This document shows positions 1-57,842 of a stretch of 57,842 bases of DNA, in pieces. The DNA is taken from IMG/VR virus record IMGVR_UViG_3300031857_000214, positions 1 through 57,842 of that record; one strand, 5' to 3'. The notes below the pieces were generated by a model. It was not told the origin of the DNA. It did no database searches and saw nothing but the letters and a program-made list of their open reading frames with translations. Every line of letters begins with the position of its first letter. The first letter of the stretch is position 1. This DNA comes from a virus. The position numbers and the translations under genes are program-made.

Positions 1-505
1 ATGATTGAGAAGCTCCAATATCGCCATCTAAACCAGCTTTTTGAGCTGATTCTTTTTCTAATATTAAACGCATTACATCTTTAACAAATTTATAGTCTTT
101 TTCTAGACCAGGGTTTATGGCCATTTTGCCTGTATTAGTATAAAATGCACTCATCGTGTAACAAGTGAATACAGGTAATTCTGTTTTGGTGTAAACGCTA
201 CCATTTACAGGGCTGCTTGATGTCAAAGCTAATGTAACGGTAAAGGCATAGTCTGCCCCTATATATGGTTGATTCTTATCATCAACTCCAGATATGACAA
301 GGTTATTTCCGCTGGCAAAAGGCCATACGAATTGATTGTATGTGGTATTACCTATTTTTAAATAAGTACCATCAGACTTTTGTATAGTAAGTTTTCTAGC
401 AGAGAAAGTACCAGCAGCTTCTATATTATAAGTAGAAGCATCTACTATTGTAAACTGACTACAGTCTGCGCCTTGCGTAAAACTTATCGCTGTTGTAAAA
501 GGCAT
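1..505 (-). CDS. N-terminal part of a fibre/tail structural protein, joined across the window ends
   Basis: A minus-strand frame starts with ATG at 503-505 (MPFTTAISFTQGADCSQF) and runs 168 codons without a stop to base 2. The remaining base 1 plus bases 57842 and 57841 form TCC (Ser), and the next codon is the ATG at 57838-57840 of the dockerin-bearing frame. The whole protein is therefore 731 residues if the sequence is circular. This N-terminal part is beta-rich with alternating polar and hydrophobic residues and resembles small virion adaptor domains. I infer attachment of the fibre-like remainder to the tail. A TATATTTG box lies upstream at 521-528. The preceding gene on the transcript is the 1930-residue protein; the following one is the lipoprotein at 55794-56150. 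Confidence 0.8.
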   Translation of the reverse strand, partial: MPFTTAISFTQGADCSQFTIVDASTYNIEAAGTFSARKLTIQKSDGTYLKIGNTTYNQFVWPFASGNNLVISGVDDKNQPYIGADYAFTVTLALTSSSPVNGSVYTKTELPVFTCYTMSAFYTNTGKMAINPGLEKDYKFVKDVMRLILEKESAQKAGLDGDIGASQS

Positions 506-520
506 ATTAAAACATTTATG

Positions 521-528
521 CAAATATA
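521..528 (-). promoter_or_regulatory. -7-like box TATATTTG
   Basis: The minus strand reads TATATTTG, matching the Bacteroidota -7 consensus TAnnTTTG, 15 nt before the start at 505. No clear TTTG lies 18-20 nt upstream, so this is a weak promoter call. Confidence 0.35.
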
Positions 529-562
529 CCTAAAATTAACTGTCTGTTATAGGCTTTAAATA

Positions 563-3500
563 CTAATCTTTTTTAGGGCGTTCAGGTATGTCTTTTGACA
601 TCTTAGAGGCTTTATAGAACTTATCTAAAAACATCAAATCTGTTTCTGGATTAGGCATCTTCTGATGTAAATACCCAACATATTGAATTAAGGCATCTTT
701 AGAGACAGCTCCTGTGTTCATAGCTATACCTAAACTAGCGTAGAATTGGCTAGGCGACTGAGACTTGCTCCTAAGCTCAAATAGTTTATATGCATTTGCT
801 TCAGGCGTTTTAAAGCTCAAAGCGTAAGCTAAATCTATTTGCTCCTGTTGCTTAGATAATACAGCCATGGTCATAAAATAATCCTTATTTGATATAATCG
901 CCTTCCTCTTAATATCAGTTTCTGTTTCAGCCCCTTCTTTTAGATTATTTGTTAGCGTATTAAACTCATCTTTGCCAAACTTTTTATACATATCTGCTAG
1001 GTAAGCTCCTCTAGATAGTGGGTCAGTTATAGTCATAGAATAAGCAAAATTATCAACTATATTTTTGCCATCTATTATTTTCATAGGCATATTAGCTTTT
1101 TTAATAACTCTAGCCAATCTTTTATTTAAAAGATATTCTCTATAATCATTCTCATCCAATGACATATTCTTAAGGTTTCTATTTACCGCAGATGAAATTT
1201 GTTTAGCATCTGAAGGTAGTGGGATTCCCAAAGCTTGTAATGTAGCTATACTGCCAATCGTTACAGCAGTATTTTTATGTTTTTTTATTAATTTAAATTC
1301 TTTATCATGCCCATTTATTGTCTTTTCAATATCTCCAGTAATTCCAGCATTAATCATTTCCATTCCAGTAGTAATAGCGCCAACTCCCATACCTAATAAT
1401 CCAGCCTCAGAGCCATAAGATTGTGGCTTATAATTACCTATTTCCATTCTTAATTCATCTGGTAACTTATATATATCGTAATATTTTTGAAGTATTTGAT
1501 TTGTAAATCCAGCCGATGCAGCGTTTAATATAGGAGGTAGTGGCGATAAGTCTGTTATTACGTTTGTATATGTCGCTTTATCTGCTCTTTTTTCTCTATC
1601 ATCATATTCTTTTTGAGATGGGGTGTATCCTGTAACAGCATCAGCAACCCAATCTGTTATAGTACCAAATCCTCTTTTAACAGAATTAAATACTGCTGCT
1701 TCTACTAAAATTCCAGCCGCTCCAGCAAATGCTGCCGACCTGTCTTGAACACTAGATGTTGAGCTAAATGATTTATTTAAATTATTCCAAAAATTCAACT
1801 TTTGATTTATCATAAAATCAGAAAGTGGCATAATAGTACTTTTAATAAGACTTACAGCTGGATTTTTAGAAGAACCAATCATTCCCTTCAATTCAGTTTG
1901 AACTACGTTTTGTGTAGTATTTATCATTTGTTGAGCATAATCAGCCGCTTCTTCATCTAGCTTATGAGTAGACCAATCTATATCATCTAAATCATATCCA
2001 TTTTTAGATAGTTTATCTTTATAAAAAGCCCACCATCCTACTCTTCTAGCTACCTTATCTGGATATTGAACAAATGTTCTTAGCATAAAAGAAGACGTAT
2101 TATCAAGAAGCTTTGTAAATTTATTTTTATCATTTATTGCAGATTGCGTATAAATTTCTGCAGGTTTAAAATTTACATCTCCCTCAAATCCAGTCATTGC
2201 AATATCTCTTTCAGAATTATTCATCAAGTTGATAATATGAGGATTATACATAGCTTCTACTACAGGTAAACTACCAGTTTGAGCAAATGCATTTACCATT
2301 GGAGTCAATTGTTGGCCAACTTGTCTAATCCCAGCCAAAGTGGATGCTGTTGCCATTTTGTTAAATGTAGACATTCCTTTTGCAAATCCACTCCAATCAG
2401 ACATATCAAAGTTGGTTCCGTAGCTTCCTCTAGTTTTATTAGCATATCCTCTTACTCTTTTTGCTAACATCTCACCATCTTCAGGGTTACCTTTAAATAA
2501 ATTTTTATACCCTGGATTGTTTATGAATGACTTCATTTGAGATATGTACTTAGAACCATTCAAATCATATAAAGATTGTCTATATTTAGTCTCCATGTCT
2601 TTAAAGAAATCAAGACTGATATAATTATCTTTACCTATTTCTCCTGGCTTAACAACCGATTTTAATGATGAACTTTCTGATGCAGGAAAATAATCTGTAG
2701 AGTTTATAACATATCCATTATCCCAATCACCTTCATTTGCATTAAGTCCTATATCACTTTTACTTATCTTTTTGAATACATCTGGGGTGTAATTAAAATC
2801 TTTATTTAATGTTTTGTTATAATAGTTTTTTGCCAAATCACTCATATCATTATACTTCCCACCCCATTTTTCAATCCACCAGTTAACAGCTTCTACATTT
2901 GTTTTGTCCATTCTTGCTGTAACATCATCTATGGAAGTAGCTCCATCTAGCAATTTAACTCTTGCTTTTTCATAAGATTCAGCTAAAAATTTATGTTCAG
3001 ATTTATTTGATGACTTTAAGTTTGCAATTGAGCCTTCAAATAGTGTAACTCTTCTTTTAAATTCTTTAGCTATATCCTCCTCAGAACCTCCAGAATGTCT
3101 TAATAAATGAGAATATAATCCCATTTCAAATATATTATCTGCATCATCAAATCGTAACCCATTAGGTTTTGTTTTACCAAATGTATTGCTAAACTCATCT
3201 ATTATTCCCTTTGTCTCTAAATTTGATTTAGATATAGAATTATAAAAATCTGTAAAGCCCATTGATTTCATAATCTCAACGTCCTTTACACCAAATAAAT
3301 TTCTGAACAACATTGGCACTGTTCCAGATAAGTCATAAGCCAATCTTCCTACATAACTCATAGGAACAGAATTTATAATCTTTCCAGAGTATTCTGCATT
3401 CTTGCTTCCATAATAACTGTATAATGGTTTTTCTAAACCAGAATGCTTACCATTTACAATAAAGTTATCCAATCCATTTACTGCTCTATATGCATCTTCA

Positions 3501-6355
3501 GTAGACATATTTTTAATACCTACTTTTATTAAATCCTTAAGTATTCTTCTATCATTATCACTTATTGAAACATCAACCCTATTTCCAAAACCATCTTCCC
3601 CTTTATCAAGGATGTTTTCAGCTATTGCAGCTAAACTTTGAAATCTGTTTTCTGCAGATATTCTTATGCTTTTTATTTTACTTTCTGAATTTTCTACCGT
3701 AGTTGTGCCAGTATTTTCTATTTCAGAAACAATGGCTTCCATTTCATCAAGAGTCATATTTTCTGTAACAATACCCTTATCTACAAGTTCTTGATAATCA
3801 GCCATTTTATTGGCCTTAGTCTTCTCCATAATTACGTTGTTTTCATTTTTAACGTAATCATATACGGATTTTTCATCAAAAGCCTGAGCAAATTTTCCTC
3901 CTGTTTTAGTTCTTACTGGTTTTGATATCCCATCATATACCTCGCTTGCCTTGGCCATATATGCATTTAAATCAGATACATCTCCTGGTTTAATACTTAA
4001 GAACTCCTTAGCCGCTTCTGATATATTTGTTTGTAAATTTTTATTTTTAGATAATGTAGCAATTTTACTTTTAATAATATTTGCTTTATCTAAATTGTCT
4101 GCATATGTAGCGTCATTGATAACATTAGAAGCATACTCCGTAAACTTCTCTACAGCAACCTTGTTTTGTAAATTTAATCTATCGTATCTCTTAAGAATAG
4201 ATTGTAACTGTGTTGTCTTTATTTTTCCTGCTCCTACTAGCTCACCTAAACCATTAGATATATCTTGTCTAGCAGTTTTAATCCATTGAACAGCTCCGTT
4301 TGCAGCGTCTTGTTGACCCCTTAGATATCTTTTTAATGCCGTTTTTTCGTTTACTGTTATCTTCTCACCAGGTATTAATCCAAATAGTTTTTTAACCCAT
4401 TCAGGTTGTTTTATTTTTTGCGCTTGGCCGCTGACAATGCTATTGCTATTATCTGCTTCATTGGCCTTTGGCGCTTGCTCGACTTCAACTCCCTGATATT
4501 GGCTGATATTGCTTGTTGCTGCGCCTTCTTGCTGTTGTTTGATGGCTGTTGTAATGGCATTTGGGTCTTCGTTTAAAGGTTGTTGTGTAATATCGTTAAT
4601 TTCAGCATCAAACGGGTCTTCGCCAGTCATTGCTTTTTCAATTCTTTTTTGTAATTCAGCTATCTCTACATCCGCATCCGCTCTTAAAGGGTCGTTAACT
4701 TTAAACTGAGTAGCACGCTTTTCTGCGCCTTTCTTTGCTAACATCAGTCCAACAACGGCAGGGGCTTTATCTTCAGAAATTCCTGGGGTTGCTTTTTTCA
4801 TTCTATGAAACTCATCAAGGTCAGACATGAACGTATTGTGCTGTTCTTCTGTCAACATACCCTTTTGCTTCATGCTAATTAATTCGTTATTTACCCAATT
4901 TCTATCTTGAGTAGCCATTAGATTTAATGTAGCAGATTTAAGTTGTTTATTTACATACATTTTACCTGCACTATAAAAACTAGGTATAGCTCCAAAAGCA
5001 ATGTTTAACGCAAAACTTTGCTGAGCAACATCTTTAACTCTTTGGTACACATCTATATCTGCGCCTGTCACATCCTTCATTTTAACACTTCTTTGTAATT
5101 CAAGCGCACTAGAAGTTAGAGATGCTCCAATAATTTCAGGACTTCTTGTAATCATTGTTTTACCATAATACTTGATAACATTATTTGAAGCCTGTTTTTC
5201 TAAAGCCGAAAGGGCAACGCCAGTACGAGCACCAACAATACCCTGAAGTAAATTTTCTGCAGCATTTGTGGCATAAAATGAAGGCCTCATCTCTTTTGTA
5301 TTTTTATATGCCTTTGCTTCATCTGCTCCATTGCTTCTAGATATATTATACACCTCCATCTCTTTCTGTCTAGTATCATTCCATATTGTTCCTAAAGTAT
5401 ATACACTACCTGTAATAAGTGGGGCTACAAAAGGTGTAGCAAGTCCTCCACTTCCTGCTTCGAAAATGCCTAGCGCTCCTATGCCTGCACCAATTCCAAG
5501 GGTAGAAACAACAGATGCTCCTATATTTGCAGCTGTTTTTGTAGTAGTGTGCTCATTTAATTGAGGCAATTCTGTTAATGATTTTTGGTAATTACTTTCT
5601 AGTATTTGATTTTTATGTTCATCAGACTTGCTTACATATGAAATCCCATCTACAATACCATTAAAAAAATTAGCTACCTCTGTGATACCGGTTTCTATAA
5701 TTCCTATTTCCGCTCTTTTTAAAGTTCCGTCAGTTGGGTCAATATCTAAATCACCTGCACCTACTGCCAATGCCAAGTTTGTTTCAAACACATTTTGAGG
5801 AATTTTTGGCTTTTTACCACCACCATTATATACTAGATTTGATGTGGCTTTTATGGCATTATTTATTTTATTCTTATCCGTTACTTTTGGGAGCCTTGTT
5901 GTTCTTGCTATAGTACCACTATCTACACCTGTTGTAACTTCTAGTGTACTTTTAACTGGGCTTGAAATATTACTACTTGTTAATTCTGGCTTTTTTTCAT
6001 CTTTTTTCTTTCCACCTCCACCGCCATTCTCTTCGCTATTAATAGCCTGTTTTGCATCCGCTTCGGTTACTATAGGTTTTGCCACATCTTCGCCACCTGT
6101 AGATATTTCAGTATCTGTTGGGGCTTGTGCAGGCTCATTAACCACAAAGTTTGATTGTTGCTCAGGCACAGGCATTTCAGCAGAAATATCCTCCATAGGC
6201 ATAGTGTCTACGGGAATATCTTCTGTAGGTGTAGGCTTCATTTCAATTGGAGCCTCTTTTTTGGCAGGATATGGGGAGAATTTAGAACTTTCCTTACTTC
6301 TGTCTAATACACTCTTTAAAGTAGCTACGTTGGGTCTATTGCGATTTATGGCCAT
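563..6355 (-). CDS. Very large internal virion / ejection protein candidate (1930 aa)
   Basis: This is the largest gene of the phage. The first 150 residues are Pro/Glu-rich and probably disordered and include a Gly5-Lys3 run. Around residues 265-330 lies a Gly/Ala-rich hydrophobic stretch with membrane character (SVVSTLGIGAGIGALGIF). The rest is mostly helical, with a Thr/Ala-rich segment near residue 1330 (FNKMATASTLAGIRQVGQQL). I see no lysozyme or protease motif. Size, position after the tail genes and the glycine-rich membrane-like segments fit the large internal proteins that podoviruses eject with their DNA, or the cargo proteins of crAss-like virions. It could also be a polyvalent protein with unrecognised enzyme domains. 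A TAGATTTG box at 6377-6384 precedes it. Confidence 0.6.
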   Translation of the reverse strand: MAINRNRPNVATLKSVLDRSKESSKFSPYPAKKEAPIEMKPTPTEDIPVDTMPMEDISAEMPVPEQQSNFVVNEPAQAPTDTEISTGGEDVAKPIVTEADAKQAINSEENGGGGGKKKDEKKPELTSSNISSPVKSTLEVTTGVDSGTIARTTRLPKVTDKNKINNAIKATSNLVYNGGGKKPKIPQNVFETNLALAVGAGDLDIDPTDGTLKRAEIGIIETGITEVANFFNGIVDGISYVSKSDEHKNQILESNYQKSLTELPQLNEHTTTKTAANIGASVVSTLGIGAGIGALGIFEAGSGGLATPFVAPLITGSVYTLGTIWNDTRQKEMEVYNISRSNGADEAKAYKNTKEMRPSFYATNAAENLLQGIVGARTGVALSALEKQASNNVIKYYGKTMITRSPEIIGASLTSSALELQRSVKMKDVTGADIDVYQRVKDVAQQSFALNIAFGAIPSFYSAGKMYVNKQLKSATLNLMATQDRNWVNNELISMKQKGMLTEEQHNTFMSDLDEFHRMKKATPGISEDKAPAVVGLMLAKKGAEKRATQFKVNDPLRADADVEIAELQKRIEKAMTGEDPFDAEINDITQQPLNEDPNAITTAIKQQQEGAATSNISQYQGVEVEQAPKANEADNSNSIVSGQAQKIKQPEWVKKLFGLIPGEKITVNEKTALKRYLRGQQDAANGAVQWIKTARQDISNGLGELVGAGKIKTTQLQSILKRYDRLNLQNKVAVEKFTEYASNVINDATYADNLDKANIIKSKIATLSKNKNLQTNISEAAKEFLSIKPGDVSDLNAYMAKASEVYDGISKPVRTKTGGKFAQAFDEKSVYDYVKNENNVIMEKTKANKMADYQELVDKGIVTENMTLDEMEAIVSEIENTGTTTVENSESKIKSIRISAENRFQSLAAIAENILDKGEDGFGNRVDVSISDNDRRILKDLIKVGIKNMSTEDAYRAVNGLDNFIVNGKHSGLEKPLYSYYGSKNAEYSGKIINSVPMSYVGRLAYDLSGTVPMLFRNLFGVKDVEIMKSMGFTDFYNSISKSNLETKGIIDEFSNTFGKTKPNGLRFDDADNIFEMGLYSHLLRHSGGSEEDIAKEFKRRVTLFEGSIANLKSSNKSEHKFLAESYEKARVKLLDGATSIDDVTARMDKTNVEAVNWWIEKWGGKYNDMSDLAKNYYNKTLNKDFNYTPDVFKKISKSDIGLNANEGDWDNGYVINSTDYFPASESSSLKSVVKPGEIGKDNYISLDFFKDMETKYRQSLYDLNGSKYISQMKSFINNPGYKNLFKGNPEDGEMLAKRVRGYANKTRGSYGTNFDMSDWSGFAKGMSTFNKMATASTLAGIRQVGQQLTPMVNAFAQTGSLPVVEAMYNPHIINLMNNSERDIAMTGFEGDVNFKPAEIYTQSAINDKNKFTKLLDNTSSFMLRTFVQYPDKVARRVGWWAFYKDKLSKNGYDLDDIDWSTHKLDEEAADYAQQMINTTQNVVQTELKGMIGSSKNPAVSLIKSTIMPLSDFMINQKLNFWNNLNKSFSSTSSVQDRSAAFAGAAGILVEAAVFNSVKRGFGTITDWVADAVTGYTPSQKEYDDREKRADKATYTNVITDLSPLPPILNAASAGFTNQILQKYYDIYKLPDELRMEIGNYKPQSYGSEAGLLGMGVGAITTGMEMINAGITGDIEKTINGHDKEFKLIKKHKNTAVTIGSIATLQALGIPLPSDAKQISSAVNRNLKNMSLDENDYREYLLNKRLARVIKKANMPMKIIDGKNIVDNFAYSMTITDPLSRGAYLADMYKKFGKDEFNTLTNNLKEGAETETDIKRKAIISNKDYFMTMAVLSKQQEQIDLAYALSFKTPEANAYKLFELRSKSQSPSQFYASLGIAMNTGAVSKDALIQYVGYLHQKMPNPETDLMFLDKFYKASKMSKDIPERPKKD

Positions 6356-6376
6356 ATTTGCACTAATATATTAATG

Positions 6377-6384
6377 CAAATCTA
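6377..6384 (-). promoter_or_regulatory. -7-like box TAGATTTG
   Basis: On the minus strand TAGATTTG lies 21 nt before the start of the 1930-aa gene. It fits TAnnTTTG, but no -33 TTTG is visible at the right distance. Confidence 0.3.
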
Positions 6385-6416
6385 ACTATTTTTAGGCATT
6401 TTAACCTATATATGGC

Positions 6417-7709
6417 TTAATTATCTTCTCTAGATAATTCCTCTAAACTTAGCTGACCTGAATTTAATTTGTTGTATAAATCAGATACGCTTTCTCTACT
6501 TCCCTTATTTTTAAGGTTTCTAATAGCCTTAAAGTACTTATCCGCATCTAATTTGTAATCTCCAAACATGCTTCTAAACATACTATTTGGTTCCGAAGAA
6601 TTAAATGCGCCCTCCGCTTCTGGAGATTTAATATAACCCAAGAATTTAAACATATTGTTCACGCCTATTTGAGAATTACCAACAGCAATTTGATTGTTAG
6701 CTAGTTGTTTTCTAATTCTCATACTTTCAGCATCATTCAAGGCAGCAAGTCCCTTTAATGCTAATTCAATCTCAGACCTATCTTCAATACTTCTAACATA
6801 TTTCTTCTCATATAAACGATTATCATAAGCCCATAAATGAAACTTATTTATATCTGCAACATTAATGCCAGCTGCTTCAGATATAGATTTTGCTTTTTCA
6901 TCTGCCTCTATTCTTAGTTTTGATGTAGGATTAGATTGTAATGCGTTTGCAAATGAATTATAGTTAGCAGTAGCCTTGTTTTCAAGTCTAGTTCCCTCAA
7001 TTTGTTGAGCCGTTGCTAAAGCTTGCTCAGGCTTCATATATCTATACTCTTTTTTATAATATATTTTTTTACCGCTTAGATATTGAACAGTTTTAGGTAT
7101 TTCTTCATATGGCTTATTTTCGTCTGGAGCGATGTATGGATTGGTATATAACTTATCGCTTGATAATGAAGTGGTATATTTTAACATTTCCTCTGTAGAT
7201 GGCATTACATCAAAAGAAGCAATATTAGGTATTTGTGAAAAATCCAATTCTGTAGATTTTGTATCTCTTACTTTTTGCATTAACTGAGTCGCTTCAACAG
7301 GAGTTGCAATCTTTTGCGCAGTATAAGTATTTATTGTTTTTTGAGAATCTAACAACCATTGATTAGCCAATTGAGATTGTGAATAAAGCTGACCAACACG
7401 TGCTTTTGCTGCTTCAGACTTTTCATATGCAGCCTGTCTTTCTTCAGATTTTACAGACCATTTTTTATCTAATCTTAATTCCGCTTTTTTGCTATTTTTA
7501 TATTCCTCCATAGCGTCCATGTAGTCAGCTTTGTCAGCAGGTTTTAACTTATCTGGTTTCCAAGTTAATTGGAATTGCCTCATTTCATCATTAAAAAGTT
7601 TGCGTTCATTCCTTTCTTGCTCAAAACGAAGTCTTAATCCAGCATTAATGCCCTCTGCAAATCCAGAAAAATCTACACCTTTGTCGTTATATATTAAGTT
7701 AAATGACAT
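6417..7709 (-). CDS. Helical virion protein, internal/cargo candidate (430 aa)
   Basis: I recognise no enzyme family. The protein is highly charged and helical, with strong coiled-coil character around residues 25-110 (RLRFEQERNERKLFNDEMRQ). It begins MSFNLIYNDKGVDFSG, which closely matches the start of the 233-aa protein at 28389-29090 (MAFNLQYNDQGEDV), so the two share an N-terminal peptide. It sits between the S74-domain protein and the giant 1930-aa protein, the position of internal virion proteins in podoviruses. The start is supported by the leader AAACCAATAAACCAAT directly before the ATG. It could instead be a chaperone of the giant neighbour. Confidence 0.6.
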   Translation of the reverse strand: MSFNLIYNDKGVDFSGFAEGINAGLRLRFEQERNERKLFNDEMRQFQLTWKPDKLKPADKADYMDAMEEYKNSKKAELRLDKKWSVKSEERQAAYEKSEAAKARVGQLYSQSQLANQWLLDSQKTINTYTAQKIATPVEATQLMQKVRDTKSTELDFSQIPNIASFDVMPSTEEMLKYTTSLSSDKLYTNPYIAPDENKPYEEIPKTVQYLSGKKIYYKKEYRYMKPEQALATAQQIEGTRLENKATANYNSFANALQSNPTSKLRIEADEKAKSISEAAGINVADINKFHLWAYDNRLYEKKYVRSIEDRSEIELALKGLAALNDAESMRIRKQLANNQIAVGNSQIGVNNMFKFLGYIKSPEAEGAFNSSEPNSMFRSMFGDYKLDADKYFKAIRNLKNKGSRESVSDLYNKLNSGQLSLEELSREDN

Positions 7710-7715
7710 ATTGGT

Positions 7716-8429
7716 TTATTGGTTTATCTTTTTAAATTCAACATCTATATTACTATAATTAACAGCATACATGCCATCCTCTGTAATCACAACAGAGTCA
7801 TTAAATTTAGTGCCTAATAATTCTTGAGCCATAACTCCTTGATATAGACCATCTTCACCTATATACCCAAATGTATATATGTTAATTCCTTCAGGAGACT
7901 TACCAACTAAGGTGATATTATCTTTCAATCTAAAATCAGATTTAGAAAGCAATCCACCACCAATAGCACCAAGAGCGCCCATTAATCCAGCTCTTTCTTG
8001 AGCTGCTCTATTTTGCGCTGCACTAATTTTATTAAATTCTGCTTCTCTTTTTGATTTTTCTAACTCAGTAGCTATTTGGCCATATTGCATACCAGACTGT
8101 ATAGCTAATTGTCTATTTTGTCTTAATGTATCAGCATTTTTAGCCGCTAATCCAAGACCAAAATCATTTAATCCTGCAGCCATTCTATTAACTTGACCTT
8201 GACCTCCACGAACTCTTCTAAGTCCGCTTAATCCGGCATTAATTCCTCTATTCGCTTCTTGTCTTGCTAATTGAATAGATGCAGCATCTAAGCCATAATT
8301 AGCCATACCTTGAGCCATCTGATTTGCCTGGTTTAAGGTTGGGTCTAACTTCATGGCCTGTATTTTACCCATTGCAACATCTGCCTGTCTTGCTAAACTG
8401 CGATTTCCACCAATTCCTAAAAATGACAT
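7716..8429 (-). CDS. Ala/Gly-rich virion protein with C-terminal Peptidase_S74 chaperone domain
   Basis: Residues 1-150 are Ala/Gln/Gly-rich and helical, like small internal or tail-hub proteins. From about residue 165 the sequence becomes a Peptidase_S74 (intramolecular chaperone autoprocessing) domain: SDFRLKDNITLVGKSPEG, then YTFGYIGEDGLYQGVMAQEL, then a final YAVNYSNIDVEF strand. In this family a Ser in the SD-RLK motif and a downstream Lys release the chaperone after the preceding domain trimerises. S74 domains usually end long fibres or spikes; here the partner is a short helical domain, which is unusual. The gene lies 6 nt upstream of the 430-aa gene and 1 nt after the muzzle-like gene, so they are co-transcribed. 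Confidence 0.7.
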   Translation of the reverse strand: MSFLGIGGNRSLARQADVAMGKIQAMKLDPTLNQANQMAQGMANYGLDAASIQLARQEANRGINAGLSGLRRVRGGQGQVNRMAAGLNDFGLGLAAKNADTLRQNRQLAIQSGMQYGQIATELEKSKREAEFNKISAAQNRAAQERAGLMGALGAIGGGLLSKSDFRLKDNITLVGKSPEGINIYTFGYIGEDGLYQGVMAQELLGTKFNDSVVITEDGMYAVNYSNIDVEFKKINQ

Positions 8430-8430
8430 A

Positions 8431-11400
8431 TTATCTATTATTTAACGGTTGTAGTATTGATAAGTCAATATAGTACAAATCTACTAAGTTTTGCGGATTT
8501 ATTGGTGTCAAATTTAATTCTAACCAAGAACCTTTAAGCACATTGCCATTTAATAGCCCTCCGGGGCTCAACATGTCCCTTTTTAGGGCTGCATGATACT
8601 TATCATCCTTTATTCTAAAGTCCGCCTGAACGAGCTTAGATTGCTGTCCTAGATTTGTTTTTATATCCCCCTGAGTAGGTGAAACCCAAGTAGTATTACC
8701 TAGTGTAGTTAATGTATTATAGTGCTTCTTTATATTTTGTTGCTCATTGAATACAACTTTTATAGAAGGATTGTATTGAGTGCCATAAAAATTAGAATAT
8801 GAAGAGGTATTATTATGCGTCCACAATTCGCCATTTCTCCAAGTAATAATCAAATTACCAGCATTGCAAATCCACTCTGGATAGTAATCGTAAAAAGAAG
8901 TGTAGTGATTTTTTGGCTCATAGAAGCTAAATGTCATCTCTGTTATAGGATTACCAGAATCTGCACTTCCTTGCATACAGGTAGTAAATTGTTCTTCAAA
9001 AACGTCATAAACCCCCAATATCTTAGCATACCCACCATTGCCAAATTTATCAGCAACATTTTTTTGATACTTAGTAAATTTATCAGTAAAATAATAGTGA
9101 GCTTTAAATGTTTCAGTTAAAGAAGTAATACCGTCTGCAGACAATCTAATTTGAGCACCTATAATTGGGTCTGTGAAATAATCGGCTGATGCAGAAGAAG
9201 CTAGTGAACAATACTGATTTCCAATTCCATATTCTCCTTGATAATATTGAATTCTATTTAATACGCCTTCATTTTGAGATACAACATCTGTACCATCAGC
9301 AGTCTGCATTACATTTTGATAAATAGGAACCATTCCGCACCCCCTGCTTTGGAATACTCTTAATTGATTACCCCTTGTTACAAATCTTTGAATATCACCT
9401 CTTTGTCTATCGTAATCATCAATATTAGAAGTGTTGAATCTATTTGTATTATTTATATTCGTATTCTGTTGATATTCGCGAGAATATCTTATAGTGGAAG
9501 GAAAGTAAATTTCTTTAGCAAATGGGTCTACTACAAAAGCTCTTCCTCTATTTTTTACAGTTGAATCAAATTTATCAGAAACGGATTTGTCAATGATAAA
9601 CAATGGACTACCGTCAATTGGTTCTATTCTCTTTTTTTGATAATAATCCCCTCTAATAAAAGTAAATATAGCAGGTTGAACTATTGATGCACCTAATGCG
9701 CTGTCGGCTATATTATCTTGATATGTTGTAGCTGTGTTATTGGATATTGTTGTTAATAATTTATATGTATTACTACCGACTGCAGTTCTGTATATTTTTC
9801 TTGCAGTTGTCCCAGTAGGGCCTAATGGTATGTTTGATATATTAACTCTTCTTGAGCCGGATACTGTAGTTACAGACACGGCTTCGCCTGGATTTGAAGT
9901 TGCAGTTCCTTTTACAAAAGCTACTTTATAAGAATATGCACCTACACCTAAATTACCAGTTTGCGGCTCCAATGCAACAGTCATGTTAGTCGTAGGCGCT
10001 GCTATTGCACTTGTTGAACCAAATATTTGATTTTGAGAATGCCCTTCATGGATAAGATTATTATTTACATCTTTACCAACTTGGAATGTTTCTCCGAATT
10101 CATAATATAATTTGGTGTCTGAATTTTTATAATATTCTGGGGTATATATTTCTAGATAAAATGACTTAAATCCTGTATTTCCATAGTTAGTCATAAATGT
10201 AGAATTGTATGGAACTTTTATGAAATACTCATCAGTATCATCTACTTTTTTCCATGGCATAGTTATACCTCCTAATACCAAATCTATTACAGAGCAATCT
10301 TTTACAATACCAGAGCTTGTAGCTCCACCTTTAAGACCGATTATTCTAACTCTATCGCCCTTTGCAAATTGATATACTGGAAATTTACTTGTATTTTTTT
10401 GATATGCATTTATATTAAAATAAACATAACCTGCACCCTCTCCAGTACCTTTTATAGTATTGGAGCATACAATAGTAGTTAAATCAGATATTGTTAAATT
10501 ATCTGTCTTTACAAAGGAAAAATACTTTGCCCAACTTGGAGGCTGATGATTTACTGAAAATGTAATTTTTGGTATAAGTAAATGTTCTTCACCAAGGTTG
10601 TCGCTTATATTCGTTTCTGGAGTTATGATACTCATATTTTCATTTGTCATAACACCATTTGTCACTCCAAATTCATCAAAGTAACACAAACCAAATGAAT
10701 ATCTAGAATTATGTTTAAAAACAGCTGTACTAATATCTGTTATATTAAATGAGCTAAGAAATATTTCAAAACTCCCATTTATTGAAATAGCTTCATCAAT
10801 AGGATAAATCATTACAGAATTTGGCGGAACTTGATTATTAACGTCAGAATCCTTAATGCACCCAAAGTAGGAAGAGTTCATATCTTCATAAAAATAATCT
10901 ACAATACTAGATATAGTATCTCCAGACGTATAAGTATATACAAATTGAGCTTCATAAGGAGACCCGGTAATTCCCTGAGAATTTACATCTATTACAATTT
11001 TAACTAACCCATTTAAACCTCCGGAAAATGTAAATATTAAAGCAGGTCTTTTTTTATCTGAAGGGTTTCCTGTATCATATGAAGCTGGAGTTTTAGTCAT
11101 TGCTAGTGATAGCGCAGCAGTATTGTCTGCTGTAGATACACTTGAAGATAAGTCTAAAACCCTGTCAAATGTATTTCCTTCCTTAATACCACCATATGCA
11201 ATAATATTACCATTAATTAATTCTTGTGCATTTGCTGTTTTAGGACAATAATCAAATAATAAAGTGTCTCCTTCTACATCTACAAATTCATAAGCGTTAT
11301 TATTATAAAAACTATATGTATATATATTGTTACTAGGTATTGATAATTGATTTTTACTTATTGTAGCAATTAACATTGTATCTGTAAAAGCTTCTTCAAT

Positions 11401-12027
11401 TTGATGCCTTGCGCCTATCTCTATATGAGTACAATCTGCGCTTCCTGTATTTACTGATATGTCAATTCTATTGTTAATATTAGAAATTGAATCATCACTC
11501 AATGCATCTGCATTTGCAGGAGAAAACAATTTGCTCCATGGGCCCCAAGTAGATTTCGTATTGTCTTTATATACCCATCTATATTTAAATTGGTATAATT
11601 TATTTTTTAAGCTATTGATTGGAGTATTAATATCATCAACATACCTACATACAGGACTCATTAATGGCATTGGCCTAGCTACAGTTAAGTAACTTTTTTT
11701 CCAATCAGTTCCATATGTTTTGCCAGTGATAGTTGCATCTTTGATATTAAGCTTCATTGGCCTATTTAACCTATCTGTCCAATGCAATATATCTCCATCT
11801 TCTTCTGTTCTATATAATATATTTACAGAAGCAATTGGGTATTTTGGGTCGAAATTAAATAAGTCTTCTGAGCTATCTACGTATGAAATTAGTAATGGCG
11901 ATATTGCATTTGTAAGCACATCGTATACATAAATTCCATTATAACCAGAGGAATTATAATTGAAATAAAAAACTCTTTGTTTTAATTCATCGTAGTGGGA
12001 CCCTATACACTGATTAGTAGATGGCAT
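8431..12027 (-). CDS. Muzzle/nozzle-type tail protein, main part (1198 aa)
   Basis: The opening TNQCIGSHYDELKQRVFYFN with the following GIYVYDV is the repeat-rich beta-propeller style of the distal tail (muzzle) proteins of crAss-like and related Bacteroidota podophages, comparable in role to P22 gp10 and T7 gp12. Blocks such as RWVYKDNTKSTWGPWSKLFSP and RIDISVNTGSADCTHIEIGA recall that family as I remember it. Around residues 680-775 a fibronectin-like insert occurs (YKVAFVKGTATSNPGEAVSV). The ATG follows an A/T-only 26-nt spacer after the stop of the 62-aa frame at 12054-12242. Family members, as I recall them, begin with that 62-residue sequence, so this looks like a split gene. The protein would close the tail and carry host-contact proteins. 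Confidence 0.75.
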   Translation of the reverse strand: MPSTNQCIGSHYDELKQRVFYFNYNSSGYNGIYVYDVLTNAISPLLISYVDSSEDLFNFDPKYPIASVNILYRTEEDGDILHWTDRLNRPMKLNIKDATITGKTYGTDWKKSYLTVARPMPLMSPVCRYVDDINTPINSLKNKLYQFKYRWVYKDNTKSTWGPWSKLFSPANADALSDDSISNINNRIDISVNTGSADCTHIEIGARHQIEEAFTDTMLIATISKNQLSIPSNNIYTYSFYNNNAYEFVDVEGDTLLFDYCPKTANAQELINGNIIAYGGIKEGNTFDRVLDLSSSVSTADNTAALSLAMTKTPASYDTGNPSDKKRPALIFTFSGGLNGLVKIVIDVNSQGITGSPYEAQFVYTYTSGDTISSIVDYFYEDMNSSYFGCIKDSDVNNQVPPNSVMIYPIDEAISINGSFEIFLSSFNITDISTAVFKHNSRYSFGLCYFDEFGVTNGVMTNENMSIITPETNISDNLGEEHLLIPKITFSVNHQPPSWAKYFSFVKTDNLTISDLTTIVCSNTIKGTGEGAGYVYFNINAYQKNTSKFPVYQFAKGDRVRIIGLKGGATSSGIVKDCSVIDLVLGGITMPWKKVDDTDEYFIKVPYNSTFMTNYGNTGFKSFYLEIYTPEYYKNSDTKLYYEFGETFQVGKDVNNNLIHEGHSQNQIFGSTSAIAAPTTNMTVALEPQTGNLGVGAYSYKVAFVKGTATSNPGEAVSVTTVSGSRRVNISNIPLGPTGTTARKIYRTAVGSNTYKLLTTISNNTATTYQDNIADSALGASIVQPAIFTFIRGDYYQKKRIEPIDGSPLFIIDKSVSDKFDSTVKNRGRAFVVDPFAKEIYFPSTIRYSREYQQNTNINNTNRFNTSNIDDYDRQRGDIQRFVTRGNQLRVFQSRGCGMVPIYQNVMQTADGTDVVSQNEGVLNRIQYYQGEYGIGNQYCSLASSASADYFTDPIIGAQIRLSADGITSLTETFKAHYYFTDKFTKYQKNVADKFGNGGYAKILGVYDVFEEQFTTCMQGSADSGNPITEMTFSFYEPKNHYTSFYDYYPEWICNAGNLIITWRNGELWTHNNTSSYSNFYGTQYNPSIKVVFNEQQNIKKHYNTLTTLGNTTWVSPTQGDIKTNLGQQSKLVQADFRIKDDKYHAALKRDMLSPGGLLNGNVLKGSWLELNLTPINPQNLVDLYYIDLSILQPLNNR

Positions 12028-12053
12028 TTATTTATTATTATATTTTATTATAA

Positions 12054-12242
12054 TTATCTTATGTCTGTTTTAAGATTAGCGTTAGTAACCTTTTTATTAC
12101 CTCTTATTGATTGGAATTTATTCATACCTTGATTACCTCTAAAAACTCCATTTTTAGCTTCCTTATGGTGTCCATTTGGAATTATATCGTTTGAATCATC
12201 AAGATTCATTGCTCCAGTAAATAATTTAGTATTTAATTTCAT
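12054..12242 (-). CDS. N-terminal fragment of the muzzle-type tail protein (62 aa)
   Basis: I chose the start MKLNTKLFTGAMNLDDSN (ATG 12240-12242), 1 nt after the upstream stop, rather than the ATG six codons earlier. The content (MNLDDSNDIIPNGHHKEAKN, then FRGNQGMNKFQSIRGN) resembles the extreme N-terminus of crAss-like muzzle proteins, whose next residues normally continue into the CIGSHYDELKQRV-type sequence that here opens the next gene. The frame stops at TAA (12054-12056), followed by 26 A/T-only bases and the 1198-aa frame in a different phase. It may act as a separate peptide that docks on the main part, or be joined to it by a recoding event. A simple single-base error does not explain the spacer. 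Confidence 0.6.
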   Translation of the reverse strand: MKLNTKLFTGAMNLDDSNDIIPNGHHKEAKNGVFRGNQGMNKFQSIRGNKKVTNANLKTDIR

Positions 12243-12243
12243 A

Positions 12244-13014
12244 TTATATCTTAGCAACAAGTTTTTGACCCATTCTTATAATTTCATTAGCATCCCATAG
12301 CATAACAGGATTTTCTCTAAGGTTAGCCAATCTTTTTTGATTGTAATATTCCTTCCTTCTCAATTGCTTGTCACCTAGGCTTGCTCTTCTTCCAAGTGGC
12401 AAATGTTCTATATCTTTCCATGCTATAAAAGCTAATACAGCCTCTCTTATTTGAACAGGTACTTTATAATCAACGTCATCTGATGGGGAAGAAAGATACT
12501 CTAAAATAACATAATCAAAATCATAATCGTTTTGAAGGAAGATTAATCCATCCTCTTCAGAGATATTAAAATCACCTGCATTGTTTAAAACAGCACCAGC
12601 TCCAAATATGTTTACATATCTAGCTCCGTCAAAATAGTTTACATAAGCCAAATCTTGGAGTCTGTATGTATTACCTGTTGTATTGTCGGTATTGCTATCT
12701 GTTCTATCTGATTGGTTGATTTTATATGAAGTTAAAGCCACATTTCTTCTAAGAGTAGCGACTTCTCCTTTTGCATTTAAAACACCAACTTTTGAAAAAC
12801 CAACATAGTCTGATGGTAGATTAACTGTTTTATTAGCGTTTACTGCTAATTTAGCTGTCTTAGGAAATGAATATACATCCATCCCAAGTTCTTCAACTCC
12901 TCTTATTCCTGCAGTCCATAGTCTTCTATAGTCAGAATTAGACAAGCGAGCTTGGTCTATATACTGATAGATTATTTCTGAAAGAGGAACCCATTTTGCT
13001 GTATCTTTTGCCAT
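12244..13014 (-). CDS. Ring/adaptor head-to-tail protein (256 aa)
   Basis: The N-terminal helices (MAKDTAKWVPLSEIIYQYID, then RLWTAGIRGVEELGMDVYSF) and the central beta region (VNLPSDYVGFSKVGVLNAKG) match the pattern of tail-tubular-A or ring proteins of podophages and crAss-like phages. These form a dodecameric ring below the portal and receive the nozzle. The C-terminus is helical (FIAWKDIEHLPLGRRASLGD). It lies between two further connector-type genes and the muzzle gene, in the order portal, capsid, ring proteins, muzzle. I am fairly sure of the structural role and less sure which ring position it takes. Confidence 0.65.
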   Translation of the reverse strand: MAKDTAKWVPLSEIIYQYIDQARLSNSDYRRLWTAGIRGVEELGMDVYSFPKTAKLAVNANKTVNLPSDYVGFSKVGVLNAKGEVATLRRNVALTSYKINQSDRTDSNTDNTTGNTYRLQDLAYVNYFDGARYVNIFGAGAVLNNAGDFNISEEDGLIFLQNDYDFDYVILEYLSSPSDDVDYKVPVQIREAVLAFIAWKDIEHLPLGRRASLGDKQLRRKEYYNQKRLANLRENPVMLWDANEIIRMGQKLVAKI

Positions 13015-13019
13015 ATTTA

Positions 13020-13643
13020 TTATGCTTTATCTACACCATCATTAACTGAATCTTCAGGTGTTCCTTTTCTAATTTTAAGTTTATTTAGAATCAAATCTAT
13101 AATATCTGATATATATTCCTGTGGGACATTCAATTCGGAATCCATATCTGAATTCTCCGAGCTAACCATTCTCACTATGGCAAATTTGCCTACTAGATTT
13201 GTATAGCTTTTAAACCATAGCTTTTTCCCCTCTGCCCAATAAAATATTTTGCTTGGAGGTTGCTTTAAGTTATCCATATATTCCAACTCTCTAACAGAGA
13301 TTGGTATTGGAGATTTTGCTAATCCGGTAGAAGTAGGAAATGTTACGGTAGATATACCATACCCTCTAGATAATCCAAGGGGTACTTGAGGTAAATCTAA
13401 TGAATAATATCCAGTATCGTTATCTTTTGTGATTGCCAAGTTTTTAAATGTAGCATAAAACGAATCTGCAACAGACTCAATACCATCTAGCTTTATAGCA
13501 TCGGTATAGTTTATTTTAGCTATATAAGCAATGGCTTCACTTATATACGTATTTACTTCTTTCTCAGAAAGAGTAGCATCGTCATTAGGAACACCACCGT
13601 AGTAAATTCTCCTAATTTGTTCTATTAATACTTTTCTAGTCAT
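13020..13643 (-). CDS. Head-to-tail connector / ring protein (207 aa)
   Basis: The protein begins MTRKVLIEQIRRIYYGGVPN and continues with a helix carrying EKEVNTYISEAIAYIAKINY, a pattern I associate with connector proteins of crAss-like and other Bacteroidota podophages. A beta-rich middle (YSLDLPQVPLGLSRGYGIST) is followed by a helical C-terminus. Its ATG overlaps the last base of the upstream gene, which suggests translational coupling. The role is inferred from position between capsid and muzzle genes. Confidence 0.6.
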   Translation of the reverse strand: MTRKVLIEQIRRIYYGGVPNDDATLSEKEVNTYISEAIAYIAKINYTDAIKLDGIESVADSFYATFKNLAITKDNDTGYYSLDLPQVPLGLSRGYGISTVTFPTSTGLAKSPIPISVRELEYMDNLKQPPSKIFYWAEGKKLWFKSYTNLVGKFAIVRMVSSENSDMDSELNVPQEYISDIIDLILNKLKIRKGTPEDSVNDGVDKA

Positions 13644-14356
13644 TATTGACCGTCATTTTTAACTGTTTGAGATACGCGTATTAAATCGCCATCTTTTAAA
13701 TTGATTCCTATAATACCAAGTGTTCTATATATAATATCCATGTGGTCGTTTTCTGGCCATTCTAATTGAACACTACCTGTTGATGGTATCAATGTCTTGC
13801 CGGAAGGAACAGTGCCCCCAGTTGGAACATAAACTGCATTTCCAGAATCATCAACATAATAAGCCCAAACCGCATCTGCAGGTTTTTTAAAATATACAAT
13901 TTTAGCAGTAGCTAATGTAGATGGCCAAAATTTAAAATTTGACCCAATTTCTGTATATATTGGGTCGGAAGCAGTAGGAGCGTCAATTGGATTATTTACA
14001 TATGCATATATCTTATCAGCACCAACTCTTCTAACAGGGTAATCATTATCTGTTGTCCTCATTGCAGATATTTTATAAAAATCTGTAGGTTGAGGCGAAA
14101 GTTGACTTGTTATGGTTAAGTCAGATTCTTTTAAAAAATTTGATAATGAACCGCCGGTAGTTACATCATTTGAAAATCCACCTGCAGCAGTTCTTCTAAC
14201 TCCTTGATTAAACTCGGCTGTTTCGCCAGTCAAGAAGTTTAAATATTGTCTCTGAGCAGCATTAACGGCTAGATTAAAATCATCTGGAGATAAGTACGTT
14301 CCCTGAAACTTATCAACCATATATGCTACAGTTTTGTATATTTCGTTAATATTCAT
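13643..14356 (-). CDS. Head completion / connector protein (237 aa)
   Basis: The start is taken at ATG 14354-14356 (MNINEIYKTVAYMVDKFQGT). An upstream in-frame ATG at 14425 would run through an intrinsic terminator and is rejected. The helical N-terminus with AVNAAQRQYLNFLTGETAEF and the beta segment FKFWPSTLATAKIVYFKKPA are typical of Bacteroidota-phage connector proteins that couple portal and ring. It is preceded by a terminator (14372-14397) and a TATATTTG box (14361-14368), so its expression may be partly independent of the capsid gene. It is followed with a 1-nt overlap by the next ring protein. Confidence 0.6.
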   Translation of the reverse strand: MNINEIYKTVAYMVDKFQGTYLSPDDFNLAVNAAQRQYLNFLTGETAEFNQGVRRTAAGGFSNDVTTGGSLSNFLKESDLTITSQLSPQPTDFYKISAMRTTDNDYPVRRVGADKIYAYVNNPIDAPTASDPIYTEIGSNFKFWPSTLATAKIVYFKKPADAVWAYYVDDSGNAVYVPTGGTVPSGKTLIPSTGSVQLEWPENDHMDIIYRTLGIIGINLKDGDLIRVSQTVKNDGQ

Positions 14357-14360
14357 AATG

Positions 14361-14368
14361 CAAATATA
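14361..14368 (-). promoter_or_regulatory. -7-like box TATATTTG behind a terminator
   Basis: The minus strand reads TATATTTG directly after the T-run of the terminator at 14372-14397 and 4 nt before the ATG at 14356. A start of transcription here would leave almost no leader, so it could instead be part of the translation leader. Confidence 0.3.
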
Positions 14369-14371
14369 AAT

Positions 14372-14397
14372 AAAAAAGCCCCTATAGAAATAGGGGC
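14372..14397 (-). terminator. Intrinsic terminator inside the late operon
   Basis: On the minus strand GCCCCTA, a 6-nt loop and TAGGGGC form a 7-bp stem followed by TTTTTT. It lies after the 306-aa gene and before the connector gene and would reduce transcription of the tail genes relative to the head genes. Confidence 0.85.
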
Positions 14398-14432
14398 CCT
14401 TAACCAATGAAACCATATAACACAAAGCGCGT

Positions 14433-15353
14433 TTAGGCTTTCACCAAACTCTTGATTTCTAAGTAAAAATCTCTACCTTTTTCAGTCAAACAAAACTCTG
14501 CTAAGAATTCTGCTGGCTTTTTACCATCTGGGATTTGAGCTATAAAAGTCTGCGTATCAGACCAAATAGCTTGCCCCTTGATTTGAGTTAGGTTAATTAA
14601 ACCTGCTTCAATGGCTCTATCAATCACAAATTTAGCTAAAATTAAAGGGTTGTTAAAACTCTTTAAAAACAAATCTGGATTGCGCTTGGCAGCATCATAA
14701 TATCTAATTCTTAAGCTTCTTTCAGGCAAATAATCCCTATTCTCGTCAATTACATTAACTCCAAGGTATTTGGCGTGAGGAAGCATTATTTCGTAAGATG
14801 TTGTCTTAGCCAACTCGGTAGCATTCATTTCACTTTCCAATTTCTTGAAATTCTTCTCTTCGATAGCCTCGTTGTCAACTAATGTAAAAATTGCTCTAGA
14901 TTCAGGCATTCTATTAGGATTAGCCTTATTCATGTTTGTTTTAGATAAATAGTCAACTAAAGCTGTCTTTTGAGCAGGCACTCTAAGTCTTCCATTTACA
15001 AATCTAATTTCAGGTCTTTGTTTCTTTTTTTGCTCTGATAAGTGTTCTTGCTCATCAACCCAAATTGTAGATACACCCTCTAAATAGCGTATATTTCTTT
15101 CAGTTTTTGTAACAGGGTCATAAACTACATCAAAATTCCTAATCATGTAATTTTCAGGGAATGGTAATCTTGAACCTACAGTGTTAACTTGAAATTTTTC
15201 AACCAACTCATATTCGTAATATGATACTGGTTTTTTCTTTTTTTCAACTACTTCTGGTATAAATACCGAAGCTTCATTTGTTTCTAGTGTTGCTGCTTCA
15301 ATATCAATGATATTGCCTTCAGCGTCAATTGTTTGCTTTTTTGCTTTTGCCAT
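14433..15353 (-). CDS. Head-associated protein of unknown function (306 aa)
   Basis: I do not recognise a named family. The first 50 residues are charged (MAKAKKQTIDAEGNIIDIEA). The middle part is mixed (RPEIRFVNGRLRVPAQKTAL). The C-terminal half is helical with SFNNPLILAKFVIDRAIEAG. The gene follows the major capsid gene and precedes connector genes, which suggests a head-stabilising or auxiliary role. It is set off on both sides by intrinsic terminators (15388-15415 upstream, 14372-14397 downstream) and has its own TATATTTG box and AATAAACCAAT leader, so it may form a separate transcription unit. Confidence 0.55.
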   Translation of the reverse strand: MAKAKKQTIDAEGNIIDIEAATLETNEASVFIPEVVEKKKKPVSYYEYELVEKFQVNTVGSRLPFPENYMIRNFDVVYDPVTKTERNIRYLEGVSTIWVDEQEHLSEQKKKQRPEIRFVNGRLRVPAQKTALVDYLSKTNMNKANPNRMPESRAIFTLVDNEAIEEKNFKKLESEMNATELAKTTSYEIMLPHAKYLGVNVIDENRDYLPERSLRIRYYDAAKRNPDLFLKSFNNPLILAKFVIDRAIEAGLINLTQIKGQAIWSDTQTFIAQIPDGKKPAEFLAEFCLTEKGRDFYLEIKSLVKA

Positions 15354-15376
15354 ATTGGTTTATTTTATATGTGTTA

Positions 15377-15384
15377 CAAATATA
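15377..15384 (-). promoter_or_regulatory. -7-like box TATATTTG upstream of the 306-aa gene
   Basis: The minus strand reads TATATTTG between the terminator at 15388-15415 and the ATG at 15353. The upstream terminator makes a new start here plausible, although no TTTG is seen 18-20 nt upstream. Confidence 0.4.
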
Positions 15385-15387
15385 CAT

Positions 15388-15415
15388 AAAAAAGAAAACC
15401 CCACCATAGGTGGGG
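15388..15415 (-). terminator. Intrinsic terminator after the major capsid gene
   Basis: On the minus strand CCCCACC, loop TAT and GGTGGGG form a perfect 7-bp hairpin followed by TTTTCTTTTTT. It follows the capsid gene closely and would keep capsid mRNA in excess over downstream mRNAs. Confidence 0.9.
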
Positions 15416-15437
15416 CTCTCTATATAATCTGCAAAGA

Positions 15438-16775
15438 TTAGTAAGTAACTGAAATGTATTGATTTGCAGCAAATACTTGCACACCGCAGTATGCCATGTG
15501 ATGCACATTCAATTCCATTTTGTCAGAAGTAGGAACTTTAGCTAAAGCACCAGTTTCCCAAACTTTTACTTCTTTTCCTGGCTCTACTTCGTTAGAAACG
15601 ATACGTAAAGAAGGGATTTTGTCTCCAGATTGAGCATCACGACCCTCTTTCATAGGAATCAAGATACCGCTATTCTTATACAAGCTAGTAGAAGGAGCAA
15701 CTCCGTATACAGCCTCAGCATTGAATGGCAAGTACTTCTTCAAATGGAAGGTAGTACCGTCAATCTTTAATGAATCAAAACCATATTTAACAGCTACGTC
15801 TTGAGAACCACCAGCGTTAGCCCAAACGATAGCACCGTTTTGGTATTTGCTGAATAATGCATCATCAACAGCTGTTCTTAAATAGCTATCCATTAAGAAG
15901 TGATATTCGCTAGCACCACCGTTAAAGTCTGCTAAACGAGCGATTTGATGGAAATCATCAATAGTGAAGCTAGAATCACCACCCCATTGGTAAGTTTGAC
16001 CACCAGCTTTGATTTGAGGAATCAAACCAGTTGTACCTACAGTTCCAGAGATATTGTCAGCAGCAGAACCAAACATTAATTTGAATTCTTTGTTGTTCAT
16101 GAAACGACGAACTGCCTCATCTAAACCTTTGTAAGTGTAGTAAGCTTGACCATTTACTTCGAAGTATAATTCTTCGATTTTAGCACGGTCAGTGATAGAG
16201 AAATCTTCACGGATTTCAGTTGTGTAGAACACTTTCTTTTCAGTTAAACCTGTTAAAGAGTTAAACTTGCTAGAAGCTTCACCAGCTTCAGTTACACCAC
16301 GGAATAACAAGAATGCTGTAGAGTTAGCACCTAAGTCATCATTGATGTCTGTAGCAGCCAATAAAGGCTTAATAGTACAAGTAGTTGCAGAAGCAACAGC
16401 TGTGATTTTGTACTGAACTCCGGTTGCAGCATTTTCAACAACTTCACCTACGCGTAATGGAGAAACACCACTGCTAACATAAGCGGAATTAATTGTAACG
16501 TCTGCGGCTGCACCTGCAGCAACTGAAGCAATAGCACCACCACTTAATTGAACTGCAGTGTGTAATTTACCTTTAGTTTCAAAGTGGAAGAACTCTCTTG
16601 AAGGAACTGTAGCTTTCATACCTAAAGCTTCCAATAATTGAGTATAGTTTTGTGCGCCATACTTTTGGATGAACTTGTCATAGTATTGCGGCTTTAAGAT
16701 AGACAAATCAGACACGAACTGTCTGTTAACTTGTCCTGTAGAGGTAACTACGTTACCTGGTTGTGATACTGGCAT
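15438..16775 (-). CDS. Major capsid protein (445 aa)
   Basis: The sequence MPVSQPGNVVTSTGQVNRQF, then SREFFHFETKGKLHTAVQLS, then YTTEIREDFSITDRAKIEEL has the layout of HK97-fold capsid proteins of Bacteroidota podophages: a short N-arm, the E-loop region, and the P-domain helix with RFMNNKEFKLMFGSAADN. The C-terminal beta strands (ELNVHHMAYCGVQVFAANQY) close the P-domain. Length and location fit: portal, then an acidic scaffold-like protein, then this gene. Codon choice is more restricted than in its neighbours (frequent GCT, GGT, ACA), as expected for the most abundant virion protein. A strong terminator follows at 15388-15415. An Ig-like insert near residues 85-150 is possible. Confidence 0.85.
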   Translation of the reverse strand: MPVSQPGNVVTSTGQVNRQFVSDLSILKPQYYDKFIQKYGAQNYTQLLEALGMKATVPSREFFHFETKGKLHTAVQLSGGAIASVAAGAAADVTINSAYVSSGVSPLRVGEVVENAATGVQYKITAVASATTCTIKPLLAATDINDDLGANSTAFLLFRGVTEAGEASSKFNSLTGLTEKKVFYTTEIREDFSITDRAKIEELYFEVNGQAYYTYKGLDEAVRRFMNNKEFKLMFGSAADNISGTVGTTGLIPQIKAGGQTYQWGGDSSFTIDDFHQIARLADFNGGASEYHFLMDSYLRTAVDDALFSKYQNGAIVWANAGGSQDVAVKYGFDSLKIDGTTFHLKKYLPFNAEAVYGVAPSTSLYKNSGILIPMKEGRDAQSGDKIPSLRIVSNEVEPGKEVKVWETGALAKVPTSDKMELNVHHMAYCGVQVFAANQYISVTY

Positions 16776-16799
16776 TTTAAATTATTTTAATTTTTGTTT

Positions 16800-17945
16800 T
16801 TATAAATTGAACATTGAGCTTACCATCTTATCATAATCACTCATATCAACCGCAGCAGCTGGTCTTGGAGAATTGCTGTAATCAATATTCTTAATCCCTC
16901 TTAACATATCCGCCTTTGCTTTGCTTACTGCTTGAGTAACCATAGAATTGACGATTTTGTCTCTGTTTTGCAAGAAGTAAACATCTTCGGCTAATTGTTT
17001 GGTATCGTATTTACCATCCTTGTAATAACGATTGCCATAAAATTGCTCAAGGTCAAAAGACTTTAAATCACCTTGAAGTTGTGCTTTTTCTTCTTGAGTT
17101 AAAGCATATTTTCCGTCAAAATGAACATCCTCGTCCTTGTAATTAACGGTAAATCCTTCAAAGTTCTTTAATCCATCATCAATGCTATTTTCAAACATTC
17201 TTCTGGATTCTTCATAGACCTTTGACATTTCTTCTTGCTGAGCTGCTAGATATTGATTCACAACTTCATCTGTATTAACAGTTGTCTGTGATTCTTTAAA
17301 TTGACTCAGAATATCTGGAAAACTAATGTCCTGTTTTAAAGTTTGCAAGTAATCCTTGGCCTCACGTACATCTTTCTTCAACTCTCTTGCAATAGCTTTT
17401 TCTTGTTTTTCAATCCTCTTTCTTGTAGCAGCAATTTCTTCATCTGTCATTGTGCTCTCATCGAAATCCTTATCTACACTATATTTAGAATTAAACTCCT
17501 CTTCAATTTCTTGTGGAGTTAAATCTGGATAATCATAGGCTATTTTAAGCCTTAATATATCAGATTCATCTAATTTATCAATCTCTGAAAGAACTTTTTG
17601 CTCATACATTAAATCTGCTACATCTGAAATGTTACCGGAAACTAAACTTTCGTATATTTCCTTTGCCATTTCATTTTCCCACTCAAAAGTAATTTCTGGT
17701 TGTGGTACATTGTAATACGATTCGCTTTCAATGTTTGAGTCGTTTTGATAATTTGCATCACTTGATACATTATCATCAATACTTGGTGATTCCGTATTAC
17801 CTTCAGTATTTACAGATTCTGTAGGTGTTGATTCTACAGAGCTTGAATCTTGAGGTAATTCTGTTCCGTTGCTTAGGTCGTTTGTTACACTTGGGTCAGT
17901 AGCATAACTACTTGAATCAAATGGGTTGATTTCTTGCTCAGTCAT
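16800..17945 (-). CDS. Scaffolding protein candidate (381 aa)
   Basis: The N-terminal 95 residues are acidic and Ser/Asn/Thr-rich (DSSSVESTPTESVNTEGNTE) and probably disordered. The middle is a long charged helix (ATRKRIEKQEKAIARELKKD), and the C-terminus ends with a helix, MSDYDKMVSSMFNL. This build and the position between portal and major capsid genes are typical of scaffold proteins that drive procapsid assembly and are later removed. I see no protease active site in it or nearby. The start is supported by the AATAAACCAAT leader and a TATATTTG box at 17965-17972. Confidence 0.65.
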   Translation of the reverse strand: MTEQEINPFDSSSYATDPSVTNDLSNGTELPQDSSSVESTPTESVNTEGNTESPSIDDNVSSDANYQNDSNIESESYYNVPQPEITFEWENEMAKEIYESLVSGNISDVADLMYEQKVLSEIDKLDESDILRLKIAYDYPDLTPQEIEEEFNSKYSVDKDFDESTMTDEEIAATRKRIEKQEKAIARELKKDVREAKDYLQTLKQDISFPDILSQFKESQTTVNTDEVVNQYLAAQQEEMSKVYEESRRMFENSIDDGLKNFEGFTVNYKDEDVHFDGKYALTQEEKAQLQGDLKSFDLEQFYGNRYYKDGKYDTKQLAEDVYFLQNRDKIVNSMVTQAVSKAKADMLRGIKNIDYSNSPRPAAAVDMSDYDKMVSSMFNL

Positions 17946-17964
17946 ATTGGTTTATTTTGTTTTG

Positions 17965-17972
17965 CAAATATA
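17965..17972 (-). promoter_or_regulatory. -7-like box TATATTTG between portal and scaffold genes
   Basis: The minus strand reads TATATTTG in the 31-nt gap between the portal stop and the next start. It matches the -7 consensus only. Confidence 0.3.
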
Positions 17973-17976
17973 TAAA

Positions 17977-20322
17977 TTATTGTGCTTCTTCCATTTGTAA
18001 TTCCTCACCACCTTCTTCTTGCTCCATTTCTTCAGGATTTCCTTCTTCCATTCCCTGTTGTTGTTGCATCATTTGCTGCTGCATCATTTGTTCTTGCATA
18101 GCTTCTTGCTGTTTACCTTGGAAATACTGTTGAACTATTGATTGCAATTCTGGACTCAAAGGTCTTCCTAACTCAAATGACTTCAATAAAGCATTTTGAA
18201 CAAATTCTTGTTGAGACAACTCTTGCTTATGCTTCATTTCAGTAGTAATAATAGCTGCTTTTGTTTGAGCCTCTATTTGCTGTAATTGAGCATCCGCTTG
18301 AGCTTTAACCTGAATTGATTGTTGTTGAGCTTGAGCATTCATTTGAGAGTTCATTTGAGCTTTTTGCATCTCTTTCTGCTCTTTAATACTCTTTGCCTTT
18401 GAAAGATACATTTCAGCTAGTTTAGTATTTTTTATACTTCTAATTCTGAATGCATCTTCAAATTCGATTATGCCAGCAGAAAGTGCAGTTTGAACCATTT
18501 GCTCTACAAATTGCTTTTCTTTATCATCTGGCATTACTTCAATCATAACGTCAAATACTCTGCCTTTAACGCTATCTGGGTTTAAATATTCTTCATATTG
18601 CTTACCTCCGTATAATACAGAATCATAAAGCAATAAAGCAATCTTAAATGATGTTTGTTGATATATGTTTAAGTAAGCATCATATATGAAATCTGTAGCA
18701 TTATTAGATGCTTGTATTTGAGATTGTTGAACACCAAGGCCAAGTTTTGGATTTACCTGAGCTCCCTCTCTATATTCATTTACACCAATTTCATCACGAA
18801 GTCTATCTAAGTAGTGATTATAAACAGAGATAAGTTGTTGTATCTGTCCAATACTACCTGTGTTTGGAGCTTCTTGAATTGGTATGCCATTCATTCCTTC
18901 ACCATCCTCCGTCTTTCTTCTATAGTAAATATTACCAGTTTGGTCGTATACCTTTTGTAGTTCTAATGGATTCAATGCTTTACCTTGACCAATATTAATT
19001 TCTGATAAAGAATCAATATCTATAATTAATCCCGCAGGTCTAAGCTTTGCAATTAATTGTTGAATTTTTAAATGCGCCAAAGTCATTTGTCGAATAGATG
19101 TTTCCATTCTTTCAGGAATGGCCATATTCTCCAAATCTAAATTCTCGTGCATATAAATACTATAACTAAAAAATGCATCAGCCATCTCTTTAACAGTAGT
19201 TGGCTTAATCATATTTTTAGCTAATCCCCACTCAAGCATGAACTCACTATTAAGAACATATACACCACGATATATAACATACATATCCTTGGTAATCAAC
19301 TCTTTATTATCTCCTAATTTTTGAGGAGTCTTGTCTTTTCTTTCAACAATAACATTACCAAACTTATTTGTTTTAGCTTGATACATTACATTGTCAATAG
19401 TCTTAATCTCGTAGTCTAAAACATCTACAGTCCAATCATCATAAGGCCTATCAATAGCATATCTAAATCTATCGTCCCACTTAACTGATTGTGTATATTG
19501 CTTTGCTTTCTTAGAGATTTCCCAAATCTTTTCTTCTGGGAAATTAGGGTAGTTATTTCTAATGTCAACAATTTTCATTGAAATAACCTCACCTATAAAA
19601 GATACATCACGGAAATCGTCATATTGAGAAAACCCATAAAATGAGTTCTCTGGAACTACTCTTCTAATCTTTACTTTTCCATTGTTACCAACAGATACTT
19701 TTGTAGCTCCTATGCCTGTTTCAGATATATCTTCTAATAACTTACGTTTGATTACAGGCCATCCATTTTCATTTAAAACGAATTCACATCCCTTTTCAAA
19801 CAAAATCTCTTCTGGCAACTTATATTCTAATCCAAAATACAATTCTAATTCTTCATAATCAGCTGGAACGTATTGATTACTAGGCATTACTTTAACATCA
19901 CCCATCTCCTCCATCTGTTTCATTTCATCACCATAATTCATCATGAACTCGGTTTCCTCTCTATCAAACTTCTTTCTTTCAACAGATACAGGGTCTATAG
20001 CAGATGCGCGAACTCTTTCATCACGCTTCATAAATCCACCTATAATAACCTGCATGAATTTAGGAGCAATAGCAGGAGCTTTCATATCTAAATTTACAAA
20101 TGCTTCCTTTCCGTCTACATTTAATAAATCTAGAAACTCAGCCATTGGCTGCTTGCCTCTTGAAAACTTTCTATTTTTTTCAAACTTCTTGTTTCTTTTA
20201 GTAAAATATCCGCTATTGTATGCTTGTTGCAAAAACTTGGATATCTTTAGGCCCTCGGCCGTATCCCTCTTTAACTTGGAATTACCAAGGTGGAAATTTA
20301 ATAATTGTTTGTTGTCGCTCAT
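17977..20322 (-). CDS. Portal protein (781 aa)
   Basis: Size and order (directly after the large terminase) identify the portal. Visible hallmarks are the N-terminal clip/wing region (NLDMKAPAIAPKFMQVIIGG), the central stretch SFIGEVISMKIVDIRNNYPN, and the crown-type helical part starting near ETSIRQMTLAHLKIQQLIAK. The C-terminus is Gln-rich and helical, with repeats of MMQQQ and a very acidic last 25 residues, similar to portal barrels of crAss-like phages. The protein would form the dodecameric DNA gate at the capsid vertex and bind terminase and the ring proteins encoded downstream. TACTTTTG and TAATTTTG boxes occur upstream at 20331-20346. Confidence 0.85.
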   Translation of the reverse strand: MSDNKQLLNFHLGNSKLKRDTAEGLKISKFLQQAYNSGYFTKRNKKFEKNRKFSRGKQPMAEFLDLLNVDGKEAFVNLDMKAPAIAPKFMQVIIGGFMKRDERVRASAIDPVSVERKKFDREETEFMMNYGDEMKQMEEMGDVKVMPSNQYVPADYEELELYFGLEYKLPEEILFEKGCEFVLNENGWPVIKRKLLEDISETGIGATKVSVGNNGKVKIRRVVPENSFYGFSQYDDFRDVSFIGEVISMKIVDIRNNYPNFPEEKIWEISKKAKQYTQSVKWDDRFRYAIDRPYDDWTVDVLDYEIKTIDNVMYQAKTNKFGNVIVERKDKTPQKLGDNKELITKDMYVIYRGVYVLNSEFMLEWGLAKNMIKPTTVKEMADAFFSYSIYMHENLDLENMAIPERMETSIRQMTLAHLKIQQLIAKLRPAGLIIDIDSLSEINIGQGKALNPLELQKVYDQTGNIYYRRKTEDGEGMNGIPIQEAPNTGSIGQIQQLISVYNHYLDRLRDEIGVNEYREGAQVNPKLGLGVQQSQIQASNNATDFIYDAYLNIYQQTSFKIALLLYDSVLYGGKQYEEYLNPDSVKGRVFDVMIEVMPDDKEKQFVEQMVQTALSAGIIEFEDAFRIRSIKNTKLAEMYLSKAKSIKEQKEMQKAQMNSQMNAQAQQQSIQVKAQADAQLQQIEAQTKAAIITTEMKHKQELSQQEFVQNALLKSFELGRPLSPELQSIVQQYFQGKQQEAMQEQMMQQQMMQQQQGMEEGNPEEMEQEEGGEELQMEEAQ

Positions 20323-20343
20323 AAGTATAGCAAAAGTACAAAA

Positions 20344-22365
20344 TTAGATTACATCTATCTTGTATGTTTTAATTGGTAATTGAGTCAGCTTTGGCTGCTC
20401 TTTGTTACTTTCCAAAGATACGCCAGAAAGTAGACTAATCATAAAGGCAATACTTCGGTCGAAGGGCGTACGATTTTCGTGGTCATAAGATAGCAACTCC
20501 TCAAGCAAATCTGTAAAATATACTTTTTCGCAATGGTTTTCTATATACGCTATAGCTGTATCCAACTGCCTTGCCATAGCAAATGCGTCTGCTGAAGCTA
20601 CCCCATATTTAGACGGCCCTTGTCTTCTCTTAAACCTGTCCACAGCGGCTTCTGGGGTTTTCATCAAATACGACCTAAACCCTTTATTTGAAAAATAGTC
20701 TACAAAGTCATCACCAACGTCATTCTCGTAACAAGCCTTATATCCATAAAATACAGAAGCCTTAAGCATTTCGTCATGAAATAAGCTTTTAAGCCTTGGT
20801 CTGCCTACGTATTCGGCAACCGGCATACCTGTATTTGCAGGGTCCTTCATGTCTAGTTTTTCAAATATATAACACGCTCCCATAGACCCCTTCCCACTAA
20901 TAACAGAGGATTTGAATGGGTCAATACCACTAGAATAAATATGCTGGTTAGCTGGCGTTTTTACACCAGAAATCTCAACCCACTTGTTTTGCTCTTCTTT
21001 TTTTGGGAACTTGTGTATCAACCAATCTCCATCTTTGTCATCTGCCCAATCTACAGTTTTGTTGTCCTTCCAATAGAATCTAACCCTACGAAGAGCAACC
21101 CTTTCCTCTTTTAACCAATCTAGCTGATTGTATATTTTTTCAGCATTAAAATAGCATTTTTTAGAGTCAATCATAAAAGCCTCGTTTTCATCAAACGGAT
21201 TCATACGGATTTCCTCAGATAACTGCTCCTTGTCGGTTATTAGCCTTCTTTGATGAAGAAGATACTCCTTGCTGCCCATTTCGATTTTAATGCCATATCT
21301 TTCGTATATATACTTCTTCTGCTTATCATCAGGAGTATCTATAATAGACATGCCATATTCGTCTATAAAGCCTTCGTATCCATCATAAGCTGGACAAAAA
21401 TATCTATACAAGCCAGAAGCTGTAATAGCATTCTCAAAGTGATTACTCGCATCATATAATTTTTTATAAGGTTCACCTCCAGACTTGGCATCATTCGCTG
21501 TCGAAGGTATTAAACAAAATCCCACTTTTATTGCACCACGACCCATTGTTTTTTTTACAATAGGCCAATATTGGTTTACCGATACTTCTTTTGGCCATTT
21601 ACCAGCCTCATCCATTAATAAAGCCGTAACACGTCCTGAATCATACGAGTTAAGGGCAGTATTCTTAAAATTGATTTTTGACTCCAAACCAATGTCATCA
21701 TCAAATATCTTTCCTTTTTCACGACCCTTCGTTTTACGCTTGTCTTTCTTTTTCTTAAATACAAGCTCTGTTTTTGTTTCTTCATCTTCTGCTCTAGGTT
21801 TAAGGAATACAGGTAAGTTCCTATATCCATTCATAACCATATATACAAACGCATCTGAGGCATCTTTTCCTGTTTTGGATATAATACCACAGAATGATTT
21901 ACGCTTTGTTATTGACTTCCAAACAAGGTATGCTGTGGCTTGTGATGTAGCACCTTCACGACGTTTTTTAATACGCACTATACCAAAGCAATATGGTAAT
22001 GATTCGCAATACTCCTGAAAGTAATAATATCTTCTATCTACATCTCTATAGTCTGGTTGATTACCATCTTCTAGTGTCCAATAGTTTAAATAAAAATAAT
22101 GAAGACCTGTGATATATGTTGGCTCTCCATTATTTAAAAACCAATACCCATCATTTATCCTTCTCCATTCTTGTATAATAAAATCTCTTTGTTCATCTGT
22201 ATATATGGGATTCCCATCTTCATCGAACTCTAATTCATCAAATATCTCAGGAGCCTCCGTTTTATAGAACTTTTGGTCTTCCTGGTCTAATTCGGAATTA
22301 TCAATAATATCAGGAATTTGAGGAATTTTATATTTAATTCCATATACTTCTATCTGGCTACTCAT
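20344..22365 (-). CDS. terL: Terminase large subunit, TerL (673 aa)
   Basis: The ATPase domain shows a deviant Walker A at residues 133-141 (KKRREGATS) and a Walker B at about 247-255 (TALLMDEAG). A coupling-type segment with PSTANDAKSGGEPYKKLY follows. The nuclease domain starts near residue 478 with an acidic strand (SSGIDPFKSSVISGKGSMGA) and has further acidic residues in YENDVGDDFVDYFSNKG and ASADAFAMARQLDTA. The R-E-G-A-T-S type of Walker A is common in TerL of crAss-like and other Bacteroidota podophages. It translocates DNA into the procapsid through the portal encoded 21 nt downstream. The start overlaps the stop of the upstream gene by 8 nt. Confidence 0.9.
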   Translation of the reverse strand: MSSQIEVYGIKYKIPQIPDIIDNSELDQEDQKFYKTEAPEIFDELEFDEDGNPIYTDEQRDFIIQEWRRINDGYWFLNNGEPTYITGLHYFYLNYWTLEDGNQPDYRDVDRRYYYFQEYCESLPYCFGIVRIKKRREGATSQATAYLVWKSITKRKSFCGIISKTGKDASDAFVYMVMNGYRNLPVFLKPRAEDEETKTELVFKKKKDKRKTKGREKGKIFDDDIGLESKINFKNTALNSYDSGRVTALLMDEAGKWPKEVSVNQYWPIVKKTMGRGAIKVGFCLIPSTANDAKSGGEPYKKLYDASNHFENAITASGLYRYFCPAYDGYEGFIDEYGMSIIDTPDDKQKKYIYERYGIKIEMGSKEYLLHQRRLITDKEQLSEEIRMNPFDENEAFMIDSKKCYFNAEKIYNQLDWLKEERVALRRVRFYWKDNKTVDWADDKDGDWLIHKFPKKEEQNKWVEISGVKTPANQHIYSSGIDPFKSSVISGKGSMGACYIFEKLDMKDPANTGMPVAEYVGRPRLKSLFHDEMLKASVFYGYKACYENDVGDDFVDYFSNKGFRSYLMKTPEAAVDRFKRRQGPSKYGVASADAFAMARQLDTAIAYIENHCEKVYFTDLLEELLSYDHENRTPFDRSIAFMISLLSGVSLESNKEQPKLTQLPIKTYKIDVI

Positions 22366-22975
22366 TTACTTCAAAGTGTTTTTTAGTGAATTTGTCAATC
22401 TTCTCAAACATAGCAATACCTACGCCATTTAAAGCATATTGTTTTACACCATCTTTAGAAGATACATCTTGTATAAAATTATGCTTTTTAAAATGAGCTA
22501 CCATTCTATGAAATGAATGAGGTGTATTTGGCAAGTCTCTTTTGTAATCTTTAGATGTAAAAAAAGAGTATCTGCCAGCCCACAACATAAAAGAACAGAA
22601 TCTTAGTTTCATACCAAGTATATCAGATACCTGCTCTATTTGTAGCAAAAACTCATACATCTTCTTTATTGAATAGTCTTGAACTCTTATTCTGCTGATA
22701 CCTACTTCTATGCCCTTTTTCTTTGCCTTATGTCTTTCTTTTATGGCAAATCTTTGCAGGTTCTGTATATGCTTTTGCATACCAAATATCTTTCTATCTC
22801 TTTTGAGTAATTGGTATCTAAGCTCGTTATATTTCTTATTCTTTTCTTTTCGTACTTCCTTTACTTTATCTTGATTTATCTTCATTCTATGACGCTCCAT
22901 CTTAAGTAGCTTTTGCGTCTTAATATAGGCTTCATAAACCTCATTTCTTGTAGAGTCCTTGGTTATATAACTCAT
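22358..22975 (-). CDS. DNA-binding protein next to terminase, small-terminase candidate (205 aa)
   Basis: Residues 25-105 form a basic coiled coil (KEVRKEKNKKYNELRYQLLK). The C-terminal 80 residues look like a winged helix (SFHRMVAHFKKHNFIQDVSS, ending in KQYALNGVGIAMFEKIDKF). A DNA-binding domain plus an oligomerising coil, placed directly before TerL with an 8-nt overlap, suits a small terminase subunit. I recognise no specific TerS family, and a transcription regulator is the alternative. Confidence 0.5.
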   Translation of the reverse strand: MSYITKDSTRNEVYEAYIKTQKLLKMERHRMKINQDKVKEVRKEKNKKYNELRYQLLKRDRKIFGMQKHIQNLQRFAIKERHKAKKKGIEVGISRIRVQDYSIKKMYEFLLQIEQVSDILGMKLRFCSFMLWAGRYSFFTSKDYKRDLPNTPHSFHRMVAHFKKHNFIQDVSSKDGVKQYALNGVGIAMFEKIDKFTKKHFEVNE

Positions 22976-23265
22976 CGTACTAATTCTTCAATTAAAGGCT
23001 TTTTACGAGACTTATCTTTTTCTTCATCACCTGTAAGTGAATTATCTAATTTGAGTTTCTTCATAACATCATTAATCTCTCCTACACTATTAAATAACTT
23101 AAGTACTCTTTCCCAAGAGCTATCTTGCCTATCTGCCAAGTCAAGGCGTGTAAGGTCGCTATTGTTAAGCAGCATCGTAATTTCGTTAAGTTTACGATTA
23201 AGTGCATAATAAGCCCCAACAATGCCATCATCTTCGTACAGCTTTAGTTTTTCCTTATCGGTCAT
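22972..23265 (-). CDS. Small helical protein of the packaging operon (97 aa)
   Basis: No family recognised. It is charged and helical (NRKLNEITMLLNNSDLTRLD) with a Lys/Arg-rich C-terminus. It overlaps both neighbours by 4 nt (ATGA type), so it is translationally coupled between the GroES-like gene and the small-terminase candidate. A role in packaging or assembly is inferred from position only; it could itself be the small terminase. Confidence 0.55.
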   Translation of the reverse strand: MTDKEKLKLYEDDGIVGAYYALNRKLNEITMLLNNSDLTRLDLADRQDSSWERVLKLFNSVGEINDVMKKLKLDNSLTGDEEKDKSRKKPLIEELVR

Positions 23266-23870
23266 ATTGTTTCTTTTGCCAGGCAGTCTGTATACTTAAG
23301 CCTAATTATTTTTTCTTGAGTCCCATTCAAATTATGAGTCATTTCGTAATCAGAGTACTTGTATGTTATTGCTATATCTCCAACTTCAAAATCAGTAATA
23401 GAGTCTGGTTTAGCTAAAATCCTTAATTTATTATCTATTTTTTCAGGCTCAGAGACTAATATAATTCCAGCAGGAGAAACAGGTTCTGGCTTATACATAC
23501 GCTCCACAAGCATAAATCCATCAATAGGTATAATCTTCCCTTTATCAAACCCAAAGAATACTAAATTCTCCTCAACAGAGAATAGCTTATGTCCTTGTGG
23601 TATTCCGTCATATACCAATTCGCATTCGTCCCCCATACTGCTGTGATGTGCCAATACATACATTCCTGCTTTTAAGTTTTTGTAATCAGTAAGTAATACA
23701 CCCTGGGTTAGATTAGTCACACGACCATCCCAAGAATATTCTGTAGCAATTTCAATGCTAGCAGTTTTACCATCTCCTAAATCTAAATTGTGAGTTCTTT
23801 TGCTATCAACGTCAACAAGTACAATGACGCGTCTTCCAACAGGTTTAATCTTGTTGTATAAATGTTCCAT
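23262..23870 (-). CDS. GroES/gp31-like co-chaperonin candidate (202 aa)
   Basis: The C-terminal half has GroES features: PIDGFMLVERMYKPEPVSPA resembles the first strand and mobile loop, GIILVSEPEKIDNKLRILAK the following strands, then DFEVGDIAITYKYSDYEM, and it ends with EKIIRLKYTDCLAKE like the last GroES strand. The N-terminal half repeats the theme more loosely (YNKIKPVGRRVIVLVDVDSK), so the protein may hold two GroES-like folds and is twice the usual 95 residues. T4 gp31 shows that phages use such proteins to fold capsid protein in host GroEL. It is the first gene of the packaging/head operon, behind a promoter region with overlapping palindromes. Confidence 0.6.
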   Translation of the reverse strand: MEHLYNKIKPVGRRVIVLVDVDSKRTHNLDLGDGKTASIEIATEYSWDGRVTNLTQGVLLTDYKNLKAGMYVLAHHSSMGDECELVYDGIPQGHKLFSVEENLVFFGFDKGKIIPIDGFMLVERMYKPEPVSPAGIILVSEPEKIDNKLRILAKPDSITDFEVGDIAITYKYSDYEMTHNLNGTQEKIIRLKYTDCLAKETI

Positions 23871-23886
23871 TTGCTTTGCTTATACG

Positions 23887-23919
23887 CAAATATACGATAA
23901 GATTCGTATTCGGATACGA
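23887..23919 (-). promoter_or_regulatory. Late operon promoter region overlapped by two TACGA/TCGTA palindromes
   Basis: On the minus strand TATATTTG (23887-23894) lies 17 nt before the ATG of the GroES-like gene. Directly upstream and overlapping it are two interlocked palindromes: ATACGA-N6-TCGTAT (23892-23909) and TCGTAT-N4-ATACGA (23904-23919). A regulator bound here would cover the -7 box and the -33 position, which otherwise lacks a clear TTTG. Lack of a good -33 box would fit an activator. Confidence 0.6.
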
Positions 23920-23920
23920 T

Positions 23921-24226
23921 TTATTTAAATCTTTCTCCTTTCCCAGAAGTTTTTCCAGAACGATATACTTGTGAATTTTTAGACCATAGATGATGGAATG
24001 CCCACCATCCTGCTGTAAGTTTTGAAGAGTTCGCTTCTTTAGCGTGGCGTTTACGATATTGCTCTCTTGCTTCAGGTGAGTAGTTAGAAGAATACCCTTT
24101 AGCACCAAATCTAACCATTCTTACTTTATCTCCCTCTTTAGCAAGAACTACTTTTTTGTGAACACCATCTGTAGCGTTTTTAGGCTTATTATAACCTGCA
24201 AATCTTTCACCGCGATACTCTATCAT
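23921..24226 (-). CDS. Small basic virion-associated protein (101 aa)
   Basis: The protein is strongly basic and aromatic, with GAKGYSSNYSPEAREQYRKR and a tail GKTSGKGERFK. The SPEAR-QYRKRH element is similar to small proteins that sit beside DUF5872 proteins in many phages; I recall the pattern but not a function. It overlaps the upstream gene by 1 nt. The late promoter begins right behind it, so it ends the accessory block. A shadow frame of 87 codons overlaps it and is not a gene. Confidence 0.65.
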   Translation of the reverse strand: MIEYRGERFAGYNKPKNATDGVHKKVVLAKEGDKVRMVRFGAKGYSSNYSPEAREQYRKRHAKEANSSKLTAGWWAFHHLWSKNSQVYRSGKTSGKGERFK

Positions 24227-24612
24227 TATCTATAATTTTTGGCAATCTTAGCTACGCTAGATGGCTGTTTAACAAATTGTTTTCCTTTTTTATTACCTTC
24301 TGCCTTTGCTTTATTAGTTGCTGCCTTTTGAGAAGGGCTTAGTGCTTTCCAAGCAGCTTCTGGCAAATATCTTCTTTTACCCTCTGATGGCTTTCCTGAA
24401 GATGTTGTCCATTTTTCTTTTGACCATTTTGATAAATCATTGTCGCTTGATTTTTTGCCCTTATATCCACCACCTGCTTTTTTATATAATCCAACAGCTA
24501 ATTGAGCCTTTCTCGCACTCCACTCCCCTGGGTCGCCTCCTTTACTACCAGATTTTACTCTAGCAACAATTCCTTTCCATAAAGAAGGTTTAGTTTTTTC
24601 TGCTGTACTCAT
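24226..24612 (-). CDS. DUF5872-like basic protein (128 aa)
   Basis: The core KPSLWKGIVARVKSGSKGGD followed by PGEWSARKAQLAVGLYKKAG and the later WKALSPSQKAATNKAKAEGN match DUF5872, found in phages and large DNA viruses and of unknown function. It is rich in Lys, Gly and Ser and likely binds DNA. Its ATG overlaps the TGA of the upstream 41-aa gene (ATGA), so the two are coupled. I infer a virion or nucleoid role from the surrounding genes. Confidence 0.7.
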   Translation of the reverse strand: MSTAEKTKPSLWKGIVARVKSGSKGGDPGEWSARKAQLAVGLYKKAGGGYKGKKSSDNDLSKWSKEKWTTSSGKPSEGKRRYLPEAAWKALSPSQKAATNKAKAEGNKKGKQFVKQPSSVAKIAKNYR

Positions 24613-24734
24613 CGTCCTTGCCCTTTGTACGCTTTTGGCTTAGGCGTATGTTTATTAAATGATTTTTGAGCGCTTCCTTGCTTACGCTTTCCAAACGATA
24701 CTTTTTGACTATTATTTTTAGTTGATTTTGCCAT
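24609..24734 (-). CDS. Small basic protein (41 aa)
   Basis: The frame MAKSTKNNSQKVSFGKRKQG...KAYKGQGR starts 2 nt after the upstream gene and ends in an ATGA overlap with the DUF5872-like gene, so it is packed as a real gene. It has about one basic residue in four and no acidic ones, which suits nucleic-acid binding. No family recognised. Confidence 0.65.
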   Translation of the reverse strand: MAKSTKNNSQKVSFGKRKQGSAQKSFNKHTPKPKAYKGQGR

Positions 24735-24736
24735 GA

Positions 24737-25738
24737 TTATTTTTTCGTATTTTTTAAATAAAGACCATACTTAAATGGATTTAAAGCTTGGTTTCTATAT
24801 TTTATTTGTTCAGGATTATCTAATATTGTACTACTCTTGCTTGAAGCAGAATTTACAATAGGCTTACCAGTTTTTTTATCAAAGTATATTCTGCCATATA
24901 TATGAGCAGGGTTACCTATGTTAGACGTCGCTCCTTTATCATCTCCAAAAATATAATCACCTAATTCAAGTAGTTGATTGTTATCTTTTTCTGACATATC
25001 CAGACTTCTATTTTTTAATGCGCGAGGCGAGCTACCTCTTCTATTATCAAATGGATTTAAATCCCATATATCATGATAAGATATATAAACACCTTTTTCA
25101 TCTTCTCCTGCACCAAGCGTAGCATTACCCAATGCAGGTAAATTAACTATTTTATTTCCAGATTCACTGACATCGGTATTATCAGATTTAAACCTACGTA
25201 TAAAATCTATAATTTCATTTTTGTTTTTAAAAGATTTATTGTTTCCTGAAGCTCTATTAACTATGTAATTTTCAATTTTTGGTATGCTATAATATTGCTG
25301 ATTTACATCTGTACCGACAGTTGGATAGTATATGGATTTTTGTAATGTATTATATTTTTCAGGAAGACCAGAATAATGATTCAATAAATCAAGTCTTAAA
25401 GAATCTTGCATATTACCAAGTCCTTGATTCATTCTTAAATTCATTTCTTTTCTATCTTCTTCTTGTTTATTTAAAATACCTGCATCTATAAAAGTATTAA
25501 TTGGAGATAGTCTGTATCCATGCGGACTAATATTATTAGCAATATTTTTTAATACATTTTTTCCTAGTTTAGTATTAGCAAGATAAGATACGGTTTTATT
25601 AACACCACTTTTTACATAATCAGCTGTGCCGGTTTTTTTTAAAACATCTAGTAATGTTGGTTTAGGTTTGGGGTCTTCTCCTGAACCACCCATCTCCCTT
25701 CTATTAAGAATGCTTATAAGCTTATTAACGTCTGCCAT
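24737..25738 (-). CDS. Tagged accessory protein 3, paralogue of the 410-aa gene (333 aa)
   Basis: It opens with the shared tag MADVNKLISILNRREMGG, followed by a Pro/Lys linker SGEDPKPKP. The C-terminal half carries ISYHDIWDLNPFDNRR, then PAHIYGRIYFDKKTGKPI, which parallels DAWDFYPVDYEKF and YKIYDRTYIDPKTKKAI in the neighbour at 25741-26973. Both end in NTKK with nearly identical DNA. The two are tandem paralogues. Function unknown; the tag and location among virion-type genes suggest a packaged, possibly injected protein. Confidence 0.65.
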   Translation of the reverse strand: MADVNKLISILNRREMGGSGEDPKPKPTLLDVLKKTGTADYVKSGVNKTVSYLANTKLGKNVLKNIANNISPHGYRLSPINTFIDAGILNKQEEDRKEMNLRMNQGLGNMQDSLRLDLLNHYSGLPEKYNTLQKSIYYPTVGTDVNQQYYSIPKIENYIVNRASGNNKSFKNKNEIIDFIRRFKSDNTDVSESGNKIVNLPALGNATLGAGEDEKGVYISYHDIWDLNPFDNRRGSSPRALKNRSLDMSEKDNNQLLELGDYIFGDDKGATSNIGNPAHIYGRIYFDKKTGKPIVNSASSKSSTILDNPEQIKYRNQALNPFKYGLYLKNTKK

Positions 25739-25740
25739 GA

Positions 25741-26973
25741 TTATTTTTTCGTATTTTTGGTTTTCATTGCAGCTAATCTCTTTTTAAGTTTTAATATTTC
25801 ATCGTCAGGTATAGCTTTTTTTGTTTTAGGGTCTATATATGTTCTATCATATATTTTATACGGTCTACCTGCCATATGCATTAAATAAGATTGCTGATAA
25901 GATGGTGTATTAAATTGCTCATAATTTTCTTTTCCAGTATGATTACCACTTTCATCTGTAGCATAAAATTTTTCGTAATCTACAGGATAAAAATCCCAAG
26001 CATCTGATATAGAAGCATATGGTAAATTCAATTCGTTATCCCATCCAAATCCAGTTTTATATTTACCAAGGTCGATGTTTTCATCGTAAAATAAAGTTTT
26101 TGGTAAATTCTTTTCTTGATTGCTTAGTGCACCGCTTTTATAAAACTTAGGCTTATGAGTTTTAATTACTTCTTCTAAATCTAAAACTTTTTGTTTATTT
26201 AATCTACCCCTACCTAAAACAATATTATTTACAAATGCATTTTTTGGAATATTAGTTGTTTCCTTACCATTAATAATTACTTTTTGAGGTTCAAATAATG
26301 ATTTCAATGCTTCATTTGCTAATGTATTACCGTATCTCTTTTTTAAAGAATATGTAGGAAGAAATTCTAAATAATCATCAGATGGTTTGAATGGAGCTTT
26401 TTCGTATACTGTATTTCCATAAATATATGTTTTAATCAAATCTTGTTTTGATTGACCATATACATTTTTTGTATCATTTAATAATTGGTCATTAGTTTTA
26501 ACCCATCCACCTCCACTACTAGCTTTTTTATAAGCCATATCTTTAATAAAATCTCCTATAATTGGATAATTAACTAAAGATGGATTTTTTGATAAAGCTA
26601 AAGTTCCTAAATCAAGAAGAATGTTGCCCTCTTTTCTACCTATTTCAACACCTAACTCTTTAATCTTATCACCTATAAATGGCAGTTTTTCTACTATAGG
26701 TATTTTAGACAATACACTTAATCCCACATCTCCACTACTATATTTTGGTGCAGGAGGGTTAAAATATTCTTCTGCTGTTAAATCTCTTTTGCTTGTAATT
26801 TTGTTTTTCTGAGCAATTGTTTTTGATGTACTAGCTTTAGTTCCAGATTTAACATTGGTAGTTGCTGAAGTTAATGGAGCATTCCCTAGATAAGAAGGAG
26901 TTAATTCTGCTTTTACTGGCCCACCTGTCTCTCTCTTATTTATAATGCTTATAAGTTTATTAACGTCTGCCAT
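25741..26973 (-). CDS. Tagged accessory protein 2 (410 aa)
   Basis: The first 18 residues, MADVNKLISIINKRETGG, match the tag of the flanking genes. Next come a Ser/Thr/Lys linker and a hydrophobic/helical zone (NILLDLGTLALSKNPSLVNY). The C-terminal domain has SISDAWDFYPVDYEKFYATD and MAGRPYKIYDRTYIDPKTKK. I recognise no catalytic motif. It lies 2 nt upstream of its paralogue, so both are on one transcript. Confidence 0.65.
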   Translation of the reverse strand: MADVNKLISIINKRETGGPVKAELTPSYLGNAPLTSATTNVKSGTKASTSKTIAQKNKITSKRDLTAEEYFNPPAPKYSSGDVGLSVLSKIPIVEKLPFIGDKIKELGVEIGRKEGNILLDLGTLALSKNPSLVNYPIIGDFIKDMAYKKASSGGGWVKTNDQLLNDTKNVYGQSKQDLIKTYIYGNTVYEKAPFKPSDDYLEFLPTYSLKKRYGNTLANEALKSLFEPQKVIINGKETTNIPKNAFVNNIVLGRGRLNKQKVLDLEEVIKTHKPKFYKSGALSNQEKNLPKTLFYDENIDLGKYKTGFGWDNELNLPYASISDAWDFYPVDYEKFYATDESGNHTGKENYEQFNTPSYQQSYLMHMAGRPYKIYDRTYIDPKTKKAIPDDEILKLKKRLAAMKTKNTKK

Positions 26974-26992
26974 TATATTTTTTTACATTTAA

Positions 26993-27823
26993 TTAATTAC
27001 TGCCATACCCTTTATATCCACGAGCTCTCATTCCTTCATTATATCTTTTTATCCACTCTGGAGTTACAAATTTTGGAGTCTTTTTGTATTTTATAAGGCC
27101 ATATCCATAATCTGTATATACATCTTCATCAGTATCGTATTTCTCTGGATTCTTTTTAAAATCTTCTTGATATTTTCTAAATGCCTCATATTTCATTCCC
27201 AACTTAATTGCATCCTCTAAGGTTCTAGCGTGAGGAACAATCTTACCTGTATAAGCATTCTTAAAACCAATACTATAATCACTGCCGGTATCTCCATACA
27301 CCATAGGGTTACTAACACCAACCCATTCATCATCTCCCCTATGTGTAAAATCATCAATTCTAAATGGAGTTCCATCTCCCTTTAAAGGAACAGCAGGTTC
27401 TTGCGTTTGCTTAGGTTGTTGATTTAATAATTCTATATTGTTCATCATTTCAGAAGCTCTTGCTCCAAGATAATTATCAGCATAGCTTCCAGACTTTGGC
27501 ATTCCATATTTAGAAACCATTTGTTTTAATACTTCCTTCCCCTCTGGAGTACTATTTAGATAATCATATTGAGCCTGCTGAAAAGCCTCATTAGATGTTG
27601 TAGGAAAATTATATTTCTTAGCATAAGCAATTAAATCTTCATCTGTTTTATTGTTAGATGAAAATGAGTTACTTTTCCCAGTTGGAGTTTTTTCATCACT
27701 TTCATAAAGAACTAAACCTGTATCCTTAACCTTTTTAGGTTTAGGCTTAGGTTTAGGGTCTTCTCCTGAACCACCCATTTCTCTTCTATTAAGAATTCCG
27801 ATAAGTTTGCTTACTACTGACAT
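26993..27823 (-). CDS. Tagged accessory protein 1 (276 aa)
   Basis: It begins MSVVSKLIGILNRREMGG, then SGEDPKPKPKPK, the same tag and linker as the 333-aa protein, even at the DNA level. The body differs: SYADNYLGARASEMMNNIEL, then GSDYSIGFKNAYTGKIVPHA, and a C-terminal basic stretch WIKRYNEGMRARGYKGYGSN. So one tag is attached to different cargo domains. Unknown function; I infer targeting to the capsid or a protease-processed leader. Confidence 0.65.
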   Translation of the reverse strand: MSVVSKLIGILNRREMGGSGEDPKPKPKPKKVKDTGLVLYESDEKTPTGKSNSFSSNNKTDEDLIAYAKKYNFPTTSNEAFQQAQYDYLNSTPEGKEVLKQMVSKYGMPKSGSYADNYLGARASEMMNNIELLNQQPKQTQEPAVPLKGDGTPFRIDDFTHRGDDEWVGVSNPMVYGDTGSDYSIGFKNAYTGKIVPHARTLEDAIKLGMKYEAFRKYQEDFKKNPEKYDTDEDVYTDYGYGLIKYKKTPKFVTPEWIKRYNEGMRARGYKGYGSN

Positions 27824-27835
27824 TACTATAAGTTT

Positions 27836-28378
27836 TTATTTAGTTAACCCTGCTTTTCTTGCAGCTTCGTATAATCTACGAGCTTCTTTCATGTTACCTT
27901 TGTTTTCAGCTTTTTTACCTTCAATCATTAAACCAGCAGGGGTTTTTTTAAATCTCTCATCGCTTTCTTTCCCCATTTGTATTTGCTCATTCAAGGATTC
28001 CATATACTCTTTTTCTTGAGCTTTGGTACGACCATCTGCATTTTTAGGGCCCTCTGTCTTTTTAGCTAAAATTATCTTTTTTCTTGAATCTTCTTTAACT
28101 TTCTTCAATTCTTTTTCAGTAGGAACTGATTTTACTGTACCAACAGGATTATTATCAGTTCTATGCATATCTTTAAGGTCAACATTAGCTTTTCCTAAAA
28201 CTATTTTCTTTTTTACTGGACCTTGAGGTGCTTTACTATCTGGCATCGGTTTTGGCCCTGATTTATCTTCAGCAGAACCTTTTTCAGACTTTTCCATCTT
28301 AGGCGTTTCCTTAGCTTCGTGTTTCATGTGTTCTTTTTTAGATGCGTACTTTTCTTTTCCGCCATACTCTGTTATCAT
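27836..28378 (-). CDS. Lys-rich disordered protein (180 aa)
   Basis: About a quarter of the residues are Lys, with many Glu, Pro and Gly (KEHMKHEAKETPKMEKSEKG). I see no hydrophobic core, so the chain is probably unfolded or a single charged helix at the C-terminus (NKGNMKEARRLYEAARKAGL). No family recognised. It sits between two genes with the tag motif; a packaged DNA-binding protein is possible. Confidence 0.6.
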   Translation of the reverse strand: MITEYGGKEKYASKKEHMKHEAKETPKMEKSEKGSAEDKSGPKPMPDSKAPQGPVKKKIVLGKANVDLKDMHRTDNNPVGTVKSVPTEKELKKVKEDSRKKIILAKKTEGPKNADGRTKAQEKEYMESLNEQIQMGKESDERFKKTPAGLMIEGKKAENKGNMKEARRLYEAARKAGLTK

Positions 28379-28388
28379 ATAGTTTAAT

Positions 28389-29090
28389 TTATTTAATGAA
28401 TAATCCAGCTCCTGTTGTTAAATAAGGCTGATATTTGTTTTCTGAAATACTTTTTTCAGCTGCTTTTTGTATAAATGACTTATGCAATGCGTCAGCTGCA
28501 GGAGATAATTTAAGGTCATTCAATCCTGTTTTATTTTTCTTAGCTTGTAACATAGCACTTCTTAATTCCATAGCAGCAGCATTCTTTCTATCTAAAGACA
28601 TATAGTTTTTATCTTCTATTTCTCTATCCATATCTGCCATAGACTCTTGCATATTTCTACTAAGCAATTGCTTGCTTAAACCTTGCTGATAATCTTGAAC
28701 AAGTCCAATATTAATATTTAGGCTATCTTCAGCAGTCAATGGATTGCTAGGCGCTACTTGTTTTAATGTAGGCGGTTTAATCTCAGTATTTTGAGTTGCT
28801 GATGGTTGAGGCACTTGAGGCTGCGTAGTTGTAGACTGCGTAGGACTTCCACCTTTCTTATTAATAATACTAATTAACTTACCAGTTAGTGATTTACTAT
28901 CTCTAGGCTTAGATGGTTTAATTTTATCTGGAGCTGGAGCAGGCTTGCCGGTAGAATCTTTAATAGGCTCTTTATCTTTTGGAGTTTTGTTTTCCTTCGC
29001 AGATTTTGCAGCTTTCATCATATATGAAAAATTTTCACCTGCAGAGCGTACATCTTCCCCCTGGTCGTTGTATTGCAAATTAAATGCCAT
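28389..29090 (-). CDS. Virion protein with two shared short motifs (233 aa)
   Basis: The N-terminus MAFNLQYNDQGEDVRSAGEN matches the start of the 430-aa protein at 6417-7709. After a disordered Pro/Lys linker, residues about 68-80 read GKLISIINKKGGSP, the same motif that opens the three tagged proteins downstream. The C-terminal half is helical (RNMQESMADMDREIEDKNYM). It therefore links the tagged accessory genes with the tail-side virion proteins and supports a particle location for all of them. Function unknown. Confidence 0.65.
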   Translation of the reverse strand: MAFNLQYNDQGEDVRSAGENFSYMMKAAKSAKENKTPKDKEPIKDSTGKPAPAPDKIKPSKPRDSKSLTGKLISIINKKGGSPTQSTTTQPQVPQPSATQNTEIKPPTLKQVAPSNPLTAEDSLNINIGLVQDYQQGLSKQLLSRNMQESMADMDREIEDKNYMSLDRKNAAAMELRSAMLQAKKNKTGLNDLKLSPAADALHKSFIQKAAEKSISENKYQPYLTTGAGLFIK

Positions 29091-29092
29091 AG

Positions 29093-29275
29093 TTATTTAC
29101 TTTTTTTCTTCGCAGTCTTTTTAGCTACTTTCTTTGCTACTTTTTTTGCTGCAGGTTTTTTAACCTTTTCTTTTTTTTCTTTAATCTCTGCTTCCTTAAC
29201 TTCAGCAACAGCTGTAGATATAATATCATTAGTTGAAGGGAATAGGGATTTAAAAAATGCTATTATCTTTTTCAT
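29093..29275 (-). CDS. Histone-H1-like KxAKK protein (60 aa)
   Basis: The N-terminal 30 residues form an amphipathic helix (MKKIIAFFKSLFPSTNDIIS). The last 30 are repeats of KKVAK and KKTAKK, almost pure Lys and Ala, like the tail of histone H1 and bacterial H1-like proteins. Such tails bind DNA without sequence preference. In a phage this could compact the genome in the capsid or act on host DNA. A TATTTTTG box lies at 29281-29288 just upstream. Confidence 0.7.
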   Translation of the reverse strand: MKKIIAFFKSLFPSTNDIISTAVAEVKEAEIKEKKEKVKKPAAKKVAKKVAKKTAKKKSK

Positions 29276-29290
29276 AGATACAAAAATAAG

Positions 29291-29911
29291 TTATTTATTA
29301 TTATACTTTGCAATGATGTAATTGGCCATGTCATCTGGTACTTTTCTGTATGATTTTTTGAATGTCTTAGGAGCCATCTCAATCAAATTTATGTCTGTAT
29401 GAACACCTGTAGGGAATTTCTTTATTTCAGGTAGCATATGGTAGCTGTATAGATATACATTAGCTTTCTTTATGTATTGAGTTATATTTACAGGCAAACC
29501 CCACTTGCGTATCTTCTCAACAGCTCTCATTTCACAATCTTTCTCTAACTCAACCATATCATCCAACACATTTCTAAGCTGAGTCTTGTTCATTATATTA
29601 TCTCCTGCCATCCACTCCCACGTTTTACCGCAAGCAGTTGTCCATTTCTTCCACCTAGGGTCTGTTTTCCATTGTTCTAAATGACAAAACTCGTGTATGA
29701 GTATCTCAAACCATTCTTTAAAGGGTTTGCCACACGCAACAACGAGTGCTTTGTCTGTATCACAGAAATATCCACTACAATCTTGTAAATAATCATCTGT
29801 TAAGACAACAGTTCTAGATGGAGATAGCATCAATTCTATCCCATACGTTTTACATTGTCTTTTTACTGAAGCAATAAATGGCTTGTATTCTTGTGGGATA
29901 TCGTACTTCAT
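29291..29911 (-). CDS. Zinc metallopeptidase-like protein (206 aa)
   Basis: Residues 71-81 read LIHEFCHLEQW with an HExxH zinc site at 73-77, as in gluzincin and SprT-like families. A third ligand may lie in the helix around DDMVELEKDCEMRAVEKIRK, where a Glu follows by about 50 residues. It has no signal peptide. Possible roles are processing of the tagged accessory proteins, head maturation, or host protein cleavage; none is shown. A TAAATTTG box (29916-29923) lies 4 nt before the ATG. Confidence 0.65.
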   Translation of the reverse strand: MKYDIPQEYKPFIASVKRQCKTYGIELMLSPSRTVVLTDDYLQDCSGYFCDTDKALVVACGKPFKEWFEILIHEFCHLEQWKTDPRWKKWTTACGKTWEWMAGDNIMNKTQLRNVLDDMVELEKDCEMRAVEKIRKWGLPVNITQYIKKANVYLYSYHMLPEIKKFPTGVHTDINLIEMAPKTFKKSYRKVPDDMANYIIAKYNNK

Positions 29912-29924
29912 ACCCCAAATTTAG

Positions 29925-30383
29925 CTACAAAAGCCTTAATCTGTTACCATTGAAGAATATGTTAGGATTAACCCAAAATTCTATGTTAGACCCTAGCTTT
30001 TGGGCTATAATACCTGCCTCTATAAGCTCACTTATGGCTGTCCTAATGGTATTAGGGGAGGCTATACCTGTCTCCACCTGTATATCAGGGGTATTAAGTA
30101 CTACCGTCTGACTGAGGGGCCTTATAATGCAAATTCCGTAAACCAGTACCCTCAACCCAGTACCTGACAATTTCAAAAGTATTGAACGATTATCTACGAA
30201 TAACTTCGTATATGGCATAGTATCACTTAATTGCTCCCTATTTTTAGGCACTTTCTTAACTGAATACATTTCACTCGTTTCAGGGTCTACCCATAGCCTC
30301 TCATCTACCTTCTGAACATACTGCCTTGACTCTATTCCCTGCACCCTAAATGGGCTGTTTAAATACGATTCGTATTTTTTCAT
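29925..30383 (-). CDS. RepL-like winged-helix replication/regulatory protein (152 aa)
   Basis: The C-terminal 70 residues form a winged helix (VETGIASPNTIRTAISELIE) and end in IEFWVNPNIFFNGNRLRLL, which resembles the C-terminal pattern of plasmid RepL initiators and related phage proteins. A region of 14-bp iterons lies 300 nt upstream, as expected for an initiator and its origin. The gene contains two perfect TACGA-type palindromes, AAATACGATTCGTATTT at its start and TACGAA-N4-TTCGTA at 30195-30210, so it may be regulated in the gene body. It could also be a transcription factor of the late arm. Confidence 0.55.
   Translation of the reverse strand: MKKYESYLNSPFRVQGIESRQYVQKVDERLWVDPETSEMYSVKKVPKNREQLSDTMPYTKLFVDNRSILLKLSGTGLRVLVYGICIIRPLSQTVVLNTPDIQVETGIASPNTIRTAISELIEAGIIAQKLGSNIEFWVNPNIFFNGNRLRLL
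30195..30210. promoter_or_regulatory. Palindrome TACGAA-N4-TTCGTA inside the RepL-like gene
   Basis: It is a perfect 6+6 inverted repeat of the TACGA/TCGTA family that recurs in the control regions. An identical arm pair with N4 occurs at 53997-54012. Confidence 0.45.
30361..30377. promoter_or_regulatory. 17-bp perfect palindrome at the start of the RepL-like gene
   Basis: AAATACGATTCGTATTT overlaps codons 3-8 of the RepL-like gene, where a bound protein could block transcription. A TATATTTG box lies upstream at 30415-30422 with a TTTTG at a short 15-nt spacing. Confidence 0.5.
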
Positions 30384-30588
30384 ATATTTGCTTTTACTTA
30401 TTTAAAATGTGAAACAAATATACGCTGTTTTAAGCCTCAAAACTTAATATGGCGTATTTTTTTTGCAAAATATTGAAAAATTGTAATTGATTATCAGCCT
30501 GTTATAAGGTTTCCTTCTTATATATATTAACTACTCCTTACAGAGTCCAGTTTATTATATAAAAATATGGACATCGTAAATCGTACTA

Positions 30589-30604
30589 CTCGTAAAATTA
30601 CGAG
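30589..30604. promoter_or_regulatory. Palindrome CTCGTAA-AA-TTACGAG
   Basis: A perfect 7+7 inverted repeat in the divergent intergenic region. It is a variant of the TACGA family. Confidence 0.4.
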
Positions 30605-30686
30605 ATATATCACCGTGTAAGGTTCTCTATAATAAAATTCCATTTTTTTGTTTCTAGGAAACTTAAATTCTTCAACCGAGTCGGTC

Positions 30687-30728
30687 AATGTTGAAACACT
30701 AATGTTTAAACGTTAATGTTCAAACGTC
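30687..30728. repeat. Three tandem 14-bp iterons
   Basis: Units begin at 30687, 30701 and 30715 and read AATGTT-N-AAAC plus three variable bases. Each unit is itself a near-palindrome around GTTTAAAC. Exact 14-bp spacing, and location between a RepL-like gene and the early arm, suggest initiator-binding iterons of a replication origin. The surrounding region 30384-31180 carries no gene. Confidence 0.65.
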
Positions 30729-30740
30729 AATTCATTTTAT

Positions 30741-30809
30741 CTACGAATTCCCTCGTAGTATTCCAATATACGATAAAGTTCGTAGTCCTTACATACGATA
30801 CTATTCGTA
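30741..30809. promoter_or_regulatory. Array of three TACGA/TCGTA palindromes
   Basis: CTACGA-N6-TCGTAG (30741-30758), TACGA-N6-TCGTA (30769-30784) and TACGA-N6-TCGTA (30794-30809) have centres 27 and 25 bp apart. Even spacing and identical arms indicate binding sites for one dimeric protein in the divergent control region. Confidence 0.65.
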
Positions 30810-30821
30810 CATTCATGGCCA

Positions 30822-30861
30822 TACTAATAATATTAGTAAACATTTACTAACTTATTTAGTA
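30822..30861. repeat. TACTAA/TTAGTA palindrome pair
   Basis: TACTAATA-A-TATTAGTA (30822-30838) is a perfect 17-bp palindrome, followed by TACTAA-N5-TTAGTA (30845-30861). They share arms and form a second inverted-repeat family next to the TACGA array, perhaps a second factor's site or origin DNA unwinding element. Confidence 0.5.
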
Positions 30862-30944
30862 TCCATTTAAAGGGCATTTTTAGGCGTTTCTAGCTACCCT
30901 ATAAACGTTTGAGGGCTACCCCTTACCACCCCTGAGAAAGTCCC

Positions 30945-30972
30945 GCAATTCAAAAATTGCCTTTTTATTTTT
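30945..30972 (+). terminator. Intrinsic terminator in the divergent region
   Basis: GCAATT, loop CAAA and AATTGC are followed by CTTTTTATTTTT on the plus strand. It would end a short plus-strand transcript from the region 30600-30900 before the early promoter. The stretch 30862-30944 just before it holds two copies of GCTACCC but no open frame I trust. Confidence 0.6.
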
Positions 30973-31103
30973 AATATGTAATATATTAATTATCAATACT
31001 TTGTATATTATTTTTATTTATAATATTAGAAATTTATTTAATACATTAATATTCTTTTAACATATTTTTAACGCTAAACTAACGGGTGTTAGTATCTTTA
31101 TGG

Positions 31104-31113
31104 TATAATTTTG
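31104..31113 (+). promoter_or_regulatory. Promoter candidate of the first early gene
   Basis: TATAATTTTG combines a TATAAT-like -10 (31104-31109) and the Bacteroidota -7 box TAATTTTG (31106-31113), about 68 nt before the ATG at 31181. No clean TTTG lies at -33. It is the only promoter-like site before the early arm. Confidence 0.5.
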
Positions 31114-31180
31114 TACTCGTTGAAGCATTAAGCCGTAAACAAAAAGCTCTTTATTTATTTATCATTTAAAATTTAATTGT

Positions 31181-31633
31181 ATGCAAAAAGCAACAAAAAA
31201 AGCCGTTAATAATACGGCTAAAAAAATGTCTCAAAATTTATCTAACATTTTTGCAAATACCCCTAAAGGTATGGCAATCAATGTACCTGAAAATGTATCA
31301 GGTGAAAAGATAAAAAAGGCCAAAAAATTAAGTGAAATAACGGCCGAAAAATTGGCCATTAATACGGCCGAAAAAGAAAAGCGTCGTTCACTTACTTACA
31401 ATTTAAATGCCTTAAAAGGTAGTGCCGAAAAGTACGCTAATTTATTAGGCACAAAGTACCAAACGGCCGTTAGTATTGATGAACTAATGGCCACCTTGAA
31501 AACGCCTAAAGTATTTTTAGCATACTTAAGCGAAAAGCAAAAAGCACAATTTGAAGCTAAAAAATTAGGCTTTTCTTATTGGCTAATATTAGGCTTAGTG
31601 GCTAAGCACTTTAAAGCTAATAAGGGCAAATAA
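31181..31633 (+). CDS. Basic first early protein (150 aa)
   Basis: No family recognised. The first 110 residues are Lys/Ala/Asn-rich and helical (KKAVNNTAKKMSQNLSNIFA, then KKAKKLSEITAEKLAINTAE). The C-terminal 40 form a more hydrophobic helix (FSYWLILGLVAKHFKANKGK). Its codons use GCC and ACG-GCC far more than neighbouring genes, giving many GGCC sites, so it may have a separate origin. As the first gene behind the early promoter it could be a nucleoid-binding or host-takeover protein. A compact RNA fold follows its stop. Confidence 0.65.
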   Translation: MQKATKKAVNNTAKKMSQNLSNIFANTPKGMAINVPENVSGEKIKKAKKLSEITAEKLAINTAEKEKRRSLTYNLNALKGSAEKYANLLGTKYQTAVSIDELMATLKTPKVFLAYLSEKQKAQFEAKKLGFSYWLILGLVAKHFKANKGK

Positions 31634-31645
31634 AAGGCCAACAAA

Positions 31646-31755
31646 GGGGTATAAAGCGTTGAAAATAGACGCTTGAAAATATCGAATATTTTACCCCTTG
31701 CAAAATAGCCGTTAGTGGCTATTCCCTCAATATCCTTTAGCATTGGGATATTGGT
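31646..31755 (+). ncRNA. Structured RNA element downstream of the first early gene
   Basis: GGGGTA (31646-31651) pairs with TACCCC (31692-31697) and encloses two hairpins, AAGCGT/ACGCTT (31654-31674) and AAAATAT/ATATTTT (31676-31692), making a three-way junction. Two more hairpins follow: AATAGCC/GGCTATT (31704-31722) and CAATATCC/GGATATTG (ending near 31753). No T-run follows, so this is not a plain terminator. The rest of the gene-free stretch 31756-32274 is A/T-rich apart from the hairpin at 32153-32189. Confidence 0.5.
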
Positions 31756-32152
31756 AACATATTGTATAAAAAATTAATATATCGTTAGTGATTGTTAATT
31801 GGTTGCCGTATGTTATTGGCTAAGTTCATTGAAGCCTATTTTTTAAACTTTATTTTGCAATATTGCAAAGTAAGTGGCAAATTAATATCCTCGCTTTATA
31901 GGGTAAAAATATACCGTTATTGTATATAAATAATACCCCTATATTAAGCATAAATAAAACAATTAAAACACTTTTTTGGCCGTCTTTTTCTTTGTTAGTG
32001 GTAAGTGTATAAACTAAATAAAGGCGTAAAAATACCGACAAACCAATGCGGGTAAGGTATGCATAAGCGGGTACAGGTACGCTGTAAGCAGTAATGCGAT
32101 AATATACCTATATAATCAAATAAGACAATCAAAGTAATTAACTTATAAAGGG

Positions 32153-32189
32153 GACGGCCGTGCCATCATTAAATTGGTGGGCGGCTGTC
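32153..32189 (+). ncRNA. Long stable hairpin in the leader of the microprotein operon
   Basis: GACGGCCGT-G-CCATCA pairs with the segment ending in GGCGGCTGTC, a stem of about 15 bp with one bulged G and loop TTAAAT. It is very GC-rich for this genome. It is not followed by a T-run. A small hairpin around ACTCCTTGAGAGT follows near 32231-32243, and the first start codon is at 32275, so this is probably leader RNA. Confidence 0.5.
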
Positions 32190-32274
32190 TTATCTAATGC
32201 ACCATACCAGGTTCCTAAGGCTTGGCTCATACTCCTTGAGAGTGCAGAAGGGATAAACTTTAAATTCATGTAAT

Positions 32275-32382
32275 ATGAACTGGTTAATTTATGTTGACGG
32301 AATTCTATTCTGCGTATTTCTATTTTTTTATGTATGGGCTTGGATTGATATAATCAAGTTCCGTAGAAGTAAAAAGAAGTAA
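32275..32382 (+). CDS. Membrane microprotein (35 aa)
   Basis: One hydrophobic helix (LIYVDGILFCVFLFFYVWAW) is followed by a basic tail FRRSKKK, so the C-terminus should stay in the cytoplasm. It is the first of three small membrane proteins in a row, 2 nt before the next start. No family recognised. Confidence 0.6.
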   Translation: MNWLIYVDGILFCVFLFFYVWAWIDIIKFRRSKKK

Positions 32383-32384
32383 GT

Positions 32385-32480
32385 ATGCTATTTAAAATTA
32401 TTTTATTAATTGTACTAATCCTATGGGGTTACTATATCCTATACGGAATTTATTTATTCATCAAAAACTTATTCAAATGA
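32385..32480 (+). CDS. Membrane microprotein (31 aa)
   Basis: It is almost entirely one hydrophobic helix (FKIILLIVLILWGYYILYGI) with FIKNLFK at the end. Its TGA overlaps the ATG of the next gene as ATGA, so the two are coupled. No family recognised. Confidence 0.6.
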   Translation: MLFKIILLIVLILWGYYILYGIYLFIKNLFK

Positions 32481-32692
32481 GAAAAGTTTCACCGATAGCT
32501 GTTTTCATAGCTATCTTATCAACTGCGTTGGCAACTGTCATCGCGTTTTATGTCCCTTGCGAAGATGAAAATGTAGGGGTAATGCTGGATATTTTATGCG
32601 CCTTTTTATGGCTGTTCGGCTTACTAACTGCCTACGCTGAACAAACTATGTATGCTGAACAAAAAAGAACAAAGCGATGGGAAGAGTTTTAA
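32477..32692 (+). CDS. Two-helix membrane protein (71 aa)
   Basis: The start MRKVSPIAVFIAILSTALAT is preferred over an ATG 18 codons earlier because it overlaps the upstream TGA. Two transmembrane helices (SPIAVFIAILSTALATVIAF and MLDILCAFLWLFGLL) flank an acidic loop PCEDEN; the tail is charged. It could be an early membrane-targeting or exclusion protein. No family recognised. Confidence 0.6.
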   Translation: MRKVSPIAVFIAILSTALATVIAFYVPCEDENVGVMLDILCAFLWLFGLLTAYAEQTMYAEQKRTKRWEEF

Positions 32693-32814
32693 AGTGGTAT
32701 CATAACGGCTATTGGATATATCTAATAGGCGATAAGTACTGCCCTAGTATTGACGGCTCACAATGGGCAACAATAGATGGGGCAAAAGCACATATTGATT
32801 TCCTAACTAAATAA
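32677..32814 (+). CDS. Small protein (45 aa)
   Basis: The frame MGRVLKWYHNGYWIYLIGDK...AHIDFLTK overlaps the previous gene by 16 nt and ends 7 nt before the zinc-ribbon gene. It is Trp/Tyr-rich and looks like a small beta fold. No family recognised. Confidence 0.5.
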   Translation: MGRVLKWYHNGYWIYLIGDKYCPSIDGSQWATIDGAKAHIDFLTK

Positions 32815-32821
32815 AATAGAT

Positions 32822-33061
32822 ATGGAGCAAATTAATTGCAATCGCTGTGGTGGCAATATGCCACTACTCAGGCTGTCTAAGTACGGCTATTCTTATTGTG
32901 TAAGTTGTAGCACTACGCCAAAGGTAGGCTGTGCGCCTATAACCAATCATAAGACCGGCAATACTATACAAGTACTGCCTATGGAATTGGCTGTAAGGCT
33001 TACAAAGGCATCACAAAGGCAAGGCTATGGCGTATGCAAGGGTATGAAATCATCATTTTAA
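32822..33061 (+). CDS. Small zinc-ribbon protein (79 aa)
   Basis: Two cysteine pairs, CNRCGG near residue 6 and YCVSCS near residue 26, form a typical zinc ribbon. The rest (QVLPMELAVRLTKASQRQGY) is a short helix. Small zinc ribbons in early phage regions often bind host polymerase or nucleic acid; here that is inference only. Confidence 0.65.
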   Translation: MEQINCNRCGGNMPLLRLSKYGYSYCVSCSTTPKVGCAPITNHKTGNTIQVLPMELAVRLTKASQRQGYGVCKGMKSSF

Positions 33062-33070
33062 AACCTAAAC

Positions 33071-33229
33071 ATGTTTAAAAAAACTAAACAGGAATTCTGC
33101 AAACGATATCCTCAATACAAGCGTCTGCGCAGAACAGACCCTATACAATTCAAAGTACTATTCTTTAAGTGGTACAGAGATGTTATAGCAGCTAATTATT
33201 ATTCATCTAAAAGAATGTTAAAATCATGA
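33071..33229 (+). CDS. Small basic protein (52 aa)
   Basis: The frame MFKKTKQEFCKRYPQYKRLR...SSKRMLKS is very basic and ends with an ATGA overlap onto the next gene, which supports it. No family recognised. Confidence 0.55.
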   Translation: MFKKTKQEFCKRYPQYKRLRRTDPIQFKVLFFKWYRDVIAANYYSSKRMLKS

Positions 33230-33492
33230 AAAAAACTATCGGACAATGGATTAATGAAGCAATCTCATTAACTCCAGAAGAAAAAGAAAAGGCTAAGGCC
33301 TACGCAACAAAATGGGTACTACCTAATGGCTCACAAGTAAGCCCTCTAGATATAGAGAGTTCTAGCTTTCAAAGTGCGATAGGTGGTGCATTCGTATTCT
33401 CTGAAACTGATGAGGGCCACGATTATTGGTGGAACATTGCGCTACTCGAGGAGAAAGCTATGGATAAATTGTATGATTACTCTGCTGAGTAA
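33226..33492 (+). CDS. Early protein of unknown function (88 aa)
   Basis: A helical N-terminus (MKKTIGQWINEAISLTPEEK) is followed by a mixed domain with HDYWWNIALLEEKAMDKLYD. No family recognised. It is coupled to the preceding small basic gene. Confidence 0.6.
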   Translation: MKKTIGQWINEAISLTPEEKEKAKAYATKWVLPNGSQVSPLDIESSSFQSAIGGAFVFSETDEGHDYWWNIALLEEKAMDKLYDYSAE

Positions 33493-33529
33493 AAAGTCGT
33501 CACTTATTTTTTAACCAATACATATAACA

Positions 33530-33661
33530 ATGGAAGAACTGCTCCATGCAGTCGGATTATGCCCCGACTCTAACACGCATTTAAACTTTCTGTTACTCTC
33601 GGCAAATGAGATGAGACACTTTTTCTTAACCTTTAAACTTATCGTATGGAAGAGAATTTAA
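33530..33661 (+). CDS. Small protein (43 aa), overlapping the amidoligase start
   Basis: The frame MEELLHAVGLCPDSNTHLNF...IVWKRI starts behind a TTTTTTAACCAATA leader like several certain genes here. It ends 16 nt inside the next gene. It may couple translation of the amidoligase gene rather than act itself. Confidence 0.4.
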   Translation: MEELLHAVGLCPDSNTHLNFLLLSANEMRHFFLTFKLIVWKRI

Positions 33662-34953
33662 TCCAAGATGAGTCGCAAGAAAACTATGTAGAACCAATTA
33701 ATTGCGCTCATTGTGGCAACATCACAGATGAATGTGATACCACAGACACGGAAGATGGGTTGGTATGTGAAACTTGTAATCAAGATTATCACGAATGTTG
33801 CGAATGTGACACTCGGATACACGTCGACGACATTACAATAACAAACGGCGACCCCTATTGCTCATCATGTTATAGCGACCTGCCTTACTGTGACAGGTGC
33901 GAAGAGCGAGAACCTGACATGAATACAACTCTCGTACACAGTCGCGAAGAAGAGGGCTGGTGCGATTGCTGTAGGGACAACCACGCATGGTATTGCGAAG
34001 GTTGTAATGAGTATCACAGTGATAGAATACATAGCAGTACTTATGTAAGAGGAGAGGGTACGCTATGCGACTCTTGCTGTGATGATATAGGCACATTCGA
34101 ATGCTGTGAATGTGGTGACACTTGGAGCAACAACAATTGCGATAATCCTGATGACGATTGTGATTGCTATGTGTGTTTACATTGTGCAAACAGCGGACGA
34201 AGGTTTATAAAAAACTACAGCTATAAGCCTATGCCAATTTATCAATTAGCTACCAGTCAGCAAATGAAATCAGATACGCTGTACTTTGGCTTAGAGTTAG
34301 AGGTAGAGCGTGATAATAGTAGTATTGATGTAGGCAAGATGGCCGAACTTATACACAATGAAAAAGTGTACTACCTTAAAAACGATGGCAGTCTTAACAA
34401 TGGCTTCGAAATTGTCACACATCCAATGACATTCGAGTTTATTCAAGAGAATAAGGCTACCGTATTCAAGCCTATTCTTGACAAGCTAATTCAATCAGGG
34501 TATAGGTCGTACGACTCTAAGACTTGTGGCATACACATACATCTTAGTAAGAAATGCTTCAGCACTTGGCAGTTGTATAGATTTATTAAATTCTTTATTG
34601 ATAACAGAGATTTTGTTACGTCCATATCGCAACGTAACATCGAGCAATTAGAGAGATGGGCAACCATTGAGGAGGAGGCAGATAGCTCTATCATATACAA
34701 AGCCAAGAAAAAGTCTGGCAATAATAGACGTTATTCAGCTGTCAACCTGCAGAATGATAAGACTATTGAGATACGCATCTTCAGGGGTACGCTCAACTAC
34801 TTATCGTTCCTCAAGAACATCGAGTTCTGTTATGCATTATTCAATTTTTCACGAGATATAAAAGAGACTACCGTAGCTGCTTTCAAAGAATATATCGAGC
34901 AGTCTAACGAGTATGCTATGTTAAAAAAATTCATTAAAACTAAAAACTTATAA
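33646..34953 (+). CDS. Amidoligase with N-terminal multi-zinc-finger region (435 aa)
   Basis: Residues 20-180 hold about ten cysteine pairs (CAHCGN, CETCNQ, CCECDT, CSSCYS, CDRCEE, CDCCRD, CEGCNE and others), so several zinc ribbons in series. Residues 210-390 match the amidoligase (Amidoligase_2) fold: YFGLELEVE with Glu 217 and 219, LKNDGSLNNGFEIVTHPMTF at 244-263, CGIHIHLS at 294-301, RYSAVNLQN at 362-370 and TIEIRIFRGTL at 373-383. These enzymes use ATP to join a carboxylate to an amine and resemble glutamine synthetase. The next gene, 3 nt on, is a class II glutamine amidotransferase, a known partner type. The target is unknown; the fingers suggest protein or nucleic-acid docking. Confidence 0.8.
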   Translation: MEENLIQDESQENYVEPINCAHCGNITDECDTTDTEDGLVCETCNQDYHECCECDTRIHVDDITITNGDPYCSSCYSDLPYCDRCEEREPDMNTTLVHSREEEGWCDCCRDNHAWYCEGCNEYHSDRIHSSTYVRGEGTLCDSCCDDIGTFECCECGDTWSNNNCDNPDDDCDCYVCLHCANSGRRFIKNYSYKPMPIYQLATSQQMKSDTLYFGLELEVERDNSSIDVGKMAELIHNEKVYYLKNDGSLNNGFEIVTHPMTFEFIQENKATVFKPILDKLIQSGYRSYDSKTCGIHIHLSKKCFSTWQLYRFIKFFIDNRDFVTSISQRNIEQLERWATIEEEADSSIIYKAKKKSGNNRRYSAVNLQNDKTIEIRIFRGTLNYLSFLKNIEFCYALFNFSRDIKETTVAAFKEYIEQSNEYAMLKKFIKTKNL

Positions 34954-34956
34954 TTT

Positions 34957-35835
34957 ATGTGTGTTATCGCAATTCAACCAAGAGGTATCAAAATCAGTAG
35001 AGAACATTTAGAAAATTGTTGGGACAACAACAATCACGGTGCAGGTATTATGTATTCAGTGGACGGTAAGATTATTGTCAAGAAAGAAATGAAATCCTTT
35101 GACAAGTTTTATAGTCACATAGTAGAAGCTAGTACACACGATACTAGCGTAGTAATTCACTTCCGTATCGCTACAAGTGGTGGTATCAATGACTATAACT
35201 GTCATCCGTTCAAGGTTCACAAAAACCTATATTTCTGTCACAACGGTATATTAGACATTGATGTTCCCAAAGGTAGCAAGGAGAATGACACGCAGTTATT
35301 TAACAATGCGTTGATGAAGCCTTTGCCATACAACTTCTATAAAAACAATGCCATTATGAATGTGCTAGAGTTTACTATCGGTAGTGGCAACAAGTTTGTA
35401 TTCCTTGATGACAAAGGTGACTTCTATATCCTCAATGAAAAAGCAGGAGAGTGGAGTGAAGATGGTGCATGGTTTTCTAATACATCTTACAAGCGTGAGT
35501 CGTACAAGAAATACAACAATTACACAACATACAACAATTATGGTGGCTGGGCAGATGATTGGTACGGTGGGTACAATAAGCCTGTCAGTAATAGCAAGAC
35601 AAAATACAAATATAACAAAGACGAGTTCGAGGTTGAAGAGATTGTTGATGAAGTTGTGGGACAAGGCGAAGGATATGATTATTCTATCTGCGACTGCTGT
35701 AATGAGTGGTGTAATGTAAATGAGGTTGCATACGTGCGTGATTGGAATAGCTGGATATGTGAGGGATGTGCATACGACTTAGAAGTAGATGAAAATGAAT
35801 ATAAAAAACAATTATCTACAAGTCAACACGATTAA
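34957..35835 (+). CDS. Class II glutamine amidotransferase with C-terminal zinc ribbon (292 aa)
   Basis: The protein starts MCVIAI, so Cys2 would become the N-terminal nucleophile after Met removal. The glutaminase signature continues with VVIHFRIATSGG (65-76), CHPF (82-85) and YFCHNGIL (91-98). It releases ammonia from glutamine for a partner synthetase. After a Tyr/Asn-rich linker, residues 245-275 form a zinc ribbon (CDCCNEWCNVNEVAY, then WICEGCAYDL) similar to those of the upstream amidoligase, which suggests the two proteins meet through their fingers or bind a common target. Stop codon 22 nt before a tandem gene pair. Confidence 0.8.
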   Translation: MCVIAIQPRGIKISREHLENCWDNNNHGAGIMYSVDGKIIVKKEMKSFDKFYSHIVEASTHDTSVVIHFRIATSGGINDYNCHPFKVHKNLYFCHNGILDIDVPKGSKENDTQLFNNALMKPLPYNFYKNNAIMNVLEFTIGSGNKFVFLDDKGDFYILNEKAGEWSEDGAWFSNTSYKRESYKKYNNYTTYNNYGGWADDWYGGYNKPVSNSKTKYKYNKDEFEVEEIVDEVVGQGEGYDYSICDCCNEWCNVNEVAYVRDWNSWICEGCAYDLEVDENEYKKQLSTSQHD

Positions 35836-35857
35836 TTCACAATTTAAATAATCAATT

Positions 35858-36076
35858 ATGAGGTACACAACAGAGTACAACCCACAAATCAGTGATAAGT
35901 GCAAAAAGATTATCAAGGACAACATAGGCTCTACGCTTGAAAGTTCAGATAGCTATGTTTATAATCTAGATTATGTCCATGAATGGCTCAGGGAAAAAGC
36001 ATTTCATTTGACTGCATCAGACTTAAATGTAATCAAGGGACTTATAACTGAAAAGGTGGACTACATAGAATTTTAA
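35858..36076 (+). CDS. Tandem duplicate protein A (72 aa)
   Basis: It begins MRYTTEYNPQISDKCKKIIK and ends VDYIEF. The next gene has the same start and end and an almost identical first 35 bases. It is a small helical protein without a recognised family. Confidence 0.65.
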   Translation: MRYTTEYNPQISDKCKKIIKDNIGSTLESSDSYVYNLDYVHEWLREKAFHLTASDLNVIKGLITEKVDYIEF

Positions 36077-36099
36077 TTAATCAATAAAACAAATGAATT

Positions 36100-36339
36100 A
36101 TGAGGTACACAACAGAGTACAACCCACAAATTAGCACAGAGTGTAAAAAATTTATAAGAGATAATATAAATCCAGCTTATACTGCAGAAGATACTGAAAT
36201 TTATTATCTTGATTTTGTTTACGAAGCATTGTCTGAAATACTTAAAGAGCCTGAAGAGGAATTGCTTGGCATAAAGGCTCAAGATTTTTCAGTACTAAAG
36301 AGCTTAATAGACGAAAATGTATCTCACATCGAATTTTAA
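36100..36339 (+). CDS. Tandem duplicate protein B (79 aa)
   Basis: MRYTTEYNPQISTECKKFIR at the start and VSHIEF at the end show that it is a copy of the preceding gene, with about seven residues inserted in the middle. The leader is duplicated too (CAAATGAATTATG versus TAATCAATTATG). Divergence in the middle suggests two specialised versions. Confidence 0.65.
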   Translation: MRYTTEYNPQISTECKKFIRDNINPAYTAEDTEIYYLDFVYEALSEILKEPEEELLGIKAQDFSVLKSLIDENVSHIEF

Positions 36340-36361
36340 TTAACCAATAAACTATAATGAA

Positions 36362-37075
36362 ATGGAAAAGAAATACCCATTCAAGGAAGGAGATGATTAT
36401 TGGACAATAGAGAACGGAGAGATAATTTGGTCTTGTTGGGACTATGTTAGCGAACAGTTACACGATTCAAATAAACAAAAATTATACTTTGCCACATATG
36501 AATTGGCAAAAGATTATTCAAACAAAAACTATCATCAAATGCAAAATTTAAGCGTAAAACAACAACGTATTATTTCTGAGATTACAAGCGAGTTTCAGCG
36601 TATTAACCAAGAAAAAGAGAGTCAAATTAAAGGCTCTCTCATTGATATCAATGGGCTATTAAAGCAACAAACAGACGACCTGCGTCTTAGAAAGGAAATT
36701 GAAGCCGAAAACAAATTAAAAATGCAAAAAATGTATGATATTGTAGAGGCTGATATGGATAGGCTTAACAAAGACTTAGTTCATTTAGGTTTAATATGCT
36801 TTTATACATACGAAAACACTCTAAATAACATTGCAATAGACACTAAAAAGCATCGTTCTAGTAGTATGTACGCTAGCAATAATTCAGTTAGAATTGAATA
36901 TCATCTTCCACATGAAACCATGCGATTTGAAAGCCGAATAGCTGCAGTATGTGTATATCAAGATAAGCCTGTTTTAAAATTTACTTATAACGGCCCTGAA
37001 TATAAAAATATTGAGGAAGCTGCAAAGTCGGATACATTTATAAATGGTATAAAATCATTATTAAATAATAGATAA
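36362..37075 (+). CDS. Coiled-coil early protein (237 aa)
   Basis: Residues 60-130 are a coiled coil (KQQRIISEITSEFQRINQEK, then LRLRKEIEAENKLKMQKMYD). The C-terminal third is a beta-rich domain (SVRIEYHLPHETMRFESRIA). No family recognised. It follows the TAACCAATAAA leader. Confidence 0.6.
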   Translation: MEKKYPFKEGDDYWTIENGEIIWSCWDYVSEQLHDSNKQKLYFATYELAKDYSNKNYHQMQNLSVKQQRIISEITSEFQRINQEKESQIKGSLIDINGLLKQQTDDLRLRKEIEAENKLKMQKMYDIVEADMDRLNKDLVHLGLICFYTYENTLNNIAIDTKKHRSSSMYASNNSVRIEYHLPHETMRFESRIAAVCVYQDKPVLKFTYNGPEYKNIEEAAKSDTFINGIKSLLNNR

Positions 37076-37085
37076 ATAAAAAATT

Positions 37086-37343
37086 ATGAAAACAAACACT
37101 AAAGATTTAGAAACCTTTTGGAACAAAAGGGCAAGAGAAGTCTTATTAGGTAAGACAATAGTAAGCGTCAACTATATGACTGAAAAAGACGCTGAAAATA
37201 TGGATTGGTATAACAGACCTGTCATGTTTAAGCTAAGTGATGGTACAGTATGTTATCTATCTTGCGACGACGAGGGTAATGATGGAGGTGCGCTGTTCTT
37301 TACCACTAAAGAAGGCAAACACGATGAGCTTCCTGTGATATAA
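37086..37343 (+). CDS. Small protein of unknown function (85 aa)
   Basis: The C-terminal half, PVMFKLSDGTVCYLSCDDEG followed by GGALFFTTKEG, looks like a short beta sheet as in small phage proteins with an NDGGAL element. No family recognised. It lies 10 nt after the coiled-coil gene. Confidence 0.6.
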   Translation: MKTNTKDLETFWNKRAREVLLGKTIVSVNYMTEKDAENMDWYNRPVMFKLSDGTVCYLSCDDEGNDGGALFFTTKEGKHDELPVI

Positions 37344-37349
37344 AATAAA

Positions 37350-37381
37350 TTTGCTAAATTGCAATATATTTTTTAATTTTA
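37350..37381 (+). promoter_or_regulatory. Promoter candidate TTTG-N20-TAATTTTA
   Basis: TTTG at 37350-37353 and TAATTTTA at 37374-37381 fit the Bacteroidota pattern apart from the last base of the -7 box. It lies 16 nt before the ATG at 37397. Confidence 0.5.
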
Positions 37382-37396
37382 CACAAATTATTACCA

Positions 37397-37639
37397 ATGA
37401 CACAAGACCAATGGAACTCAATTTTAGTAGAGCGTGCCTCAGAGATGGCGCACCATCGTACCATCATTGACTGCATATTAAATGCTCCGTTTGACCAAGA
37501 GTTTAACGCAGATAATTTGTGGAAGACTGATGAACACGACTGTTCTACATATGTAGATGAAGTTCAAGATGTATTCAACTTTTATTATGATGAATACTTT
37601 GAGCAATTAATTAACACTTACGATATGCCAATATCGTAG
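37397..37639 (+). CDS. Acidic small protein (80 aa)
   Basis: The protein is acidic and aromatic at the C-terminus (EVQDVFNFYYDEYFEQLINT). Acidic small proteins in early phage regions can mimic DNA, but nothing specific is visible. It has its own promoter candidate just upstream. Confidence 0.6.
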   Translation: MTQDQWNSILVERASEMAHHRTIIDCILNAPFDQEFNADNLWKTDEHDCSTYVDEVQDVFNFYYDEYFEQLINTYDMPIS

Positions 37640-37653
37640 CAAAACAATATCAA

Positions 37654-37899
37654 ATGATATATAAAATTTTAGGGCAATTAACCTTGCCAGGCGAAGCCGT
37701 GTCTGACTCTTATGACTACACGTTTGAAGATATAAATACAGCTAAAGATTATTACAGAGAATGTATTACATCCGTTGCTGAAACTATATCTGATTTCGGT
37801 GGGACATTTGCAATTACTATGATGTCTGACGAGAATGGACATACTACAATGCTCAAAAGAAATGTAATTTCTACAACCATAAACGAGCTGTATGAGTAG
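37654..37899 (+). CDS. Small protein of unknown function (81 aa)
   Basis: The sequence MIYKILGQLTLPGEAVSDSY...TTMLKRNVISTTINELYE is a mixed alpha/beta domain. No family recognised. It overlaps the next gene by 8 nt. Confidence 0.55.
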   Translation: MIYKILGQLTLPGEAVSDSYDYTFEDINTAKDYYRECITSVAETISDFGGTFAITMMSDENGHTTMLKRNVISTTINELYE

Positions 37900-38119
37900 T
37901 ACAAAAATGCACAAGATACAAATGGCTGCCTCTCTATTTGAATTGGTGGACTTATTAGAAAATAAGACTATGGTAGGCATACTAAATCGTACTGATATAC
38001 CTGAGGCTTACAAGTATATCGAAAGACAAATAGTCTATAATTACAATATAGACATATATCAGCTAGATGAAACCTACATATGCAATGTTAGACATCTAGG
38101 ATTATTTCAAGTTTTATAA
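37892..38119 (+). CDS. Small protein of unknown function (75 aa)
   Basis: Helical N-terminus (HKIQMAASLFELVDLLENKT) and a short beta end. No family recognised. The 8-nt overlap with the gene before it and the 7-nt gap to the DnaA-like gene place it in one operon. Confidence 0.5.
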   Translation: MSSTKMHKIQMAASLFELVDLLENKTMVGILNRTDIPEAYKYIERQIVYNYNIDIYQLDETYICNVRHLGLFQVL

Positions 38120-38126
38120 TATATAT

Positions 38127-38534
38127 ATGAACAAATCTGTTATTAGCCCCTACGCATATCCTGGCATTAGATTGGCTGACTTACCTGCTGTTATTAGAAC
38201 TGTTATCAAGAAGAAGGGAAGGCAGTATAATCAAACTATTATCTCTGACTCAATTAATAGGGTTATGAATATCCCATTCAAAGATATAGCACATAAAAAT
38301 AGAAGAAAGACTATTGTAGATGCTAGAAGGATATACTGTTATCAAATGAAGCATAAACTTAATTGGTCTCTAAAGGAAATAGGTTCTACTATTGGCGGTC
38401 GTGACCATACTACTGTCTTATACAATATACAAACGTATAGAGATTTGTATGAAACAGATGACAACTTTAGAGATTGGGCAGACAAGATTGAGCAGAATAT
38501 TGATTTAAGTAGCGCTGATTTAACTTTTAAATAA
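38127..38534 (+). CDS. Stand-alone DnaA domain IV-like DNA-binding protein (135 aa)
   Basis: Residues 53-101 match the DNA-binding domain of DnaA: RRKTIVDARRIYCYQMKHKL, SLKEIGSTIG, then the signature GGRDHTTVLYNI at 90-101. Domains I-III, including the AAA+ ATPase, are absent. In DnaA this domain reads DnaA boxes. A phage copy could bind boxes at the phage origin, or occupy host boxes and shut down oriC or DnaA-controlled genes. It lies in the early arm between small takeover-type genes and the DUF1599 gene. Confidence 0.8.
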   Translation: MNKSVISPYAYPGIRLADLPAVIRTVIKKKGRQYNQTIISDSINRVMNIPFKDIAHKNRRKTIVDARRIYCYQMKHKLNWSLKEIGSTIGGRDHTTVLYNIQTYRDLYETDDNFRDWADKIEQNIDLSSADLTFK

Positions 38535-38541
38535 AACAAAT

Positions 38542-38928
38542 ATGAATTTTCTAAAAAAACTTATCACACCGGTTTTGCCTGATAAGGAAGCTATTAGGTA
38601 CGACCACTCTGTATTAACTGCAGAACAAAGAGACTTATTGTTATCTGAGCTATTTGCTATACAGCGTGACATACTTTCTAAAAAGGGTTATGACTATGCA
38701 GGCGAAGACATACTGTCTAACTTCAGATTGGCAGGAATGATTGTAAATCAAGGTGCAAGAAATCCTGACGCTGTTAATTGTCTCAATCTCATAGGCACAA
38801 AGGTTGCTAGACTTGGGCAATTACTATCATCAGGTAAACACGCACAAAACGAGTCAGTTCAAGACTCTGTTATTGACCTATGCAACTATGCGTCATTGCT
38901 TTATCTAATCCTTAAAATGGAGAAATAA
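38542..38928 (+). CDS. DUF1599 / nucleotide-modification-associated protein (128 aa)
   Basis: The motif LSKKGYDYAGEDILSNFRLA, then TKVARLGQLL and the closing QDSVIDLCNYASLLYLIL match DUF1599, which accompanies nucleotide-modification genes in phages and has an all-helical fold. Its role is probably sensing or processing of modified nucleotides. A thymidylate synthase or DNA-modifying partner is not visible nearby, except for the PP-loop enzyme at 40718-41449. Confidence 0.65.
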   Translation: MNFLKKLITPVLPDKEAIRYDHSVLTAEQRDLLLSELFAIQRDILSKKGYDYAGEDILSNFRLAGMIVNQGARNPDAVNCLNLIGTKVARLGQLLSSGKHAQNESVQDSVIDLCNYASLLYLILKMEK

Positions 38929-38929
38929 T

Positions 38930-39007
38930 ATGATAATAATAATCATAATAGCAATTATAATAGTATTGGAATCAATTCAATTTTATAAACAAAACAATTT
39001 AAATTAA
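38930..39007 (+). CDS. Poly-Ile membrane micropeptide (25 aa)
   Basis: MIIIIIIAIIIVLESIQFYK is a single hydrophobic helix with a short polar tail. The ATG comes 1 nt after the previous stop (TAATATG) and the stop is 4 nt before the next ATG, so it fits the operon exactly. No family recognised. Confidence 0.5.
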   Translation: MIIIIIIAIIIVLESIQFYKQNNLN

Positions 39008-39011
39008 ACAA

Positions 39012-39341
39012 ATGTCAAAATTAAAATCAGTATCGTTATATGACGTATACAAACTAGAAGGTGAAGACAAGGCAATGGCTGTAAAAAAACTATTAGCTAT
39101 GAGCGAATCAATCAACGAGCTAGGTGATACATACATAGCCTTTGCAGACAATAATAAAAATATAGAGTCTTTGGAAGAAGAAAGGAAAATCTATATTGCA
39201 GAGCAAATTAAGCGAGAGGAGGGATTTACAATTAGCTTACCTGCCTATGTATTTTTAAGATTTGGAGCTACATTAGAAGCTAAACTAGATGAGCTTATTA
39301 ATAATATTAATACTAAAATAGACGTAAATGAAACAAAGTAA
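39012..39341 (+). CDS. Helical early protein (109 aa)
   Basis: Charged helices dominate (MAVKKLLAMSESINELGDTY, EERKIYIAEQIKREEGFTIS). No family recognised. It overlaps the next gene by 14 nt. Confidence 0.6.
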   Translation: MSKLKSVSLYDVYKLEGEDKAMAVKKLLAMSESINELGDTYIAFADNNKNIESLEEERKIYIAEQIKREEGFTISLPAYVFLRFGATLEAKLDELINNINTKIDVNETK

Positions 39342-39675
39342 ATTTACCAATATCATTGCATCAGTATTTACTAAGCCTCAGGCTAATACATACTCGCACG
39401 AATACGATATTGCTCATAATGAAGAAACAGGTAGAACAACTATTATCCGCTCAAACTCAAGCGACTGGGCTGAAGAAGTTAAAGGAGAACAAGCAGGTCA
39501 TGTAGTAGATGATGGAGATGAAATCTTTATAATGATTGATGGTCAAGATATGACTCTTGACTACGCTCAGTTTCAAGTCTTAACTGCTTTAGTTATGGCT
39601 GTTAACCAAGAAGACATTGAGCTTAGGCAATATAAAACAATTAGCAAATTATCAAAAATCAATCAACATGAATAA
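39328..39675 (+). CDS. Acidic early protein (115 aa)
   Basis: An acidic beta-rich middle (HVVDDGDEIFIMIDGQDMTL) is followed by helices. No family recognised. It overlaps both neighbours. Confidence 0.6.
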   Translation: MKQSKFTNIIASVFTKPQANTYSHEYDIAHNEETGRTTIIRSNSSDWAEEVKGEQAGHVVDDGDEIFIMIDGQDMTLDYAQFQVLTALVMAVNQEDIELRQYKTISKLSKINQHE

Positions 39676-39946
39676 TGAAGAAAAATTGCATCACGTTTTA
39701 GTCGCAATGTCTATTATGATTCCATTGAGAGAAACATTAGAACGACTATCTGTAGAGATAGGTAGTGCTGTTAAAAACATTGATGAAGCTAATACAGATG
39801 GATTGTCTGACGATATAAAGATGATTGGTATGCTTTGTGCTTTGTCTATGATTACATTTGAGGAGGAATATGGCAAAGACCTCAAGAAAGCCAAAGATAT
39901 GCTTGATGTAGAGCAAAAATTAAAAGATATATTTAAAAAGAAATAA
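39668..39946 (+). CDS. Helical early protein (92 aa)
   Basis: I take the start MNNEEKLHHVLVAMSIMIPL at 39668, overlapping the previous stop by 8 nt, because an ATG 17 codons earlier lies deep in the previous gene. All helical with a Lys-rich end. No family recognised. Confidence 0.6.
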   Translation: MNNEEKLHHVLVAMSIMIPLRETLERLSVEIGSAVKNIDEANTDGLSDDIKMIGMLCALSMITFEEEYGKDLKKAKDMLDVEQKLKDIFKKK

Positions 39947-39947
39947 T

Positions 39948-40061
39948 ATGGAAGAGTTTAAATCCGTATTGCTTAGTGCTTCGCCATGTATTGCAATACT
40001 AATTCTATTTGGTACAATGTTATATTTTGATAATAAAAACAGAAAAGAAAATAAATCATGA
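39948..40061 (+). CDS. Membrane microprotein (37 aa)
   Basis: One transmembrane helix (SPCIAILILFGTMLYF) with a basic tail NKNRKENKS. ATG 1 nt after the previous stop and ATGA overlap with the next gene. No family recognised. Confidence 0.55.
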   Translation: MEEFKSVLLSASPCIAILILFGTMLYFDNKNRKENKS

Positions 40062-40330
40062 AAAACTACAAGATATTTAGAAGTGTTTACATAGATAAAG
40101 ATGGCGACGAAATAGCGCCATACTATTTTATTAAAAAGTTAGAACGTATCCTTTGGTTTGGGTACTGGAAAACAGTAACTCATCAAGACTATTTAAAGAC
40201 GGATGGTGGCACAGTTATAACTCATTTTCATACATACGATGATGCTTACAATTTCATTATCAATGTATTATCTAAAAATAAGATAAGACAAAAACGTATT
40301 GATGCAGAGGTTGCAAAAGTTGACATCTAA
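40058..40330 (+). CDS. Small Trp/Tyr-rich protein (90 aa)
   Basis: MKNYKIFRSVYIDKDGDEIA...LERILWFGYWKTVTHQDYLK and a His-rich HFHTYDDAYNF suggest a small beta domain. No family recognised. Last gene before the structured RNA region. Confidence 0.6.
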   Translation: MKNYKIFRSVYIDKDGDEIAPYYFIKKLERILWFGYWKTVTHQDYLKTDGGTVITHFHTYDDAYNFIINVLSKNKIRQKRIDAEVAKVDI

Positions 40331-40337
40331 AAATAAA

Positions 40338-40368
40338 TTTGGATAATTAAAAACTATACCTATCTTTG
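40338..40368 (+). promoter_or_regulatory. Consensus Bacteroidota promoter of the small RNA
   Basis: TTTG (40338-40341), exactly 19 bases, then TATCTTTG (40361-40368). This is the best promoter in the window and matches the -33/-7 consensus of Bacteroidota. Transcription should start near 40373-40376. No coding frame follows; the transcript is the RNA below. Confidence 0.85.
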
Positions 40369-40372
40369 CTAT

Positions 40373-40504
40373 GCAAATCCGATAAGGTAGTGAGATTACG
40401 TTGTCGGGTTGAAAAGAACCCTCTGTTGGATAGTATCCTCAGATTGACGCTTAAAAAGCGTTTCTAATCAGCCCATCAAAATCTCACTTTGGTGGGTTTT
40501 TTTT
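40373..40504 (+). ncRNA. Structured small RNA with kissing-loop potential, about 130 nt
   Basis: The stretch has its own promoter, five hairpins and an intrinsic terminator, and no open frame. Hairpin 1 is CCGATAA (40379-40385) with TTGTCGG (40401-40407); its 15-nt loop holds GTGAGATT. Hairpin 2 is GGGTT/AACCC (40406-40421). Hairpin 3 is TCTG-GGAT/ATCC-CAGA (40422-40443). Hairpin 4 is GATT-ACGCTT/AAGCGT-AATC (40442-40469). The terminator stem is CCCATCAAA/TTTGGTGGG (40472-40496) with eight T. The terminator loop ATCTCAC is the exact complement of GTGAGAT in loop 1, so the loops can kiss within or between molecules. Function unknown: a regulatory sRNA or a virion RNA are both possible. Confidence 0.75.
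40472..40504 (+). terminator. Terminator of the small RNA
   Basis: CCCATCAAA and TTTGGTGGG form a 9-bp stem with a 7-nt loop followed by TTTTTTTT. The loop is complementary to an upstream loop of the same RNA. Confidence 0.9.
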
Positions 40505-40511
40505 ATTCCCC

Positions 40512-40586
40512 TTACGGATAGTAGTCAAAGCAATATGGCTACTTGCACCTACTGACATCGGCCTGAAGATAAGTACGGCTGTCCGT
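40512..40586 (+). ncRNA. Second folded RNA element upstream of the PP-loop gene
   Basis: ACGGATAG (near 40512) can pair with CTGTCCGT (near 40579) over 8 bp, enclosing smaller hairpins such as GTAG/CTAC and GCC/GGC. It follows the small-RNA terminator and has no own promoter that I can see. It may be read-through leader RNA of the next gene. I do not recognise a riboswitch class. Confidence 0.35.
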
Positions 40587-40628
40587 TATATGGGATACGC
40601 ATAAGGTCTAAACCTCCGATATTTATTC

Positions 40629-40672
40629 TTATCCTTCCTATTGCCTAGCAATGGGGGAGGGTAGGGAGGGGG
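40629..40672 (+). promoter_or_regulatory. Hairpin / G-quadruplex switch element
   Basis: The purine run GGGGGAGGGTAGGGAGGGGG (40653-40672) has four G-tracts with loops of 1-2 nt, a canonical quadruplex motif, in an A/T-rich genome. The same strand can instead pair with TTATCCTTCCTATTGC just upstream, forming a long hairpin with loop CTA. The two folds exclude each other. It lies 45 nt before the start codon of the PP-loop gene. Confidence 0.65.
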
Positions 40673-40717
40673 CTTCACAAACGATAATTTTAATTAAAAA
40701 ATAAACTAATTGCGTAA

Positions 40718-41449
40718 ATGAAAAAGATAATAAACTTCAGTGGTGGCAAGACATCTGCACTTATGGCAATACAAAACTATAACGAAGGTGATACTGTTCT
40801 ATTCACTGATACAATGAGAGAACATCCTATGACTTACAAATTCATAGATGACTTTGAAAAGTATGAAAATATACCTGTAACAAGAATTACATATGATGGT
40901 GGCGGATTTGATGCAATGTTAAGTAAGAAAGGTTATAGGCAAATACCTAATAGAGTAAAGAGAATATGTACTTTAGAATTAAAAATAAGAACAGCTAAAA
41001 GGTATGTTCGTAAGCAATGGGGTAAGCAAGACTACGAATGGTTAGTTGGATTTAGGGCAGATGAAGAAAGAAGGGTAAAAGGTTATAATTCTTATGTAGC
41101 ATACATACATCCTAGATTCCCTCTATATGATGCAGGTATAACTAAAGAAATGGTTAATGAATATTGGTCAAATAAGCCATACACATTAGAAATACCACCT
41201 ATTCTTGGTAATTGTACTCTTTGTTTTTTAAAAGGGAAGAATGCAATCATAAGTATATTAAGAGACTTTCCTGAATTAGCAAATGATTGGATTAAAGATG
41301 AAGAGATGTCGGCAAAATCTGGCGCTAATAGAACTTATTTTCAAGACACTACGTACAAACAATTATTACAAATAGCACAGAGTGATTTATTTAAGGGGCA
41401 AGATTTAAAAGATATCAATCCTGCATTTAATTGCTCTTGCACAAGTTAA
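40718..41449 (+). CDS. PAPS-reductase-like PP-loop enzyme (243 aa)
   Basis: The PP-loop SGGKTS is at residues 8-13 (INFSGGKTSALMAI), and LFTDTMREHP and CTLELKIRTAK (C84) follow as in PAPS reductase and DndC-like proteins. Cysteines at 84, 166, 169 and the end (CSC at 239-241) could hold an iron-sulfur cluster. These enzymes activate a substrate with ATP or reduce adenylylsulfate, and related ones insert sulfur into nucleic acids. Phage versions are common but mostly uncharacterised. The leader holds a G-quadruplex/hairpin element, so control at RNA level is likely. Confidence 0.75.
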   Translation: MKKIINFSGGKTSALMAIQNYNEGDTVLFTDTMREHPMTYKFIDDFEKYENIPVTRITYDGGGFDAMLSKKGYRQIPNRVKRICTLELKIRTAKRYVRKQWGKQDYEWLVGFRADEERRVKGYNSYVAYIHPRFPLYDAGITKEMVNEYWSNKPYTLEIPPILGNCTLCFLKGKNAIISILRDFPELANDWIKDEEMSAKSGANRTYFQDTTYKQLLQIAQSDLFKGQDLKDINPAFNCSCTS

Positions 41450-41455
41450 AAAAAT

Positions 41456-41572
41456 ATGAAGTTCAATAAACAACAGAAAGTAGCTTTTATACTAGGCATA
41501 GTAATTCCATATGTAATACTCCTTACAGGGTTAATACTATGTGGCTTCTTTAAAAAATTATTTGGAAAGTAA
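41456..41572 (+). CDS. Membrane microprotein (38 aa)
   Basis: One transmembrane helix (VAFILGIVIPYVILLTGLIL) with basic ends (MKFNKQQK and KKLFGK). Overlapped at its end by the promoter of the ERF gene. No family recognised. Confidence 0.5.
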   Translation: MKFNKQQKVAFILGIVIPYVILLTGLILCGFFKKLFGK

Positions 41573-41592
41573 AAAAGTATTTTGTAAATTCG
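41561..41592 (+). promoter_or_regulatory. Promoter of the ERF gene, TTTG-N20-TAAATTCG
   Basis: TTTG (41561-41564), 20 bases, then TAAATTCG (41585-41592), a TTCG variant of the -7 box. The ATG with its AATAACCA leader follows at 41609. Confidence 0.7.
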
Positions 41593-41608
41593 CAAAAATA
41601 AATAACCA

Positions 41609-42172
41609 ATGAAAAATCTACTAAAGGCATTAGCTCAATTCCAATCGGAATGCCCAGCTATCAAGAAGAATTCGGACAATCCATTCTTCAAATCAAAGTA
41701 TGCAGCATTAGATGCAATACAGCATCATATTCAGCCGTATCTAACTAAGTATGGCTTAACAGTTATTCAGCCTAATCATTGGACTGATGGTCAGCTGTTT
41801 GTTAAAACAATAGTACATCACGTAGATAGTGGTGAGTATATTGAATCAGCATTTCCGGTAGTTACTCAAAAGCATACAGCTCAGGACTACGGTAGTGCTG
41901 TTACTTACGCAAAGAGATATAGCCTAACAGGTGCTCTCAATATAATTGTAGAAGATGAAGATGATGATGGCAATACAGCAACACAAGGTGCTACACAAGT
42001 ATCTTTTAAGCAGACTCCAGTGCCTGCCTCTGATGACAAGCCTTGGTTAAATAAACAAAATCAACATTGGCCTGTTATTGTAGAAGCATTGAAAGAAGGT
42101 AAGACAGATATTAAACGCTTAAGAGATAAGTATAAGATTTCTAAGGCTACTGAAGCAGAATTAACAGCATAA
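41609..42172 (+). CDS. ERF-family single-strand annealing protein (187 aa)
   Basis: The sequence LLKALAQFQSECPAIKKNSD, then NPFFKSKYAALDAIQHHIQP, KYGLTVIQ and the typical QDYGSAVTYAKRYSLTGALN with VEDEDDDGN identify the ERF superfamily of phage recombinases. It anneals complementary single strands in recombination-dependent replication and repair. A RecE-like nuclease lies two genes downstream, giving the usual exonuclease/annealase pair. The C-terminal tail is a linker plus a small helical domain. Confidence 0.85.
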   Translation: MKNLLKALAQFQSECPAIKKNSDNPFFKSKYAALDAIQHHIQPYLTKYGLTVIQPNHWTDGQLFVKTIVHHVDSGEYIESAFPVVTQKHTAQDYGSAVTYAKRYSLTGALNIIVEDEDDDGNTATQGATQVSFKQTPVPASDDKPWLNKQNQHWPVIVEALKEGKTDIKRLRDKYKISKATEAELTA

Positions 42173-42173
42173 T

Positions 42174-42338
42174 ATGGAAAATCAACAAGAACTACAAGTT
42201 CGAGTAGAACATATTATAGTTAAAATAGAAGAGATAATACATTCCCTACGCACAGCTATTGAACAAGGCAATGACTTACACATCGGCATAGTACTTGGTC
42301 AATCAATAAAACAGCTAGAAGAAATAGCGTACGGATAA
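42174..42338 (+). CDS. Small helical protein (54 aa)
   Basis: MENQQELQVRVEHIIVKIEE...LEEIAYG is amphipathic helical, starts 1 nt after the ERF stop and is likely coupled to it. No family recognised. Confidence 0.55.
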   Translation: MENQQELQVRVEHIIVKIEEIIHSLRTAIEQGNDLHIGIVLGQSIKQLEEIAYG

Positions 42339-42343
42339 ACATA

Positions 42344-42422
42344 TTGCCCTCCTTCAAATCACAATCATTAAAAATTAATAAACATAGGGTGTTAGTTAGT
42401 TTCCCGATGGGTTGGAGGGCAA
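42344..42422 (+). ncRNA. Folded intergenic RNA closed by a 9-bp stem
   Basis: TTGCCCTCC (42344-42352) pairs with GGAGGGCAA (42414-42422). The 61-nt interior contains an A/T-rich stretch and CCCGATGGG. A terminator follows. I recognise no riboswitch class. It may be a 3' end structure or an attenuator before the nuclease gene. Confidence 0.4.
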
Positions 42423-42453
42423 AAATAGTTGATGTGATAATAAATAAGAACAA

Positions 42454-42488
42454 GACCTCTGGTGTTTCTACATCGGAGGTCGCTTTTT
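42454..42488 (+). terminator. Terminator between the ERF operon and the RecE-like gene
   Basis: GACCTC pairs with GAGGTC, extended inward to TGT/ACA with loop TTCT, followed by GCTTTTT. No promoter is visible between it and the ATG at 42503, so read-through or attenuation must supply the nuclease. Confidence 0.75.
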
Positions 42489-42502
42489 AAAAAAACAATT
42501 TT

Positions 42503-43264
42503 ATGATAACAATAGATAATTTAAACGAGCGTCCACTTAGCTACAGCTCACTAAAAGAATTCGCTAAGTCACCTGCCCATTATGTAGAGTATTTACGTAA
42601 AGAGAGGAAGCCTAGCCCTGCGATGCTATTCGGAAGTCTAGTTCATTGCTTATTACTTCAGCCAAATGAGGTATCAAATCAGTTCGCTGTTATGCCAAAT
42701 GTAGATAAGCGCACTAAAGAAGGTAAGGCTGCGTATGAAGCATTCTTACTTACCGCAGATGGCAAGGAAGTAGTAACACAAGAGCAATACAACGAGGCTG
42801 ACAACTTAGTTAATAAGGTTATATCAGAGCCTCACATAGCCAACGCTATACAAGGATGTAATACGTTTGAAAAGGAATGGCGTGCAGAAATCAATGGGTT
42901 GCCGTTCAGAGGGTTCTTTGATGGAGAAGCTGACGACTATATACTTGAGGTAAAGACGGCCAATGACGCTAGTCCAAAAACTATCATCAATGATTTTTAC
43001 AATCGACAATACCACATTCAAGCCGGCTTATATTCACATATTTCAGGCAAACCAATTAAGTATTTAATCATTGAGACTACAGCTCCATACAATGTTATAT
43101 TGGCTGATGTAGACCCCGCATTTACCGACTTAGGTCTCAAAGAAGCTGTTAAGCATATCAACTCGTTTAAGGTATGCCTAGAAAATAATATGTTCAATAT
43201 GGGTTATGAGTTTCATATGGAGTCAGGAGCATTTACCATAGGATTGCCATCTTGGATAAAATAA
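42503..43264 (+). CDS. RecE/YqaJ-like PD-(D/E)XK exonuclease (253 aa)
   Basis: The start LSYSSLKEFAKSPAHYVEYL, the motif PSPAMLFGSLVHCLLLQPNE, and the catalytic core GFFDGEADDYILEVKTANDA (D..ExK) followed by YNRQYHIQAGLYSHISGKPI are those of phage exodeoxyribonuclease VIII-type proteins (DUF3799). It resects double-strand ends so that the ERF protein can load. Length is normal for the family. Confidence 0.8.
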   Translation: MITIDNLNERPLSYSSLKEFAKSPAHYVEYLRKERKPSPAMLFGSLVHCLLLQPNEVSNQFAVMPNVDKRTKEGKAAYEAFLLTADGKEVVTQEQYNEADNLVNKVISEPHIANAIQGCNTFEKEWRAEINGLPFRGFFDGEADDYILEVKTANDASPKTIINDFYNRQYHIQAGLYSHISGKPIKYLIIETTAPYNVILADVDPAFTDLGLKEAVKHINSFKVCLENNMFNMGYEFHMESGAFTIGLPSWIK

Positions 43265-43265
43265 A

Positions 43266-43296
43266 TTTGGTAGTTTCGCAAAAGTTTGTATATTCG
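43266..43296 (+). promoter_or_regulatory. Promoter TTTG-N19-TATATTCG
   Basis: TTTG (43266-43269), 19 bases, TATATTCG (43289-43296). It starts 2 nt after the nuclease stop. A second -7-like TAGTTTCG lies inside the spacer. The leader carries a strong hairpin. Confidence 0.75.
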
Positions 43297-43331
43297 CAAT
43301 ACCTTTTAGATGAATTGGTTACGATAAGCAC

Positions 43332-43358
43332 GGGGGGTGTAGGCATAGTGCATCCCCC
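43332..43358 (+). promoter_or_regulatory. GC-rich leader hairpin before the 120-aa gene
   Basis: GGGGGGTGT pairs with GCATCCCCC (9 bp with two wobbles), ending 14 nt before the ATG at 43373. No T-run follows. It could hold back translation or protect the 5' end. Confidence 0.55.
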
Positions 43359-43372
43359 AAATTTTAAAAATT

Positions 43373-43735
43373 ATGGGTAGATACGACTACTTCCGAATAA
43401 ACGCAAACTTACTTCCTACGTCTAATGCGCAGGAGTTAGAAGACTTGACAGATTTAGAATTCCAAACAAAAGATTTGGATAAAGAGTTCTTAGAGTATAA
43501 TGTTGCAGATGATGGATATTTATATTTCAAAGACTTTGAATATCAGATGACACCAACAGATAATCCTGACGGATTATTTAGTATAGAATTGAAAAGAATA
43601 AATGAAACTATAAAAAAGAGTTATTACTCTGGTACTATTGAATTTTACGGTAAACCATACGAGCTGTTCTACACATTCAAAGCAAGTTTTGTAGACGGAA
43701 AACTAACCGCCGTAGATTTGGTAGGAAAAGAGTAA
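43373..43735 (+). CDS. Early protein of unknown function (120 aa)
   Basis: The start MGRYDYFRINANLLPTSNAQ and the fold (beta strands DGYLYFKDFEYQMTP and IEFYGKPYELFYTFKASF) suggest a compact beta domain, with no motif that names a family. It is the first gene of a unit with its own promoter. Confidence 0.6.
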   Translation: MGRYDYFRINANLLPTSNAQELEDLTDLEFQTKDLDKEFLEYNVADDGYLYFKDFEYQMTPTDNPDGLFSIELKRINETIKKSYYSGTIEFYGKPYELFYTFKASFVDGKLTAVDLVGKE

Positions 43736-43749
43736 ACCATTGAAACCAT

Positions 43750-43998
43750 ATGACCACAAAGAGCAAGGGTATAACCAAAGCAAAATTAACCCGACACTAC
43801 CCTAACATAGCTAAAATTGTTGATGAGATTTATCAAACAGAAAAAGCTGCAAACTATTGGTTCTTTGTAAATTACTGCGGTAAGTACAAGGACAAGCAAG
43901 GTAATCCTAGAACTGTTTCTATGGGAGCTATTATTGACCTTATAACCTCTTATGGATATCAGGTTGAAATCATAGCCAAGAAGAAACAAATAGCTTAA
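43750..43998 (+). CDS. Small basic protein (82 aa)
   Basis: MTTKSKGITKAKLTRHYPNI...KDKQGNPRTVSMGAIIDLIT is basic, with an alpha/beta pattern. No family recognised. Confidence 0.55.
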   Translation: MTTKSKGITKAKLTRHYPNIAKIVDEIYQTEKAANYWFFVNYCGKYKDKQGNPRTVSMGAIIDLITSYGYQVEIIAKKKQIA

Positions 43999-44022
43999 TT
44001 TCGCAAAAAAAAAAAATTTAAA

Positions 44023-44388
44023 ATGGCATTAGCAACACGCACACCACAACAACAACTTATAGAAGGATTTTATGAGTTAGAAGTAGCCGCTCACTTATCG
44101 CACGTGAATACACGTTCATATGCAGAGCATAACGCATTTGGAAGTTTCTACGATAAAGTAGGAGACTTTAAAGATTTTTTAGTAGAATACCACATGGGAG
44201 AAGGTAAGTTAACAAAGTTGACTATATCTGTTATTGACCCATCAGGTTCTACTCCTGCATTAGCAGACTCTTTATCAGAGAAGTTCTGTAACTATGCAAA
44301 ACAATTAGGAGATGAAGCATTAATCAACAAAGCAGGCGAGTTCGAAGAAGTAGTAGCTCACTTGAAGTATATGTTGATGTTGAAATAA
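44023..44388 (+). CDS. Helical early protein (121 aa)
   Basis: Four helices without recognised motif (QQLIEGFYELEVAAHLSHVN, EFEEVVAHLKYMLMLK). The pattern TRSYAEHNAFGSFYDKVGDF recalls ferritin-like or Dps-like helices, but I cannot show metal ligands in the right places. A TAATTTCG box lies at 43996-44003. Confidence 0.55.
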   Translation: MALATRTPQQQLIEGFYELEVAAHLSHVNTRSYAEHNAFGSFYDKVGDFKDFLVEYHMGEGKLTKLTISVIDPSGSTPALADSLSEKFCNYAKQLGDEALINKAGEFEEVVAHLKYMLMLK

Positions 44389-44405
44389 TTACAGGGGGCT
44401 GTAAT
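44388..44405 (+). other. Short perfect hairpin after the 121-aa gene
   Basis: ATTACAG, loop GGGG and CTGTAAT overlap the stop codon region. It precedes the terminator at 44432-44461 by 26 nt and probably belongs to the 3' end of the mRNA. Confidence 0.45.
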
Positions 44406-44431
44406 ACAGACATACGTCCTTTTGAACAATC

Positions 44432-44461
44432 TCCCCTTAGTTTCTACTAGGGGGACTTTTT
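44432..44461 (+). terminator. Intrinsic terminator
   Basis: TCCCCTTAG pairs with CTAGGGGGA over 9 bp with loop TTTCTA, followed by CTTTTT. It separates the 121-aa gene from the SSB-like gene. Confidence 0.85.
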
Positions 44462-44496
44462 AACCAAAGCATTTTTTAACCAATAAATCATATAAA

Positions 44497-44808
44497 ATGG
44501 CAGAAGAAAAAATCTACCTAAACAAATTCACTAGCACTAAATCTAGCGAATACGGATTCGGCATTTACATCAAAGATGTTAACGCTTTATACGAAGAACT
44601 TAAGTCGCACGCTAATCCTGATGGAAGCATCAGATTGTATGTGTCTAAAAAGAAAACAGCAGATAAGTATGGTAACGATGGTACTGTTACATTAAACACT
44701 TGGAAGCCTGATGGCAGTAAAGTAGCTGTAAACAATTACAATCAGGCTAAAGCACAGCCTCAATATATTGCGCCACAAGCAGTGGCTAATGACGATTTGC
44801 CTTTCTAG
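44497..44808 (+). CDS. SSB-like protein with DDLPF tail (103 aa)
   Basis: The body (FTSTKSSEYGFGIYIKDVNA, then DGTVTLNTWKPDGS) is a small beta-rich domain. After a Gln/Ala/Pro linker the protein ends in NDDLPF, an acidic tip like the C-terminus of bacterial SSB that recruits replication partners. It lies directly before the primase-helicase. It is flanked by terminators on both sides, so its level may be set separately. An OB-fold is likely but not provable by eye. Confidence 0.65.
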   Translation: MAEEKIYLNKFTSTKSSEYGFGIYIKDVNALYEELKSHANPDGSIRLYVSKKKTADKYGNDGTVTLNTWKPDGSKVAVNNYNQAKAQPQYIAPQAVANDDLPF

Positions 44809-44839
44809 GCTCTTTCGAGTGTGATTTTCTTATATTTTT

Positions 44840-44873
44840 CCCCTGTGAGCGTAAAAACTTACAGGGGTTTTTT
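44840..44873 (+). terminator. Intrinsic terminator after the SSB-like gene
   Basis: CCCCTGTGAG pairs with CTTACAGGGG over 10 bp with an 8-nt loop, followed by TTTTTT. The primase-helicase ATG lies 11 nt after it. Confidence 0.85.
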
Positions 44874-44884
44874 AACCAATATCT

Positions 44885-46702
44885 ATGCAAAAGGTAACTA
44901 TATTTAAAACGATAAAGACAATCAGTGAACCTCACTTTGTACCAATAGACTCTGTTCTTAACGCAATTAAGAGTGGGAAATATAAGGAACAAGTAGATGT
45001 CATTAGAGATTGCAAAGACCCATCTAAAATATCTTCCCTCAAAGCAAACCTCCCTTGTGTATTATTCGCAGGGGAATTTGCTAAACCAATAACCAAAAAT
45101 TACGAAAATGGAGAAGAATACATTTCTTATAGGGATGATAAGTCTCTTACAACGCACAGTGGATTTGTTCCTATTGATATTGATGATATAGATGACATCA
45201 ATGCAAAAAAGAAAGAACTAATAAGCAATCCATACATCTATGCACTATGGACATCTTCAAGCGGTAAAGGTCTGCACGGCCTAGTTAAAATAGGAGATGG
45301 CAATAAGCATACAGAACATTATAAGGCGCTATTGGAAGAGATACCTGGACTAGATACTACAGCTAGAAATCCATCAAGGGTGCTGTATGTTTCTAATGAC
45401 CCCGATATATACATAAACACATCTTCAAGTGTATTTTATAATATCATTAAAGAGGAAGAGATAAAGCCTGCGTCTATTAGATTTGGAGATGGCTATACGG
45501 ACTACAAGAAGATTGATATAGCATCAAGGATGATACGCCTTTCCAAAGATGGAGAGAAGCACCATACATTACTTAAGGCCGCTCATTTATTGGGTGGATA
45601 CGTAGCCACTAAACATATCGAATATGATATTGCTTATAATATTCTTCTTCATGAGATATCTAAGAAAGATGTAGATGATTTAAACCTAGCAAGAAAAACC
45701 ATTGACGATGGTATAAGGCACGGTATGACAATGCCTATTAAAGATATTGAACAGAACTTTAGAGAAGCTGTACGTATAATAGGCGTACAAGAAGAGGATT
45801 TAAACTTCCTTGCATCTAACACAAGAGATGATGACTATATCTTTAAGTTTAGGTCTGGACTTATACCTATGGGCCTGTCATTTGGCTATAGTGACTTAGA
45901 TGACAATTTAAGGCTCAAGGAGGGCGAGTTTTACGCAACCCTAGCACATAGTCACATTGGTAAAACAAGCGTCAATTTATGGCTTATTTTCCTTTCTGCG
46001 ATACATTATGATTGGAATTGGATGCTGTATATGGGAGAGAATCAGTCAGCATCTATCAAGATGAAGCTAATGGAGTACTTTATAGGCAAGAAAATTCAAA
46101 AGATGAATGACCTTGAGCATAACGTAGCCCTTAGATTTATTGATGAGCATTTCTTCATCCTATCTACGGATAATATGTATACATATGGAGAGATATTAGA
46201 GCATTCTAAAACACTAATGCAGTACAAGTCGCTTAAGGGTATCTTTATTGACCCATACAATAGCCTTAAAATGGAGCTTACGGTGTCAAAGAATAAGTAT
46301 ATATACGATTATGAGGCGTATAGTGAAATGCTTAATTACACAAAGAAGTATAACACAACTATATTCTTATCAGTTCACTCTACTACTGCCGCTCAAAGAG
46401 AAAGAGATAGTAGTGGTAATCAGAAAGCACCACACGCATCCGACACGGAAGGTGGCTCGGCCCTATACAATAGGGTAGATAATTTTATGACTTATCATAG
46501 AAAGATTAAGAGCCCTGATGAGTGGATGTTTACGGAGATATCCGTTGATAAGGTTAGAAACCAAGACACAGGTGGCTCTCCTACAAGACAAGGCAATCCG
46601 TTTGTAATCAGAATGAATAATGGAGTTGAGTTTGTTGACATCAATAATCAGCTACCATTTAATAGAGAAAAATTATTGTTGAAACATAAATGCAGATTTT
46701 AA
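44885..46702 (+). CDS. Primase-helicase fusion (605 aa)
   Basis: The N-terminal part (residues 1-190) resembles the VirE-N/BT4734-like primase domain of Bacteroidota: HSGFVPIDIDDID at 91-103 with metal-binding Asp, and LWTSSSGKGLHGLVKI at 121-136. The C-terminal part is a RecA-fold helicase with Walker A AHSHIGKTS at 354-362, LYMGENQS, Walker B GIFIDPYNS at 452-460 and FLSVHSTT near 494-501. Together it would unwind the fork and lay primers. No phage DNA polymerase is visible, so host polymerase is presumably used. Confidence 0.75.
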   Translation: MQKVTIFKTIKTISEPHFVPIDSVLNAIKSGKYKEQVDVIRDCKDPSKISSLKANLPCVLFAGEFAKPITKNYENGEEYISYRDDKSLTTHSGFVPIDIDDIDDINAKKKELISNPYIYALWTSSSGKGLHGLVKIGDGNKHTEHYKALLEEIPGLDTTARNPSRVLYVSNDPDIYINTSSSVFYNIIKEEEIKPASIRFGDGYTDYKKIDIASRMIRLSKDGEKHHTLLKAAHLLGGYVATKHIEYDIAYNILLHEISKKDVDDLNLARKTIDDGIRHGMTMPIKDIEQNFREAVRIIGVQEEDLNFLASNTRDDDYIFKFRSGLIPMGLSFGYSDLDDNLRLKEGEFYATLAHSHIGKTSVNLWLIFLSAIHYDWNWMLYMGENQSASIKMKLMEYFIGKKIQKMNDLEHNVALRFIDEHFFILSTDNMYTYGEILEHSKTLMQYKSLKGIFIDPYNSLKMELTVSKNKYIYDYEAYSEMLNYTKKYNTTIFLSVHSTTAAQRERDSSGNQKAPHASDTEGGSALYNRVDNFMTYHRKIKSPDEWMFTEISVDKVRNQDTGGSPTRQGNPFVIRMNNGVEFVDINNQLPFNREKLLLKHKCRF

Positions 46703-46939
46703 ATGGGTTACGAATTCATAGACCATTCAAGAGTAAGTGTCATAGCTTACGATATGACCATACCTGATTTAGAAACAAGAAAGCAAAAGGCCATTGAATT
46801 TAAAACATTAAAATTGGCTGAGCAAAAACTAGGTGTAGGTCAGCACGTATTAAAGACCGCTATTAAAAATAGAGGAAGGGTGTTTTCTACACTATATCAA
46901 AAAGAATTTGCTGTACGCATAAAACCAATTAAAAAATGA
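46703..46939 (+). CDS. Small basic protein (78 aa)
   Basis: The middle FKTLKLAEQKLGVGQHVLKT resembles a helix-turn-helix of the homing-endonuclease-associated type (LGVGQHVLKTAIKNRG), so DNA binding is likely. It begins directly at the stop of the primase-helicase gene. Confidence 0.55.
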   Translation: MGYEFIDHSRVSVIAYDMTIPDLETRKQKAIEFKTLKLAEQKLGVGQHVLKTAIKNRGRVFSTLYQKEFAVRIKPIKK

Positions 46940-47169
46940 AAAAGAAAAAACAAAAAGAAGTGTTGATATATGGCAATCATTATCACATAGAGTGCTCATT
47001 ACTTTACCTTGGCATAGCAGAATGTAGGCTTGTTAATGGGAAGATTAGGTGGATACAAAAATATTATTTTTCTGATGGTAATTATGAAGAAAAAGAATGT
47101 CACTTTGTAACAGGATGGTATCTAGCTACTGACGAAGAGATAAAACTACAAAATGATTTTATAAAATGA
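46936..47169 (+). CDS. Small protein of unknown function (77 aa)
   Basis: MKKKKQKEVLIYGNHYHIEC and a Trp/Tyr-rich beta body. ATGA overlaps on both sides couple it to its neighbours. No family recognised. Confidence 0.55.
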   Translation: MKKKKQKEVLIYGNHYHIECSLLYLGIAECRLVNGKIRWIQKYYFSDGNYEEKECHFVTGWYLATDEEIKLQNDFIK

Positions 47170-47549
47170 AATATTCTTCAAGTTTCACACACGACCTCGC
47201 ATTTGGAGAAAGTGCCGAAGATTGGGTAAATGACATATTTAAAAATGGAAAGAAAATAGAAGTCAAGTATGACAGGATAGCTCATAAGACCGGCAACATA
47301 TTCATAGAATACCAATCAAGAGGCAAGGCTAGTGGCATTGCTACAACCGATGCTGATTATTGGATTTACAAGATAGAAAAGACAGAATGCGCAATGATAC
47401 TTCCTGTTGCTTATTTAAAAGAAAGACTTAGATTCTACTATAAAAATAATATGTACCTATCAGACGGAGGGGATGAGAATACGTCAAAAGGATTTTTAAT
47501 ACCGATAAATAAAATAATAACCAATGAAAGCAGTAACCGTAGCCTTTAA
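47166..47549 (+). CDS. PD-(D/E)XK nuclease-like protein (127 aa)
   Basis: The pattern ESAEDWVNDIFKNGKKIEVK, then TGNIFIEYQSRGKASGIATT and DADYWIYKIEK matches small phage nucleases of the PD-(D/E)XK fold (E.K followed by E-x-Q). A role in resolving branched DNA is plausible. Coupled to the gene upstream by ATGA. Confidence 0.6.
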   Translation: MKYSSSFTHDLAFGESAEDWVNDIFKNGKKIEVKYDRIAHKTGNIFIEYQSRGKASGIATTDADYWIYKIEKTECAMILPVAYLKERLRFYYKNNMYLSDGGDENTSKGFLIPINKIITNESSNRSL

Positions 47550-47934
47550 TCCAGGCTCAAACGAAGAGAAATTATTTTTAGATTCTAAGAATAATTACGC
47601 TACAATACAAGCTGTTGTAAGCAAAAGAATTGATTGTTCTAATCCACAAGAAATCGTGAACCATCTATCAGAGATAACAGCAGTTCAGGGTATGGCTGCA
47701 TACACAAAAGCACAGCTTGAGTATCTTACAGATAGGCTGTCTATGAAAGCCATGATGAATATTAAAGATGAAGAGGGAAGTGCTAATGAAAGAAAGGTAA
47801 TGCTAGCATTTGCTGTAGGCGATTGCTCATTCTACAATCAAGTAATTGAATTGCTTATTAAAGAATTGCACTATAAGGTAGAAATATTAAGAACTTCTTT
47901 GTCATATTGCAAAAGTGAACTAAATTTACAATAA
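47524..47934 (+). CDS. Helical protein of unknown function (136 aa)
   Basis: The sequence holds long helices (EIVNHLSEITAVQGMAAYTK, QLEYLTDRLSMKAMMNIKDE). It resembles small helical phage proteins that accompany recombination genes, but I cannot name a family. It overlaps the previous gene by 26 nt and follows an AATAACCA leader. Confidence 0.55.
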   Translation: MKAVTVAFNPGSNEEKLFLDSKNNYATIQAVVSKRIDCSNPQEIVNHLSEITAVQGMAAYTKAQLEYLTDRLSMKAMMNIKDEEGSANERKVMLAFAVGDCSFYNQVIELLIKELHYKVEILRTSLSYCKSELNLQ

Positions 47935-47935
47935 C

Positions 47936-48562
47936 ATGAACGCAATATTAAATTCGAATATACCTAGCTTCAAAGCTCTTGTAAAGAAATCCTATTTTAC
48001 AAAAGATGATAAAGACTCAGAAGAGTTTTACAATGTATATGTTTTTGGCTGTCAATCGACATCTGGTAAAATACTTACGTTTCACGTAATGACAGACTCA
48101 GGTATGATTAGGAGCAGGGTTCCAATATCAGATATATATACTAAAATACCAACGAATGATGTTCCATTTAATTATAAACAACTATGGGATTGTTTTAGCG
48201 AAAACGCCTCTGTTGTAGAGTATGATTTCTTAGCTTTTCATAGATGTCAAGTGTTGCTAAGGGATGGCTCTAAGGTTTGGGCAACTTACATTTTCACTAT
48301 AGATTGGTATAATAACCCATACAGCGATGAGCCATCTGATTATAAGTGTGGACACATTCTAGAGTCTGATGACGGATACCTTTTGTGTATGCCCAATAAT
48401 AGAATATTTTGGAAGGACAGCAATTGGGTAACTAAAAAACTACCTGAAGATTTGAAACAGTTCAAGGTAGATACAGAGCTTCTATCGGTAGAAAACCAAT
48501 CAGATAAATGGGTTACTGAAGACACAAATTCTTTTTATTACGATATAATAGAAAATAAATAA
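47936..48562 (+). CDS. Protein of unknown function (208 aa)
   Basis: Mixed alpha/beta with many aromatic residues (TFHVMTDSGMIRSRVPISDI, KVWATYIFTIDWYNNPYSDE). I recall similar proteins in Bacteroidota phages but no function. It lies between a helical protein and the HTH protein. Confidence 0.55.
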   Translation: MNAILNSNIPSFKALVKKSYFTKDDKDSEEFYNVYVFGCQSTSGKILTFHVMTDSGMIRSRVPISDIYTKIPTNDVPFNYKQLWDCFSENASVVEYDFLAFHRCQVLLRDGSKVWATYIFTIDWYNNPYSDEPSDYKCGHILESDDGYLLCMPNNRIFWKDSNWVTKKLPEDLKQFKVDTELLSVENQSDKWVTEDTNSFYYDIIENK

Positions 48563-48565
48563 ACT

Positions 48566-48808
48566 ATGTATACAAGAGACTGTCAAATAAATACTTATTA
48601 TGCCATATGTAAGAAGTATCCTCACATAAAAGTTGATAATAAAGAAGATTTAAATATAGAAAACAATATAGTCAAGATACTAGAAAAGTGCTGGTATGAT
48701 AAAGAAAAGTATGGACATGTTGGAGATATAGCATTAGTAACAGGCTTGTCTGAAAGACAGGTGTTTAGATTTGCTAGAAAATATAATTTTGCTAAAAGAA
48801 TATTCTAG
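48566..48808 (+). CDS. Helix-turn-helix protein (80 aa)
   Basis: The C-terminal third (HVGDIALVTGLSERQVFRFA) is a helix-turn-helix. It overlaps the next gene by one base (TAGTG). It could be a regulator of the early-to-late switch. Confidence 0.6.
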   Translation: MYTRDCQINTYYAICKKYPHIKVDNKEDLNIENNIVKILEKCWYDKEKYGHVGDIALVTGLSERQVFRFARKYNFAKRIF

Positions 48809-49167
48809 TGAAACAAATAAAGAAAGTACATAAGCACGGAGAGAAATTTGACTCTAAGTTAGAACTATTCTTCTACGAACTCCTTCGTAGTGAAGGAATA
48901 CCATTTGATTTTCAGGTATGTTACGAGATGATTCCATCGTTTAAATATGATGGAAAGACCGTAAGGCCAATGACATTGACTGTTGATTTTGATTTTACAG
49001 ACAAAGGAAAGAACGTCATTGTAGACACAAAAGGCTTTTGGCGTAACGACAATAAGCTCAAATGGAAGTACTTTCAGTGGGGTATGTCAGATGCCCAACC
49101 AAAATTATTTTTTCCAAAATCGCAAAAAGAATGCAAAGAAGTTTTGGAATTAATAAAAAAGTTGTAG
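48808..49167 (+). CDS. DUF1064 / endonuclease-I-like nuclease (119 aa, GTG start)
   Basis: FDSKLELFFYELLRSEGIPF, then the acidic strand TLTVDFDFTDKGKNVIVDTK with a D..DxK catalytic pattern match the DUF1064 family of phage nucleases related to T7 endonuclease I and Holliday-junction resolvases. The start is GTG at 48808, in a TAGTG overlap. A TACGA-type palindrome (48873-48890) lies in the gene. Confidence 0.7.
   Translation: MKQIKKVHKHGEKFDSKLELFFYELLRSEGIPFDFQVCYEMIPSFKYDGKTVRPMTLTVDFDFTDKGKNVIVDTKGFWRNDNKLKWKYFQWGMSDAQPKLFFPKSQKECKEVLELIKKL
48873..48890. promoter_or_regulatory. Palindrome CTACGAA-N4-TTCGTAG inside the nuclease gene
   Basis: A perfect 7+7 inverted repeat of the TACGA family, within coding sequence. 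Confidence 0.4.
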
Positions 49168-49172
49168 TTTAG
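49143..49172 (+). promoter_or_regulatory. Promoter candidate TTTG-N18-TAGTTTAG
   Basis: TTTG (49143-49146), 18 bases, TAGTTTAG (49165-49172), 22 nt before the ATG of the phosphoesterase gene. Confidence 0.5.
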
Positions 49173-49194
49173 CAAAATAACCTAACCATATCCA

Positions 49195-50238
49195 ATGAGC
49201 CAAAAAAACTTTCGCCCTCGTTTAACAGCAGAGGAGTACACAATCCTTCAAGACATACGTAATCAACACGCGGCTTTAGAAGAAGAATGTAAAGCACAAG
49301 GACTACCTGTTGAAGATGTAAAACAATATTGGTTTAAGGGGGAGCGATTCTCTATTAACCTAAGAGGCAAGACAATCTCATATGACGAGATTAGAGCTGA
49401 CATAATTAAAGAAATGAAGGATTATGCTCCTAAGTATCCTAAAATTAAACGTGACAAAGAAAATCTTAAATTAGATGGTCATTTGTTAGTGATTGACCCT
49501 GCTGATATACACATAGGTAAGTTAGCTATGGCTGTTGAGACAGGAGAAGATTACAATAGTAAAATAGCTGTTGAGCGAGTAATGACTGGTGTGTATGGTA
49601 TTGTAGAAAAAGCATCAGCTTTTAAGACTGATAAAATTTTATACATAATAGGAAATGATATACTTCATATTGATACACCTAAGCGCCAAACAACTAGCGG
49701 TACTCCTCAGGATACAGATGGTATGTGGTATGATAACTTTGTAATAGCTCGTAAGCTACACGTAGAAGTTATAGAAACACTTAGAGAGATAGCTGATGTC
49801 CACGTACAATACGACCCATCTAATCACGATTATACGAATGGATTCTTTTTAGCTGACTCAATAGCGTCTTGGTTTCACAATGACCAACACGTATCCTTTA
49901 ACTGTTCTCCTGCTCATAGGAAGTATTTCCACTACCATAATAACCTTATAGGTACAACGCATGGAGATGGCGCTAAAGAGGCTGATTTGCCCTTATTAAT
50001 GGCACACGAGGCTAAGCAAGATTGGGCTATATCTGACCATAGATATTTCTACATACACCATATACATCACAAGCGTTCAAAAGATATTATGGGCGTGACA
50101 ATCGAGGCATTAAGAAGTCCTTCAGGAGCAGATAGTTGGCATCATAGAAACGGCTATCAGCATTCTCCTAAAGCTGTTGAAGGGTTCTTGCACCATAAGA
50201 TTTATGGTCAAGTAGCCAGATTTACACATTTATTTTAA
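49195..50238 (+). CDS. Calcineurin-like phosphoesterase, SbcD/Mre11-type candidate (347 aa)
   Basis: The metal sites of the family are in order: DIHIGKL (near 103), IGNDILHID (near 153), SNHDY (near 204), THGDG (near 254) and HHIHH (near 284). This is the two-metal phosphoesterase fold used by SbcD and Mre11 nucleases. No SbcC partner is visible. A helical N-terminus (EEYTILQDIRNQHAALEEEC) is extra. It is the last plus-strand gene of the large early/replication arm. Confidence 0.75.
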   Translation: MSQKNFRPRLTAEEYTILQDIRNQHAALEEECKAQGLPVEDVKQYWFKGERFSINLRGKTISYDEIRADIIKEMKDYAPKYPKIKRDKENLKLDGHLLVIDPADIHIGKLAMAVETGEDYNSKIAVERVMTGVYGIVEKASAFKTDKILYIIGNDILHIDTPKRQTTSGTPQDTDGMWYDNFVIARKLHVEVIETLREIADVHVQYDPSNHDYTNGFFLADSIASWFHNDQHVSFNCSPAHRKYFHYHNNLIGTTHGDGAKEADLPLLMAHEAKQDWAISDHRYFYIHHIHHKRSKDIMGVTIEALRSPSGADSWHHRNGYQHSPKAVEGFLHHKIYGQVARFTHLF

Positions 50239-50426
50239 TTAGAATATATATACGACAATAAGAAAGGGTCGTTTATATCAGCAGGAATTCCATCGTCATA
50301 TGTAATGAATTCGTCAAGGTATTCATCCTCAATTAGTTTCATACAATCTTTTTGAGAGCATAAATAAAGGCGTTTAAATTGTATATTTGACACCTGTTCG
50401 GAAATTTCCTGCACACAAATAATCAT
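50235..50426 (-). CDS. Possible small protein at the convergent end (63 aa)
   Basis: A minus-strand frame starts MIICVQEISEQVSNIQFKRL and ends LLSYIYSN, with acidic DDGIPADINDP. It converges with the phosphoesterase gene (4-nt overlap). Codon use looks normal, but no other support exists. No family recognised. Confidence 0.4.
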   Translation of the reverse strand: MIICVQEISEQVSNIQFKRLYLCSQKDCMKLIEDEYLDEFITYDDGIPADINDPFLLSYIYSN

Positions 50427-50444
50427 AGAGATAAATTATATATT

Positions 50445-50612
50445 ATGAAGGTAGTAAAAAGAAGTGAATCAATTCAAGATTCCTTAGATATAGAAGAATT
50501 AATGAAAGAAAGAGAGAAATATCAGGCTGTGGTAAATATGTATACAGCTAAGATAAGAGAATTAATATATAAGTACGATTCGGTAAGGATAGATTACAGC
50601 AAGAAAGCTTAA
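50445..50612 (+). CDS. Small helical protein (55 aa)
   Basis: MKVVKRSESIQDSLDIEELM...SVRIDYSKKA is a charged helix. It is on the plus strand beyond the convergent point, ending 4 nt inside the opposing membrane gene, so it may be expressed by read-through. No family recognised. Confidence 0.5.
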   Translation: MKVVKRSESIQDSLDIEELMKEREKYQAVVNMYTAKIRELIYKYDSVRIDYSKKA

Positions 50613-50824
50613 GAAGGTTTTTTAGTTTCCTCCTTAAGTTTCTTTAATTCTCTAAGTTTAATAGAGATGTTGATTAATAGGTATGCTATTGATAAGGTAG
50701 AGATTACCAAAGTCAATATCATGTTGATGTTAGAAATGTTGAACATACTCATTAGATTTAAAATTACTGCTCCTACTGTGCTTGGTATTCCTACCTCGTC
50801 TGAAATCTTAAAAGGATGTTCCAT
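50609..50824 (-). CDS. Two-helix membrane protein, holin-like (71 aa)
   Basis: Two hydrophobic helices (GIPSTVGAVILNLMSMF and MILTLVISTLSIAYLLI) and a Lys-rich tail give a holin-type layout. It is the last late gene before the convergent end. A TACATTTG box lies upstream at 50848-50855. Confidence 0.5.
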   Translation of the reverse strand: MEHPFKISDEVGIPSTVGAVILNLMSMFNISNINMILTLVISTLSIAYLLINISIKLRELKKLKEETKKPS

Positions 50825-50855
50825 GTCTATCTATTAATAATTTTGTGCAAATGTA

Positions 50856-51137
50856 TTATTTCTTTGTTGATTTTCCGTTCTGACCATTACGACCACGATT
50901 TTTAGATTGAGACTCTAAAGACATCTTACCGTCTTTACGATGACTCATATCTTTGCCGTCCCCATTTCCATAAGTTCCGGCTTGTCTATTTGCCTTGTTT
51001 AAAGAAGCTCTGTATTTCTTCTGCTTATCAGAAGCAGCATACTTCTTATCGTACGCTCTTTTGCGTGCAATAGAAGATGGAGTCCAACCTAGCTTAATAT
51101 AACTTGGGTGTTTCCCTGCTAATGAATTCTTAGGCAT
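50856..51137 (-). CDS. Basic protein with degenerate HNH-like tail (93 aa)
   Basis: The core RKRAYDKKYAASDKQKKYRA, then LNKANRQAGTYGNGDGKDMS followed by H and the closing ESQSKNRGRNGQ follow a pattern of small phage and giant-virus proteins. The GDGKDMSH element resembles an HNH start, but later catalytic positions are missing. It may bind DNA in the particle. Confidence 0.6.
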   Translation of the reverse strand: MPKNSLAGKHPSYIKLGWTPSSIARKRAYDKKYAASDKQKKYRASLNKANRQAGTYGNGDGKDMSHRKDGKMSLESQSKNRGRNGQNGKSTKK

Positions 51138-51222
51138 TTACACAAATATTTTTAATAATATCCAAAGATACACTTGTTACTGCAATGTTGCCTGGCTGTG
51201 AAGGGTCTTTACTCTGTTTCAT
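51130..51222 (-). CDS. Possible small peptide (30 aa) filling the gap
   Basis: MKQSKDPSQPGNIAVTSVSL and ICVNA fill exactly the gap between two genes, overlapping both ends by 14 and 8 nt. No hydrophobic stretch and no family recognised. Confidence 0.4.
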   Translation of the reverse strand: MKQSKDPSQPGNIAVTSVSLDIIKNICVNA

Positions 51223-51454
51223 TGTATAGCTTTTTAACTTCTTTAGGATATTTTTCCGTTAACTCATCTATGATAAATTCATTTCTTCCGATAGTAATGT
51301 CTTTGATATTACATTCTGCCTGAAGGCTGTCAATTAAAACAGAATTATCATTAATTTTCTTAGACAATCTACTGTTTTCAATATTGGCAGTTGCAACCAA
51401 TACAGCCATAAGAATAATAAATACCGAAAATAAAACAAATACTGTGCGTGTCAT
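51209..51454 (-). CDS. Membrane-anchored coiled coil, inner-spanin-like (81 aa)
   Basis: An N-terminal transmembrane helix (VFVLFSVFIILMAVLVATA) is followed by a periplasmic coil (ENSRLSKKINDNSVLIDSLQ). This layout, directly after the endolysin gene with a 1-nt overlap, is that of an inner spanin (Rz-like). An outer partner could be the lipoprotein at 55794-56150. Confidence 0.55.
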   Translation of the reverse strand: MTRTVFVLFSVFIILMAVLVATANIENSRLSKKINDNSVLIDSLQAECNIKDITIGRNEFIIDELTEKYPKEVKKLYNETE

Positions 51455-52050
51455 TAGATTAAAAGTTTATAATATTCATTAAAATGTTTTATTCTATCAG
51501 GCAAGCCTATGGTTCCTCCATTTACTCTCTTTGTAATCTTAGTAACAACTTCATTTGTAGCACCTTGGTCTGCAATGGCGTTTAGTCCATTCTTAGACCA
51601 AAACCAAGCGGCAGATAGAAGTGGATACTTTGTAGCTACTAAATCAGGATTCGCTTCAATATTATCTTCAACTGTTTTATCAAAAGCTAGGTAATTTGTT
51701 TTACCTGTTAGTTGAATGTAACCTCTCCCACGGAATTTATACCCCTCTCCGGAAGCCTGATTTCCATTACCCATACGATTTGCGTATACAATATTAGCAA
51801 TCTTTTCTGGTTTTCTTTGATATTCTGCAGCACTTTCTGGTGTAAAATATTTTTTAAATATTCCACATAGACCTTTTGCGCTATAATTTAAGTTCTCAGT
51901 TGTTACCCTAAAGCCACCGCTTTCGTGTCCTGTTTGAGCTAAAAAATGAGCTAAACGAGTAGGGGTATTTACGCCAAACTTTTCAGATACCTCTGGGATT
52001 TGTGCGATAACGGAATCAGGTACGTGACCTTTAAGTGCTTCTAATTTCAT
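51454..52050 (-). CDS. GH19 endolysin (198 aa)
   Basis: The family signature is clear: FLAQTGHESGGF with catalytic Glu43, TENLNYS with Glu52, GEGYKFRGRGYIQLTGKTNY and AAWFWSKNGLN. GH19 enzymes cleave peptidoglycan or chitin; phage members are lysozymes. There is no signal peptide, so export depends on the holin encoded 1 nt upstream. Confidence 0.9.
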   Translation of the reverse strand: MKLEALKGHVPDSVIAQIPEVSEKFGVNTPTRLAHFLAQTGHESGGFRVTTENLNYSAKGLCGIFKKYFTPESAAEYQRKPEKIANIVYANRMGNGNQASGEGYKFRGRGYIQLTGKTNYLAFDKTVEDNIEANPDLVATKYPLLSAAWFWSKNGLNAIADQGATNEVVTKITKRVNGGTIGLPDRIKHFNEYYKLLI

Positions 52051-52295
52051 TATTTATCTTTTATATTTTTGTTACCAAATATAGCTTCTACACCTGTAAT
52101 ACCGCACATAGTCAAGGCTGTATACATAAGGCCGTTGAATACGATAGGTTCAATTACAAATGGAACGCCAAAAATACCTGTTACAATATCAGCTAAGGCA
52201 TACAATACCATTAACACAAATGCAACTAATCCTAATACAGCTTTTTGATTGATGTCAGACTTGTCGCTGAACATTCTTAATAAGAAATCTTTCAT
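52050..52295 (-). CDS. Holin candidate (81 aa)
   Basis: Two transmembrane segments (AVLGLVAFVLMVLYALADIV and IVFNGLMYTALTMCGITGV) with a basic-charged N-terminus. It overlaps the endolysin start by 1 nt, the typical holin-endolysin arrangement. Confidence 0.65.
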   Translation of the reverse strand: MKDFLLRMFSDKSDINQKAVLGLVAFVLMVLYALADIVTGIFGVPFVIEPIVFNGLMYTALTMCGITGVEAIFGNKNIKDK

Positions 52296-52301
52296 ATTAT
52301 A

Positions 52302-52904
52302 TTATTTAATTTTCCAATATATAGATGCGTTGATAAATGGAGTTTTATTAATATCAACACCTGCACCAATATTATACAATTTATCACACTTAGTATTAAT
52401 CAATAAGTTTACTCCTACGTTATTGATGTAATTCACTCTGTCAAATCCCATTCCTACACCCCAAAATATTTTAGTCTTAGGTAATTCTTTGACTATAGTC
52501 GTCTCCTTTATAGTTCTTTGCTTAACATTTGCCGTAAACTTCCTTGCCTCAATGGTATTCTTGCTGATTGTATCAAGCATTACTACGTAACCTAAGCTGT
52601 CAGGTAAATGAAGCGTATCCTTGTAAACATTCTTGGCAAAGTAATTTTTAATAATTTCCAATGTGTCTACATTTACAGGGATATGTACGTATATTGTCGT
52701 ATCGTGGTAAATGTCCTTACCTTGTTTTGTAACTATTTTAGTCTTTATGATATCAATGGTGTCAACCTCGTGCTTGATAACCTCGTAAGGCTTCCCATTG
52801 ACATATTTGATTTCAGGAGCAAATGGGTTGTGGAATCCGTTCAAGAAGAAGCTCAAGACTAATGCCCCAACTATCATCAATGCTATAAATTTTACTATTT
52901 TCAT
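52302..52904 (-). CDS. Envelope-spanning protein with outer-membrane-like end (200 aa)
   Basis: An uncleaved N-terminal helix (IVKFIALMIVGALVLSFFL) anchors it in the inner membrane. Residues 30-140 are soluble and Ile/Thr/Lys-rich. The last 55 residues are amphipathic beta strands (KIFWGVGMGFDRVNYINNVG, then FINASIYWKIK) like the end of outer-membrane barrels. One protein reaching both membranes would resemble a unimolecular spanin. No family recognised. A TAAATTTG box lies at 52909-52916. Confidence 0.55.
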   Translation of the reverse strand: MKIVKFIALMIVGALVLSFFLNGFHNPFAPEIKYVNGKPYEVIKHEVDTIDIIKTKIVTKQGKDIYHDTTIYVHIPVNVDTLEIIKNYFAKNVYKDTLHLPDSLGYVVMLDTISKNTIEARKFTANVKQRTIKETTIVKELPKTKIFWGVGMGFDRVNYINNVGVNLLINTKCDKLYNIGAGVDINKTPFINASIYWKIK

Positions 52905-52913
52905 ATGGCAAAT

Positions 52914-54083
52914 TTACAAATTAAATTTAGTACCGACTAACAGCGCTATTGTATGGACAGGACCCATATATTTGACGTTTAATGCCATTTTAAAGCGTTT
53001 TGAGAGGGCTATGTCGAAAGATGAGCCGAATATATAACTTAATTGGCTTACGGCCGTTAAATCGCCTGATTTTGAGGTATAAGACAAAGGACTTGACATT
53101 ATGAATATTTCAGGCGTAATACCCAGTCTTTTGCTGTATGTGATAGGTTTCATTCCAAATAGCACAATAGAAGATGTCCAAAACTGCTGTTTAGTAGCCT
53201 CAAACGGTATTGACGTGTTAATTAGGCTCAATGCGTATCCGTATACATATGATTTATTCATCATAACATATGAATATCCGCCTATATGAATTAGGCTCCC
53301 TTCATTGTAAGCCATAGTATATGAATACGTGCCAACTCCACAAAGTTTGTTATCCTGAATATCCATCTTAGAATATCTGCTAGATAGCGCAAATTGCCTT
53401 AAATTTGAGAAGATTGTTAAGGTAGAACCATAAGACACATCACCGGCCATTGAGGCTCTAGAAACGCCCATATTGGCCATTAAATTATAATCACCTTGAA
53501 GTTGCTTAACATTACTCAAATCAGAAGAAAATATGAGAGGTGTCTGTCCAGCCTTTGCAGAAGCTTTTTTCTTCTCTTCTTTCTTGCTCTCTTTCTTATC
53601 CTCTTTTTTGCTATCGGATTTGCTTTCGGACTTGCTCTCACTATTGTCGCCACCGCTACTTGCCTCCGACTTGCTTTCAGGAGCGCTAGAGCTTTCCTGA
53701 GAAGATGGCGCAGAAGATGGTACGCTAACAGAACTAGCCGCACTTGCTGCAACAGAGCTAGCGGAACTACTAACCGCAGCTGATACTGAATTAGAAACAG
53801 TCTGCTGAGTTATCTGTTGAGTCAGTTGATTTACAGGACAAGGAGCAGAATACTCCGCATATACTTGATTTATCCATGTTGTAAATGTGCCATTCTGAAC
53901 ATCTGCAGAGGTAAAGAACTTAGCCTTGCCCATAAAAACAATCGTAGTTCCTTGCAATGGCACTATGAATACTGTTACTTTCTTAGTACAAGGGTCTACG
54001 AAAGTGTTCGTAATCACTTGAGCATTCACGTTTACGTGAAATACTAATAAAAGTGAACAGAGTAAGCTAGTTTTTAAATACAT
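52914..54083 (-). CDS. Secreted outer-membrane barrel-like protein with Ser-rich linker (389 aa)
   Basis: I take the start MYLKTSLLCSLLLVFHVNVN (ATG at 54081-54083), which gives a signal peptide cleaved after NAQ; an ATG 13 codons earlier is less likely. A folded N-terminal domain (residues 22-85) is followed by a Ser/Ala/Lys-rich linker (about 90-180) and a beta-strand domain that ends GTKFNL like outer-membrane barrels. The start overlaps the CsgG-like gene by 17 nt. Role unknown; the linkage suggests a partner or cap of the CsgG-like pore. Confidence 0.6.
   Translation of the reverse strand: MYLKTSLLCSLLLVFHVNVNAQVITNTFVDPCTKKVTVFIVPLQGTTIVFMGKAKFFTSADVQNGTFTTWINQVYAEYSAPCPVNQLTQQITQQTVSNSVSAAVSSSASSVAASAASSVSVPSSAPSSQESSSAPESKSEASSGGDNSESKSESKSDSKKEDKKESKKEEKKKASAKAGQTPLIFSSDLSNVKQLQGDYNLMANMGVSRASMAGDVSYGSTLTIFSNLRQFALSSRYSKMDIQDNKLCGVGTYSYTMAYNEGSLIHIGGYSYVMMNKSYVYGYALSLINTSIPFEATKQQFWTSSIVLFGMKPITYSKRLGITPEIFIMSSPLSYTSKSGDLTAVSQLSYIFGSSFDIALSKRFKMALNVKYMGPVHTIALLVGTKFNL
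53997..54012. promoter_or_regulatory. Palindrome TACGAA-N4-TTCGTA inside the barrel-like gene
   Basis: A perfect 6+6 inverted repeat of the same family as the sites at 30195 and 48873. Confidence 0.35.
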
Positions 54084-54780
54084 TCTTTTTAACCATTCTA
54101 GATAGGATGCGAGCACACGCAATGTCTAGTGCTTTCTTTGTCGCTGTTCCTATGGTTGATTGGTTAAATTTAACTTCGCTTAAGTTAGCGTCTGTTAAAA
54201 GGCTTGCTTCACGTGTTGTCTTTGCTTCCCCTAAACCTGAAGCTGCTATAATCTCGCCTGTCTCGGCATTTGTAAATCTTACTTGTAATCCTATTCTAGT
54301 CACCACCGTTTCCTTTATGCCATCTTTTACTCTAATCTCTTCATCCTCCGAAACAGAATAATCGTAGCATTCAATCTCAACAAAGTAATGAGCTAGTCTA
54401 ATCTTTCCTCTTCCGTCCAACTTATCCTGAGAAATTCCTGCTTGGCTTGCTTGGAACTGTTTAACCATTCTATTCTTGATTTCAGTCTTATCTTCTGTAA
54501 AGGTGAAACGATTAAGATTTTCAAGATATTCAAGGGTGATGTTTGCGACTCCGAGTCCAACTCTTTTTTCTTTGAGCTCAGGATATTGTTCATACATTTC
54601 ATCTGATATGCCACATTTTAGTATTTGTATAGGTATAGTCGGTCCATCATAATCCATGTACTGACTTATATCAATCTTTGTTTCAAAACTCGCTTTATAG
54701 TTCTCTGTTTTTGTTGTAGCTACCTGCGCATTTGCACAAATAGCTACTAACATACATAAAGCGGTTATGTAAAGTCTCAT
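54067..54780 (-). CDS. CsgG-like outer-membrane secretion-pore protein (237 aa)
   Basis: A signal peptide (MRLYITALCMLVAICANAQ) is followed by a domain matching the CsgG/HfaB layout: VGLGVANITLEYLENLNRFT, KTEIKNRMVKQFQASQAG, AHYFVEIECYDYSVSED, then TRIGLQVRFTNAETGEIIAA and TATKKALDIACARIL. In E. coli CsgG forms a nonameric pore for curli subunits. The expected lipobox is absent (VAIC is not a good one), so it may be a soluble or differently anchored form. The neighbours are late envelope and lysis genes, so a role in outer-membrane opening or export of a phage protein is inferred. Confidence 0.7.
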   Translation of the reverse strand: MRLYITALCMLVAICANAQVATTKTENYKASFETKIDISQYMDYDGPTIPIQILKCGISDEMYEQYPELKEKRVGLGVANITLEYLENLNRFTFTEDKTEIKNRMVKQFQASQAGISQDKLDGRGKIRLAHYFVEIECYDYSVSEDEEIRVKDGIKETVVTRIGLQVRFTNAETGEIIAASGLGEAKTTREASLLTDANLSEVKFNQSTIGTATKKALDIACARILSRMVKKNVFKN

Positions 54781-55377
54781 TTATTTATTCTTTAAAAGTC
54801 CACAGTTTTGACACTCAAGCTCTCCGTCTCCGTCAGAATCACCCCACACGTGTTCACATTGTCTGTGTGCGTGGAATTCAAATTCTAATTTCTCCATCTC
54901 TTGCTCATGCTCTTGTTGGTCAACCTCCATTACTTGTCTATGCTCTTGTTCATCTTTAGCAAGCTCAAACTTTTGTTTATTCTCAGTAACAGCTAAATCT
55001 CTAGCCGCTTCTGCTCCTTTAACAAAAGCGTCAGGGATTATAGGACTAAATGGTCTGTTAGTTTCTTTCATATCGTTGGTATGAGACAGAGTAACACCAT
55101 CTTCTTCATCCATTTTTTGCACTAACATCTTGTCCTTGTCTGTATCGCTGAACCAATAGTCAATAATCTTGCCATAGCTACCAATAAAAGCACCTAGCAT
55201 TAAAAACAATAGTTCTTTCCACTCTGCGGATGCAGCCACATTATTGGATATTGCTGTAAATATCCCTACTATAATTAAAATAAATCCACCAAGAACGCCT
55301 GCGGTAATAAACCACCTGCGAGTCATCATTTGATTTAAAAGGTCTTTAAAGCCTGAAGGTTGTTTAGTGTTGTCCAT
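54781..55377 (-). CDS. Membrane protein with coiled coil and zinc-ribbon end (198 aa)
   Basis: Two transmembrane helices lie at about 22-45 and 53-70 (FITAGVLGGFILIIVGIFTA, LLFLMLGAFIGSYGKII). A charged coil follows (EHRQVMEVDQQEHEQEMEKL), then a possible metal site: HAHRQCEHVW and LECQNCGLL. The two-helix part resembles small phage membrane proteins near holins. It starts inside the 47-aa gene (43-nt overlap). Confidence 0.6.
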   Translation of the reverse strand: MDNTKQPSGFKDLLNQMMTRRWFITAGVLGGFILIIVGIFTAISNNVAASAEWKELLFLMLGAFIGSYGKIIDYWFSDTDKDKMLVQKMDEEDGVTLSHTNDMKETNRPFSPIIPDAFVKGAEAARDLAVTENKQKFELAKDEQEHRQVMEVDQQEHEQEMEKLEFEFHAHRQCEHVWGDSDGDGELECQNCGLLKNK

Positions 55378-55478
55378 ATGTTATATATTATTTCTTTGTT
55401 TTGTTTTATTAATAACGCTTTTTTTCGTCCTGAACGAATACTGCGCATTGGTCTTTTTTTAGGTGATGCGTTTGCCAT
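55335..55478 (-). CDS. Small basic protein overlapping its neighbour (47 aa)
   Basis: MANASPKKRPMRSIRSGRKK...NNLQALKTF starts 1 nt after the previous stop (TAATATG) and overlaps the next gene by 43 nt in another frame. The basic N-terminus suggests nucleic-acid or membrane binding. No family recognised. Confidence 0.5.
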   Translation of the reverse strand: MANASPKKRPMRSIRSGRKKALLIKQNKEIIYNIWTTLNNLQALKTF

Positions 55479-55479
55479 A

Positions 55480-55788
55480 TTACCACTGTGCTGGTTTTTC
55501 CTTAAACTCATCAGCTTCCTTTTTAGGCTTTGGTGCTGGCGTAGGTTTAGCCTGCTCTGTAGGCTTCTCTTTAATAATAACCGTTTTACCTCCACCTGCA
55601 GATTGTTGCTGTGTTTGAGTGTTTTGAATGTTAATTATAGGTTGAGCGGTTTGCTGTGGCTTATCATCGTTTCCACCACCAAACAAAGTTGAAGCTAACC
55701 ATGCACCACCTGCAGTTACAACTGTAGCTATAGTACCTAATATTGTTTTTTTTAAACTACCGCCTGTGCTTTCTTGTTCTTCTGACAT
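55480..55788 (-). CDS. Single-pass membrane protein with Gln/Pro-rich tail (102 aa)
   Basis: A transmembrane helix (ILGTIATVVTAGGAWLAST) is followed by a disordered Gln/Pro/Lys tail (NTQTQQQSAGGGKTVIIKEK). A periplasmic, flexible tail is likely. No family recognised. Confidence 0.6.
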   Translation of the reverse strand: MSEEQESTGGSLKKTILGTIATVVTAGGAWLASTLFGGGNDDKPQQTAQPIINIQNTQTQQQSAGGGKTVIIKEKPTEQAKPTPAPKPKKEADEFKEKPAQW

Positions 55789-55793
55789 ATATT

Positions 55794-56150
55794 TTATTTT
55801 ATAATTATTGGATACTTAACCTCGTTACCACTTATATCAATAAAGATAATATCGTAATTCCTTTTCGGTAAGTCTGACAAATTTAACACCTTTTTCGTTA
55901 AGGTGTCATTAGCCGTAAAACCCTCTTTTTTGACAGGTTCTGTCTTGCCGAATGGTATTACTTGAATTGAGTACTTAGCCCCTGCAGTAGTCTTAAAATC
56001 GGCCGTAACAATGTTACCAGACTGAATAATAGATTTGATAGAAGTTCCTGCTGATTTAACGCCCAAATCAATAGTCTGTGGCTGTGGCATATCAACCTTT
56101 GTGCAGCCGAATAAAAGCAAACCAAACGCATAGATTGTGTATTTTTTCAT
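55794..56150 (-). CDS. Lipoprotein (118 aa)
   Basis: The signal YAFGLLLFGC is a lipobox (LFGC) with lipidated Cys16. The mature part is a single beta domain (GAKYSIQVIPFGKTEPVKKE). It is 1 nt after the fibre-like gene. Candidate roles are superinfection exclusion or outer spanin; neither is shown. Confidence 0.7.
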   Translation of the reverse strand: MKKYTIYAFGLLLFGCTKVDMPQPQTIDLGVKSAGTSIKSIIQSGNIVTADFKTTAGAKYSIQVIPFGKTEPVKKEGFTANDTLTKKVLNLSDLPKRNYDIIFIDISGNEVKYPIIIK

Positions 56151-56151
56151 A

Positions 56152-57842
56152 TTAGAAGTTATTATAGCCTGTTAATTTTATTTGTGTAGAATTTAAGTTT
56201 ATACCTAATTGATTGCCATTTATATCACTCGCGTCCATAACTGTAGACACCTTAACCGATGTTGCAACATCAATACCTGCACCTATTGTTGAGAATTTTA
56301 GCTTAAATGGAGTGCTAACACCTGTTATTGAGCCTTGCTTGTTTTGGTCTAATGCTCCAAATTTAACCACCCCTTCTTTCGTGTTTGCAAATATGTACCA
56401 ACCGCTAGGAACAAATGTGGCTAAATCTTCAAATTTAACCAATGAAGGATTGTAACTGAATTCTAGTTGCAAGCCAGTAACCTGATTCCCCTTGGCATCA
56501 ACTGAAACAGGTATCTCAAAATTATTTGATGTTACTGTTACGTTAGGTATATTAACATCAATAGAAGTGTAAGCGATAAGCGTGTTTAAGTAAGGCCCAT
56601 TAGTAGCATTGGCCATTTTGGTTGACGTTTCATTAAACAAGATGTTTGTTTGTAGGCTAGGTATCGCATTAGTTTTTATGGTAGATACCCCATTTGAGCT
56701 TGTTACAACTTGAGATGAATGAGAGCGGTTTACGTCTCCCCATAATAAATACTTTAAGTTTAGTGAAGCATTTGTTCCTAGCACGCCTGTTTTAAAATAA
56801 GTGCGAGGCATTGTGATTGTTTTCCAATTAGACTTTGTTATAGCTCCCCAAGCATTGCTAGGAGATACAACAAAATCAAATTCAGCTTGTAATGCGTAAT
56901 CAGGGCCCCCATTCATATTTCTTATGTTAGCTATATATGTAGAAGTGCCATCTATTGCTTTTGATAATGTAGAAGGAACTTTATATACTGCCCAGCCACC
57001 AACATTACTTTCGTACTCAATAGGTCCTGTATATATATCAAACAGCTGTATACTGCTTAATTCATTTGGGTTTATGCCAGATGTAAATTCGCGCATATCA
57101 ATATACAGCTTACTCATAGAGGAGGCATTTGGTGTTACATAAGCCCATTCTACTTGACCGGCTGTTGTATTGATTTCGGCAGCGTTCCATGTAGGCATAC
57201 TCATATATCCACCTGTACCTGTTGTATAGGCAGCAGGAAGCTTAAACAATGTGTCCAATCCAACTACCTGAGCTAACAATCTAGGTAAATCTCCAGCATC
57301 TATTTGTTGGTTTCTATTAATATCTCCTGCAAAATAAGACTGACCTGTATTCAGTATGTTTCCTAAATCGCCGTTTGTACCTAATCCGTTTTGGGTAAAT
57401 TCTTTTTGAATATTTGTAAAATCTGATATTGTTATTGCACTATTGTATATGGCATACATTTTATCCATTTCGTACATTACCGAAACATCATATACCCTAT
57501 TTGGAGATAACAAATTTTGATTAATGTCAACATCCCCATTTGATGTTACGTTAAATAACTGACCTGTATTTGAGACTGTATCCCTAAATGAAACTTTTAA
57601 GTTTGTAATATTAAGCAAGTTTGTATTTGCATCTACTTTAGCTGTTACATATTTCCCAAAGTTTTGGTTCATATTAACGCTTGTAGATAAAGGTGATTCC
57701 ATAATTGTAGCGTCTTGTACCCCCTGACTATTCCATCCTGCTACAAAATTTAACTTAATAGGATTAAATGTGTATGCGGTAGAAGTAGGCTTGAGTTTAA
57801 ACTTGACAACTATCATCCTATCGTATGCGTTATATGGCATGG
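56152..57842 (-). CDS. Fibre-like protein with dockerin and cohesin-like domains, C-terminal part
   Basis: This is the remainder of the protein that starts at 505. The frame is open through base 57842, and the ATG at 57840 is internal. Residues about 340-363 of the joined protein read AGDINRNQQIDAGDLPRLLA, a type I dockerin calcium loop. A second weaker one begins WGDVNRSHSSQ. The last 120 residues (NNFEIPVSVDAKGNQVTGLQ, then FSYNPSLVKFED and GVSTPFKLKFSTIGAG) resemble a cohesin domain. Cohesin and dockerin normally bind each other in cellulosomes; both in one phage tail protein is unusual and may allow self-assembly or host polysaccharide attachment. The order of tail genes supports a virion location. 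Confidence 0.7.
   Translation of the reverse strand, partial: MPYNAYDRMIVVKFKLKPTSTAYTFNPIKLNFVAGWNSQGVQDATIMESPLSTSVNMNQNFGKYVTAKVDANTNLLNITNLKVSFRDTVSNTGQLFNVTSNGDVDINQNLLSPNRVYDVSVMYEMDKMYAIYNSAITISDFTNIQKEFTQNGLGTNGDLGNILNTGQSYFAGDINRNQQIDAGDLPRLLAQVVGLDTLFKLPAAYTTGTGGYMSMPTWNAAEINTTAGQVEWAYVTPNASSMSKLYIDMREFTSGINPNELSSIQLFDIYTGPIEYESNVGGWAVYKVPSTLSKAIDGTSTYIANIRNMNGGPDYALQAEFDFVVSPSNAWGAITKSNWKTITMPRTYFKTGVLGTNASLNLKYLLWGDVNRSHSSQVVTSSNGVSTIKTNAIPSLQTNILFNETSTKMANATNGPYLNTLIAYTSIDVNIPNVTVTSNNFEIPVSVDAKGNQVTGLQLEFSYNPSLVKFEDLATFVPSGWYIFANTKEGVVKFGALDQNKQGSITGVSTPFKLKFSTIGAGIDVATSVKVSTVMDASDINGNQLGINLNSTQIKLTGYNNF

Follow-up and report, generated by a model that had tools for sequence, protein, structure and literature searches.

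Gene organization of the locus

The window analysed here, a viral DNA stretch of 57,842 nucleotides, carries the following genes near one of its ends, all on the minus strand.

56152..57840, minus strand: cohesin-type surface protein; its 5′ end lies beyond the window edge
55794..56150, minus strand: lipoprotein of 118 aa with a small β domain (lipobox "LLFGC")
55480..55788, minus strand: tm102, 102 aa, single TM helix
54781..55377, minus strand: hol198, two TM helices
54067..54780, minus strand: secreted protein of 237 aa with a predicted CsgG fold (signal peptide "...ANAQ")
52914..54083, minus strand: secreted protein with a predicted 12-stranded barrel (ATG at 54083)
52302..52904, minus strand: span200, 200 aa, N-terminal TM helix and C-terminal strands
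52050..52295, minus strand: hol81, small two-TM protein, holin-like by topology only
51454..52050, minus strand: GH19-type endolysin (PF00182, 1.4e-9; phrog_181, 5.7e-69)
51209..51454, minus strand: rz81, i-spanin-like, N-terminal TM helix and coiled-coil-like periplasmic part

The open reading frames named in a first-pass annotation of this DNA (CsgG-like, barrel, helix/strand protein, lipoprotein, holin and endolysin) are all present on this strand, and the 17-nt overlap that it reported between the barrel gene and the CsgG-like gene is exact, counted from the ATG at 54083; a longer, TTG-started frame runs from 54122. The module extends past position 56150 into the cohesin gene (56152-57840), and a smaller second CsgG-fold gene precedes the cohesin gene in close relatives. 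Within the window's group, the CsgG-like gene is followed by those for the barrel, span200, the holin, the endolysin and the Rz-like protein, in that order.

Both central genes are under purifying selection (CsgG-like gene: dN 0.07-0.10 vs. dS 1.2-2.0; barrel gene: dN 0.16-0.38 vs. dS 1.1-2.2), which, together with the 526 viral stretches that encode relatives of the CsgG-like protein, rules out a chance or non-coding origin of the open reading frames. The ORF at positions 2-523, at the window edge, had no match among the fetched loci. HMMER matches of the small proteins to unrelated families at E-values of 0.01-1 were taken as chance.

A predicted CsgG fold with shortened, acidic hairpins

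The 237-aa protein had no match in Pfam, PHROG, NCBIfam or PDB sequence searches; the CsgG profile PF03783 had no match in the window record, and none by hmmscan up to an E-value of 1. The fold assignment therefore depends on structure prediction, the check proposed in the first-pass annotation, and prediction supports it: the best PDB matches of the AlphaFold2 model in Foldseek are CsgG structures (6l7c, 6l7a and 4uv3; E 7.7e-7 to 2e-6, probability 1.00), and VIA aligns the model with 4uv2_O over 150 residues (Z 12.2, rmsd 3.0) and with PelC at Z 9.2. TraT decamers are also among the structural matches, at Z-scores (7.2 and 6.6) well under those of CsgG and PelC. We conclude that the modelled protein has a CsgG fold. 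In a search of viral structures with the same model, the only clear match was a named CsgG of an uncultured phage.

The same model argues against a pore of the kind that the first-pass annotation pointed to in stating that CsgG proteins form pores in the outer membrane. Each CsgG protomer contributes two long amphipathic membrane hairpins, which the monomer model does not reproduce: the hairpin 1 region has 23 residues vs. 30 in CsgG, with a mean of 7.3 charged residues vs. 5 and a tip of conserved acidic character in the CsgG-like family (S-[VI]-[SG]-[ED]-D-E); the hairpin 2 region has 31 residues vs. 39, its return strand is absent from the model, and the model has a loop of low confidence (residues 197-204 below pLDDT 50). 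With hairpin stretches 7-8 residues shorter and conserved acidic, a periplasmic ring next to a barrel, similar to PelBC, fits better, and on this model the claim that the protein forms an outer-membrane pore of its own is weak.

A true type VIII, curli-like system, in which the hairpins of the CsgG-like protein would form the pore and export an amyloid-like phage product, is very unlikely. The fold match speaks for such a system, as does an hhalign comparison of CsgG with the CsgG-like family that places the core strands in register, with a probability of only 20.6% (E 1e-3); against it stand the altered hairpins, the absence of a lipobox from the window protein (MRLYITALCMLVAICANAQ) by reading, and the absence of any CsgA, CsgB, CsgE or CsgF profile among the module proteins in Pfam up to an E-value of 1. 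A lipobox-like cysteine occurs in a few distant relatives (loci L147 and L155).

A predicted 12-stranded outer-membrane barrel

The product of 54083-52914, described in the first-pass annotation as a secreted barrel-like protein with a Ser/Lys linker, is borne out as such by modelling and is predicted to be a 12-stranded outer-membrane barrel. It comprises an N-domain with two nearly invariant cysteines, a helix (residues 85-116), the Ser/Lys linker and the barrel (residues 183-389), in which DSSP assigns 12 long strands. The best Foldseek matches of the model are to FapF (5o65, 5o67 and 5o68; top E 1.5e-6); the FapF channel has 12 strands and a plug, with a coiled coil in the periplasm and a linker that is disordered (PMC5557850). 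By VIA, the best match is to the autotransporter NalP, at Z 22.5 with an rmsd of 2.7 across 226 residues. The likeness to FapF is one of fold only (identity ~8%), and VIA-align gives equal or better scores to other 12-stranded barrels. In comparison with an autotransporter passenger, the N-terminal part amounts to ~60 folded residues plus the linker.

Surface proteins and candidate tethers

Full-length cohesin proteins of close relatives are 546-710 aa long and carry a signal peptide; one of them (L008:4233-6308) matches PF00963 Cohesin at 2.2e-7. The type A type IX C-terminal sorting domain TIGR04183 is present in 52/52 distinct cohesin proteins of the type found in Flavobacterium phage immuto; NCBIfam accepted no sorting domain in the window lipoprotein or in the L008 cohesin protein.

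tm102 has one TM helix, a Pro/Gln/Lys-rich arm and a conserved C-terminal tryptophan (in 96 of 100 distinct relatives). We propose that it is an inner-membrane tether, a topology suggested by the positive-inside rule. hol198, holin-like by topology only, has a cytoplasmic tail and a CxxC-type motif near its C-terminus, and gave no significant match in Pfam or PHROG. Judged from sequence, span200 is a possible spanin-like tether; its N-terminal TM helix, like that of rz81, was assigned by reading. The best spanin profile for rz81 is phrog_739 (Rz-like spanin), at an E-value of only 0.097.

Conservation in Bacteroidota viruses

Relatives of the CsgG-like protein are encoded on 526 IMG/VR stretches, and neighbours were counted in the 115 analysed loci with enough flanking sequence. 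The barrel accompanies the CsgG-like gene in all 115, a cohesin protein in 108, a lipoprotein or sorting domain protein in 104, tm102 in 102 and the small CsgG-like protein in 97. The scattering of these genes in relatives, named in the first-pass annotation as an outcome that would speak against a module, is thus rejected. An iterative profile of the CsgG family also drew in a second, homologous family of small CsgG-fold proteins, some of them anchored in the inner membrane.

The genes on the lysis side are less constant. hol198 is found in 69/115 loci, and holin-like genes lie within the cluster in ~60%, in many other phages directly before the CsgG-like gene; an endolysin lies within eight genes in 53/115. 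span200 occurs in only 17/115, and also at loci L185-L193, where the fetched stretch has no CsgG-like gene. The gene that the first-pass annotation placed at 52302-52904 thus exists but is separable from the module, and we rule it out as a core part.

A search of 84,980 bacterial and archaeal genomes found only two matching contigs, both of which resemble phage contigs inside MAGs, and a host-derived operon is thereby rejected. The module is conserved and virus-specific, in viruses of Bacteroidota.

Several loci carry additional genes between or beside the CsgG-like and barrel genes: glycosyltransferase and phosphoesterase genes (L031), a class 3 lipase gene and also a TonB-dependent receptor (L058), and sugar-kinase and cytidylyltransferase genes (L079); in immuto, the cluster includes a C-type lectin gene. 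In one close relative (L015), the module comes after a 1503-aa tail-fibre-like gene, as might be expected if its products were virion components such as tail fibres or decorations. To this explanation we assign the lowest probability of all: Sec-type signal peptides are present on the CsgG-like protein, the barrel protein and those full-length cohesin proteins of relatives that were read, and no module protein of immuto is annotated as structural.

Discussion

The first-pass annotation had proposed that the gene set might open the outer membrane at lysis or export a phage product. Our results favour export or display; a lysis role is possible but not favoured, and we consider it rather doubtful. 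According to this explanation, the barrel and the CsgG-fold protein, with tm102, span200 and rz81 as tethers, would stand in for a spanin or add to its action, and would render the outer membrane permeable once the holin and the endolysin have done their part. The gene order in the window's group is consistent with such a role, as are the holin-like genes just ahead of the CsgG-like gene in many other phages and the lack of an o-spanin lipoprotein overlapping rz81; 91 of 677 surveyed phages have no recognisable spanin (PMC6139136), and a lysis role has already been suggested for the CsgG of phage Melnitz (PMC9004378). However, endolysin and holin are variable neighbours, whereas the constant partners are surface proteins, chiefly the cohesin proteins, and in immuto the module (11.6-16.4 kb) is far from the annotated lysozyme (146 kb). 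Moreover, a plugged 12-stranded barrel would be too narrow for virion release and would permit depolarisation or a leak at most.

A complex devoted to superinfection exclusion alone, in which a CsgG-fold ring similar to that of the surface-exclusion lipoprotein TraT blocks adsorption or DNA entry by competing phages and the cohesin proteins mask receptors, is in our view unlikely. Exclusion genes are mostly early or lysogenic, and a position near lysis genes is unusual for them. The TraT decamers among the structural matches would fit, but at Z-scores well below those of CsgG and PelC. Surface glycan and lipid enzyme genes in the clusters of several phages also fit exclusion, as does the type IX cargo of Cryophage, for which a link to superinfection has been suggested (PMC7468147).

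We favour, with a probability of roughly 0.4, a virus-specific, probably late, outer-envelope module that forms a channel-and-ring complex in the outer membrane of the infected cell and puts phage-made cohesin-type proteins on its surface; we infer its mechanism as follows. The barrel would act as a gated channel, since the solved structures closest to it, those of FapF and autotransporter translocators, have a helix in their pore; the CsgG-fold proteins would form a periplasmic ring or collar below it, by analogy with PelC below PelB; the terminal tryptophan of tm102 would link the channel-ring complex to the inner membrane; and the complex would export or anchor cohesin/dockerin-like proteins, in the immuto group jointly with the host type IX secretion system. 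The likely gain would be a host surface remodelled late in infection, for superinfection exclusion or cell-cell adhesion. The constancy of the surface proteins over the endolysin, and the surface-related enzyme genes at three loci, argue for this display module. Against it count the holin, endolysin and Rz-like genes that directly follow in the window's group, the holin-like genes in ~60% of the full-flank clusters, and the sorting domain missing, by NCBIfam, from the window lipoprotein and the L008 cohesin protein. In the window's group, a position ahead of holin and endolysin would reflect common late timing. A fully specified version, namely a virus-only secretion or display apparatus of Bacteroidota phages in which a CsgG-fold ring, a gated FapF/autotransporter-like barrel and a Trp-ended inner-membrane tether export cohesin/dockerin-like adhesins in cooperation with host type IX secretion, is advanced only tentatively.

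The gene set is conserved over hundreds of phage contigs; its only isolated representatives infect Flavobacterium, and there the module genes are annotated as hypothetical. If the display explanation is correct, late infection by lytic phages involves an active rebuilding of the host surface; if the outer membrane is opened instead, the module bears on how lysis is completed in phages without recognisable spanins. Phage immuto and its culturable host, Flavobacterium sp. LMO8, make both ideas testable now.

The statement of the first-pass annotation that no phage system of this kind had been described is too strong. CsgG and CsgF have been reported in pelagimyophages (PMC7029224) and in the methylophage Melnitz, where a role in lysis timing was proposed (PMC9004378). 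Pelagibacter phage HTVC008M and Methylophilales phage Melnitz are likewise tailed phages with a CsgG-fold protein and hypothetical partners in a cluster, but theirs is a true CsgG, 37-40% identical to that of E. coli, located near ssDNA-binding-protein genes in proteobacterial phages; the search that finds these proteins does not find the window's CsgG-like family, which is clustered with barrel and cohesin proteins. Compared with CsgG of E. coli curli, the window protein shares the monomer fold (Z ~12), export to the envelope and alignable core strands, but differs in having no Pfam CsgG match, no lipobox, short acidic hairpins, no CsgA/B/E/F and a separate barrel partner. The barrel protein resembles FapF, the Pseudomonas amyloid secretion channel, in its 12 strands, N-terminal periplasmic part and disordered linker (PMC5557850), whereas its N-domain is a small α/β domain with two nearly invariant cysteines and its identity is ~8%; a Pfam scan of the module found no fap partners. 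PelBC exopolysaccharide export likewise combines a ring subunit of CsgG-like fold (PelC) with a separate barrel, PelB (PMC12141448), but PelB has a larger barrel, of 16 strands, and the window's module shows no polysaccharide synthesis genes. Cryophage, a Bacteroidota phage, also encodes type IX sorting domains (PMC7468147), but its cargo consists of hydrolases plus a PA14 protein and is encoded in variable islands, unlike the cohesin proteins found here, whose genes belong to a conserved cluster that also codes for envelope proteins. A takeover of the cell surface by a phage-coded channel, a CsgG-like protein and sticky surface proteins seems to be undescribed.

As a separate observation, the β domain of the window lipoprotein shows a weak similarity to the sorting domains of type IX secretion; hhalign aligns this 118-aa protein with the immuto-group sorting domain at a probability of 95% (E 4e-8).

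Results

The module occupies the right end of the window, a 57.8-kb viral contig with terminase, portal and other head genes on the - strand. On reading the open reading frames, all those listed by the first-pass annotation were recovered there, all on the - strand, in the following order:

cohesin protein
56150-55794, lipoprotein
55788-55480, tm102 (one TM helix)
55377-54781, hol198 (two TM helices)
54780-54067, CsgG-like protein
54083-52914, barrel protein
52904-52302, span200 (TM helix plus strands)
52295-52050, hol81 (small, holin-like)
GH19 endolysin
51454-51209, Rz-like protein

The proposed 17-nt overlap of the CsgG-like and barrel genes holds, provided that the latter starts at ATG 54083. 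Synonymous substitutions far exceed replacement substitutions, so the genes are in use.

The CsgG-like protein had no match in any sequence library searched. Its AlphaFold2 model, made from a 55-sequence alignment drawn from related contigs (mean pLDDT 77, pTM 0.70), retrieves CsgG structures at places 1-19 in Foldseek (E 8e-7 to 2e-5, probability 1.00), and VIA-align gives a Z of about 12 for CsgG, 9.2 for PelC and LptE, and 7.2 for TraT; these top matches support the predicted CsgG fold claimed earlier. HMM-HMM comparison of the family with true CsgG is weak (probability 20.6%, E 1e-3), with the core strands and TGE motif in register and a gap at the first membrane hairpin. The suggestion of a CsgG-like pore fared less well: the fold is shared but, as far as a monomer model with a low-confidence loop can show, the pore-making feature of CsgG was not found, because both hairpin regions are shorter than in E. 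coli CsgG (hairpin 1, 23 vs. 30 residues; hairpin 2, 31 vs. 39 residues), the hairpin-1 tip carries an acidic S-[VI]-[SG]-[ED]-D-E kept throughout the family, and the hairpin-2 return strand is absent from the model.

In the barrel model (66 sequences; pLDDT 73, pTM 0.58), a signal peptide precedes a small alpha/beta domain in which two cysteines are nearly invariant. A helix (85-116) and a disordered Ser/Lys linker follow, and the region 183-389 holds twelve long strands. The model's top matches are FapF in Foldseek (1.5e-6) and the autotransporter channel NalP in VIA-align (Z 22.5). FapF is a plugged 12-stranded channel with a periplasmic coiled coil and a disordered linker, which its authors compare with autotransporters (PMC5557850).

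The module also includes a smaller CsgG-fold protein, a homologue of the large one by hhalign (99.9%). In some phages it has an N-terminal TM helix that anchors it in the inner membrane. The gene is present at these loci:

L005:4495-4992, small CsgG-fold gene
L008:3748-4236, small CsgG-fold gene
L001:9221-9676, small CsgG-fold gene
L021:2107-2748, small CsgG-fold gene

The window's own copy would lie beyond position 57842.

Relatives were collected as 160 loci from two scans (the best of 526 and of 113 matching stretches). Strains of Flavobacterium phage immuto (gp017, 52% identical, annotated hypothetical) are the sole named isolates among the relatives. In a collection of 84,980 bacterial and archaeal genomes only two contigs match, L164 and L165 from Bacteroidota MAGs. 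Both carry the module along with phage gene content and look like phage sequences that were binned with bacterial ones.

Enough flank to judge neighbours was present in 115 of 162 sequences, and the following counts, made with families built from proteins of the window, are of contigs, many closely related and not independent events:

barrel, 115/115
cohesin, 108/115
lipoprotein or sorting-domain protein, 104/115
tm102, 102/115
small CsgG-fold gene, 97/115
hol198, 69/115
hol81, 68/115
endolysin, 53/115 (other endolysin families may be missed)
span200, 17/115

Proteins related to the window's cohesin protein have recognisable cohesin domains. Each of the 52 distinct immuto-group cohesin proteins that were tested has a type A type IX sorting domain at its end (two also by Pfam); in the window's group this domain is absent, and the lipoprotein adjoining the cohesin protein weakly resembles it. 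Several phages have surface-modifying or surface-binding genes inside or adjoining the cluster:

L058:10666-13149, TonB-dependent receptor with Plug and barrel domains, its gene inserted between those for the CsgG-like protein and the barrel
L058:13146-14342, 398-aa lipoprotein, likewise
L031:8716-10227, L079:9182-10332, L058:8709-9446, within or beside the module: glycosyltransferase, calcineurin-like phosphoesterase, PfkB-kinase, cytidylyltransferase (heptose-pathway-like), class 3 lipase

Discussion

The analysis shows the fold, the export signals and the constant association of the module genes. We prefer surface display over lysis as the role of the module, because its constant partners are surface proteins. 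The barrel would form a channel, the CsgG-fold proteins a collar and tm102 a tether, and the cohesin proteins would be what arrives at the cell surface. The immuto module (11.6-16.4 kb, adjoining ribonucleotide reductase genes) also lies far from the annotated lysozyme at 146 kb, which is suggestive only, as the enzyme annotated there could belong to the baseplate. In the window's group the module adjoins lysis genes; its expression is therefore probably late, and it may have a lysis role there.

CsgG/CsgF (PMC7029224, PMC9004378), further type VIII genes in pelagiphages (PMC9599517) and type IX cargo (PMC7468147) are known to be coded by phages. No description of the cluster was found in the open-access papers searched.

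A C-terminal tryptophan, mostly preceded by an acidic stretch, ends tm102 in 96 of 100 distinct relatives and is likely a docking motif. In phages of Bacteroidota, span200 is a candidate for the role of single-protein spanin; it also occurs in L185-L193, where the fetched stretches showed no CsgG-like gene.
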